Below, one piece after another: positions 1 through 37,563 of a DNA stretch of 37,563 nucleotides. The stretch covers positions 1 to 37,563 of the forward strand of contig JAKEGG010000048.1 of assembly GCA_022615965.1 (NCBI GenBank), read 5' to 3'. Within the stretch, counting starts at the first letter, position 1. The number at the start of each line of letters is the position of its first letter. The DNA is from Fusobacteriota bacterium (lineage in GTDB: Bacteria > Bacillota > TC1). The notes beneath the pieces were generated by a model, which saw only the letters and a program-made list of their open reading frames with translations, did no database searches and had not been told where the DNA came from. The translations under genes and the position numbers were made by a program.

Positions 1-240
1 ACCAATAAAGTCATCTTGTCCCAGGATGGCAATAATTGTTTTATTGCCTGCTGAGGTTTCTTTGCCGATTATTACCTTGCCTTTTAAAATTATTCCTAAT
101 TCATTGATATATTCATCTCCCTTGAAGATGATTTCATCTTTTTTATAGGTTTTTAAATAGGTAGTAAAGCCTTTAAAAAGTGTATCTATTTGTGTTTTCT
201 CCAGATTTAAAAATAAATCGCATCTATACGGAATGTTCAT
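1..240 (-). CDS. Crp/Fnr-family transcriptional regulator, N-terminal part (cut by window edge)
   Basis: The reverse strand encodes 80 residues in frame from an ATG at 240 to the window edge, so the protein continues outside. They read as the start of a cyclic-nucleotide-binding-like beta-roll: 'YKKDEIIFKGDEY', then 'LGIILKGKVIIGKETSAG', then 'IIAILGQDDFIG', which is the usual order of the Crp/Fnr sensor domain. The DNA-binding helix-turn-helix would lie outside the window. No cysteine cluster typical of Fnr is present in the visible part; only one Cys (C7) is seen. A ribosome binding site (AAGGTAGG on the minus strand) precedes the ATG. The gene is divergent from the PLP enzyme gene at 460, so it may regulate that gene. 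That link is inference only. Confidence 0.85.
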   Translation of the reverse strand, partial: MNIPYRCDLFLNLEKTQIDTLFKGFTTYLKTYKKDEIIFKGDEYINELGIILKGKVIIGKETSAGNKTIIAILGQDDFIG

Positions 241-269
241 ATCAACCTACCTTAAAACGTACTACTTAA

Positions 270-298
270 AGTATAAAGGATAAATATTTTTTATTCAA
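270..298 (-). promoter_or_regulatory. Predicted sigma-A promoter of the Crp/Fnr gene
   Basis: On the minus strand TTGAAT (293-298) and TATACT (270-275) are separated by 17 bases. This gives 5/6 matches at both boxes and a start site near 263, about 23 bases before the ATG. Confidence 0.6.
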
Positions 299-398
299 GT
301 TCAGATAAAAAATTAAAGGATGTGACAAATTCATATATTTTTTTCCAAAAGTCTCTAGAAAAATATTCAGATATAGGGTAATATATGTATAGACACGT

Positions 399-428
399 AG
401 AAAGGATTTATTCCTTTCTCAGGTTTTT
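399..428 (+). promoter_or_regulatory. Leader hairpin with T-run upstream of the PLP enzyme gene
   Basis: AGAAAGGA (399-406) pairs with TCCTTTCT (412-419) around a 5-base loop, and a five-T run follows at 424-428. The structure lies 30-60 bases ahead of the PLP gene. It could be an attenuator or an mRNA-stabilising 5' hairpin. I see no convincing -35/-10 pair upstream; a weak candidate is TTCAGA/TATAGA around 366-393. The rest of 241-459 shows no gene. Confidence 0.4.
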
Positions 429-459
429 GTTGTTAATAATATTTTTAGGAGGATAATTA

Positions 460-1947
460 ATGAGAACACTTATTGACTTAACAATCAATGAAGCAGTATT
501 AGAAAAAACTGTGCAGCGTGCTAAGGAGCAAAATGTTATAGTTCCAACAATTGCACAAATGAAGAATCCTGATCTGATCCCACAAGAAATCAAGGACAGA
601 CTTAAGGAAGTAGATCCACAAGCTTTGGACCCTATCAACCTCTTCAGAATTTCATGGTACAACGAGCCTAAGGAGCATGGTGGCCTATACAATGCCAATA
701 AGCTCCCTAACTATGTGGAAATTCCATCTGAAATTTCTGGCGTTAAAGCTAGAATTCTTGCTATGTCAGGAAAGTTTTTCCCAATCGGAGCTCACAAAGT
801 TGGACCTGCTTATGCTTGTTTAGTTCCAAGACTAGTAACTGGACAATTTGATCCAACTTATAACGAGGCTGTTTGGCCTTCAACAGGCAACTACTGCAGA
901 GGAGGAGCTTTGTTATCAAATCTTCTTGGATGTAAGTCAATTGCTATTCTTCCTGAAAACATGTCAGCTGAAAGATTCAACTGGCTGAAAAAGGTTGCTG
1001 ATGAGATTATTCCTACTTATGGTTCAGAGTCAAACGTTAAGGAAATCTATGACGAAACTTGGAGACTAAAAAGAGAAAGACCTGGAAAGGCTATTATCTT
1101 TAATCAATTTGGTGAATTAATCAACCACTTATGGCACTATGAAGTAACAGGAAGCGCTATGCAAAGCATCTATGAAGCTGAGAAAACTGAAAAATCAAAG
1201 CTTGCTGCAGTTTGCTTAACATCTGGTTCTGCTGGAACATTAGGTGCAGGAGACTACATAAAGGATCATTATCAAGGTGCTAAATTAGCAGTAGGTGAAG
1301 CTACTGACTGTTCAACACTATTAAACAACGGATTCGGCGAGCACTGGATCGAAGGTATCGGCGACAAGCATGTTCCATGGATTCATAACGTTAAGAACAG
1401 CGACATGTTAATTGGAATCGATGATGCTGATGCTCTAAGACTATTCAGACTCTTCAATGAGCCTGCAGGTCATGAATACCTGAAAACACTAGGCATCAAG
1501 GATGATGTTCTTGAAAAGTTGACTTGGACTGGAATTTCCGGTTGCGCCAACATCATCATGGCTATCAAAATGGCCAAATACTATGAAATGACTGAAGACG
1601 ACTGTATTACTACAGTATTGACCGACTCATCTGCAATGTACCAGTCACGTCTAGCTGAAATGGATGAAGAGTTCGGTAAGTATTCTGTAGCTCAAGCTGC
1701 TGTTGACCATGCTGTTGCTGCCTTGGAAAATGACATCGACTATGTTGAAGAGTTGACTTATGCTTCTAAGAAAAGAGTTCACAACTTGAAATACTACACT
1801 TGGATCGAACAACAAGAGTATAATGTTGATGACTTGAATGCACAATGGTACGACTATGACAACTATTGGGGCAAACTACACACTATGGCACCTGAATTAG
1901 ATGCCTTAGTTGAAGCTTTCAACAAAAAAACTGGCTTAGTTAAGTAA
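460..1947 (+). CDS. PLP-dependent fold-type II enzyme (cysteine synthase / TrpB-like), substrate unknown
   Basis: A 495-residue protein of the tryptophan synthase beta / cysteine synthase superfamily. The motif 'GAHKVGPA' puts the likely Schiff-base lysine at K113, much like the GAHK of TrpB. 'STGNYCRGG' (141-149) resembles the Asn-containing substrate loop of OASS-type enzymes, and 'SGSAGTLGAG' (255-264) is the expected Gly/Ser phosphate-binding loop. It is longer than typical cysteine synthases (about 310) and TrpB (about 400), with an extended, acidic C-terminal part. Reaction and substrate cannot be read from the sequence; a lyase or desulfhydrase on a small amino acid is plausible. AGGAGG at 447-452 sits 7 bases before the ATG. 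The gene stands alone between a leader hairpin and a strong terminator. Compared with neighbouring genes it uses visibly more C-ending codons (AAC, TTC, GAC), a sign of high expression. Confidence 0.8.
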   Translation: MRTLIDLTINEAVLEKTVQRAKEQNVIVPTIAQMKNPDLIPQEIKDRLKEVDPQALDPINLFRISWYNEPKEHGGLYNANKLPNYVEIPSEISGVKARILAMSGKFFPIGAHKVGPAYACLVPRLVTGQFDPTYNEAVWPSTGNYCRGGALLSNLLGCKSIAILPENMSAERFNWLKKVADEIIPTYGSESNVKEIYDETWRLKRERPGKAIIFNQFGELINHLWHYEVTGSAMQSIYEAEKTEKSKLAAVCLTSGSAGTLGAGDYIKDHYQGAKLAVGEATDCSTLLNNGFGEHWIEGIGDKHVPWIHNVKNSDMLIGIDDADALRLFRLFNEPAGHEYLKTLGIKDDVLEKLTWTGISGCANIIMAIKMAKYYEMTEDDCITTVLTDSSAMYQSRLAEMDEEFGKYSVAQAAVDHAVAALENDIDYVEELTYASKKRVHNLKYYTWIEQQEYNVDDLNAQWYDYDNYWGKLHTMAPELDALVEAFNKKTGLVK

Positions 1948-1970
1948 TCTGAATTTAAATTAAGACTTTA

Positions 1971-2004
1971 TACCCTGGAAGGTTGACCTTCCAGGGTATT
2001 TTTT
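1971..2004 (+). terminator. Rho-independent terminator of the PLP enzyme gene
   Basis: A perfect 12-bp stem, TACCCTGGAAGG (1971-1982) with CCTTCCAGGGTA (1987-1998), has a TTGA loop and is followed by six T (1999-2004). Confidence 0.95.
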
Positions 2005-2024
2005 ATTTCTTTCTAATTAATCTC

Positions 2025-2033
2025 TGCTATAAT
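2025..2033 (+). promoter_or_regulatory. Extended -10 promoter of the M20 peptidase operon
   Basis: TGCTATAAT is an extended -10 (TGnTATAAT) without a good -35. The start site would be near 2040. This leaves only about 14 bases of leader that begin at the GGAGGGG ribosome binding site (2041-2047), so an upstream in-frame ATG at 2036 cannot be the translation start. Confidence 0.7.
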
Positions 2034-2053
2034 ATATGAAGGAGGGGAAGAAT

Positions 2054-3217
2054 ATGTACTTAGATGAGAATAATAAAAGTGAATTGATAGATTTAATAAG
2101 AGAATTGGTAAAAATACCTAGCTACTATACAATATCTGGCGGCGAAACTAAAGTAGCCCAAAGGATCTTAGAAATAGCTCTTGCTGAAGGACTGGATGGC
2201 AGATTGGAAGAAATAACTCCAGGAAGAAGCAACGTTGAAATCATCTTAGAAGGTGAAGAAGAAGGTAAGACTATTTTGTTCTGTGGGCATCTAGATACTG
2301 TAGGTATTGAAGGCATGGATATAGAACCATTAACTGCTTATGAAGAGGATGGAAAACTTTGGGGTAGAGGAACTGTTGACATGAAGGGTGGCTTAGCCTC
2401 TATGTTCTATTCCTTGATCTACCTTAAAAGAAATAAAATAAAAATCAAGGGGAAAATCATCTTGATAGGTACTGTTGGTGAAGAGTGTCCTAATAATAGC
2501 GATGGTGCCTATAATTTAAGAAAAAGAGGAAAATTTGCTGACCTGGCGATTATAGGAGAAGCAACTAATCTTAATATAGCAGTAGCACATAAAGGTACCA
2601 TGTCTTTAGAAGTAGAGATAAAAGGTAAGGCAGCACATAGCAGCAATCCTAAAATTGGAGATAATGCCATCTACAAAGCAGTAGAGTTGATATATTTGAT
2701 TAAAAATGATTTAATACCTAAACTAGAAAAGAAAGTTCATAAACTTTGTGGTGAAGCTACATTAAATGTAGGCATGATAACCGGAGGGGTACAAAATAAT
2801 ATAGTGCCTGATATCTGTACTTTCAGCCTGAACAGAAGGTATATACCTGGAGAAACAGAAGAAGGAATCATCTGGGAAATAGAAGAACTATGGAGCAGAT
2901 TACCATATAATAATGAGGATATGAGTATCAGAACTTTAGAAGAAACTGAAAACAGGATCCCTTTGGAAACTTCTGAAAATGAACCTTTCATAGCTGACCT
3001 GCTGGCAGCTGCTAAGGAAGCAGGAGTGGTTTCGAAAATATATGGTGCCAATTATTGGACTGATGGCGCTCACCTGAGGCTATCAGGAATACCAACAGTG
3101 GTATTTGGACCAGGTGATATTAAAGAAGCTCATGCCGCAATTGAGTTTATCGATTTAAAACAAGTATTTCAGGGAACAGAAATATATATTGATATTATTA
3201 AAAGGATCTGTGGATAA
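2054..3217 (+). CDS. M20-family metallopeptidase / deacylase (ArgE-DapE-like)
   Basis: 387 residues from the ATG at 2054, which is correctly spaced after GGAGGGG; the earlier ATG at 2036 lies in the promoter. Motifs in order are 'GHLDTV' (H79 metal ligand, D81), 'GRGTVDMKGG' (D109 bridging ligand), 'GEE' (E143 general base, E144 ligand), 'GEATN' (E169 ligand), then the lid/dimerisation part with 'KGKAAHSS', and near the end 'TDGAHLR' and 'EAHAAIEFI' with the last histidine ligand. This is a complete two-zinc M20 active site. Family members hydrolyse N-acyl amino acids (acetylornithine, succinyl-DAP) or dipeptides, and the exact substrate is not determined here. The stop codon abuts the ATG of rlmH, so the two are co-transcribed. 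Confidence 0.88.
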   Translation: MYLDENNKSELIDLIRELVKIPSYYTISGGETKVAQRILEIALAEGLDGRLEEITPGRSNVEIILEGEEEGKTILFCGHLDTVGIEGMDIEPLTAYEEDGKLWGRGTVDMKGGLASMFYSLIYLKRNKIKIKGKIILIGTVGEECPNNSDGAYNLRKRGKFADLAIIGEATNLNIAVAHKGTMSLEVEIKGKAAHSSNPKIGDNAIYKAVELIYLIKNDLIPKLEKKVHKLCGEATLNVGMITGGVQNNIVPDICTFSLNRRYIPGETEEGIIWEIEELWSRLPYNNEDMSIRTLEETENRIPLETSENEPFIADLLAAAKEAGVVSKIYGANYWTDGAHLRLSGIPTVVFGPGDIKEAHAAIEFIDLKQVFQGTEIYIDIIKRICG

Positions 3218-3679
3218 ATGGAAATCAATATTTTAAGTGTAGGTAATCTAAAGGAAACCTATCTTAAAAATGGTATCAATGAATATGATAAAAGACTAAA
3301 AAGCTACGCAAAAATAAATTTTGTGGAAGTAGTAGAAAGCAATAAGGGTACCATTGATGAACAAAAAAAAGAAGAAGGAGAAAGGCTGTTAAAAAGATTA
3401 AAAGAGGATAGCTTTCTCATTGCCTTGGCTATTCAAGGAAAAAGTATAACCTCTGAAGGTTTAGCATTACTTATAAAAGAGGTAACCACCTATAAATCAT
3501 CATCGATCACCTTTATCATAGGTGGCTCCAATGGTTTAGATCAATCTGTACTTGATAAAGCTGATTATCTTTTATCTTTTTCCAGCTTTACTTTTCCTCA
3601 TCAATTGATGAGATTGATTTTGATAGAACAAATATATAGAAGTATGAAGATCAACAAAAATGAACAATATCATAAGTAA
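3218..3679 (+). CDS. rlmH: 23S rRNA (pseudouridine-1915-N3)-methyltransferase RlmH
   Basis: 153 residues, the normal family length (about 155-160). RlmH is a small SPOUT/trefoil-knot methyltransferase acting on helix 69 of 23S rRNA in assembled ribosomes. The C-terminal half carries the family signature 'FIIGGSNGLD', then 'FPHQLMRLILIEQIYRSMKI' and the terminal 'YHK' that reaches into the active site. The N-terminus 'MEINILSVGNLKE' is also typical. It starts directly after the M20 stop codon (no gap) and is followed by a small gene 10 bases later. The ribosome binding site is weak (AAGGA around 3201-3205), suggesting translational coupling. Confidence 0.95.
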   Translation: MEINILSVGNLKETYLKNGINEYDKRLKSYAKINFVEVVESNKGTIDEQKKEEGERLLKRLKEDSFLIALAIQGKSITSEGLALLIKEVTTYKSSSITFIIGGSNGLDQSVLDKADYLLSFSSFTFPHQLMRLILIEQIYRSMKINKNEQYHK

Positions 3680-3689
3680 GGGGATAATA

Positions 3690-3977
3690 ATGGAGAAAAA
3701 TGAATTAGAAGATTTTTTAACTGAATTCAGGGAAATCATCAGAAAAGATGGAGGTGATTTTCAGATTCTTGAGGTTAAAGATAATTACTTGAAGTTGAAA
3801 ATAAAAGGGAGAAAAAACAGGGTGAGATCCAGAAATAATTTATATGCAGTGATCAATATCGCTTTAAAAAATAAATTTAAAGGGGAAAAATATATTTTTG
3901 ATATGGAAAATTGGAAGGTAGATGATGAAAATGACTACCTATATAAAATAAAGAAATTTTTTAAGCTTACCAAGTAG
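3690..3977 (+). CDS. Small protein resembling the NifU C-terminal domain but without cysteines
   Basis: 95 residues from the ATG at 3690, chosen because AAGGGG (3678-3683) lies 6 bases upstream; an in-frame ATG at 3660 lies inside rlmH. The order 'FREIIRKDGGDFQILEVKDN' then 'LKLKIKG' then 'NLYAVINIALK' matches the NifU C-terminal (Nfu) pattern of an alpha-helix, a DGGD turn (20-23), a beta-hairpin ending in KG, and a helix. The CxxC that binds the Fe-S cluster is absent, and the whole protein contains no cysteine. It is rich in Lys/Arg in the middle (residues 37-48) and acidic or aromatic near the end. It could be an Nfu fold turned to RNA or protein binding, given its place beside rlmH. Function unknown. 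Confidence 0.75.
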   Translation: MEKNELEDFLTEFREIIRKDGGDFQILEVKDNYLKLKIKGRKNRVRSRNNLYAVINIALKNKFKGEKYIFDMENWKVDDENDYLYKIKKFFKLTK

Positions 3978-4005
3978 ATAAAATAAGATATATTTGAGGT
4001 GTAAA

Positions 4006-4308
4006 ATGTATAAAAAAAATGTAGCTAACAGTGACTTGGAAGAACTTTTCACAGCTATTATATCCTTAGAAAACCAGCAGGAATATAAGGCTTTTTTTGA
4101 GGATCTATGCACTGTTGAAGAAATCAAAGCAATGGCACAAAGATGGCATGTAGCCAGATTGTTGGAAGAAAAGTCTAAATATCTTGATGTACAAAAACTT
4201 ACAGGAGCTAGTTCTACAACAATAAGCAGAGTAAAAAAATGTCTGGAATATGGAGAAGGTTATGCTTTGGTCTTTAAAAAAATGAAGAAAGAAATTGACA
4301 ATAATTAG
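4006..4308 (+). CDS. hisR: TrpR-like regulator of YerC/YecD type, probable histidine-operon repressor HisR
   Basis: 100 residues. The ATG at 4006 follows GAGGTG (3996-4001); a TTG at 3994 would overlap that site. It matches the TrpR/YerC family: an N-terminal helix bundle ('LEELFTAIISLENQQEYKAFF'), 'LCTVEEIKAMAQRWHVARLL', then the DNA-binding helix-turn-helix 'VQKLTGASSTTISRVKKCL'. Members of this family in Firmicutes have been proposed as repressors of histidine genes. Here the gene lies immediately upstream of hisZ, and the his promoter begins inside its last codons with a palindrome at the start site, which supports that role. Whether histidine is the co-repressor is inference. It appears to be transcribed with the M20-rlmH-NifU-like genes. 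Confidence 0.85.
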   Translation: MYKKNVANSDLEELFTAIISLENQQEYKAFFEDLCTVEEIKAMAQRWHVARLLEEKSKYLDVQKLTGASSTTISRVKKCLEYGEGYALVFKKMKKEIDNN

Positions 4309-4323
4309 CAATAAGGATATAAT
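4295..4323 (+). promoter_or_regulatory. Consensus sigma-A promoter of the his operon
   Basis: TTGACA (4295-4300), a 17-base spacer and TATAAT (4318-4323) form a perfect consensus promoter. The -35 box lies within the last codons of hisR. The predicted start is near 4330. Confidence 0.9.
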
Positions 4324-4326
4324 TAC

Positions 4327-4340
4327 TTTAGTAAACTAAA
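4327..4340 (+). promoter_or_regulatory. Palindromic putative HisR operator
   Basis: TTTAGTAAACTAAA is a 14-base palindrome (6-base arms, AA centre) directly on the predicted start site. A wider inverted repeat, ACTTTA (4325-4330) and TAAAGT (4345-4350), overlaps it, and the hexamer GTAAAC recurs at 4331-4336 and 4349-4354. Position and symmetry suit a repressor site. HisR as the binder is inferred from gene adjacency. Confidence 0.65.
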
Positions 4341-4365
4341 TCAATAAAGTAAACGAGAGGTTAAA

Positions 4366-5445
4366 ATGAAAAGAAAACTAATGATCCCAGAAGGCACCAG
4401 AGATTACCTTCAGGAAGACACATATATTCAAAGACAGGTCATTACTGAACTATTAGATGAATTTTTACAATGGGGGTATCATGAAATAAAAACTCCGATG
4501 ATAGAAAAGTGGGATATAGTCAGAAAGAAACATAAAGATGAAACTAATTTTTTTACCTTAGTGGATAAAACCGGAGATTTACTGGTTTTAAGGCCTGAAA
4601 TCACTGCACCGATGGCCAGAGTTGTAGCTACACATTTTAGAGAGCTGGATAATTATCCCTTAAGATTGGCATATGCAGGAGAAATATTCAGCCAGGGTAG
4701 TCTGAAAAGTGGTGAAAGAAGACAACAGGCTCAGGTAGGTATTGAGCTTATTGGTTCAGACTCAATTATTAGTGATTGTGAAGTTTTGATAATGGCCCTT
4801 GATTCAATGAAAAAAAGAGGAGTCAAGGATTATTCCCTGGGTATCAGTCATATGGATATAACAGTGGGTCTCCTTAAGGAATTAGTTGAAAATGAGGATT
4901 TACAAGAAAAAATAGAGGAGCTGATGATCAATAAAGATCTGGTGGCCTTAGATAAGATATTACCAGATAAGGCTAAGAAAATGTTATTAACTTTGGTATC
5001 TATAAATGGTTCAATAGAATTTCTTAAGAAGATCAAAGATTTTTCCAGTTCATTAAAATATGTAGAAGCTATAGAAAGACTAGAAACAATTTATGGGATT
5101 TTAAAGGAATTAGGCTATAGTCAGGATATTTTCTTTGATTTTAGCATCTTAGGTGACTTTGACTATTATACAGGCTTATTATTTGAAGGCTTTGGACCAG
5201 GTGTTGGAACGCCGATAATCAGTGGTGGGCGTTATGACAACCTTATACATGAGTATCATTCAGGTAAACCTGCAGTTGGCTTTGCCATCAATGTGGATCT
5301 TTATGTTAAAACAATGGACAGAAAAATAACCTTGCCTGATATTGCAGAGGAGATAGTTGATGTAGATTTTGTCAGTCGTTTTAAAAAAGCAGAGTTATCA
5401 AGAGCTGCAGGTAATATTGCAGTTATAGACTTGGAGGATAAATAG
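4366..5445 (+). CDS. hisZ: ATP phosphoribosyltransferase regulatory subunit HisZ
   Basis: 359 residues, a HisRS paralogue without the anticodon-binding domain. Class II synthetase core elements are present: 'PEGTRDYL' near the N-terminus, 'LRPEITAPMARVVA' (motif 2 region), and 'GGRYDNL' and 'PAVGFAINVD' near the end (motif 3 region). HisZ forms an octamer with short HisG and carries the allosteric histidine control of the first step of histidine synthesis. The next gene is indeed a short-form hisG, starting 2 bases after the hisZ stop. A GAGAGG site precedes the ATG. The length is somewhat below the usual 390-420, and the last 30 residues are not obviously conserved. Confidence 0.93.
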   Translation: MKRKLMIPEGTRDYLQEDTYIQRQVITELLDEFLQWGYHEIKTPMIEKWDIVRKKHKDETNFFTLVDKTGDLLVLRPEITAPMARVVATHFRELDNYPLRLAYAGEIFSQGSLKSGERRQQAQVGIELIGSDSIISDCEVLIMALDSMKKRGVKDYSLGISHMDITVGLLKELVENEDLQEKIEELMINKDLVALDKILPDKAKKMLLTLVSINGSIEFLKKIKDFSSSLKYVEAIERLETIYGILKELGYSQDIFFDFSILGDFDYYTGLLFEGFGPGVGTPIISGGRYDNLIHEYHSGKPAVGFAINVDLYVKTMDRKITLPDIAEEIVDVDFVSRFKKAELSRAAGNIAVIDLEDK

Positions 5446-5447
5446 AA

Positions 5448-6101
5448 GTGGATAAGGAAAAATTAGTAATTGCCTTACCTAAAGGCAGACTTGGAGAAAA
5501 AGCACTGGATATTTTCAGTAAAGTAGGTTTAGATACCAAAGGTGTTGAAGTTGAGTCCAGGATGCTTCAGTTTGAATTAGAGGATGTTAGATATATAATC
5601 TGTAAGCCTACAGATGTTCCTATCTTTGTAGAGCATGGGGTGGCAGATATTGGGATAGTTGGCAAGGATACCATAGAAGAAGAAGCCAGGGATGTTTTTG
5701 AACTATTGGATCTTGGCTTTGGCAAATGTCATTTTTCTGTAGCTGTTCCAAGGGAATTAAGTGAGGAACTAGGCACTCCATTTCCATTACATTTATTTAA
5801 TCATAAAAGGGTGGCTACTAAATTTATCAATGTGGCAGAATCATTTTTTTCCAGTGAAGGCTTACAGATGGAATTGATCAAGCTACATGGTAATGTAGAG
5901 CTGGCAGCTACAATAGGCCTTGCTGATATGATTGTTGATATTGTTTCAACTGGCACTACCTTAAGGGAAAATGGTCTGGTTGAGGTAAAGGAAATTTTTG
6001 AAGCAACTGCACGACTTATTGCCAATAGGGTAAGTTATAGGGTCAAAAATCAGGATATATTTGCTTTGTCCCAAAAAATAAAGGAAATATTAGAGGTATA
6101 A
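5448..6101 (+). CDS. hisG: ATP phosphoribosyltransferase, short form catalytic subunit
   Basis: 217 residues, typical for the short HisG that lacks the C-terminal regulatory domain and needs HisZ. It joins ATP and PRPP to give phosphoribosyl-ATP. Seen are 'ALPKGRLGE' at the N-terminus, 'VADIGIVGKDTI', and the PRPP-binding loop 'DIVSTGTTLREN'. The start is a GTG at 5448, preceded by GGAGG (5433-5437) inside the hisZ end. The stop codon is one base from hisD. Confidence 0.95.
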   Translation: MDKEKLVIALPKGRLGEKALDIFSKVGLDTKGVEVESRMLQFELEDVRYIICKPTDVPIFVEHGVADIGIVGKDTIEEEARDVFELLDLGFGKCHFSVAVPRELSEELGTPFPLHLFNHKRVATKFINVAESFFSSEGLQMELIKLHGNVELAATIGLADMIVDIVSTGTTLRENGLVEVKEIFEATARLIANRVSYRVKNQDIFALSQKIKEILEV

Positions 6102-6102
6102 G

Positions 6103-7398
6103 ATGTTGATGAAAAGATACTACTATAGCAATAAAAAAGAAATCAGCCAGCTACTAAAAGATAATAGTGAGGTGGGTAATAAGGAACAGAACGATATTGT
6201 CGCCAATATCCTGGAAAATATCAAGGAAAATGGCTATCGTGCAGTAAGAGAGTACACTGGTAAGTTTGATGGCGTTTTACTGGATGAACAGCAGTTTAAA
6301 GTAAGTCAGGAAGAATTTGATAGAGCATTTGATAAGGTTGATGAAGAATTTATTGAGGCAGTAAAGCTTTCGATTGCCAATGTAGAGGATTATCATAAGA
6401 AGCAGATGCTAGATTCTTATCTTGAGGAAAAAGAGGATGGTGTAGTTTTAGGTCAGCTGGTAAGACCTATTGAAAGAGTTGGTCTTTATGTACCTGGTGG
6501 TACTGCTGCATATCCTTCTTCAGTGATCATGACTGCTGTGCCAGCTAAAGTTGCTGGAGTAAAGGAAATCGTGATGATTTCTCCTCCTGACATTAATGGA
6601 GAAATAAATCCATATACCTTAAGTGCTGCTAAACTTGCAGGAGTAACAGAAGTGTATAAAGTAGGTGGAGCTCAAGGAGTGGGGGCATTAGCTTATGGCG
6701 CTGGTCCTTTAAAAAGGGTCGATAAGATAGTTGGACCTGGTAATATCTTTGTAACAATTGCTAAAAAAATGGTTTATGGTGCAGTGGATATTGATATGTT
6801 GGCAGGACCAAGTGAAATTCTGGTAATTGCTGATGAAGGTGCAAAACCTGAATATATTGCAGCTGATCTCCTTTCTCAATGTGAACATGATAAGCTTGCA
6901 GCATCAATATTGGTAACCTTTAGCGAGGATTATGCCAATAAAGTTGAGTCGGAAGTAGCAAAACAGTTAGATTTATTGATAAGGAAGGGTATTGCTAAGG
7001 AGTCCTTAAAAAGTAATGGAGCAGTTATTATTGTTGATTCTATAGAGGAAGCGTTGGATTTTGCCAATAGCTATGGACCAGAGCATTTAGAATTGGCTGT
7101 TGCTGAGCCTATGAATTATTTAGAGGGAATTAAAAATGCCGGAGCGGTGTTTTTAGGTTATTTTACCCCTGAACCTATTGGAGACTATTTTGCTGGTCCA
7201 AACCATGTGTTACCTACAAATGGTACTAGTCGCTTTTATTCTCCTTTAAATACCCATACTTATTTGAAAAAGACCAGTGTTATTTCCTACACCAAAGAGG
7301 CCTTGATCAAAAAAGGTAAATATATAGAGAAGCTAGCTGAAGTAGAAGGCTTTGGCGCACATAAAAATGCAGTTAGTGTGAGGTTGAAAGATGAGTAG
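6103..7398 (+). CDS. hisD: Histidinol dehydrogenase
   Basis: 431 residues, the full family length. It oxidises L-histidinol to histidine in two NAD-dependent steps. Visible are 'PGGTAAYPSSVIMTAVPAKVAG', 'VDKIVGPGNIFV', 'DMLAGPSEILVIAD' (signature), 'DLLSQCEHD' (zinc/substrate site), 'YGPEHLEL' (catalytic Glu-His pair), and 'GPNHVLPTNGTSRF'. Two ATGs compete, 6103 and 6109; GAGG at 6093-6096 favours 6103 (6-base spacing). It overlaps hisB by 8 bases. Confidence 0.97.
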   Translation: MLMKRYYYSNKKEISQLLKDNSEVGNKEQNDIVANILENIKENGYRAVREYTGKFDGVLLDEQQFKVSQEEFDRAFDKVDEEFIEAVKLSIANVEDYHKKQMLDSYLEEKEDGVVLGQLVRPIERVGLYVPGGTAAYPSSVIMTAVPAKVAGVKEIVMISPPDINGEINPYTLSAAKLAGVTEVYKVGGAQGVGALAYGAGPLKRVDKIVGPGNIFVTIAKKMVYGAVDIDMLAGPSEILVIADEGAKPEYIAADLLSQCEHDKLAASILVTFSEDYANKVESEVAKQLDLLIRKGIAKESLKSNGAVIIVDSIEEALDFANSYGPEHLELAVAEPMNYLEGIKNAGAVFLGYFTPEPIGDYFAGPNHVLPTNGTSRFYSPLNTHTYLKKTSVISYTKEALIKKGKYIEKLAEVEGFGAHKNAVSVRLKDE

Positions 7399-7975
7399 AA
7401 TAGGTGTTGTTGAAAGAAATACCAAAGAGACAAAAATATGGGCACAGATGGAATTAGATGGTCAGGGTCTTCTTGAGGGAAGAACTGATGTTGGTTTTTT
7501 TGATCATATGCTAGAGCTATTGGTCAAACATAGCAATATTAATTTAAAGCTGGTAGTTGAGGGTGATCTGGAAATTGATGCTCATCATACAGTAGAAGAT
7601 GTTGGTATTGTTTTAGGGGAAGCTTTAAAGTCAGGTCTTGGTGATAAGGTGGGTATTGAAAGATATGGTCATATACTGCTGCCTATGGATGAGGTCCTGG
7701 TGTTACTTGCTCTTGATTTAAGTGGCAGACCGTTTTTGAAATTTGATGTTGATATCCCTTATGAGACTATTGGCAACTTTGAGACAGAGTTAGTTGAGGA
7801 GTTTTTTAGAGCTTTTATAGTTGCAGCTGGTATCAATATGCATGTAAAGATTTTAGAAGGTAAAAATACTCATCATATAATTGAAGGTATGTTTAAGGCT
7901 TTAGGAAGAGCTTTGAAAATGGCTGTAAAAGTTGATATGAATAATGGATTGCCTTCGACTAAGGGGATGATTTAA
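7391..7975 (+). CDS. hisB: Imidazoleglycerol-phosphate dehydratase
   Basis: 194 residues, a monofunctional HisB without the N-terminal phosphatase half seen in enterobacteria. It dehydrates imidazole-glycerol phosphate using two manganese ions. The metal-binding repeats are present: 'FFDHMLELLVKH' and 'DAHHTVEDVGIVLGEAL' in the first half, and 'NTHHIIEGMFKALGRAL' in the second. It overlaps the end of hisD by 8 bases and the start of hisH by one base (TAATG). Since this HisB has no phosphatase domain, a separate histidinol-phosphate phosphatase must be encoded elsewhere. Confidence 0.96.
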   Translation: MSRIGVVERNTKETKIWAQMELDGQGLLEGRTDVGFFDHMLELLVKHSNINLKLVVEGDLEIDAHHTVEDVGIVLGEALKSGLGDKVGIERYGHILLPMDEVLVLLALDLSGRPFLKFDVDIPYETIGNFETELVEEFFRAFIVAAGINMHVKILEGKNTHHIIEGMFKALGRALKMAVKVDMNNGLPSTKGMI

Positions 7976-8586
7976 TGATTGGTATCATAGATTATGGACG
8001 TGGTAATATGAGTAGTGTTGAAGCTGCTTTAAAAAAGAGTGGTTACAAGTTTGTCAATACTGATGATATAGGTATTCTAGCCACTTGTGACGGCTATATC
8101 CTACCAGGTGTAGGTGCATTTAAAGATGGAATGGAAGATCTGGCTAAAAGAGGCTTGGATGCTTTTTTAAAGGAAGTTGCTAAGACTGATAAACCTGTGT
8201 TAGGTATTTGTTTAGGTATGCAGCTTTTGTTTGATTACGGTGAAGAGCATGGTGGAGCCAAGGGTCTTGGTCTTATCAAGGGACAGGTGAAAAAGCTTAC
8301 CACTAGCTTTAAGATACCTCATATGGGTTGGAATTCTTTGGAGCTAAAAAGAGAGTCTTCCTTATTGTCAGGTATTGTAAGTGGTGACGATTTTTATTTT
8401 GTTCATAGCTTTAAGGTAGTTCCTGATGATGATTCGGTAGTGGTAGCTACTTGTGAATATGGGGAAGAAATAGTAGCTGTGGTAGAATGCGGCAAAATTT
8501 TTGGAGCCCAGTTTCATCCTGAGAAAAGCTCGGATAAAGGTTTGAAAATCATCAATAATTTTGGAAAGCTGGTGGAGAGATGTTGA
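7975..8586 (+). CDS. hisH: Imidazole glycerol phosphate synthase, glutamine amidotransferase subunit
   Basis: 203 residues, a class I glutamine amidotransferase. It supplies ammonia to HisF through the HisF barrel. The catalytic triad is complete: C79 in 'GICLGMQLL', with H181 and E183 in 'FHPEKSS'. The N-terminal 'IIDYGRGNMSSVEAAL' and the 'LPGVGAFKDGM' motif are characteristic. The start codon overlaps the hisB stop, and the gene end overlaps hisA by 7 bases, so coupled translation is likely. Confidence 0.96.
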   Translation: MIGIIDYGRGNMSSVEAALKKSGYKFVNTDDIGILATCDGYILPGVGAFKDGMEDLAKRGLDAFLKEVAKTDKPVLGICLGMQLLFDYGEEHGGAKGLGLIKGQVKKLTTSFKIPHMGWNSLELKRESSLLSGIVSGDDFYFVHSFKVVPDDDSVVVATCEYGEEIVAVVECGKIFGAQFHPEKSSDKGLKIINNFGKLVERC

Positions 8587-9305
8587 TTGTTCCTGCTATA
8601 GATATGTTAAATGGAGAATGTATAAGGTTGTATAAGGGTGACTATAAACAGGTAACAGTTTATGGAGACCCAGTAGAAATTGCTTTAAAGTGGCAGTCAA
8701 TAGGTGCTAAGCTTCTTCATCTGGTTGATTTAGATGGTGCTGAGGCAGGTAATCCGAAAAATCTTGAAGTAGTTAAAAAATTGGTGGAGGTTCTGGATAT
8801 ACCTGTGGAGCTTGGTGGTGGTATCAGATCTATGGAGACTATCAGAATGTATCTTGATTTAGGTGTCTCCAGGGTTATTCTTGGTACTGCTGCAGTAGAA
8901 AATAAGGCTTTGGTAGCTTGTGCTGCTGCTGTTTATGGAGAAAAGATAGTTGTAGGGATCGATGCAGTTGGAGGTATGGTCAAAACAAAAGGTTGGCTTG
9001 AGGATACTAAGCTAAGTGCTGTTGATCTGGCTCATGAAATGAGAGAACTTGGTATCTCCAGGATCATTTATACTGATATCGATCGTGATGGAACTTTGGC
9101 TGGTCCTAATTTACAGGAAACGGAAAATATTGCCAGGGAGAGTAATTTGAGGATCACAGCTTCAGGAGGCATGTCTTCGCTGAAGGATGTAAAAAACGTA
9201 TTGAAACTTGAGCAATATGGTGTTGATGAGGTTATACTAGGTAAGTCTATCTATGAAGGCAAGATAGATTTATCAGAAGCTTTAAGGCTAGTTGAGGGTG
9301 AATAG
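8580..9305 (+). CDS. hisA: ProFAR isomerase HisA
   Basis: 241 residues, a (beta/alpha)8 barrel that performs the Amadori rearrangement of ProFAR to PRFAR. Catalytic aspartates are seen at D8 ('PAIDMLNGECIRL') and D128 ('VGIDAVGG'). The half-barrel phosphate sites 'LGGGIRSM' and 'ASGGMSSLKDV' are present, as is 'YTDIDRDGTLAGPN'. The ATG at 8580 lies within the last codons of hisH; GGAGAG just upstream acts as ribosome binding site. HisF begins directly after the stop codon. Confidence 0.96.
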   Translation: MLIVPAIDMLNGECIRLYKGDYKQVTVYGDPVEIALKWQSIGAKLLHLVDLDGAEAGNPKNLEVVKKLVEVLDIPVELGGGIRSMETIRMYLDLGVSRVILGTAAVENKALVACAAAVYGEKIVVGIDAVGGMVKTKGWLEDTKLSAVDLAHEMRELGISRIIYTDIDRDGTLAGPNLQETENIARESNLRITASGGMSSLKDVKNVLKLEQYGVDEVILGKSIYEGKIDLSEALRLVEGE

Positions 9306-10064
9306 ATGTTAAAGAAGAGAATCATACCTTGTCTGGATGTGAAAAACGGACGGGTAGTTAAGGGTACTAACTTTGTGGATATAAGAGATGCTGGTGATCC
9401 AGTTGATTTAGCAAAGCATTATGATAAGGCTGGCGCAGATGAGCTGGTATTTTTAGATATTACTGCTTCACATGAGAAAAGGGATACTATGATCGAGGTG
9501 GTTAGACAAACTGCTCGTGATGTTTATATTCCTTTTACTGTTGGTGGTGGTATAAAGTCCATTGATGATATGAGGGCAATTTTAAGAGCTGGAGCTGATA
9601 AGGTTTCTATTAATACTCCTGCTATTTTAAATAAGGAACTGATAACAAAAGGTGCTGAAATATTTGGTTCCCAGTGTATTGTAGTGGCTATTGATGCCAA
9701 GGCTAAAGGAGATGGCTCCTATGAAGCCTATATCAATGGAGGCAGGGTCAATACAGGGATTGATGTTTTTAGTTGGGCAAAGGAAGTAGAAAAATTAGGT
9801 GCTGGCGAGATCCTTTTGACTAGTATGGATAGAGATGGTACCAAGGATGGTTATGATTTGGAGCTTACCAGACAGGTCAGTGAGCTGGTGGGTATACCTG
9901 TTATAGCTTCTGGTGGAGTTGGTTCCTTGGAGCATCTTTATGAAGGTTTAGTGAAAGGTAAGGCATCTGCTGCCTTGGCTGCATCAATTTTTCATTATGG
10001 TACTTATTCTGTTGCTGAAGCAAAGAGGTTTTTAATTGATAAAGGAGTGAAGGTTAGATGGTAG
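9306..10064 (+). CDS. hisF: Imidazole glycerol phosphate synthase cyclase subunit HisF
   Basis: 252 residues, the barrel partner of HisH. It condenses ammonia with PRFAR and releases AICAR and imidazole-glycerol phosphate. D11 ('[13 protein letters not shown]') and D130 ('VAIDAK') match the two catalytic aspartates. Phosphate-binding loops 'VGGGIKS' and '[10 protein letters not shown]' are intact, and '[13 protein letters not shown]' is typical. The gene abuts hisA and overlaps hisIE by 7 bases. Confidence 0.97.
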
Positions 10065-10723
10065 TTGATTTTTTAGATAAGTTGAAATGGGATAATGATG
10101 GCTTGTTGCCTGCAATAGTTCAGGATGATTTGACTGAAGAGGTTTTGATGCTGGCCTATATGAATAAGGAGTCTTTGGAGAGAAGCTTGGAGCTAGGTGA
10201 GGCTGTTTATTTTTCTAGGAGCAGGCAGGATTTGTGGCATAAAGGAGAGACCAGTGGTCATTTCCAAAGGATCAAGAAGATTTTCTATGATTGTGACAGA
10301 GACACTATTCTTTTGAGAGTAGAGCAGATAGGTGTTGCATGTCATGAGGGAGATAAAAGTTGTTTTCATTATGATTTAACTTCACTTCTTGATAGTGGTT
10401 CTGATCTTCGTGTAAAAGCTAAGGATAATAGTGGGATCCTTTTTGGTAAGAGGATAGCTGGTTTGGAAGCTGTTATTGCTGATCGTTTTGAAAAGAGACC
10501 TGAGGGTGCTTATACGACCTACTTATTTGAAAAAGGTATCGATAAGATCTTAAAAAAGGTTGGAGAAGAAACTGCTGAGGTTATTATTGGGGCTAAAAAT
10601 GAGGGTAAGTCTGAGGTTGTATATGAGGCTAGTGATTTATTTTATCATTTATTAGTGCTTTTTAAGGAGAAGGGTGTTAGTATTAATGATATAGAGGCTG
10701 AGTTGGCTAATAGGTATAAATAA
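10058..10723 (+). CDS. hisIE: Bifunctional phosphoribosyl-AMP cyclohydrolase / phosphoribosyl-ATP pyrophosphatase
   Basis: 221 residues, two domains fused in the usual order. The HisI half (about 1-120) shows '[10 protein letters not shown]', '[19 protein letters not shown]', and the metal ligands in 'DCDRDTILL' and '[12 protein letters not shown]'. The HisE half (about 130-221) shows '[14 protein letters not shown]', '[16 protein letters not shown]' and '[11 protein letters not shown]'. Together they carry out steps 2 and 3 of the pathway. GGAG at 10044-10047 precedes the ATG, which overlaps the hisF stop. Confidence 0.96.
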
Positions 10724-10734
10724 GGGGGTTTATG

Positions 10735-10983
10735 ATGAGTCGATTATTGGATTGGAATTTAAGACTTGGTGAATTTATCAGCAGCAAGATCAAAGGTGGC
10801 ATTGGCTTGTTTCTTCATGCTTTGCTAGTTTCAATTATTGTTTTATTGTTGGCTTTTTTGTTGTATTGGATCATTAAGTTAGTTTTAGCTTCCTTGGTTT
10901 GGTTAGTACCGATTTTTCTGGTAGTGTTAGCAGTAGCAGCTATTATTTATCTTATATTTAGTGTCAAGTATTTGTATAAATAA
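10735..10983 (+). CDS. Small two-helix membrane protein at the end of the his operon
   Basis: 82 residues, not recognised as a named family. A short amphipathic N-terminus ('MSRLLDWNLRLGEFISSKIKGG') is followed by two very hydrophobic stretches, about 25-47 and 49-75, and a short basic tail. I chose the second of two tandem ATGs (10732, 10735) because GGGGG (10724-10728) is 6 bases from it. The ribosome binding site starts right at the hisIE stop and a terminator follows, so it belongs to the his transcript. A role in histidine uptake or sensing cannot be claimed; the position may be incidental. Confidence 0.7.
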   Translation: MSRLLDWNLRLGEFISSKIKGGIGLFLHALLVSIIVLLLAFLLYWIIKLVLASLVWLVPIFLVVLAVAAIIYLIFSVKYLYK

Positions 10984-11012
10984 TATATTATTTTAAATAG
11001 TTAATTGTAAAT

Positions 11013-11051
11013 AAATATAGGATATCAATTTATTGATATCCTATATTTTTT
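11013..11051 (+). terminator. Terminator closing the his operon
   Basis: A 16-bp perfect stem, AAATATAGGATATCAA (11013-11028) with its complement at 11033-11048, has a TTTA loop. The T-run at 11046-11051 overlaps the foot of the stem. The A-rich left side could allow termination on both strands. Confidence 0.9.
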
Positions 11052-11080
11052 GGCAATCAAGGAACAATTCTGCTAAAATC

Positions 11081-11109
11081 TTGACAACAAAAAAAGAAAA
11101 TGATATCCT
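11081..11109 (+). promoter_or_regulatory. Promoter of the hrcA-grpE-dnaK-dnaJ operon
   Basis: TTGACA (11081-11086) and TATCCT (11104-11109), 17 bases apart: a perfect -35 with a weak -10. The start would fall at about 11116, inside the CIRCE element. Confidence 0.75.
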
Positions 11110-11113
11110 TTCA

Positions 11114-11140
11114 TTAGCACTCAAAATGCCAAAGTGCTAA
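11114..11140 (+). promoter_or_regulatory. CIRCE element (HrcA operator)
   Basis: TTAGCACTC, nine bases, AAGTGCTAA. This matches the CIRCE consensus (TTAGCACTC-N9-GAGTGCTAA) at 17 of 18 arm positions. The one change is G to A at 11132, which breaks the innermost base pair. It lies between promoter and hrcA, as in other Firmicutes. Confidence 0.97.
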
Positions 11141-11153
11141 AAGAGGTGATCAA

Positions 11154-12167
11154 GTGGATAAACGTAAAGAACAAATACTTAAAGCTATAATAAAAGAATA
11201 CATCTTAGAAGCAGAGCCAGTGAGTTCTAAAACCATAATGAACAGATATGGACTTAATGTCAGTTCAGCTACTATCAGAAATGAAATGGCAGCTCTAGAG
11301 GAATTAGGATATATTCAACAACCACACATCTCAAGTGGCAGAGTGCCAGCTCCATCAGGTTATAGGTATTATGTAGATAACCTTATGGAAGAAGAAGAGC
11401 TTTTAGAAGAAATAAATTTGATCGATCAACTTACTTCGAATATAAGCAATATCAATAATTACCTCAAAGAAGTAGCTCTTATGCTAGCCGGAGCCAGTAA
11501 CTATACAGTAATAGTAACTGAAGAAAAAAGAGGAGAAGAAACCATACATCATCTTAAACTAGTAGGATTGCTAGAGGATAAAGCCTTATTGGTACTGGTG
11601 TTATCATCTAACAAGGTTAAGGACTATGTAATACCATATTTGGAAAAACTAAGTGAAGAAGAGCTAATAAGTTTATCTGAGATATTGAATCAACATCTTA
11701 AGGACAAAGAAATAAAGTATCTTACCTTAGATCTTAAAAATAAAATCAAGGGGATTTTTCCTAACTCTCCACTGTTGCTAGAAGAGATATTCAACCTGAT
11801 AGAAAAAAGCCTGGAAGAAGAAAACAATGTAGAGGTAATTGTAGAAGGAGTTAAAAATATCTTCAAGCTTCCAGAATTCAATGAAGTAAAAAAAATAGCT
11901 AAATTTATGGAAACTATAGAAAACCAGGAAATCATCACAGGATTACTAAGAGATGCCATCGGAAGTGAAGGCAATAAAATAGGAGTTAAAATAGGTGAAG
12001 AATTAGGACTGGAGGATTTAAAAGACTTTACATTGATAGCTACTAACTGCTCTTTTTGTGAAGGTTTAAATGGCAAAATTGGCATAATCGGACCAACCAG
12101 GATGTTTTACGAAAAAAACATCAGCCTCTTGGAAGCCTTATTAAAAAAGGAGGATGAAAATGACTGA
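11154..12167 (+). CDS. hrcA: Heat-inducible transcription repressor HrcA
   Basis: 337 residues, the usual length. HrcA binds CIRCE and represses chaperone operons; its activity depends on GroEL. The N-terminal winged helix is clear ('ILKAIIKEYILEAEPVSSKTI', 'SSATIRNEMAALEELGYIQQPHISSGRVPA', 'GYRYYVDNLM'), followed by the GAF-like domain and the dimerisation insert, ending with 'IGIIGPTRMFYEK'. The start is GTG at 11154, 5 bases after GAGGTG (11143-11148). It overlaps grpE by 8 bases. CIRCE directly upstream implies autoregulation. Confidence 0.97.
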   Translation: MDKRKEQILKAIIKEYILEAEPVSSKTIMNRYGLNVSSATIRNEMAALEELGYIQQPHISSGRVPAPSGYRYYVDNLMEEEELLEEINLIDQLTSNISNINNYLKEVALMLAGASNYTVIVTEEKRGEETIHHLKLVGLLEDKALLVLVLSSNKVKDYVIPYLEKLSEEELISLSEILNQHLKDKEIKYLTLDLKNKIKGIFPNSPLLLEEIFNLIEKSLEEENNVEVIVEGVKNIFKLPEFNEVKKIAKFMETIENQEIITGLLRDAIGSEGNKIGVKIGEELGLEDLKDFTLIATNCSFCEGLNGKIGIIGPTRMFYEKNISLLEALLKKEDEND

Positions 12168-12720
12168 TAAAAAGAAAAAAGAACATGAAAACCAGAAAGA
12201 AGCAATCCAAGAAACCAAGAAAACAGAAAAACATGATAAGCGTGAAAAACAAGATAAACACAGCAAAGCATTAGAAGAAAGAAATGAAGAAATCAAAAAA
12301 CTGGAAGAAAAGCTTTTAAGACTAACTGCAGAATTTGAAAACTACAAAAAAAGGGCAAGAACCGAACTGGAAAATATGGGGAAATATGGAACTGAAGAGC
12401 TAATGCTACCATTACTTATGGTAGTAGACAACTTTGAAAGGGCTGTAGTCCAAAAACCAGATGAAACGAAAATTGAAGCCTTCTATGAAGGAGTTAATTT
12501 GATATATAAACAGCTTATGGAAATACTAGAAGCCCAGGGGTTAGAAAAAATCAAAGCTCAAGGTGAAAAGTTTGATCCAAGCTATCATCAAGGAGTAATG
12601 AACGATGTAGTAGAAGATGAAAAGCTGATAGATACTGTAACTGAAGAATTTCAAACAGGCTATCTACTTAACAAAAAAGTAATCAGACCAACTATGGTAA
12701 AAATAGGAATAAAAGGATAA
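12160..12720 (+). CDS. grpE: Nucleotide exchange factor GrpE
   Basis: 186 residues. GrpE releases ADP from DnaK. A long, highly charged N-terminal coiled coil (about 1-60, rich in Lys/Glu) leads to 'LLRLTAEFENYKKR', then 'LLMVVDNFERA', 'GVNLIYKQLMEILEAQGLEKI', 'FDPSYHQGVM', and the C-terminal beta-wing 'GYLLNKKVIRPTMVKI'. I prefer the ATG at 12160 over 12154, since GGAGG ends at 12153 and would touch the first ATG. Overlap with hrcA is 8 bases; dnaK follows after 18 bases. Confidence 0.97.
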   Translation: MTDKKKKEHENQKEAIQETKKTEKHDKREKQDKHSKALEERNEEIKKLEEKLLRLTAEFENYKKRARTELENMGKYGTEELMLPLLMVVDNFERAVVQKPDETKIEAFYEGVNLIYKQLMEILEAQGLEKIKAQGEKFDPSYHQGVMNDVVEDEKLIDTVTEEFQTGYLLNKKVIRPTMVKIGIKG

Positions 12721-12738
12721 TTTAGGAGGAAAAAATCA

Positions 12739-14577
12739 ATGAGTAAAGTAATAGGAATCGACTTAGGAACAACAAATTCATGTGTTGCAGTAATGGAAGG
12801 TGGAGAGGCAGTAGTAATAGCCAATGCTGAAGGCAACAGAACAACACCATCAGTAGTAGCTTTCACTAAAGATGGAGAAAGACTGGTTGGACAAGTGGCC
12901 AAAAGACAAGCCATCACTAATCCAGACCATACAATATCATCCATAAAAAGACACATGGGTTCAAATCATAAAGTATCAATCGACAATGTTGATTATACAC
13001 CACAACAAATATCAGCCTTTATTTTGCAAAAGCTGAAAAAAGATGCAGAAAGCTTTTTAGGACAAGAAGTAAAGGATGCTGTAATCACTGTACCAGCCTA
13101 CTTTTCAGATTCACAAAGACAAGCAACTAAAGATGCAGGTGCAATTGCAGGCTTAAATGTTCTAAGAATAATCAATGAGCCTACAGCAGCAGCCTTATCA
13201 TATGGTCTTGACAAAGGTAATGATCATACGATTTTAGTTTATGACCTAGGTGGAGGAACCTTCGACGTTTCAGTATTAGAATTAGGCGATGGCGTATTTG
13301 AAGTTAAAGCAACAAGTGGAAATAATAAATTAGGTGGAGATGACTTTGATGACAGAGTAATCGACTATCTAGTTGATGAGTTTAAAAAGAGCCATGGTAT
13401 TGATTTGAAATATGATAAAATGGCTATGCAAAGGTTAAAAGAGGCTGCAGAAAAAGCAAAATGCGAGCTTTCAACAGTAACTACTTCCAATATAAATCTA
13501 CCATTTATTACAGCAAATGAAAATGGACCACAGCACCTTGATATAAGTCTTTCAAGAGCAAAATTTGATGAACTGACTGCTGATTTAGTAGATAAAACCA
13601 TGGGACCTACAGATACAGCACTTAAAGATGCTGGTCTAAGTCCAAGTCAAATAGATAAAGTTATCTTAGTTGGTGGTTCAACCAGGATACCAGCAGTTCA
13701 GGATGCTATTAAGAAGAAATTAGGCAAAGAACCATTTAAAGGAGTTAATCCCGATGAATGTGTAGCTTTAGGAGCTGCTATTCAAGGAGGAGTACTAACC
13801 GGAGAAGTTAATGATATCCTTCTATTGGATGTAACACCTTTATCCTTAGGCATTGAAACCTTAGGAGGAATTGCTACTAGAATCATTGAAAGAAATACAA
13901 CTATTCCAACTTCTAAAAGTCAGGTTTTCTCTACAGCAGCAGATAATCAGCCAAGTGTAGATATCAATATTGTACAAGGTGAAAGACAAATGGCTGCAGA
14001 TAATAAAAGTATAGGCAGATTTATGCTTGATGGAATTGCACCAGCACCTAGAGGAATTCCTCAAATCGAAGTAACTTTTGATATTGATGCCAACGGTATC
14101 TTAAATGTATCAGCTAAAGATAAAGGAACTGGTAAAGAACAAAAAATTACAATTACCGGTAGCACAGGCTTGTCTGATGATGAAATTGAAAAAATGGCTA
14201 AAGATGCTGAAAAATACGCAGAAGAAGATAGAAAGAAAAAAGAATCTATTGAAGCTAGAAACAATGCTGATTCATTGATTTACCAAGGAGAAAAGCTGAT
14301 CAAGGACAATGGTGACAAGATTTCTGAAGATGATAAAAAGAAATTTGAAGATGCTAAAAAACCATTAGCAGATGCTTTGGCAAAAGATGATGTTGAAGCA
14401 ATCAAAGGAGAAACAGAAAAACTACAAAAAGTATTAGAAGAAATTGGAACCAAAATTTATCAACAAGCCTCTCAACAGGCTCCTCAAGATGCCCCTGGAG
14501 CTGAAGAGGTAAATAAAAAAGGCGAGGATAATGTGGTTGATGCAGATTTTACCGCAGAGGATAAGGATAATAAGTAG
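12739..14577 (+). CDS. dnaK: Chaperone DnaK (Hsp70)
   Basis: 612 residues, standard for Firmicutes DnaK. Nucleotide-binding domain motifs: '[13 protein letters not shown]', '[20 protein letters not shown]', '[14 protein letters not shown]', '[15 protein letters not shown]' and '[11 protein letters not shown]'. The linker '[16 protein letters not shown]' and the substrate-binding domain follow, then a helical lid and an acidic tail ending '[14 protein letters not shown]'. The region around residue 80 lacks the extra insert seen in proteobacterial DnaK, as expected for Gram-positives. AGGAGG at 12724-12729 gives 9-base spacing. Two tandem stop codons (TAG TAA) end the gene. Confidence 0.98.
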
Positions 14578-14592
14578 TAAATAATTAGCAGA

Positions 14593-14628
14593 TAAGAATA
14601 TACATCACTTAGGTGGTGTATATTCTTA
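14593..14628 (+). other. Intercistronic hairpin between dnaK and dnaJ
   Basis: A 16-bp stem, TAAGAATATACATCAC (14593-14608) against GTGGTGTATATTCTTA (14613-14628), has a TTAG loop and a single mismatch position that can form U-G pairing. No T-run follows, so it is not a classical terminator. It may block decay of the dnaK mRNA or lower dnaJ expression. Confidence 0.75.
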
Positions 14629-14651
14629 GCTATGCAGATGGAGGAAAAATT

Positions 14652-15779
14652 TTGAGTAAAAGAGACTATTATGAAGTGCTGGGAGTCTCTAAAACAGCAA
14701 CTGATACTGAAATTAAGAAGGCCTATCGTAAGCTATCTATGAAATATCATCCAGATAAAAATAAGGATGAAGGAGCTACAGATAAGTTTAAAGAGGTCCA
14801 AGAGGCCTATGATGTTTTAAGCGATAGTAATAAAAGAGCTCAATATGACCAGTATGGACATACTGATTTTGGAGGAGCTGGTGGATTTGGTGGAGCTGGT
14901 TTTGAAGATTTTAACTTTAGCGGTTTTGGAGACATATTTGATAATATCTTTGGAGGTGGGAGAAGACAACGCCAGTACAATGGCCCAATCAAAGGTGAAG
15001 ATTTAACCTATACTTTTAAAATCACCTTTATGGAAGCTGCTTTTGGTGCTGATAAAGATTTTTCTATCAGAAGAGAAGATAACTGTGACGACTGTAAGGG
15101 TACAGGAGCAACAGCAGGTACAACAAAGGAAACCTGTCCAACCTGTCATGGATCAGGTCAGGTAATGTCCTCTATGGGTTTTTTCCAATCGGTCAGAACA
15201 TGTCCTAGCTGTAATGGTACAGGAAGCATCATAAAGGATCCATGTAAAAAGTGTGGCGGCTCAGGGAGAATCAAAAAAGAAAGAAAGATTCACTTAAATG
15301 TTCCTGCTGGAGTTTTTGAAGGAGCCAGAATAAAAATTGCCAACGAAGGAGATGCCGGGAAAAATGGTGGTCCTTATGGGGATTTGTATATAATTATCAA
15401 TATTGCTCCTCATGATGAATTTAAAAGAGAAGGCAACGATGTTTATAGTGAAATCAAGATCAATATTTTTCAGGCAGCTTTAGGAGATGTACTTCAAATC
15501 AACACTATCCATGGTAAGGAAGATCTGGAAATACCTGAAGGAACCCAGTTTGGCTCAACCTTCAGACTTAAAGGTAAAGGAATACCTAAGTTAAGAAGTG
15601 ATAGTAAAGGAGATCATTATGTTTTTATCAAGGTAGTAGTACCTCAGCACTTAAACAAAGAACAAAAGGAAAAAATGGAAATGCTAAGACATTCACTAGG
15701 TAACGCGCCATTGACCTATAAACCTAGAAAAGAAAAGAAAGTTTTCTTCGAAAAAATCAAAGACTTTTTTACAGATTAA
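14652..15779 (+). CDS. dnaJ: Chaperone DnaJ (Hsp40)
   Basis: 375 residues from a TTG start at 14652, chosen because GGAGG (14640-14644) lies 7 bases upstream and the protein then begins '[12 protein letters not shown]', the family N-terminus. The J domain has HPD at 33-35 ('KYHPDKN'). A Gly/Phe-rich linker spans about 73-103. Four CxxCxGxG zinc repeats start at C145, C162, C184 and C198. The C-terminal substrate-binding beta domains and dimerisation tail are complete. It stimulates DnaK ATPase. It is last in the CIRCE operon and separated from dnaK by a hairpin. Confidence 0.97.
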
Positions 15780-15797
15780 ATAAATTTATGATATAAT
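15768..15797 (+). promoter_or_regulatory. Promoter of purB
   Basis: TTTACA (15768-15773) and TATAAT (15792-15797) are 18 bases apart. The -35 box overlaps the last codons of dnaJ. Confidence 0.7.
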
Positions 15798-15809
15798 AGC
15801 TACGTAGCT
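15798..15809 (+). promoter_or_regulatory. 12-base palindrome at the purB start site
   Basis: AGCTACGTAGCT is a perfect palindrome starting right after the -10 box and covering the expected start (near 15804). It may be an operator for an unidentified regulator; it does not resemble a PurBox. Confidence 0.4.
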
Positions 15810-15810
15810 T

Positions 15811-15845
15811 AAATACCACTCTAAATAGGAATTTGAGTGGTATTT
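15811..15845 (+). terminator. Hairpin in purB leader, possible dnaJ terminator or attenuator
   Basis: AAATACCACTC (15811-15821) pairs with GAGTGGTATTT (15835-15845). The stem extends inward by AAAT/ATTT with one bulged T around an AGGA loop. An interrupted T-rich run follows (15842-15852). It lies downstream of the purB promoter and just upstream of the AAAGGAG site, so it could both end dnaJ transcripts and attenuate purB. Confidence 0.6.
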
Positions 15846-15865
15846 ATATTTTAAAGGAGATCAAG

Positions 15866-17161
15866 ATGATAGAAAGATATTCTAGAAGAGAAATGACCGA
15901 TATCTGGTCTGATGAAAATAGATATAAAGCCTGGCTGGAGGTAGAAATACTTACAGTTGAAGCTTTTGCAGCTTTAGGCAAGATAAGTTTTGAGGAAGCT
16001 AAAAAAATAAGAAATAATGCGACATTTAGTGTTTCCAGGATCCTGGAAATAGAAGAAGAAACTAAGCATGATGTAGTTGCTTTTACCAGAGCAGTCAGTG
16101 AAAGCTTAGGAGAGGAAAAAAAATGGATCCACTATGGGCTTACCTCTACAGATGTTGTAGATACAGCCTATGGTTATCTCTTTAAACAAGCTAATACTAT
16201 CATAGCTTATGACCTGGAGGCTTTAAAGGCAACCTTAAAAGAAAAGGCCTTGAAATATAAAGATGTACCTGTAATTGGCAGAACCCATGGTATCCATGGT
16301 GAACCTACTGCACTAGGGCTGAAATTTGCCCTATGGTATGAGGAAATCAACAGAAATATCGTCAGATTCGAAATGGCCAGAAAAGGTGTAGAAGCTGGTA
16401 AAATATCAGGAGCAGTAGGTAACTTTGCTCATAACCCAATGGCAATAGAAGAATATGTCTGTGAACATCTAGGTATCGATCATGCTAAAGTAAGCACCCA
16501 GGTACTACAAAGAGACAGACACGCCTTTTACATGTCTGTTTTAGCACTTATTGCCTCATCTTTAGAAAAAATGGCGGTGGAAATAAGACATTCACAAAGA
16601 ACAGAAGTCAATGAATTAAGTGAATACTTTTCAGCAGGACAAAAAGGTTCAAGTGCTATGCCACATAAGAAAAACCCGATTGGTTCAGAAAATATCAGTG
16701 GTTGTGCCAGAGTGATCAGAGGATATATGCTCACAGCCTTTGAAAACATGCCTTTATGGTATGAAAGAGATATTTCTCACTCTGCTCCAGAAAGAATCAT
16801 CATGCCAGATGCTACGATTCTTCTGGACTATATGTTAAATCGCTTTAATAAGATAGTTTCAGGATTGTTGGTCTTTGAAGACCACATGCTGGAAAATATC
16901 AATAAAACCAATGGAGTGATTTATTCCCAAAGAATAATGCTGGCACTTATAAAAAAGGGCTTATCAAGAGAACAGGCTTATGATCTGATCCAGCCTCTGG
17001 CTCTGAAAGCCTATACAGAGAAAATACCTTATAAGAATTTATTGGCAGAAAGTAAAGAGGTTTCCATTCTCTTAGAGGCTCAGGAGCTTGAAGAGTTATT
17101 TGATCCCAAATACTATTTAAACAATGTAGAAAATATCTATAAAAGAATCGGAATAATATAA
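15866..17161 (+). CDS. purB: Adenylosuccinate lyase
   Basis: 431 residues, the Bacillus-type length. It cleaves SAICAR to AICAR and adenylosuccinate to AMP. The start at 15866 follows AAAGGAG and yields the typical '[23 protein letters not shown]'. Superfamily motifs are present: '[12 protein letters not shown]', '[11 protein letters not shown]' (H141 region) and the signature '[10 protein letters not shown]' (262-271). It is not beside other pur genes. The AICAR made by the his pathway also feeds purine synthesis, but the genes are separate units here. Confidence 0.97.
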
Positions 17162-17174
17162 AGGCGGGTATGAA

Positions 17175-17636
17175 ATGAAAAAATTTATTATAGGACTGGT
17201 TATAATAGTTCTGGCAGGAACTGGTATCTTCTTTGCTATCAATAATTTTGGTACAAAAAAGACAGAAGAAGCAGAAGAGGTTGTCTATCCTAAGGAAATC
17301 GTCTATACAGTTTCAAAAATAGAAAGGCTTCAGGAACTACCTGACAGGCTGATTCCAAAAAGCGGCAATGAATTTCTGGTACTGACTGTCACAGGACAGA
17401 ATTTTGATCAGGTAGTCAGGAAATATAATGTTTTCTATCTTACTTTTGTAGATAGCAATAACAAAATCTATATCAACAGCTTAAATACCAATAGAGATGC
17501 AATAACCTATGGTGATCTGGATCCACAAGCTATATTTACAGGAACAATAGTTTTTGAGGTACCTAAAAATGCTCATGGAAATCTGGTAGCCTATGATGAA
17601 AACAATAAGGAAATACAAAAAATACAGATAAAATAA
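17175..17636 (+). CDS. Membrane-anchored protein with DUF4352-like extracytoplasmic domain
   Basis: 153 residues. An N-terminal hydrophobic segment (about 4-24, 'FIIGLVIIVLAGTGIFFAI') has no lipobox cysteine, so it should act as an uncleaved anchor or a signal peptide. The remainder is a predicted beta-sandwich: 'YTVSKIERLQELPDRLIPKSGNEFLVLTVTGQN' and 'FTGTIVFEVPKNAHG' recall DUF4352/telokin-like domains, where 'G..fvvv.v.v.N' and 'G.vvFeVP' recur. This assignment is tentative. It follows purB by 13 bases with a weak GGCGGG site. Its stop codon lies in the left arm of the terminator. Confidence 0.7.
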   Translation: MKKFIIGLVIIVLAGTGIFFAINNFGTKKTEEAEEVVYPKEIVYTVSKIERLQELPDRLIPKSGNEFLVLTVTGQNFDQVVRKYNVFYLTFVDSNNKIYINSLNTNRDAITYGDLDPQAIFTGTIVFEVPKNAHGNLVAYDENNKEIQKIQIK

Positions 17637-17663
17637 AACTGGGTAAGCCCAGTTTTATCTTTT
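17633..17663 (+). terminator. Terminator after the DUF4352-like gene
   Basis: ATAAAACTGGG (17633-17643) pairs with CCCAGTTTTAT (17648-17658) around a TAAG loop, followed by C and four T. The stop codon TAA (17634-17636) is part of the stem. Confidence 0.9.
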
Positions 17664-17690
17664 GAAGTCTAAGCTTAGATATGATAAAAT
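17662..17690 (+). promoter_or_regulatory. Promoter of the prmA-mtaB-HIT-gltX-glnS-kup unit
   Basis: TTGAAG (17662-17667), 17 bases, TAAAAT (17685-17690). The -35 overlaps the terminator's T-run. Start near 17697. Confidence 0.6.
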
Positions 17691-17714
17691 TATGATATTA
17701 TTTTAAGGGAAAAA

Positions 17715-18611
17715 ATGGAAAAATATTTAGAATTAAAAAAAGAATATACGGATATCAAGGAAGAGGCTTTGGAACTATTGATCGACCGACTATATGAATT
17801 TGGAGTAGAAGGAGTTGAAGTGAAGGCCCCTTTAAATAAAGAAGAAATAGATACTATAGATGGAGATTATCTGGAGCTTAAGCTTTTACAACAAGACAAA
17901 ACAACTGTTATCCTCTATATAAAAGAAGAAGAATACATCAAGAATCTTGAAAACATCAGAAGACTTATAGCTCCCTTTGATATGGCTGAGGTAGAAGATG
18001 AAGAAAAATGGCTTTTAGCTTATCAGAAATACTTTAAAGTATATAAACCAGGCAAGTTATTTGTAATTGTTCCTGAATGGGAAAAATATACTCCTAAACC
18101 AGAGGAACTTATAATTAAAATCAATCCAGGCGCTGCCTTTGGCACTGGCACTCATCCAACTACCAAGAATGTATTGGTTTTAATGGAAGAAATAGATTTT
18201 AGAGATAAAGAGATAGCTGATATAGGTACAGGCTCAGGTATTTTAACTATTGGTTCTATCTTATTAGGTGCAAAAGAAGTAACTGTAGTAGATAATGATG
18301 CTAAAGCTATTGAAGTTGCCAGAGAAAATATGAAAGAATACTTAAATATCAGTTACCAGGCAAATGATTTGTTAAAAGGTATCAATAAAAAGTTTGATAT
18401 AGTATTAGCTAATATAGTAGCTGATGTTTTATTAGACTTAGCAAAGAGTATAAAGGCTAATCTTAAGGAAAAGGGTAAAATAATCGTATCTGGAATAATT
18501 GCCGATAGGTGGCTGGAAGTTGATCGGGCCTATATAGACCAAGGCTTCAGTTTATGGAAAATGATAGAAGAGGAAGGCTGGCATACAGCCTTATATGAGA
18601 GGAATAAATGA
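17715..18611 (+). CDS. prmA: Ribosomal protein L11 methyltransferase
   Basis: 298 residues. PrmA tri-methylates several amino groups of L11. The N-terminal substrate-recognition domain (about 1-95) is followed by 'NPGAAFGTGTHPTT' (137-150), the PrmA signature, then the SAM-binding 'IADIGTGSGILTIG' (168-180), 'VTVVDNDAKAIEVARENM' and 'FDIVLANIVADVLLDL'. All are expected of a working class I methyltransferase. AAGGG precedes the ATG. It overlaps mtaB by 4 bases (ATGA). The rsmE gene that usually follows prmA in Firmicutes is absent. Confidence 0.96.
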   Translation: MEKYLELKKEYTDIKEEALELLIDRLYEFGVEGVEVKAPLNKEEIDTIDGDYLELKLLQQDKTTVILYIKEEEYIKNLENIRRLIAPFDMAEVEDEEKWLLAYQKYFKVYKPGKLFVIVPEWEKYTPKPEELIIKINPGAAFGTGTHPTTKNVLVLMEEIDFRDKEIADIGTGSGILTIGSILLGAKEVTVVDNDAKAIEVARENMKEYLNISYQANDLLKGINKKFDIVLANIVADVLLDLAKSIKANLKEKGKIIVSGIIADRWLEVDRAYIDQGFSLWKMIEEEGWHTALYERNK

Positions 18612-19891
18612 AAAAGGCAGCAATATGTATATTAGGCTGTAGAGTGAATCAAAGTGAAGGAGAAAGCTTTTTAGAATACTTTAAAAATAACGGTTACCAG
18701 ATCGTTGATTTTAAAGAAAAGGCAGATGTTTACCTGATTCACACCTGTACTGTTACTAGCCAGGCAGATAGTAAAAGCAGACAGATGATCAGAAAAGCCA
18801 AAAAAACCAATAATGAGGCTAAGGTAGTAGTTACAGGCTGTTATGCTCAAACAGAGCCAGGGGTTTTACAAAATATGCCAGAAGTCGATTTGATCATAGG
18901 GATGAAAGATCGAGATAATATTATTAAGCTTCTGGAAGAAAATGAAACTGAAAAAGTTCATATCTTTGATATCAGAAAAATCAAGGACTTTGAGAATATG
19001 ATCACCTCAAATCCAGATAAAACCAGGGCCTTTATCAAAATACAAGAGGGTTGTGAAAGCTTTTGCAGCTACTGTATCATCCCTATAGCCAGAGGAAGAA
19101 TAAGAAGCAGAGCTATATCAGATATAATAGAAGAAATAGCTGTTTTGGAAGAACAAGGCTATCAGGAAATAGTCCTTACTGGAATACATGCTGGAGCATA
19201 TGGTTTGGATCTAGGTCTGGAGCTTAGCCAGCTGATGGCAGAGATAACAGCTAAGACCACTATACCACGTGTCAGATTTGGTTCTCTTGATCCCAATGAA
19301 ATAAATGAAAGCTTTCTTAAGGAATTTAGCAATCAAAGATTTATGCCGCATATCCATCTGGCAATGCAAAGTGGTGATAATGAAATCTTAAGGATAATGA
19401 ATCGTAAATATGATTGTGAGCAATATTTGGCTACCATAGAAAAGTTAAGAAGGATAAAAGGTGAGCTTTTATCTATTACTACAGATATCATGGTAGGCTT
19501 TCCTTATGAGAAGGAAGAACATCACAAAAGATCCATGGAATTTATTAGAAGATGTCAACTAGACAACCTCCATATCTTCCAGTACTCAAAAAGAAAAGGT
19601 ACCAGAGCAGCTAAATTTCCAGAACAGGTGGAGTCGGAGATAAAAAAAATAAGAGCCAGGGAAATGGAAGAGTTAAAAAAAGAATTACATCTGGAATTCC
19701 AAAAAAAGATGCTTGGCCAACATTTGTCATTATTGATAGAAAAAGCAAATAAAAGTGAAGCTGTAGGCTATAGCGATAATTATCTTAAGGTTATAATAGA
19801 GAACAAAACTGGAATAATATTAGAAAACAATATTTATTCAGTTAAAATAATAGAGATTCAAAAAAATATTTTGATTGGAGAATTAATATAA
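18608..19891 (+). CDS. mtaB: tRNA t6A37 methylthiotransferase MtaB
   Basis: 427 residues, radical-SAM methylthiotransferase converting t6A to ms2t6A at position 37 of ANN-decoding tRNAs. The N-terminal UPF0004 domain holds the auxiliary cluster cysteines C11, C47 and C78 ('LGCRVNQSEGE', 'HTCTVTSQADSKSRQ', 'TGCYAQ'). The radical-SAM triad is C149/C153/C156 ('GCESFCSYCIIPIARGRIRSR'). A C-terminal TRAM-like domain ends the protein. The 'CRVNQ' and 'CTVT' variants point to MtaB rather than MiaB or RimO. It overlaps prmA by 4 bases and the next gene by 1. Confidence 0.95.
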   Translation: MKKAAICILGCRVNQSEGESFLEYFKNNGYQIVDFKEKADVYLIHTCTVTSQADSKSRQMIRKAKKTNNEAKVVVTGCYAQTEPGVLQNMPEVDLIIGMKDRDNIIKLLEENETEKVHIFDIRKIKDFENMITSNPDKTRAFIKIQEGCESFCSYCIIPIARGRIRSRAISDIIEEIAVLEEQGYQEIVLTGIHAGAYGLDLGLELSQLMAEITAKTTIPRVRFGSLDPNEINESFLKEFSNQRFMPHIHLAMQSGDNEILRIMNRKYDCEQYLATIEKLRRIKGELLSITTDIMVGFPYEKEEHHKRSMEFIRRCQLDNLHIFQYSKRKGTRAAKFPEQVESEIKKIRAREMEELKKELHLEFQKKMLGQHLSLLIEKANKSEAVGYSDNYLKVIIENKTGIILENNIYSVKIIEIQKNILIGELI

Positions 19892-20223
19892 TGGATTGTT
19901 TATTTTGTAAATTTGCCAATAAAGAAATACCAGTAGACTTTGTCTATGAAAATGAACATTTTTTTGCTATTAAGGATATTGCTCCTAAGGCACCTATTCA
20001 TATATTGATAATAACAAAAAACCATTTCAGAGATATAAGTCAGGTGGAGGGAGAGGTTTTAAGTTCCTTACCTACCTTTATAAAAGAGCTAAGTGAGAAG
20101 TTAGGGATAGATGAAAGTGGCTACAGAATAATAACTAATAAAAATAGTGATGGAGGACAAGAAATATTTCATCTCCATTTCCACCTTTTAGGAGGCAAAA
20201 AGCTGGGAGGTCTTGTATGTTAA
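19891..20223 (+). CDS. Histidine triad (HIT/HINT-like) nucleotide-binding protein
   Basis: 110 residues. The triad 'HLHFHLLGG' places H94, H96 and H98 in the HxHxHxx motif; the N-terminus 'CLFCKFANKEIPVDFVYENE' has the C3/C6 pair of HINT proteins. Family members hydrolyse adenosine phosphoramidates and related AMP conjugates. Position after mtaB is conserved in Firmicutes. The start codon overlaps the mtaB stop (TAATG), and its last 7 bases overlap gltX. Confidence 0.95.
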   Translation: MDCLFCKFANKEIPVDFVYENEHFFAIKDIAPKAPIHILIITKNHFRDISQVEGEVLSSLPTFIKELSEKLGIDESGYRIITNKNSDGGQEIFHLHFHLLGGKKLGGLVC

Positions 20224-21656
20224 AGGACGTAAAAACCAGGTATGCTCCAAGTCCTACAGGGTATATGCATATAGGTAATCTAAGAACTGCTCTTTATGAA
20301 TATTTGATTGCAAAAATCAACAATGGTAAATTTATTCTAAGGATTGAGGATACAGATCAGGAAAGACTGGTTGAAGATTCTGTTCAAGTTATTTTCAACG
20401 CATTGAAGCTTGTAGGGATGAATTATGATGAAGGTCCATATTATCAAAGTGAAAGATTAGATATCTATGCACCTTATGCCCATGAACTGGTAGAAAAGGG
20501 TCAGGCCTATTACTGCTTTTGTAGCAAAGAAAGACTTGAGAAATTAAAGGAAGAGCAAACTGAAAAAAGTGAATTTCCCCATTATGATAATAATTGTCGT
20601 TATTTAACTAAAACTGAGATAGAAGAAAAATTACGAGAAGGACTACCTTATGTAATCAGACAAAAAATGCCTACAGAAGGTAAAACTATTTTTGAAGATG
20701 CAGTATATGGGCAAATAGAGGTGGAAAACTCAGAACTAGAGGATCAGATTCTATTAAAAACTGATGGATTTCCAACCTATAACTTTGCTAATGTCATTGA
20801 TGACCATTTAATGGAAATCACTCATGTGGTCAGAGGTAGCGAATATCTGTCCTCAACACCTAAATACAATCTGGTTTATCAGGCTTTTGGCTGGGAAGTA
20901 CCTACCTATGTGCATCTTCCCTTGATTTTAAATGAAAATGGTCAGAAATTATCTAAAAGACTCGGGGATAAAAGCTTTGAAGACTTGTTGGCAGAAGGCT
21001 ATCTGGTAGAAGCAGTAATCAACTTCATAGCCCTCTTAGGCTGGAATCCAGGTGGAGAAAGGGAGTTTTTCACTTTAAAAGAGTTAGAAACTAATTTTAC
21101 TATAGAGGGAATAAGTAAATCTCCATCTGTCTTTGATAAAACCAAGCTTAGATGGATGAATGGTGAATATATCAGGAAAATGTCACTTGAGGAATTTGCT
21201 GACTTGGCTGAAGAAAAAATATCTTCAGTTTTAGGTGATACGTTAGATCATAAAAAAATATCTGTGCTGTTACAAAAAAGAGTAGAATTAATAACTGATA
21301 TTCCTGATATCATCAGATTTTTTCTGGAGCTTCCAGAATATACACTAGAACTTTATAACCATAAAAAAATGAAAACCAATCCGGAAATTGCTTTAGAGAG
21401 TCTAAGGCTAGCCCTGGACCTACTGAAAGAACTTGCTACAGAAGATTTCAAGGAAGAAAAGCTTCATGAACTGCTAATGGAGCTAGCTAAGGCAAAAGAA
21501 CTAAAAAATGGTCAGCTACTCTGGCCTTTAAGGGTAGCTTTAACAGGACAGGAGCAATCACCAGGGGGAGCTATTGAGCTATTGGATATATTTGGTCAAG
21601 AAGAGAGCCTAAGGAGAATTGAAATAGGTATAGATAAATTGGTTAGGGAGTTATAG
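20217..21656 (+). CDS. gltX: Glutamyl-tRNA synthetase
   Basis: 479 residues, class I synthetase. 'YAPSPTGYMHIGNLRTALYEYL' contains the HIGH-type motif (HIGN, 18-21), 'FILRIEDTDQER' follows, and 'KLSKRLGD' (244-251) is the KMSKS-type loop. The C-terminal anticodon-binding cage is complete. The start ATG at 20217 follows GGGAGG within the end of the HIT gene. It is directly followed by glnS, so this organism seems to charge tRNA-Gln with its own enzyme, and this GltX may be discriminating. That cannot be decided from sequence alone. Confidence 0.96.
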   Translation: MLKDVKTRYAPSPTGYMHIGNLRTALYEYLIAKINNGKFILRIEDTDQERLVEDSVQVIFNALKLVGMNYDEGPYYQSERLDIYAPYAHELVEKGQAYYCFCSKERLEKLKEEQTEKSEFPHYDNNCRYLTKTEIEEKLREGLPYVIRQKMPTEGKTIFEDAVYGQIEVENSELEDQILLKTDGFPTYNFANVIDDHLMEITHVVRGSEYLSSTPKYNLVYQAFGWEVPTYVHLPLILNENGQKLSKRLGDKSFEDLLAEGYLVEAVINFIALLGWNPGGEREFFTLKELETNFTIEGISKSPSVFDKTKLRWMNGEYIRKMSLEEFADLAEEKISSVLGDTLDHKKISVLLQKRVELITDIPDIIRFFLELPEYTLELYNHKKMKTNPEIALESLRLALDLLKELATEDFKEEKLHELLMELAKAKELKNGQLLWPLRVALTGQEQSPGGAIELLDIFGQEESLRRIEIGIDKLVREL

Positions 21657-21657
21657 T

Positions 21658-23316
21658 ATGATGGATTTTAAAGAAATCAATTTTGGATTTATAGATGAAA
21701 TTATAAAAAATGATCTGGAGTCAGGTGAACAAGTGACAATTGCCACCAGGTTTCCACCTGAACCAAATGGTTATCTGCATATTGGTCATGCAAAGGCTAT
21801 TGCTGTCAATTTTGGACTTGCAAGTAAATATCAGGGTACATGTAAATTAAGATTTGATGATACCAATCCCTTGAAGGAGGACATGAAATATGTCAATAGT
21901 ATTAAAGAGGATATAAGCTGGTTAGGTTTCAATTTAGATAATAACGTATTCTATGCTTCTGAATATTTTGAAAAGATATATGAGTGTGCCAGAACCTTGG
22001 TGAAGGATGGGAAAGCTTATGTTTGTGAGCTTAGTCCAGAGGAAATGAGAGAATATAGAGGGACTTTGACTACTCCTGGTAAAAATAGTCCATATAGAGA
22101 AAGAGGCCCAGAAGAGAATCTTAAGTTATTAGAAGAAATGAAAGCTGGAGTTTATGAAGAAGGCAGTATGGTTTTAAGATTAAAAATAGATATGTCTTCT
22201 CCTAATCTAAATTTAAGAGACCCAATTATTTACAGAATAATCAAAGAAAGTCATCATCATGTTGGTCCAGGTTGGAATATTTATCCGATGTATGACTTTG
22301 CGCATCCTATCGAAGATGCCATTGAAGGTATTACTCATTCTCTTTGTAGTCTGGAATTTGAAGATCACAGACCTCTTTATGAATATGTCTTAGATAGCTT
22401 AGACTGGAAAAATCCTCCTAAACAAAGGGAATTTGCCAGATTGAACATCAATTATACACTAATGAGTAAAAGAAAGCTGCTAGCTTTAGTTGAAGAAGGT
22501 ATAGTATCTGGCTGGGATGATCCGAGGATGCCAACTATTGCAGGTTTAAGACGTAGAGGCTATACCAGGGACTCAATAATAAAATTTGTGCTAGAAGCAG
22601 GTATTGCTAAAAGCAATAGTACGATAGATTTAAGCCAGTTAGAAGCCACGATCAGAGAGGAGCTTAACTATAACGCTAAAAGAGCTATGGGAGTTATTGA
22701 ACCATTAAAAGTTGTAGTTACTAACTTTCCAGAAAATGAAGTTGAATGGCTGGAGATCGATATTAATCCTGAACAACCTGAGCTAGGTAAAAGAAAAATA
22801 CCTTTTTCCAGAGAGTTATATGTGGAAAAGGATGATTTTGTTATCGAAGCTCCAAAAGGCTACAGAAGGCTTTTTCCAGGTAATGAAGTCAGGTTTAAAG
22901 GTGCCTATTACCTTAAATGTAACGACTATAAGTGTAATGATCTAGGAGAAGTAACCGAAGTATATTGTACATATGATAAGAATACCAAAGGTGGCTGGTC
23001 TGAGGATGGCAGGAAGGTTCAGGGTACGATTCACTGGTTAGCTAAAGAATATGCCGTGAAAGCCCAATATAGACTTTTTGATAAGCTATTTAATATACCT
23101 AATCCTGAGTCTGGTGATTTCCATGAAAATATCAATATGAATTCTCTGGAAATCAAGAATGGTTATGTAGAAGCCTTTATGAAAGAGGCAGAGCTAGGTG
23201 AATCATATCAATTGTTAAGGAAAGGTTATTTTACCCTTGATAATGATAGTGAAAAAGGAAATCTTGTTTTTAATAGAGTAGTATCATTAAAAGACTCGTT
23301 TAATAAAAAAAGGTAG
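21658..23316 (+). CDS. glnS: Glutaminyl-tRNA synthetase
   Basis: 552 residues, matching bacterial GlnRS (about 550). 'FPPEPNGYLHIGHAKAI' (HIGH 41-44) with Pro-Glu-Pro-Asn is diagnostic of GlnRS versus GluRS; 'LRFDDTNPLKE' follows, and 'LMSKRKL' (268-274) is the KMSKS loop. The C-terminal two-barrel anticodon domain starts around 345 ('VIEPLKVVVTNFPE'). GlnRS is sporadic in Firmicutes, where most use GatCAB. The start at 21658 follows GGGAG by 7 bases; a second ATG is next to it. It forms one transcript with gltX and kup. Confidence 0.96.
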   Translation: MMDFKEINFGFIDEIIKNDLESGEQVTIATRFPPEPNGYLHIGHAKAIAVNFGLASKYQGTCKLRFDDTNPLKEDMKYVNSIKEDISWLGFNLDNNVFYASEYFEKIYECARTLVKDGKAYVCELSPEEMREYRGTLTTPGKNSPYRERGPEENLKLLEEMKAGVYEEGSMVLRLKIDMSSPNLNLRDPIIYRIIKESHHHVGPGWNIYPMYDFAHPIEDAIEGITHSLCSLEFEDHRPLYEYVLDSLDWKNPPKQREFARLNINYTLMSKRKLLALVEEGIVSGWDDPRMPTIAGLRRRGYTRDSIIKFVLEAGIAKSNSTIDLSQLEATIREELNYNAKRAMGVIEPLKVVVTNFPENEVEWLEIDINPEQPELGKRKIPFSRELYVEKDDFVIEAPKGYRRLFPGNEVRFKGAYYLKCNDYKCNDLGEVTEVYCTYDKNTKGGWSEDGRKVQGTIHWLAKEYAVKAQYRLFDKLFNIPNPESGDFHENINMNSLEIKNGYVEAFMKEAELGESYQLLRKGYFTLDNDSEKGNLVFNRVVSLKDSFNKKR

Positions 23317-23325
23317 GTGAGAAAA

Positions 23326-25311
23326 ATGGTGGATAAAGCTGCCCATAGTAATAGAATATTAAGTCTTGCGGGATTGATAGTTGCTTTAGGTGTTGTTTTT
23401 GGTGATATTGGAACTTCACCACTTTATACCTTTAGAGCAACCTTGTTTCTGGCAGGTGGTATAGCTACTACAGATATTATCTACGGTATTGTATCTTTGA
23501 TTTTCTGGACCTTGACTATACAAACAACTATTAAATATGTGCTTATTACCTTACGCGCAGATAATAAAGGTGAGGGAGGGATATTTTCTCTTTTCACTTT
23601 AGTTAAAGAGAAAAAATTCTGGTTGGTATTTATAGCAATAATAGGTGGTGCTATGTTGCTAGCAGATGGTATTATAACACCAGCAATAACAGTTACCAGT
23701 GCTATTCAAGGTTTAAGATTATTAAGTCCTGATTTAGCACAAACAACAATAATCACTATTGTTATTGTCATACTTACTGCCTTATTTTTTATTCAAAGAT
23801 TTGGCACATCGATTGTAGGTAAGCTATTTGGACCGATGATGATAATCTGGTTTCTGTTTATAGGTTTGGTAGGTATCTATAACATAAGATTCAATCCTGG
23901 AATACTAATGGCTTTAAATCCTGTTTATGGCATTAAATTATTGTTTTCCAATCCAGTGGGACTCTTGATACTGGGAGGAGTTTTTCTTTGTACTACCGGA
24001 GCAGAAGCCTTATACTCAGATTTAGGACATTGTGGAAGGGATAATATAAAAATCAGCTGGATTTTTGTGAAAATAATGTTAGTACTTAATTATTGTGGTC
24101 AGGGAGCATACCTTTTAACTATGGAAAACCAAGATGTTACACATATCGATCCTTTTTTTGATATTATACCTAAGGAATTATTGATATTTGGAGTAGTAAT
24201 TGCTACAATTGCAGCCATAATAGCCTCCCAGGCCCTGATATCAGGCTCTTTTACCTTGGTTTCAGAAGCAATCAAGCTAAATCTTTTTCCAAAAATCAAT
24301 GTTATTTACCCAACAAAGATCAAAGGACAGATTTATATACCTTTGATTACCTTCTTGTTATGGGTAGGATCGGTTGGGGTAGTACTTTTCTTTCAGAATG
24401 CTGAACATATGGAAGCGGCATATGGACTGGCAATTACTATTACTATGCTGATGACTACTATTTTATTATTTTTCTATCTTAGAAAAACTTATAACAAAGT
24501 AGTTGCTTCGGTAGTATTTATAATTTTTTCTAGTATTGAAGGTGTTTTCCTGATTGCTAATTTACAGAAATTTTTCCATGGTGGTTATGTTACTTTAGCA
24601 ATATCTGTAATTTTAATGTTCTTGATGTATGTCTGGTTTAAAGGGTTTAGTATTAAAATTGCCAAACATGCTTCAGTGCCTATCATTAATTATTCTGATC
24701 AGTTTGATGCTTTAACTGCTGATGATAATATTCCTTGTTATGGTACGAACCTGATTTATCTTTCTGAGGTGCCTGATCCTAACAGAGTTGAGAGGAAGAT
24801 AATTTATTCAATTTTGAATAAGGTTCCTAAAAGAGCTCAACACTATTGGTTTGTCCATATAAATGTTACTGACGAACCTTATACCACCCAATATTCAATT
24901 AACAGAATCTGCAATCATAGTACCAGGGTGACCTTGCATTTAGGTTTTAAAGTCAGACAGAAAATCAATTATTTTATGAAGTTTATTATTACAGAGATGA
25001 TCAAACAAGGAGATATAGATGATCAACCAAGAAAATATTCTATCAACCTTCACAATGAGCTGGAGGATCATATTAAGATCAGTGATATGACTTTTGTTAT
25101 ATTAAATGAATATTTATCTAATTACAATGACTTATCAAAATTTGAAAACTGGATATTAAAAGCTAAGTTTTTTATTAAGAAATACACTGTATCACCTATA
25201 AAATGGTTTGGTTTAGAATACTCTAGCGTTGTTACAGAAAATGTACCTATGATCATGGGTTCACCTAAGCATACTGTTTTAACAAGAATAGATGATGATA
25301 ATCCTAAATAA
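23326..25311 (+). CDS. kup: KUP-family potassium uptake transporter
   Basis: 661 residues from the ATG at 23326, placed after AGGTGAG; a GTG at 23317 lies within that site. The N-terminus 'LAGLIVALGVVFGDIGTSPLYTF' is the Kup signature. About 12 hydrophobic segments fill residues 15-445, including 'ADGIITPAITVTSAIQGL' and 'GAEALYSDLGHCGRDNI'. The hydrophilic cytoplasmic domain follows (about 455-661). Kup proteins take up K+ by proton symport. The gene sits 9 bases after glnS in a translation-related operon. I see no riboswitch in front of it. Confidence 0.96.
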   Translation: MVDKAAHSNRILSLAGLIVALGVVFGDIGTSPLYTFRATLFLAGGIATTDIIYGIVSLIFWTLTIQTTIKYVLITLRADNKGEGGIFSLFTLVKEKKFWLVFIAIIGGAMLLADGIITPAITVTSAIQGLRLLSPDLAQTTIITIVIVILTALFFIQRFGTSIVGKLFGPMMIIWFLFIGLVGIYNIRFNPGILMALNPVYGIKLLFSNPVGLLILGGVFLCTTGAEALYSDLGHCGRDNIKISWIFVKIMLVLNYCGQGAYLLTMENQDVTHIDPFFDIIPKELLIFGVVIATIAAIIASQALISGSFTLVSEAIKLNLFPKINVIYPTKIKGQIYIPLITFLLWVGSVGVVLFFQNAEHMEAAYGLAITITMLMTTILLFFYLRKTYNKVVASVVFIIFSSIEGVFLIANLQKFFHGGYVTLAISVILMFLMYVWFKGFSIKIAKHASVPIINYSDQFDALTADDNIPCYGTNLIYLSEVPDPNRVERKIIYSILNKVPKRAQHYWFVHINVTDEPYTTQYSINRICNHSTRVTLHLGFKVRQKINYFMKFIITEMIKQGDIDDQPRKYSINLHNELEDHIKISDMTFVILNEYLSNYNDLSKFENWILKAKFFIKKYTVSPIKWFGLEYSSVVTENVPMIMGSPKHTVLTRIDDDNPK

Positions 25312-25314
25312 TTA

Positions 25315-25343
25315 TTGACTATATAACAATTTTTTTATATAAT
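25315..25343 (+). promoter_or_regulatory. Strong promoter of rpsU
   Basis: TTGACT (25315-25320), 17 bases, TATAAT (25338-25343): 5/6 and 6/6 matches. The predicted start near 25350 leaves a leader of about 47 bases. Confidence 0.85.
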
Positions 25344-25396
25344 ATTATAGTAATGACAAAATAAACCCAACCTGTATGGTGGAGGGGGGGATAGAT

Positions 25397-25573
25397 ATGA
25401 GCGAAATTAAAGTTGGAAAAACAGAATCTTTAGATGCGGCACTACGTCGTTTCAAAAGATCTTGTCAAAAATCTGGTGTTCTTTCAGAAGTAAGAAAAAG
25501 AGAGCACTACGAAAAACCTAGTGTTAAGAGAAAGAAAAAATCTGAAGCAGCTAGAAAGCGTAAATTTAAATAA
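25397..25573 (+). CDS. rpsU: 30S ribosomal protein S21
   Basis: 58 residues, the usual size. '[41 protein letters not shown]' with a Lys/Arg-rich tail is S21. It binds near the anti-Shine-Dalgarno end of 16S rRNA and aids initiation. The ATG at 25397 follows an unusually strong site, GGAGGGGGG (25381-25389 and one more G), so the upstream GTG/ATG codons are not used. It has its own promoter and terminator. Confidence 0.97.
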
Positions 25574-25576
25574 TTC

Positions 25577-25612
25577 TTAGGTCTACCTAGCCTGGTAGAC
25601 CTAAATTTTTTT
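25577..25612 (+). terminator. Terminator of rpsU
   Basis: TTAGGTCTACC (25577-25587) pairs with GGTAGACCTAA (25594-25604) around a TAGCCT loop; a seven-T run follows (25606-25612). Confidence 0.95.
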
Positions 25613-25624
25613 GGAGAAATAAAA

Positions 25625-26251
25625 ATGGCTAAAAGAGCATTGTTGATTCTAGGTTCATCTGACCTGGAAAAAGACAGGATATTTGAATATCTAGACCAAG
25701 ATACTATAATCATTGGTGTTGATTCAGGCTGTGATCTTTTATATGAATATTCAATTAAGCCAGACTATATTATTGGTGACTTTGATTCGATAGATAGTAA
25801 AGTGTTGGAATACTATCAAAAACTTAAAATTGATATAAAGATATTAAAGAAGGATAAAAACCTAACAGATGGTGAAGCCGCAGTTCTGTTAGCAAAAGAG
25901 CTGGGCTGTGATGAAATATATCTTGGCAGTACTCTTAAATCAGAAGAGACAGATCAACTAATAGGTAATATGCTTCTATTAACAAAATATATAGGTTTGT
26001 TATTGTTTAATAACAAGGAAATAATCAGTCTTCTGGATAAGGGATCATGTAAGCTAACTAAAGGAGATGGAGAGGTTTTTTCAATTATTCCACTGGAAAA
26101 ATGTTGGTTGATGATAAGTGGCAGTGCTTATGATGGAGAGTTTCAAGTTAGTCTTGGAGATACAAAGACCATGCGCAATCAAATAGTAGCTGACAATGTC
26201 TTGATCAACCTAAAGGAAGGTCGATCTATAATTATTCAAAGAAAGGAATAA
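25625..26251 (+). CDS. Thiamine pyrophosphokinase-like protein with eroded substrate motif
   Basis: 208 residues. The N-terminal half matches thiamine pyrophosphokinase: 'GVDSGCDLLYEYSIKPDYIIGDFDSID' (31-57, with the catalytic GDFDS) and 'KKDKNLTDGEAAVLLAKELGCDEIYL' (75-100; family form KDKTDTExAL). The next motif, usually GGRxDHxLAN, is here 'GSTLKSEETDQLIGN' (101-115), lacking the Arg and Asp-His. The C-terminal part, 'LGDTKTMRNQIVADN...GRSIIIQRKE', still fits the beta-domain of the family. It may be a TPK with altered specificity or a non-enzymatic relative. The GGAGA site (25613-25617) comes right after the rpsU terminator T-run, and no promoter is visible, so expression may depend on readthrough. 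Confidence 0.75.
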   Translation: MAKRALLILGSSDLEKDRIFEYLDQDTIIIGVDSGCDLLYEYSIKPDYIIGDFDSIDSKVLEYYQKLKIDIKILKKDKNLTDGEAAVLLAKELGCDEIYLGSTLKSEETDQLIGNMLLLTKYIGLLLFNNKEIISLLDKGSCKLTKGDGEVFSIIPLEKCWLMISGSAYDGEFQVSLGDTKTMRNQIVADNVLINLKEGRSIIIQRKE

Positions 26252-26285
26252 TGTAGATAAAACCAAAGATTATACATATAAATTA

Positions 26286-26294
26286 TGTTATAAT
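26286..26294 (+). promoter_or_regulatory. Extended -10 promoter upstream of phoH
   Basis: TGTTATAAT matches TGnTATAAT; a second TATAAT follows at 26295-26300. No clear -35. It lies 30 bases before phoH. Confidence 0.5.
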
Positions 26295-26323
26295 TATAAT
26301 AGTTTGTTTATTGGTGGTAACAA

Positions 26324-27277
26324 TTGATTAAAGAAAAAAGAATTGAAATCAACAGCTATGAAGATATAAAGGTTCTCTTTGGACAACAGGATCAAAATAA
26401 AGATCTGATTGAAGCTGAATTAGCTGTAGAATTAGAAATCAGAGATAATAATATAATAATCAAAGGTTTTGAAGATAATGTTCATAAAACAGGTCTGCTA
26501 CTGGAGTATTTGTTGATACAGATCAGTAATAGTAAAGAGCTTGACTTTAGAAGAGTTGAATATATCATTGAAGAACTGATGAATCAGGAACTGGAAATAT
26601 TATTTAAAGGTGAACTGTTTGAAAATCTGGCGGTAACCTACGATAATAAGATCATCAGGGCTAAATCCTTTGGACAAAAATACTATATTAATGCAATTAA
26701 AAACAATGATGTGGTTTTTGCCCTGGGTCCTGCGGGAACAGGTAAAACCTTTCTTGGGGTTTTAATGGCTGTTGAGGCCTTAAAAAAAAGAGAAATCAAA
26801 AAAATAATCTTAGTCAGACCTGCAGTTGAAGCAGGTGAACAGCTTGGTTTTCTACCTGGAGATCTTCAGGAGAAAATACAACCATATATCAAGCCTCTAT
26901 ATGATAGTCTTCACTATCTCCTTGGAGTTGAACAGGTTGATAAGTACATAGAAAAGAAAATAATTGAAATTGCACCTTTAGCCTATATGAGAGGTCGCAC
27001 CCTTGATGATGCTTACATAATTTTAGATGAAGGTCAGAACACAACAATCGACCAAATGAAAATGTTTTTAACCAGATTTGGCAATAATTCTAAAATCATC
27101 GTTACTGGTGACCCTAGTCAGAATGATTTGAAAAAAGATGAGATATCTGGTTTAATACACAGTACATCGATTTTATCTGACATTAAGGGGATAAAGGTAA
27201 TATATTTAAAGAATAAAGATATCGTAAGACATAGACTAGTGAGAAAAATAATTGAAGCTTACGAAGAACGGAGGTAA
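26324..27277 (+). CDS. phoH: PhoH-family ATPase (YbeZ-like)
   Basis: 317 residues. A KH-like N-terminal region precedes the P-loop: Walker A 'GPAGTGKT' (135-142), 'VRPAVEAGEQLGFLPGDLQEKIQPY' (PhoH signature, 164-188), Walker B 'YIILDEGQN' (231-239), and the sensor 'VTGDPSQNDL'. PhoH/YbeZ is an ATPase linked to the endonuclease YbeY and RNA metabolism; ybeY follows 3 bases later. The start is TTG at 26324, 6 bases after GGTGG (26313-26317); no ATG gives a full N-terminus. Confidence 0.95.
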   Translation: MIKEKRIEINSYEDIKVLFGQQDQNKDLIEAELAVELEIRDNNIIIKGFEDNVHKTGLLLEYLLIQISNSKELDFRRVEYIIEELMNQELEILFKGELFENLAVTYDNKIIRAKSFGQKYYINAIKNNDVVFALGPAGTGKTFLGVLMAVEALKKREIKKIILVRPAVEAGEQLGFLPGDLQEKIQPYIKPLYDSLHYLLGVEQVDKYIEKKIIEIAPLAYMRGRTLDDAYIILDEGQNTTIDQMKMFLTRFGNNSKIIVTGDPSQNDLKKDEISGLIHSTSILSDIKGIKVIYLKNKDIVRHRLVRKIIEAYEERR

Positions 27278-27280
27278 TGA

Positions 27281-27766
27281 TTGATTATGGATATAACTGT
27301 AATTGATGAACAAAAAAAAGTTGAGTTAGACAGTAAATTGCTGGAAACCATGGAACAGGTGGGAATAAAAGCTTTGTCTGAAGCTGGAACCATGGATAAT
27401 TATGAGGTTTCAGTGCTTGTTACAGATAATGAAGGTATCAGGAAGCTAAATAAGCAATATAGAAATAAAGACATAGAAACAGATGTATTAAGCTTTCCTC
27501 TTTTTGAAGAATCAGATGATTCAGAAGAGCCACTTTTTTTTAATGAGACAGAGGAAATAGTTTTAGGAGATATTGTAATATCTGCAGAAAAAGCTAAAGA
27601 ACAGAGTGAAGATTTTGGTCATTCCTTTGTCAGAGAAATGAGCTATTTGCTGGTTCATGGCATACTTCATCTACTAGGTTTTAGTCATGATGATGAAGAA
27701 GAAAAAGCCAATATGAGAGAAATGGAAGAAAAAATACTGTTAAAGCTGGATTTAGGCAGAGAATAA
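27281..27766 (+). CDS. ybeY: Endoribonuclease YbeY
   Basis: 161 residues. The zinc motif HGxLHxxGxxH is 'HGILHLLGFSH' with H126, H130 and H136. 'NKQYRNKDIETDVLSFP' and 'LGDIVISAEKAKEQ' are characteristic. It takes part in 16S rRNA maturation and ribosome quality control. The start is ambiguous: TTG at 27281 is 6 bases from GGAGG (27270-27274), while ATG at 27287 is 12 bases away. The TTG is favoured by spacing. A short acidic insert (about 77-92) precedes the LGDIVIS motif. The stop overlaps the cdd ATG. Confidence 0.95.
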   Translation: MIMDITVIDEQKKVELDSKLLETMEQVGIKALSEAGTMDNYEVSVLVTDNEGIRKLNKQYRNKDIETDVLSFPLFEESDDSEEPLFFNETEEIVLGDIVISAEKAKEQSEDFGHSFVREMSYLLVHGILHLLGFSHDDEEEKANMREMEEKILLKLDLGRE

Positions 27767-28146
27767 TGATTGACATCAATCTTCTTAAAGAAGCCTCAAA
27801 AAAAGTGCTGAATAATTCCTATAGTCCTTATTCAGGAATAAAGGTTGCCGCAGCAGTTTTAACTAAAAATGGAAATGTTTATACAGGTGTCAACGTGGAA
27901 AATAGCAGCTACGCCTTAACCTCCTGTGCAGAAAAAAATGCAATCATAAACAGCATTATCCATGGAGAAAAAGATTTTTTAGCTATGGCAGTATATACAG
28001 ATAGTCATTTGGTTAAAAGTCCTTGTGGTTCCTGCAGGCAATTTATTTTTGAATTCTCTAAGGACCTGCAGATATATTTCTATGGTCCAGATTACTATAA
28101 TGAATTTAATATCAAAGAACTTTTTCCTGAGGGGTTTAGCTTATGA
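27766..28146 (+). CDS. cdd: Cytidine deaminase
   Basis: 126 residues, tetrameric zinc-dependent type. Zinc ligands are C54 (in 'SCAEKNAI', with catalytic E56), and C87 and C90 in 'PCGSCRQ'. 'YSPYSGIKVAAAVLTKNG' and 'GVNVENSSYALT' bind substrate. It deaminates cytidine and deoxycytidine in pyrimidine salvage. The residue after the catalytic Glu is Lys rather than the Arg common in Gram-positive tetrameric enzymes, a conservative change. dgkA, which often lies between ybeY and cdd, is missing. It overlaps era by 4 bases. Confidence 0.95.
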   Translation: MIDINLLKEASKKVLNNSYSPYSGIKVAAAVLTKNGNVYTGVNVENSSYALTSCAEKNAIINSIIHGEKDFLAMAVYTDSHLVKSPCGSCRQFIFEFSKDLQIYFYGPDYYNEFNIKELFPEGFSL

Positions 28147-29042
28147 ATAAACAATTTAAATCAGGCTTCATAGCAATCATAGGCAGACCAAATGTAGGCA
28201 AGTCAACCTTGATCAATAATCTGGTTGGCAGAAAAATTGCCATCATGTCTGATAAACCTCAAACTACCAGAAATGAAGTTATAGGTATTCTAACAAAAAA
28301 AGATGAATACCAGCTAATATTTGTTGATACTCCAGGAATTCATAAGCCTAAAAATAATTTAGGTGAATTTATGATGAGTACAGTTAAAAAAAGCCTTAGA
28401 AATGCTGATTTGATAATATATATGGTTGATAGCAGCAAAAGCTTTGGCAGAGGTGAAGAGTATGTTATCGAAATATTAAAAGGACTTAAGACGCCGGTAA
28501 TACTAGCTATCAATAAAATTGATTTAGCTCCAAAAGAAGAGGTTTTACCGATTATCAAGCTTTACGAAGAACAAATCGATGTAGCAAACATAATTCCCAT
28601 ATCTGCTTTAAAAGCAGATAATATCGAAGAATTAAAGAAGAAAATACTGGATAATATTAAACCAGGACCACAGTATTATCCAGAGGAAGCAACCTCCTCT
28701 GTTGAAGAAAAAGATTTGGTAAGTGAAATCATTAGGGAAAAGATCCTCTTTTTAACCAAGGAGGAAGTACCTCATTCAGTAGCAGTTTCTGTAGAATTGA
28801 TTGAAGAGGAAGGTAATATGGTTAAGGTTTATGCTTCGATTTTCGTTGAGAGAAAATCTCAAAAAGGAATTTTAATTGGTAAACAAGGTAGTATGCTGAA
28901 AAAAATAGGGAAAATGTCTCGTGTTGAGCTGGAAAAGCTTTGGGGCATGAAGGTTTATCTTGATCTTTTGATCAAGGTTAAAGAAAACTGGCGAAAAAGG
29001 GATTCTGATTTAAAGAATTTTGGATTCAGGCAGGAAAAGTAA
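28143..29042 (+). CDS. era: GTPase Era
   Basis: 299 residues. G1 'GRPNVGKST' (14-22), G3 'DTPG' (62-65), G4 'NKID' (124-127), and a C-terminal KH domain with 'KGILIGKQGSMLKKIG', which binds the 3' end of 16S rRNA. Era acts in 30S assembly. It overlaps cdd by 4 bases and recO by 1. Complete and without oddities. Confidence 0.97.
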   Translation: MNKQFKSGFIAIIGRPNVGKSTLINNLVGRKIAIMSDKPQTTRNEVIGILTKKDEYQLIFVDTPGIHKPKNNLGEFMMSTVKKSLRNADLIIYMVDSSKSFGRGEEYVIEILKGLKTPVILAINKIDLAPKEEVLPIIKLYEEQIDVANIIPISALKADNIEELKKKILDNIKPGPQYYPEEATSSVEEKDLVSEIIREKILFLTKEEVPHSVAVSVELIEEEGNMVKVYASIFVERKSQKGILIGKQGSMLKKIGKMSRVELEKLWGMKVYLDLLIKVKENWRKRDSDLKNFGFRQEK

Positions 29043-29782
29043 TGGGTTCTGACAAGAGCATTTTAATTGAAGGAATTGTGATAAATACTGTTGATTATAG
29101 GGATTATGATAAAATCATAACTATATTTACCAAGGACAGAGGCAAGCTACAATTTTCTGCCAGAGGGGTCAGAAAAATAAACAGTAAAAACAGAAGCTCC
29201 ATAGATATTTTTATTTATGGTGAGTATCTTCTTAGTAAAGGCAAGGCATACTATATTTTAAATCAAGGTAAAACAATAGATGCTTTCAGATACCTTAGGA
29301 CAGATTTATTAAAAACTGCTGTGGCTATGACTATCAACATGTTTTTATTAAATATACTCTATGAAAATAATGCTCAAAAGGAAATATTTTCTCTTTATCT
29401 TTGGACCTTGAAACATTTAGAAAAATCCAGGGATCCTAGAATGCTGTTAAGATATTTTCTGGTTAAAGCCATTTTGTTTTTAGGACATAAACCACCATTA
29501 GCTGATTGTCATTATTGTGGGGAAAAACAGGGCAGTTTTTTTTATGATTTTAATAATGGGATATTAAGCTGTGGTAATTGCCGGAAAAGTGGCTTTGAAA
29601 TTGAAAGTCAACTCCTGGAGTTGTATAAGGCTTTAGAGTTAGATGATTTTAATTATCTGAGAAGTCAAAGCTATAATAAGAATAGTCTTGAAAAATTTGA
29701 TTATTTTTTAGGTAAATTGATTGAAGATTTAACAGATAAAAAGTTTACAGGCTTTGATTATCTGAAAAAATTGATTTTTTAA
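29042..29782 (+). CDS. recO: DNA repair protein RecO
   Basis: 246 residues. The N-terminal OB fold ('IEGIVINTVDYRDYDKIITIFTKDRGKLQFSARGVRK') is followed by a helical domain with a four-cysteine zinc site (C156, C159, C177, C180; 'CHYCG' and 'CGNC'). RecO loads RecA with RecR and anneals ssDNA. The N-terminal overlap with era (TAATG) is typical. The next gene starts 11 bases later. Confidence 0.95.
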   Translation: MGSDKSILIEGIVINTVDYRDYDKIITIFTKDRGKLQFSARGVRKINSKNRSSIDIFIYGEYLLSKGKAYYILNQGKTIDAFRYLRTDLLKTAVAMTINMFLLNILYENNAQKEIFSLYLWTLKHLEKSRDPRMLLRYFLVKAILFLGHKPPLADCHYCGEKQGSFFYDFNNGILSCGNCRKSGFEIESQLLELYKALELDDFNYLRSQSYNKNSLEKFDYFLGKLIEDLTDKKFTGFDYLKKLIF

Positions 29783-29793
29783 AATGGTTTGAT

Positions 29794-31635
29794 ATGATGA
29801 TGAAAATTAGACATAAAAATAATAATATTACAAATAAAGAATTAGACAGGCTGAAGTACAAATTAAATGGTGAGTTTTTCAACCTACTGGCTGATTTAAT
29901 ACTCTTATCCTATTCCAAGAAGGAGCTACAGTCCCTTTTAATAAAATCTACTGCTAATAAAGGTAGTTTTATTGAAAAGTCCAGTAGATTATTTCCTTTT
30001 GATTTAAGTGAAGAATTATTTTATGCCTATCAAGACATAAATAGGCTGAAATGGGAATATTTTGCCTTTTCTGTTGACAAGGCTTCTGGCTATGAAGCTA
30101 TTGCCTATACCCAAAATAATATTTTGGCAGTTGGCATCTCAGGTACAGATGGTAGCTATGAAGACGTGATGGACAATGATACCAGACTATTAGTGCCAAA
30201 AGGTGTCTTGATTCCTACTCAATTCAATGTGGTTAAAAGAAAACTTTTAGGCTTGATAAATAAATATAAGTTTAAGTATGGGCATTATCCAAAAGAAGTG
30301 GTGTTAGTTGGAAATTCCTTAGGTGGTGCTGTAGCCACTGTGGGTTATACTCAGCTTTATCCTTATTTAAGTATTTTAGGTATCAAAATAAAAGCTTTTA
30401 CTCATAACAGTGCTCCTTTAAGATATGAATATATTGAAGAAATCCTCAATAAAGCTGTCAAAATATATAAGCTGGAGTGGGATAGTAGTTTTGAGAAAGT
30501 CTTCTATAAAAATATCCTGAATATTATCAATGAAGATGATATGCTCAATAATATTATGATTAAAATTATTGATAGGATGGATAATTTTGGTCATGTAGGT
30601 AAATATGCCATTATTAAAGGGGAGAATAATCTACAGGAACAAAAAATACTCCATTATGCCTTAGAACATATCAATGTAAGACCAATAAGAAATATCAGCT
30701 TATCTGTTCATAAAAATATTGAATATTATTCTAAAAGGATGTTGGAAAGCTCAAAAGAAATCATTAAAAATGATATTGATTCATATATAGAAGATAAGAT
30801 AGTGATTGTTAAGGAATACAGCAGATTGTCTGATCGTATCAAAGGTTCCTTGGCTGGAGGTATGGTGCTGGAGCAACACTTTACAAAATCAACTGCCATT
30901 GGTGATGCCAGCTATTCTGTTATGGCAGTAGCTAAAGGGATAGTTGAGAATCCTGAAGATCCGATAAAAAGTATAGGTAAAAACCTGATTGAGTGGCATG
31001 CTCTTTATGCTAAAAATATTGGTAAAACTACTGAAGCAGCTATCAAAAATGCTTTGATCAAGGGCGATTTTTTTACTGGAGCAAAAATTGCTCATCAGGA
31101 GTTAAAAGAAAAATCTGCAGGTAATGCTTCTTTAAAAAGAACTGCTCCAATTGCTTTAGCCTATAGCAAGTTACAGGATGTAATCGATTTGTCTGGAATA
31201 CAATCAAATATGACCCATTTTGATGGCAAGGCTAAGGAAGCCTGTCAGTTATATTCCTGGCTCATCTATGAATTACTAACTGGAACAGATAAGGAAAAAA
31301 TCCTGGCAGATCTTTTTGCTAGCCATCTTTATTATGGTCAGTATAGAAAATTGGAATCTTTAAAAACTATAGATGATCCATGTTATGTGGTTGAAGCCTT
31401 GTTGGGGGCAATAACTATATTTTATCATTCTGATTCTTTTGAAGAGGCAATCAGACTTTTAAATATGCTTGATGATCCCTCGGAGCTGGCCTCTTTAACA
31501 GGAACACTATTAGGTGTTTGTTATGGTTATGGGAAAATTCCGAAAAAGATGCTTTTTAAAGTCGATTTTAAAGAAAAAATGAAAATGTATAAAATATCAA
31601 GTGAATTACTAAAGGTTAGGAGAAGTGAAAACTAA
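29794..31635 (+). CDS. Two-domain protein: lipase-3/DUF2974-like alpha/beta hydrolase fused to an ADP-ribosylglycohydrolase-like domain
   Basis: 613 residues, no named homologue recognised. N-terminal half (about 20-290): 'AVGISGTDGSYEDVMDND' resembles the oxyanion 'FRGT...DW..D' segment of class 3 lipases; 'LVGNSLGGAVA' is the nucleophile elbow (S175). D248/D249 in 'NIINEDDMLNN' and H267 in 'FGHVGKY' could complete the triad. C-terminal half (about 345-585): 'DRIKGSLAGG', 'IGDASYSVMAVAKGI', 'NIGKTTEAAI', 'GNASLKRTAPIALAY', 'THFDGKAKEACQLYSWLI', and 'SFEEAIRLLNMLDDPSELASLTGTLLGVCYG' follow the DraG/ARH motifs in order. The metal motifs are altered: TDD became GDA (370-372), and GGDxDT became LDDPSE (559-564). 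Three tandem ATGs at 29794-29802 lack a good ribosome binding site. Located between recO and glyQ, it abuts glyQ with no gap. No signal peptide is seen, so it is cytoplasmic. Function unknown. Confidence 0.85.
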   Translation: MMMKIRHKNNNITNKELDRLKYKLNGEFFNLLADLILLSYSKKELQSLLIKSTANKGSFIEKSSRLFPFDLSEELFYAYQDINRLKWEYFAFSVDKASGYEAIAYTQNNILAVGISGTDGSYEDVMDNDTRLLVPKGVLIPTQFNVVKRKLLGLINKYKFKYGHYPKEVVLVGNSLGGAVATVGYTQLYPYLSILGIKIKAFTHNSAPLRYEYIEEILNKAVKIYKLEWDSSFEKVFYKNILNIINEDDMLNNIMIKIIDRMDNFGHVGKYAIIKGENNLQEQKILHYALEHINVRPIRNISLSVHKNIEYYSKRMLESSKEIIKNDIDSYIEDKIVIVKEYSRLSDRIKGSLAGGMVLEQHFTKSTAIGDASYSVMAVAKGIVENPEDPIKSIGKNLIEWHALYAKNIGKTTEAAIKNALIKGDFFTGAKIAHQELKEKSAGNASLKRTAPIALAYSKLQDVIDLSGIQSNMTHFDGKAKEACQLYSWLIYELLTGTDKEKILADLFASHLYYGQYRKLESLKTIDDPCYVVEALLGAITIFYHSDSFEEAIRLLNMLDDPSELASLTGTLLGVCYGYGKIPKKMLFKVDFKEKMKMYKISSELLKVRRSEN

Positions 31636-32517
31636 ATGCTGACATTTCAAGATATGATTATGAAATTAAATGAATATTGGAGCAGTTCTGGTTGTATGAT
31701 CCAAATGCCTTATGATCTGGAAAAAGGTGCTGGGACGATGAACCCAAATACTTTTTTAAAAGCTATTGGTCCAGAACCATATGCTACTGCTTATGTTGAA
31801 CCATGTCGCAGACCAACTGATGGCAGGTATGGAGAAAATCCTAACAGATTACAACACTATTTCCAATATCAGGTGATCATCAAGCCAAGTCCTGATAATA
31901 TACAAGAGCTATATCTGAAAAGTTTAGAGTACATAGGTATAGATCCCTTGTTGCATGATATCAGGTTTGTAGAGGATAACTGGGAATCACCTACCTTAGG
32001 TGCCTGGGGTTTAGGTTGGGAAGTATGGCTTGATGGCATGGAAATATCTCAGTTTACCTATTTTCAACAATGCGGTGGCTTAAACTGTAGTCCAGTAACA
32101 GTGGAAATAACCTACGGTCTTGAGCGTATAGCTGCCTATATCCAGGAGCAGGATAGTGTTTATGATATTTTTTGGAATAATCAGGTTAAATATGGTGATA
32201 TCTATAAAAATAATGAGGTGCAATTTTCAACCTATAATTTTGAAGTTTCAAGTGAAGAAATTCTCCTTCAGCTATTTGATCTGTATGAAAAGGAGGCTGG
32301 AAATTGCCTTGAAGCAAAATTGGTTTTGCCAGCATATGATTATGTTTTAAAATGCTCTCATGCCTTTAATCTTTTAGATGCTCGTGGAGCCATAAGTGTA
32401 ACAGAGAGAACTAACTATATAGCCAGAATCAGAAACCTGGCCAAGGTATGTGCAGAAAGCTATTATGCCAGTAGAGAAGCTTTAGGCTTTCCACTTTTAA
32501 ATAAGGAGGAAATGTAA
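31636..32517 (+). CDS. glyQ: Glycyl-tRNA synthetase alpha subunit
   Basis: 293 residues, the bacterial alpha2beta2 type. '[35 protein letters not shown]' and '[30 protein letters not shown]' (class II motif 2) identify it, with motif 3 in '[15 protein letters not shown]'. The ATG is adjacent to the stop of the preceding two-domain gene, and AGGAG (31618-31622) is 13 bases away. There is no room for a T-box leader in front. The stop overlaps glyS by one base. Confidence 0.97.
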
Positions 32518-34562
32518 TGTCAGACTTTCTATTAGAAATTGGACTGGAAGAGGTGCCAGCAGGTAAAATTATTGGAGTTATTGATAATTTCAAGTCTAAT
32601 TTAGAAAATGAATTATTGGCTAAGGAAATTCCCTTTAAAAAAATAGATACTTTAGGTACCTCTAGAAGATTTACAGTTATTATCAGAGATATTGCTGAAA
32701 AGGGCAGGGAACTTTTGGTGGAAAACAAAGGCCCAAGTTTGCAAGGTGCCTTTAAATCTGGAGAACCAACCAAGGCTTTACAAGGTTTTTGTAAGGGTCA
32801 GGGTATTGAAGTTAACGATGTAGTTATTAAAGAATTAAAAGGCTCAGAATATGTTTTTTGTGTTAAAAAAATACCTGGTGCTGAGGTCAAAAAGATTTTA
32901 CCAGAAATTCTAACAGCTTCTTTAAATAATCTGTATTTCTCTAAGCCTATGAATTGGGGAACAAACAAGACAGCTTTTATCAGACCTATCAGATCAATTG
33001 TTGCTCTTTGGGATGAAGAGGTGATTGAATTTGAATATGCTGGTATTAAAGCAGACAGGTATACCACAGGGCACAGGTTTTTATCTTCAGCTCAGGTGGA
33101 GATCTCCAAGGTTACCAGTTATGAAGAGGAATTGGCCAAGGCCTTTGTAGTTGTAGACATCAATAAAAGAAGAATGATCATTGAAGAAGGTATAACTAGA
33201 TTAGCTGAAAGTATAAATGCTAAAGCATTATTAGAAGAAGATCTTTTAGATGAGGTTAATTTTCTAGTGGAATATCCAACAGCCTTTTTAGCTGATTTTG
33301 ATCAAATATATCTTAAATTACCAAAAGAAGTAATTATTACTACGATGGTCAATAATCAAAAATATTTCCCGGTAGTTGCTATAGATAACACACTTCTTAA
33401 CTACTTTATTGGAGTGAGATGTGGTAATGATCAGTATCTAGATAATGTTATCAAGGGCAATCAAAAGGTTCTTAAGGCAAGACTTGAGGATGCAGTGTTT
33501 TTCTATAACGAAGATTTGAAAAAGCCTTTGTTAGAGCTGAGGGACAAGCTTGATAAGGTTATTTATCAGGAAAAGCTAGGTTCTGTAGGTGATAAAATTG
33601 ATAGAATAAAGATACTAAGCAAGTATATTGCTGATAAACTTGAATATCAAGATGAAAACATAGAGCTGGCAGCTAGTATGGCTAAAATGGATCTGGCAAC
33701 ACACATGGTTTACGAGTTTCCAGAACTTCAAGGAATTATGGGCTATTACTACGCCCTGGAAGAAGGCTATCAAAGAGAAGTGGCTTTAAGTATTCTGGAA
33801 CACTATAAGCCTGTTGCTGCAGGGGATATGGTTCCAACAAGTGGTTTAGGAATTATTATTGCTTTAAGTGATAAAATTGATACTTTGACTTCAATAGTCA
33901 AAGCAGGTTTGATACCTAAAGGTAGTCAGGATCCATATGGATTAAGAAGAATCGCTTTAGGTATTATCAGAATAATAATCGAAAACCAAAAGCATATTTC
34001 TATTAAAGATTTACTGGTTAAAAGCCAAAGCAATCTACCAGATCTAATGGATCAGAAATTAGATTTTTATCTTGATTTTCTTATGGTTAGATTTAGGTCA
34101 TATATGGAAAAGGAAGGCTTAAGCTATGACTTGATAGATAGTATTCTGGCTCTGGAATTTGATGATCTATATACTTTGTATTTAAAAGCAATGGCTTTAA
34201 AGAAGTATTCAAGTGATAAAGGCTTTATAGATTTGATCAATTTGCTGACCAGGGTATCAAATATAGTCAAAGATGCTGAGTCTGAGGTTTATGACAAGAA
34301 TAAGCTGATGGAAAAGGCTGAAATAATATTAGAGGAAAATTTTAGTGCTGTTAAAGCTGAATTTGATGAATTTTATATTGATGAGGATTTTATAGGTTGT
34401 CTGAATTCTTTAGGCAAATTAAAAGAGTCCTTGGATGACTTCTTCAATGAGGTTATGGTAATGGTTGAGGATGAAGAAATCAAGAACAATAGGATTTCAT
34501 TATTAAATTCAATCAGGAAGATAGGAGAGAAATTATTTATAGCAAAGAAAATTGTAAATTAA
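32517..34562 (+). CDS. glyS: Glycyl-tRNA synthetase beta subunit
   Basis: 681 residues, the expected size. 'FLLEIGLEEVPAGKI' at the N-terminus, 'KPMNWGTNKTAFIRPIRSIVAL', 'TTMVNNQKYFPV', 'GLGIIIALSDKIDTL' with 'PKGSQDPYGLRR' (the HD-like region), and a C-terminal anticodon-binding helical domain. The beta subunit binds tRNA-Gly and is needed for full charging activity. TAATG overlap with glyQ indicates coupled translation; GGAGG at 32503-32509 serves as ribosome binding site. Confidence 0.97.
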   Translation: MSDFLLEIGLEEVPAGKIIGVIDNFKSNLENELLAKEIPFKKIDTLGTSRRFTVIIRDIAEKGRELLVENKGPSLQGAFKSGEPTKALQGFCKGQGIEVNDVVIKELKGSEYVFCVKKIPGAEVKKILPEILTASLNNLYFSKPMNWGTNKTAFIRPIRSIVALWDEEVIEFEYAGIKADRYTTGHRFLSSAQVEISKVTSYEEELAKAFVVVDINKRRMIIEEGITRLAESINAKALLEEDLLDEVNFLVEYPTAFLADFDQIYLKLPKEVIITTMVNNQKYFPVVAIDNTLLNYFIGVRCGNDQYLDNVIKGNQKVLKARLEDAVFFYNEDLKKPLLELRDKLDKVIYQEKLGSVGDKIDRIKILSKYIADKLEYQDENIELAASMAKMDLATHMVYEFPELQGIMGYYYALEEGYQREVALSILEHYKPVAAGDMVPTSGLGIIIALSDKIDTLTSIVKAGLIPKGSQDPYGLRRIALGIIRIIIENQKHISIKDLLVKSQSNLPDLMDQKLDFYLDFLMVRFRSYMEKEGLSYDLIDSILALEFDDLYTLYLKAMALKKYSSDKGFIDLINLLTRVSNIVKDAESEVYDKNKLMEKAEIILEENFSAVKAEFDEFYIDEDFIGCLNSLGKLKESLDDFFNEVMVMVEDEEIKNNRISLLNSIRKIGEKLFIAKKIVN

Positions 34563-34596
34563 TAATATTAAAAACAGAAAGGAGGTTGAAGAATTA

Positions 34597-36267
34597 ATGG
34601 GTAATACAGAAAGACCAAATATGGTTCAAATCATACCCTTAGGTGGGTTAGGTGAGATTGGTAAAAATCTTACATTGATCAGATATAATCATCAGATGAT
34701 CATGATAGATGCTGGTATGACTATGCCTGAAGATGAGATGCTAGGAATAGATATCGTTATTCCAGACATTACATTTATTAAAGAGAATATTCATCAGCTA
34801 TTGGGTGTGGTTATAACTCATGGTCATGAAGATCATATAGGTGCCTTACCATATATCATGGATGATTTAAATTCACCAATATATGGAACAAGACTGACAA
34901 TTGGTTTGATCAACAAGAAAATAAAGGAACGTAAGCTTTTGACTAAGCCGAGATTAAATGTAGTAACACCAAGAAGCAATATTAAGTTAGGTCCTTTTAA
35001 AATAACTTTTATTAAGGTTAGCCATAGTATACCAGATGCAGTAGCTTTGGCTATTGAAACTCCAGTGGGAACTATAGTGCACACAGGTGATTTTAAAATC
35101 GACTTTACCCCAGTAGATGGTCAGGTTACAGATTTTTATACACTGGCTGCCTTAGGTGAAAAAGGAGTTCTGGCCTTAATGGCTGATAGTACCAATGCTG
35201 AAAAAAAAGGTTATACTAAGTCAGAAAAAATTGTTGGTAAAAATGTTGAAGATATTTTCAGAGAAACACAATCAAGAATTATTGTAGCCAGCTTTGCTTC
35301 AAATGTTCATAGATTACAACAGATTTTTGATGCCGCTAAGAAAGTGGGCAGAAAAGTTGCTGTAATTGGCAGAAGTATGGAGAATATGGTTGTGGTAGCT
35401 CAACAGTTAGGCTATTTAAAGGTGGCTAAAGGTCAGCTGATGGATATCAATGCTATTCAAAAATTACCTAAAAACAGAGTTTGCGTAATTACTACAGGGA
35501 GTCAGGGAGAGCCTATGAGTGCTCTTTCCAGAATAGCAGTCAAGGTTCATAATAAGTTTGAAATAGTCCCAGATGATACTGTAATGATTTCTGCAATGGC
35601 AATTCCTGGTAATGAAAAGTATATAGCCAGGCTTATAGATCATCTGTTGATGCTTGGAGCCAAGGTGGTTTATGGCAGAGCTTTAGATATACATGTGTCA
35701 GGACACGCTGGTGAAGAAGATCTGAAACTGATGATGAGTCTTTTAAAACCACAGTATTTTATTCCGGTGCATGGAGAATATCGTATGCTGATGGCTCATA
35801 AAGCTATAGCTATTGAGATGGGTATTCTGGAGAAAAACATAATTATTGCTGAAAATGGAAATGTTATAGCTTTAAACAAGACAAAGGGAGGCATAGCTAA
35901 CAGAGTTCATTCTGGAAGCATCTTTGTAGATGGCTTAGGTGTTGGTGATGTAAGTAATATTGTGTTAAGAGATAGAAAAATATTGTCAGAAAACGGTATG
36001 ATCATAGTCGTTGTTCCTATGAATAAGCAAGGTAAAATAATTAGAGATCCGGATATTGTTTCACGAGGTTTTGTCTATGTAAGACAATCTGAGGAGCTGA
36101 TGGAAGAAATTGCTTTGGAAATTAATAGGATCATTGAGAAGATCAAAAAAGATAAAATAAAGGAATGGTCGGTCATTAAAAATAGAATCAGAGATGAGTT
36201 GGATAGCTTTGTTTATCAAAAAACCCAGCGTAAGCCAATGGTAGTGGCTATGATTTTTGAAGTTTAA
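34597..36267 (+). CDS. rnjA: Ribonuclease J
   Basis: 556 residues, matching RNase J1/J2 (about 555). The metallo-beta-lactamase motif 'THGHEDHIGALPYI' gives the HxHxDH set (75-80), followed by the beta-CASP domain ('MADSTNAEKKGYT', 'ASFASNVHRLQQI', 'TGSQGEPMSALSRIA') and the HVSGHAGEEDL segment. A C-terminal dimerisation domain ends 'KTQRKPMVVAMIFEV'. It is a 5'-3' exo- and endoribonuclease in mRNA decay and rRNA maturation. The catalytic motif is intact, as in J1. GGAGG (34581-34585) is 11 bases from the ATG. Confidence 0.95.
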   Translation: MGNTERPNMVQIIPLGGLGEIGKNLTLIRYNHQMIMIDAGMTMPEDEMLGIDIVIPDITFIKENIHQLLGVVITHGHEDHIGALPYIMDDLNSPIYGTRLTIGLINKKIKERKLLTKPRLNVVTPRSNIKLGPFKITFIKVSHSIPDAVALAIETPVGTIVHTGDFKIDFTPVDGQVTDFYTLAALGEKGVLALMADSTNAEKKGYTKSEKIVGKNVEDIFRETQSRIIVASFASNVHRLQQIFDAAKKVGRKVAVIGRSMENMVVVAQQLGYLKVAKGQLMDINAIQKLPKNRVCVITTGSQGEPMSALSRIAVKVHNKFEIVPDDTVMISAMAIPGNEKYIARLIDHLLMLGAKVVYGRALDIHVSGHAGEEDLKLMMSLLKPQYFIPVHGEYRMLMAHKAIAIEMGILEKNIIIAENGNVIALNKTKGGIANRVHSGSIFVDGLGVGDVSNIVLRDRKILSENGMIIVVVPMNKQGKIIRDPDIVSRGFVYVRQSEELMEEIALEINRIIEKIKKDKIKEWSVIKNRIRDELDSFVYQKTQRKPMVVAMIFEV

Positions 36268-36279
36268 ATTGAGGTGAAA

Positions 36280-36960
36280 ATGGTTTTTAGCATATCTGAC
36301 TTACATTTATCCTTTGATCAGGAAAAGCCTATGGATATTTTCGGAGAAAACTGGCATAATCATGCTGATAAAATTGCTGCTGACTGGTTGAAGAAAGTAG
36401 CTAAAGATGATATTATTTTAATCCCTGGAGATATTTCCTGGGGACTTAAATTAGAAGAGGCCATAATAGATCTGGAATTTATAGATAAACTACCTGGCAG
36501 AAAAATCATTATAAAGGGTAATCATGATTATTGGTGGAGTAGTTACTCTAAAATTAAGCAACTTCCACTAAAAACCATTGATTTTATTCAGAATAATTCG
36601 ATTTTAGCCTATGGTATAAGCTATTGTGGGACAAGAGGCTGGCTGCTGCCAGAGGATGGACTATTATCAGAAGAAGATGAAAAAATATATAAAAGAGAGC
36701 TCCAGAGGCTAGAGCTTTCTTTAAAAGGGGCAGAATCTAATCATATAGTCGTTTTACTACATTATCCACCGTTTGCTAAAAATGGTGAAGCCAGTGAATT
36801 TGTTCAATTGATGATGAGGTATGGTGTTGAAAAATGTGTATATGGACATATCCACAGACATTTTGAAAACAGAAGCTTTATTGAAGGTATTTATCAGGGA
36901 ATAGAGTATAAGCTTGTTTCCTGTGATTATTTAAATTTTAAACTAGCTCAAATATTTTAA
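36280..36960 (+). CDS. Calcineurin-like metallophosphoesterase
   Basis: 226 residues from the ATG at 36280; a GTG at 36274 lies in the GAGGTG site and is unlikely to be used. The five blocks of the superfamily are present: 'SISDLHL' (D7, H9), 'IPGDISWG' (D51), 'KGNHDYWW' (N81, H82), 'LLHYPPF' (H161) and 'YGHIHRH' (189-195). This is a two-metal active site. 'GNHDYWWSS' and 'GTRGWLLPED' belong to the YkuE-like/uncharacterised clostridial group. Its substrate is unknown. It lies 12 bases after rnjA and 13 before lpdA. Confidence 0.9.
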   Translation: MVFSISDLHLSFDQEKPMDIFGENWHNHADKIAADWLKKVAKDDIILIPGDISWGLKLEEAIIDLEFIDKLPGRKIIIKGNHDYWWSSYSKIKQLPLKTIDFIQNNSILAYGISYCGTRGWLLPEDGLLSEEDEKIYKRELQRLELSLKGAESNHIVVLLHYPPFAKNGEASEFVQLMMRYGVEKCVYGHIHRHFENRSFIEGIYQGIEYKLVSCDYLNFKLAQIF

Positions 36961-36973
36961 AGGAGGAATTTTC

Positions 36974-37563
36974 ATGTATGATATTGCAGTATTAGGAGGA
37001 GGACCAGGTGGCTATGTAGCTGCTATAAGAGCCGCCCAACTTGGAGGCAAGGTTGCTTTGATTGAAAAGGATATTGTTGGAGGAACCTGTTTGAATAGAG
37101 GGTGTATCCCAACCAAATCAATGTTAGCCAGTGCAAATGTCTATAAGCATATTAAAGAAGCTGAAAGCTTTGGTCTGGAGGTAGAAGGTGTAAAGGTACA
37201 TCTAGATAAAATTATTGACAGAAAGGATGCTATCGTCAAGCAATTAACTAGTGGCATCGACATGCTTTTGAACCATCATGGTGTTGAAATGTTTCGTGGT
37301 ACAGGAAAATTAGTTAGCAATACTAAAATATTGGTGGCTGGCAACGATGGTGTGGAATCAAAGGTTGAAGCTAAAAATATAATATTGGCAACTGGTTCAG
37401 AGGCTGCTACCATAGCTGCTTTAGGTTATGATGGGGTCGATGTGATGACAAGCACAGAGCTTTTGAATTTAAAAGAGTTACCTGAATCCTTGGTGATTAT
37501 TGGTGCTGGGGTTATAGGCTGTGAGTTTGCTAGTGTCTTTTCTGAACTTGGTACCAAGGTAAC
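36974..37563 (+). CDS. lpdA: Dihydrolipoamide dehydrogenase (cut by window edge)
   Basis: The ATG at 36974 follows AGGAGG (36961-36966). The 196 visible codons run off the window without a stop. The N-terminal FAD site is 'AVLGGGPGGYVAAIRAAQLG', followed by 'EKDIVGGTCLNRGCIPTK' with the redox disulfide C39/C44. The NAD-binding 'VIIGAGVIGCEFASVF' begins near residue 175. It is the E3 component of 2-oxo acid dehydrogenase or glycine cleavage complexes, or a related flavoprotein disulfide reductase; the other subunits are not in the window. Confidence 0.93.
   Translation, partial: MYDIAVLGGGPGGYVAAIRAAQLGGKVALIEKDIVGGTCLNRGCIPTKSMLASANVYKHIKEAESFGLEVEGVKVHLDKIIDRKDAIVKQLTSGIDMLLNHHGVEMFRGTGKLVSNTKILVAGNDGVESKVEAKNIILATGSEAATIAALGYDGVDVMTSTELLNLKELPESLVIIGAGVIGCEFASVFSELGTKV

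Follow-up and report, generated by a model that had tools for sequence, protein, structure and literature searches.

A class-3-lipase-like protein fused to a degenerate ADP-ribosylglycohydrolase domain between recO and glyQ in uncultured Bacillota

The C-terminal domain of plant EDS1 is a helical bundle and not an ADP-ribosylglycohydrolase (ARH) fold. It takes part in the binding of ADP-ribose derivatives or ADP-ribosylated nucleotides (PMC10805603). Replacement of any one of the four Asp residues of human ARH3 by Ala impairs PAR hydrolysis, and the D77A and D314A mutants still bind ADP-ribose, at 0.06 and 63 uM, which is tighter and weaker binding, respectively (PMC8141533). ARH3 depends crucially on its flap Glu, the effect of which is minor in RruDraG (PMC7050489). 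ARH2/ADPRHL1 is a catalytically inactive vertebrate ARH and suspected pseudoenzyme (PMC7050489; PMC10601310). Bacterial ARH domains which are devoid of the catalytic site yet under selection are little described. Both domain families of the fusion analyzed here are already known. However, no description of the lipase/ARH combination, of its fixed operon place or of the retained degenerate ARH was found in the open-access literature searched, which agrees with the preliminary description, where no known protein joining both families could be named.

The fusion gene and its locus

The window, i.e. the whole analyzed stretch of 37,563 nucleotides, comes from a draft genome (MAG) of 1.08 Mb in 63 contigs which is 80% complete. 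ORF analysis of the window found a single open frame of 613 amino acids on the + strand, from the ATG at 29794 to the stop at 31635, inside the recO-glyQ block as first described, while the strand opposite the frame has many stops (Table 1). A survey of homologues for the same architecture and neighbourhood found both in each of the four remaining genus members, where full-length orthologues of about 610 residues occupy the same locus in a single frame. So the fusion is one real protein, and an assembly or frameshift artefact was ruled out; the joining of two genes by chance or in assembly, to which the incomplete and fragmented state of the source genome might point, is left with a negligible probability. 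The orthologues are 41-42% identical to the window protein and 64-74% identical among themselves. The gene order era-recO-X-glyQ-glyS, with the fusion as X, is found in all five members of the genus.

In the sister-genus genome (G005), the gene is present at the same place and is broken into several frames. This was not accepted as proof of gene loss: in that region phoH, too, is interrupted by two frame changes, so assembly indel errors are as likely a cause as loss. That phoH (L034:13432-14253), situated near the broken fusion gene, lies in three frames, by indel errors or by real decay. In the neighbouring family, glyQ directly follows recO in two genomes (G006 and G008), and a short dihydrofolate-reductase-like frame lies between the two in a third (G009).

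As the place in the era-recO-X-glyQ-glyS block is fixed, the gene is a standing rather than a mobile one, in line with the preliminary description, and its product would be a standing component of that operon. Mobile or defence cargo was rejected as the main reading on the basis of the locus being fixed in six genomes, the negative PADLOC result and the viral contigs, where the profile of the N-terminal domain found no relative. PADLOC models gave no match for P0001 and a single match at E 0.06 for P0004, none convincing. For the part in tRNA charging or in phage defence suggested earlier, no evidence other than gene order was found.

The N-domain profile found no further match across 398 genomes of the phylum, six of which represent the fusion's own family, and a sample of about 390 other Bacillota genomes showed no such lipase/ARH fusion. 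Among the PF03747 matches listed for the phylum, nearly all open frames measure 270-480 aa. By reading, two much longer listed ARH frames and three of 448-477 aa possess no lipase-type N-domain. Within the genomes sampled, the fusion appears confined to one small lineage of uncultured Bacillota. Two other combinations were seen by reading. A 477-aa frame (L013:1144-2574, G053) contains a canonical ARH and then an apparent uracil-DNA-glycosylase-like domain (VGYNPG...), an ARH/DNA-repair fusion, and a 703-aa frame (L083:459-2567, G184) contains an ARH-like domain along with a C-terminal part resembling a carbohydrate-binding/lectin-like fold.

Table 1. Coordinates of the fusion gene, its neighbours and the features of the encoded protein. 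Positions refer to the window, and residues to the fusion protein.
Feature	Position	Strand	Remarks
era, upstream neighbour	28143..29042	+	same order in relatives
recO	29042..29782	+	ends 11 bp upstream of fusion gene
Lipase-like/pseudo-ADP-ribosylglycohydrolase fusion gene, 613 aa	29794..31635	+	ORF; 610-aa orthologues in 4 genomes
N-terminal region resembling class-3 lipases (alpha/beta hydrolase), residues about 1-300	29794..30693	+	Lipase_3 sub-threshold 5/5; fold model
Nucleophile elbow GNSLGG, residues 173-178, S175	30310..30327	+	invariant 5/5 (intact orthologues)
Catalytic Asp candidates D248/D249 in INEDDML	30535..30540	+	invariant 5/5
His candidate H267 in FGHVGKY	30592..30594	+	invariant 5/5
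His candidates H287 and H292 (HYALEH)	30652..30669	+	invariant 5/5
Predicted long helix linking both domains, residues about 303-345	30700..30828	+	AF2 helix 303-364, low confidence at start
ADP_ribosyl_GH (ARH/DraG-fold) domain, about residues 346-611	30829..31626	+	PF03747; all-helical model; Foldseek
Glu-flap loop (GDALGxxxEF...) missing, between residues 364 and 365	30883..30888	+	31-column gap in 5/5 fusions
TDDT metal motif, degenerated to GDAS, residues 370-373	30901..30912	+	D78-equivalent A/G
GNASLKR, residues 443-449, altered pocket motif (GNG.LMR in relatives)	31120..31140	+	G443 and R449 invariant 20/20
T474-H475, retained ARH pocket motif	31213..31218	+	invariant 20/20
HLYYGQY, residues 511-517	31324..31344	+	invariant 5/5 fusions; not in other ARHs aligned
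GDxDT metal motif, degenerated to DDPSE (window copy), residues 560-564	31471..31485	+	
glyQ	31636..32517	+	starts directly after fusion's stop codon
glyS	32517..34562	+	

Family and fold of the two halves

The N-terminal half had been called lipase-like on account of a GNSLGG elbow with S175 and matching Asp and His candidates. The elbow was located as described, and the Ser-Asp-His order, composed of S175, D248/D249 and H267/H287/H292, is invariant in all five fusions, with three His candidates for one role. By spacing, H287 or H292 is more likely to be the catalytic His than H267, the position of which is presumably structural in class-3 lipases. The sister-genus fragment shows GHSLGG at the elbow. 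Lipase_3 (PF01764) matched residues 147-252 with 16.6 bits, below its gathering cut-off of 22, and appeared below E 1 in each of the five fusion proteins. The structure of the N-domain was modelled from an alignment of five sequences (mean pLDDT 61). The best Foldseek matches of this low-confidence model in PDB were fungal class-3 lipases (prob 1.00, E 5e-3), no PDB fold match reaching E 1e-3, followed by weaker matches to EDS1-SAG101/PAD4 chains (E 0.03-0.5, prob 0.18-0.54). Search of PDB sequences with the N-domain gave nothing better than E 0.15. Thus the conserved elbow and the Asp/His candidates speak for the earlier assignment, but with a sub-threshold Lipase_3 match and weak fold matches this half is better termed class-3-lipase-like than a proven Lipase_3 member, as judged from sequence and model.

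The C-terminal half gave clear matches. PF03747 (ADP_ribosyl_GH) covered residues 370-584 with E=7.2e-27 and 95 bits (cut-off 26), and Thermus ARH, Tri1 and DraG chains were found among the PDB sequence matches of the fusion, down to E=1.8e-15. NIGKTTEAAI, GNASLKRTAP, THFDGKAKEAC and SFEEAIRLLN...GTLLG..YG, which the preliminary description had listed as landmarks in DraG order, were all found. In an AlphaFold2 model built from a 20-row alignment, the C-terminal half is all-helical, and most ten-residue blocks from 341 on showed pLDDT of 82-97, with lower values near 510-530. Foldseek matched this fold to DraG, Tri1 and ARH3, with E values around 1e-10 (down to 7.7e-11) and TM-scores, normalised to the targets, of 0.61-0.76. 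The cut-off of the Tri1 equivalog NF041672 was not reached (80.6 bits against 490). Both an ARH family match and an all-helical DraG fold were obtained where their absence had been considered, and on the basis of homology and predicted fold the C-terminal half is an ADP-ribosylglycohydrolase (ARH/DraG) domain, as had been claimed.

State of the ARH catalytic site

To compare the catalytic motifs, five intact fusions and 15 stand-alone homologues were aligned (20 sequences). At the Glu-flap position, 13 of the 15 stand-alone homologues have E and two have Q. The second Asp of TDDT (D78-equivalent) is A or G in all the fusions and D in every stand-alone ARH. The second Asp of DxDT (D316-equivalent) is replaced by S/Q/Q/Q/E across the five fusions, while it is D in 14/15 stand-alone proteins, and the Thr of this motif (T317-equivalent), present in 15/15 stand-alone proteins, is E in 5/5 fusions. 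The window copy alone still has the first Asp of DxDT (D314-equivalent; D561), which is gone in the other four. M is changed to K within the GNG.LMR motif of all five. D371, R449, T474 and H475 are retained in the fusions, and E564, which replaces the Thr, could in principle serve as a new metal ligand. The sister-genus fragments retain SDDT, GNGSLMR and GGDRDT, and have HLFYGNY at the HLYYGQY site. Because these fragments keep the motifs, the losses look derived and point to a loss of the metal site within the window's genus.

The preliminary description proposed that one domain may sense or remove an ADP-ribose-type modification. The part on removal is not supported, the metal ligands and the Glu flap being gone from all five intact copies, whereas sensing or binding is still possible. 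Since the metal ligands are lost and the Asp mutants of ARH3 are impaired, ADP-ribose hydrolysis by the ARH half is unlikely as judged from its residues; the binding shown by D77A and D314A makes binding possible for the fusion. If the domain behaves like ARH3, the loss of the D314-equivalent in four of the five copies would weaken ADP-ribose binding.

A bifunctional enzyme, in which the lipase half cleaves an ester and a still active ARH half takes off ADP-ribose or acts as hydrolase on an ADP-ribose-type metabolite, would fit the strong ARH homology, the retained D371, R449, T474 and H475, the D561 of the window copy and the intact TDDT- and DxDT-type motifs of the sister-genus copy. But the second Asp of both motifs, the Thr and the flap are missing in every intact copy, and single Asp mutants of ARH3 are already impaired in PAR hydrolysis (PMC8141533). 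Moreover, a TIR over cut-off or a SIR2, DarT or KptA writer was not found in the six genomes, and each genus genome carries a separate stand-alone ARH gene, those read in G000-G002 having canonical motifs. Such an eraser of ADP-ribose is made unlikely by the ligand loss, and its probability is put low.

The TIR search of the six genomes (G000-G005) was done with the TIR_2 model alone and gave no match over cut-off. The only TIR hint is a 150-aa frame (L086; G003 contig C9:4925-5203) scoring 21.7 of 28 bits. Searches of the six genomes for SIR2, DarT and KptA found none of them, and links to sirtuins and O-acetyl-ADP-ribose and to DarT or KptA were dropped. The window's own genome has its separate stand-alone ARH on contig C24 (L002:1453-2247), with TDDT and GGDSDT intact. 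Another degenerate candidate is a stand-alone ARH of G110 (L056:5-967), which has GGNANT for GGDADT and TEDT for TDDT.

Among the four closer orthologues, dN/dS (NG86) was 0.14-0.21 for the N-terminal half and 0.10-0.19 for the C-terminal half, compared to 0.03-0.06 for glyQ and 0.05-0.13 for recO; both halves are higher but clearly below 1. The window copy is more diverged, with 0.26-0.41 against the other orthologues. These ratios are approximate, as dS is about 0.9-2.5 and synonymous sites are near saturation. With values of only about 0.10-0.21 over both halves of the four closer orthologues, the ARH half is maintained by purifying selection after the loss of the metal site.

Proposed function and comparison with known systems

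The reading we favour, at a probability of roughly 55%, is a cytosolic class-3-lipase-like serine hydrolase joined to a non-hydrolysing ARH domain retained for binding or regulation. The N-terminal half would be an esterase or (phospho)lipase, for which the invariant Ser elbow and Asp/His candidates count. The C-terminal half would be a degenerate ARH which no longer cuts ADP-ribose linkages. Its retained pocket may accept an ADP-ribose- or nucleotide-type ligand, or else this half may bind a protein partner, and it may regulate the N-domain. The protein is probably cytosolic, as no obvious N-terminal signal sequence was seen by eye.

The ARH domain may instead act purely as a scaffold, on which the protein oligomerises or binds partners, with no small-molecule ligand. 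The lost metal site, the conserved surface-type motifs which this family has gained for itself, e.g. HLYYGQY, and the precedent of ARH2/ADPRHL1, a suspected pseudoenzyme (PMC7050489; PMC10601310), are in favour of this, but the invariant R449, T474 and H475 of the pocket need not be kept by a pure scaffold, and this alternative is considered possible, though clearly less probable than a binding module.

More doubtful is a receptor of the EDS1 kind, where an ADP-ribose-derived messenger held in the pseudo-ARH would switch on the lipase domain or a partner in a stress or phage alarm. By analogy, the principle of EDS1 would have arisen independently in bacteria, with an ADP-ribose-type messenger in a pseudo-ARH, which gave up hydrolysis for binding, switching a class-3 lipase encoded by a core gene of one Bacillota family, a proposal we regard as speculative. 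The layout resembles that of the plant EDS1 family, in which a lipase-like N-domain is followed by a helical C-domain that helps to bind ADP-ribosylated nucleotides (PMC10805603), and binding can outlast hydrolysis in ARH3 mutants (PMC8141533). The N-domain has Foldseek matches to EDS1-SAG101/PAD4 chains, but these are weak and expected from shared lipase ancestry. The C-domain of EDS1 does not have the ARH fold, TIR is limited to the one sub-threshold match of G003 in the six genomes, and a core fixed locus with negative PADLOC result is unlike the patchy defence genes.

If the pseudo-ARH does bind ADP-ribose compounds and control the lipase, the favoured reading would describe a simple switch within one protein, by which NAD-derived signals act on the hydrolysis of lipids or esters. 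Together with the five derived copies, the sister-genus copy, which retains its metal motifs, would form a natural before-and-after series for hydrolase-to-receptor evolution.

Class-3 lipases (Rhizomucor miehei lipase, fungal mono/diacylglycerol lipase) share with the N-terminal half the G-x-S-x-G elbow, the Asp/His order and the strand-helix order, and are its best fold matches. The fusion differs from them by GNSLGG, with N where H is usual, by an N-terminal helical extension of about 85 residues, by the lack of an evident secretion signal and by a score below the Pfam cut-off. With plant EDS1/PAD4/SAG101, the likeness is an analogy of layout only, a lipase-like N-domain with a helical C-domain. 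By Foldseek, the C-domain of the fusion has the ARH fold and no EDS1-type helical bundle, the genomes bearing the fusion have no TIR partner over cut-off, and any ligand of the fusion is putative. The nearest solved relatives of the C-terminal half are members of the DraG/ARH family (Tri1 6dre, Thermus 2cwc, DraG 2woc/3g9d, ARH3 6d36/6hgz), which have sequence, all-helical fold and the GN..L.R, TH and glycine landmarks, in the same order, in common with it. Unlike them, this half has lost the Glu flap and the metal ligands, carries K for M in GNG.LMR and is fused to a lipase-like domain. ARH2/ADPRHL1 likewise has an ARH domain maintained after the loss of catalytic residues (PMC7050489; PMC10601310), whereas the fusion is bacterial and has this domain joined to a lipase-like one.
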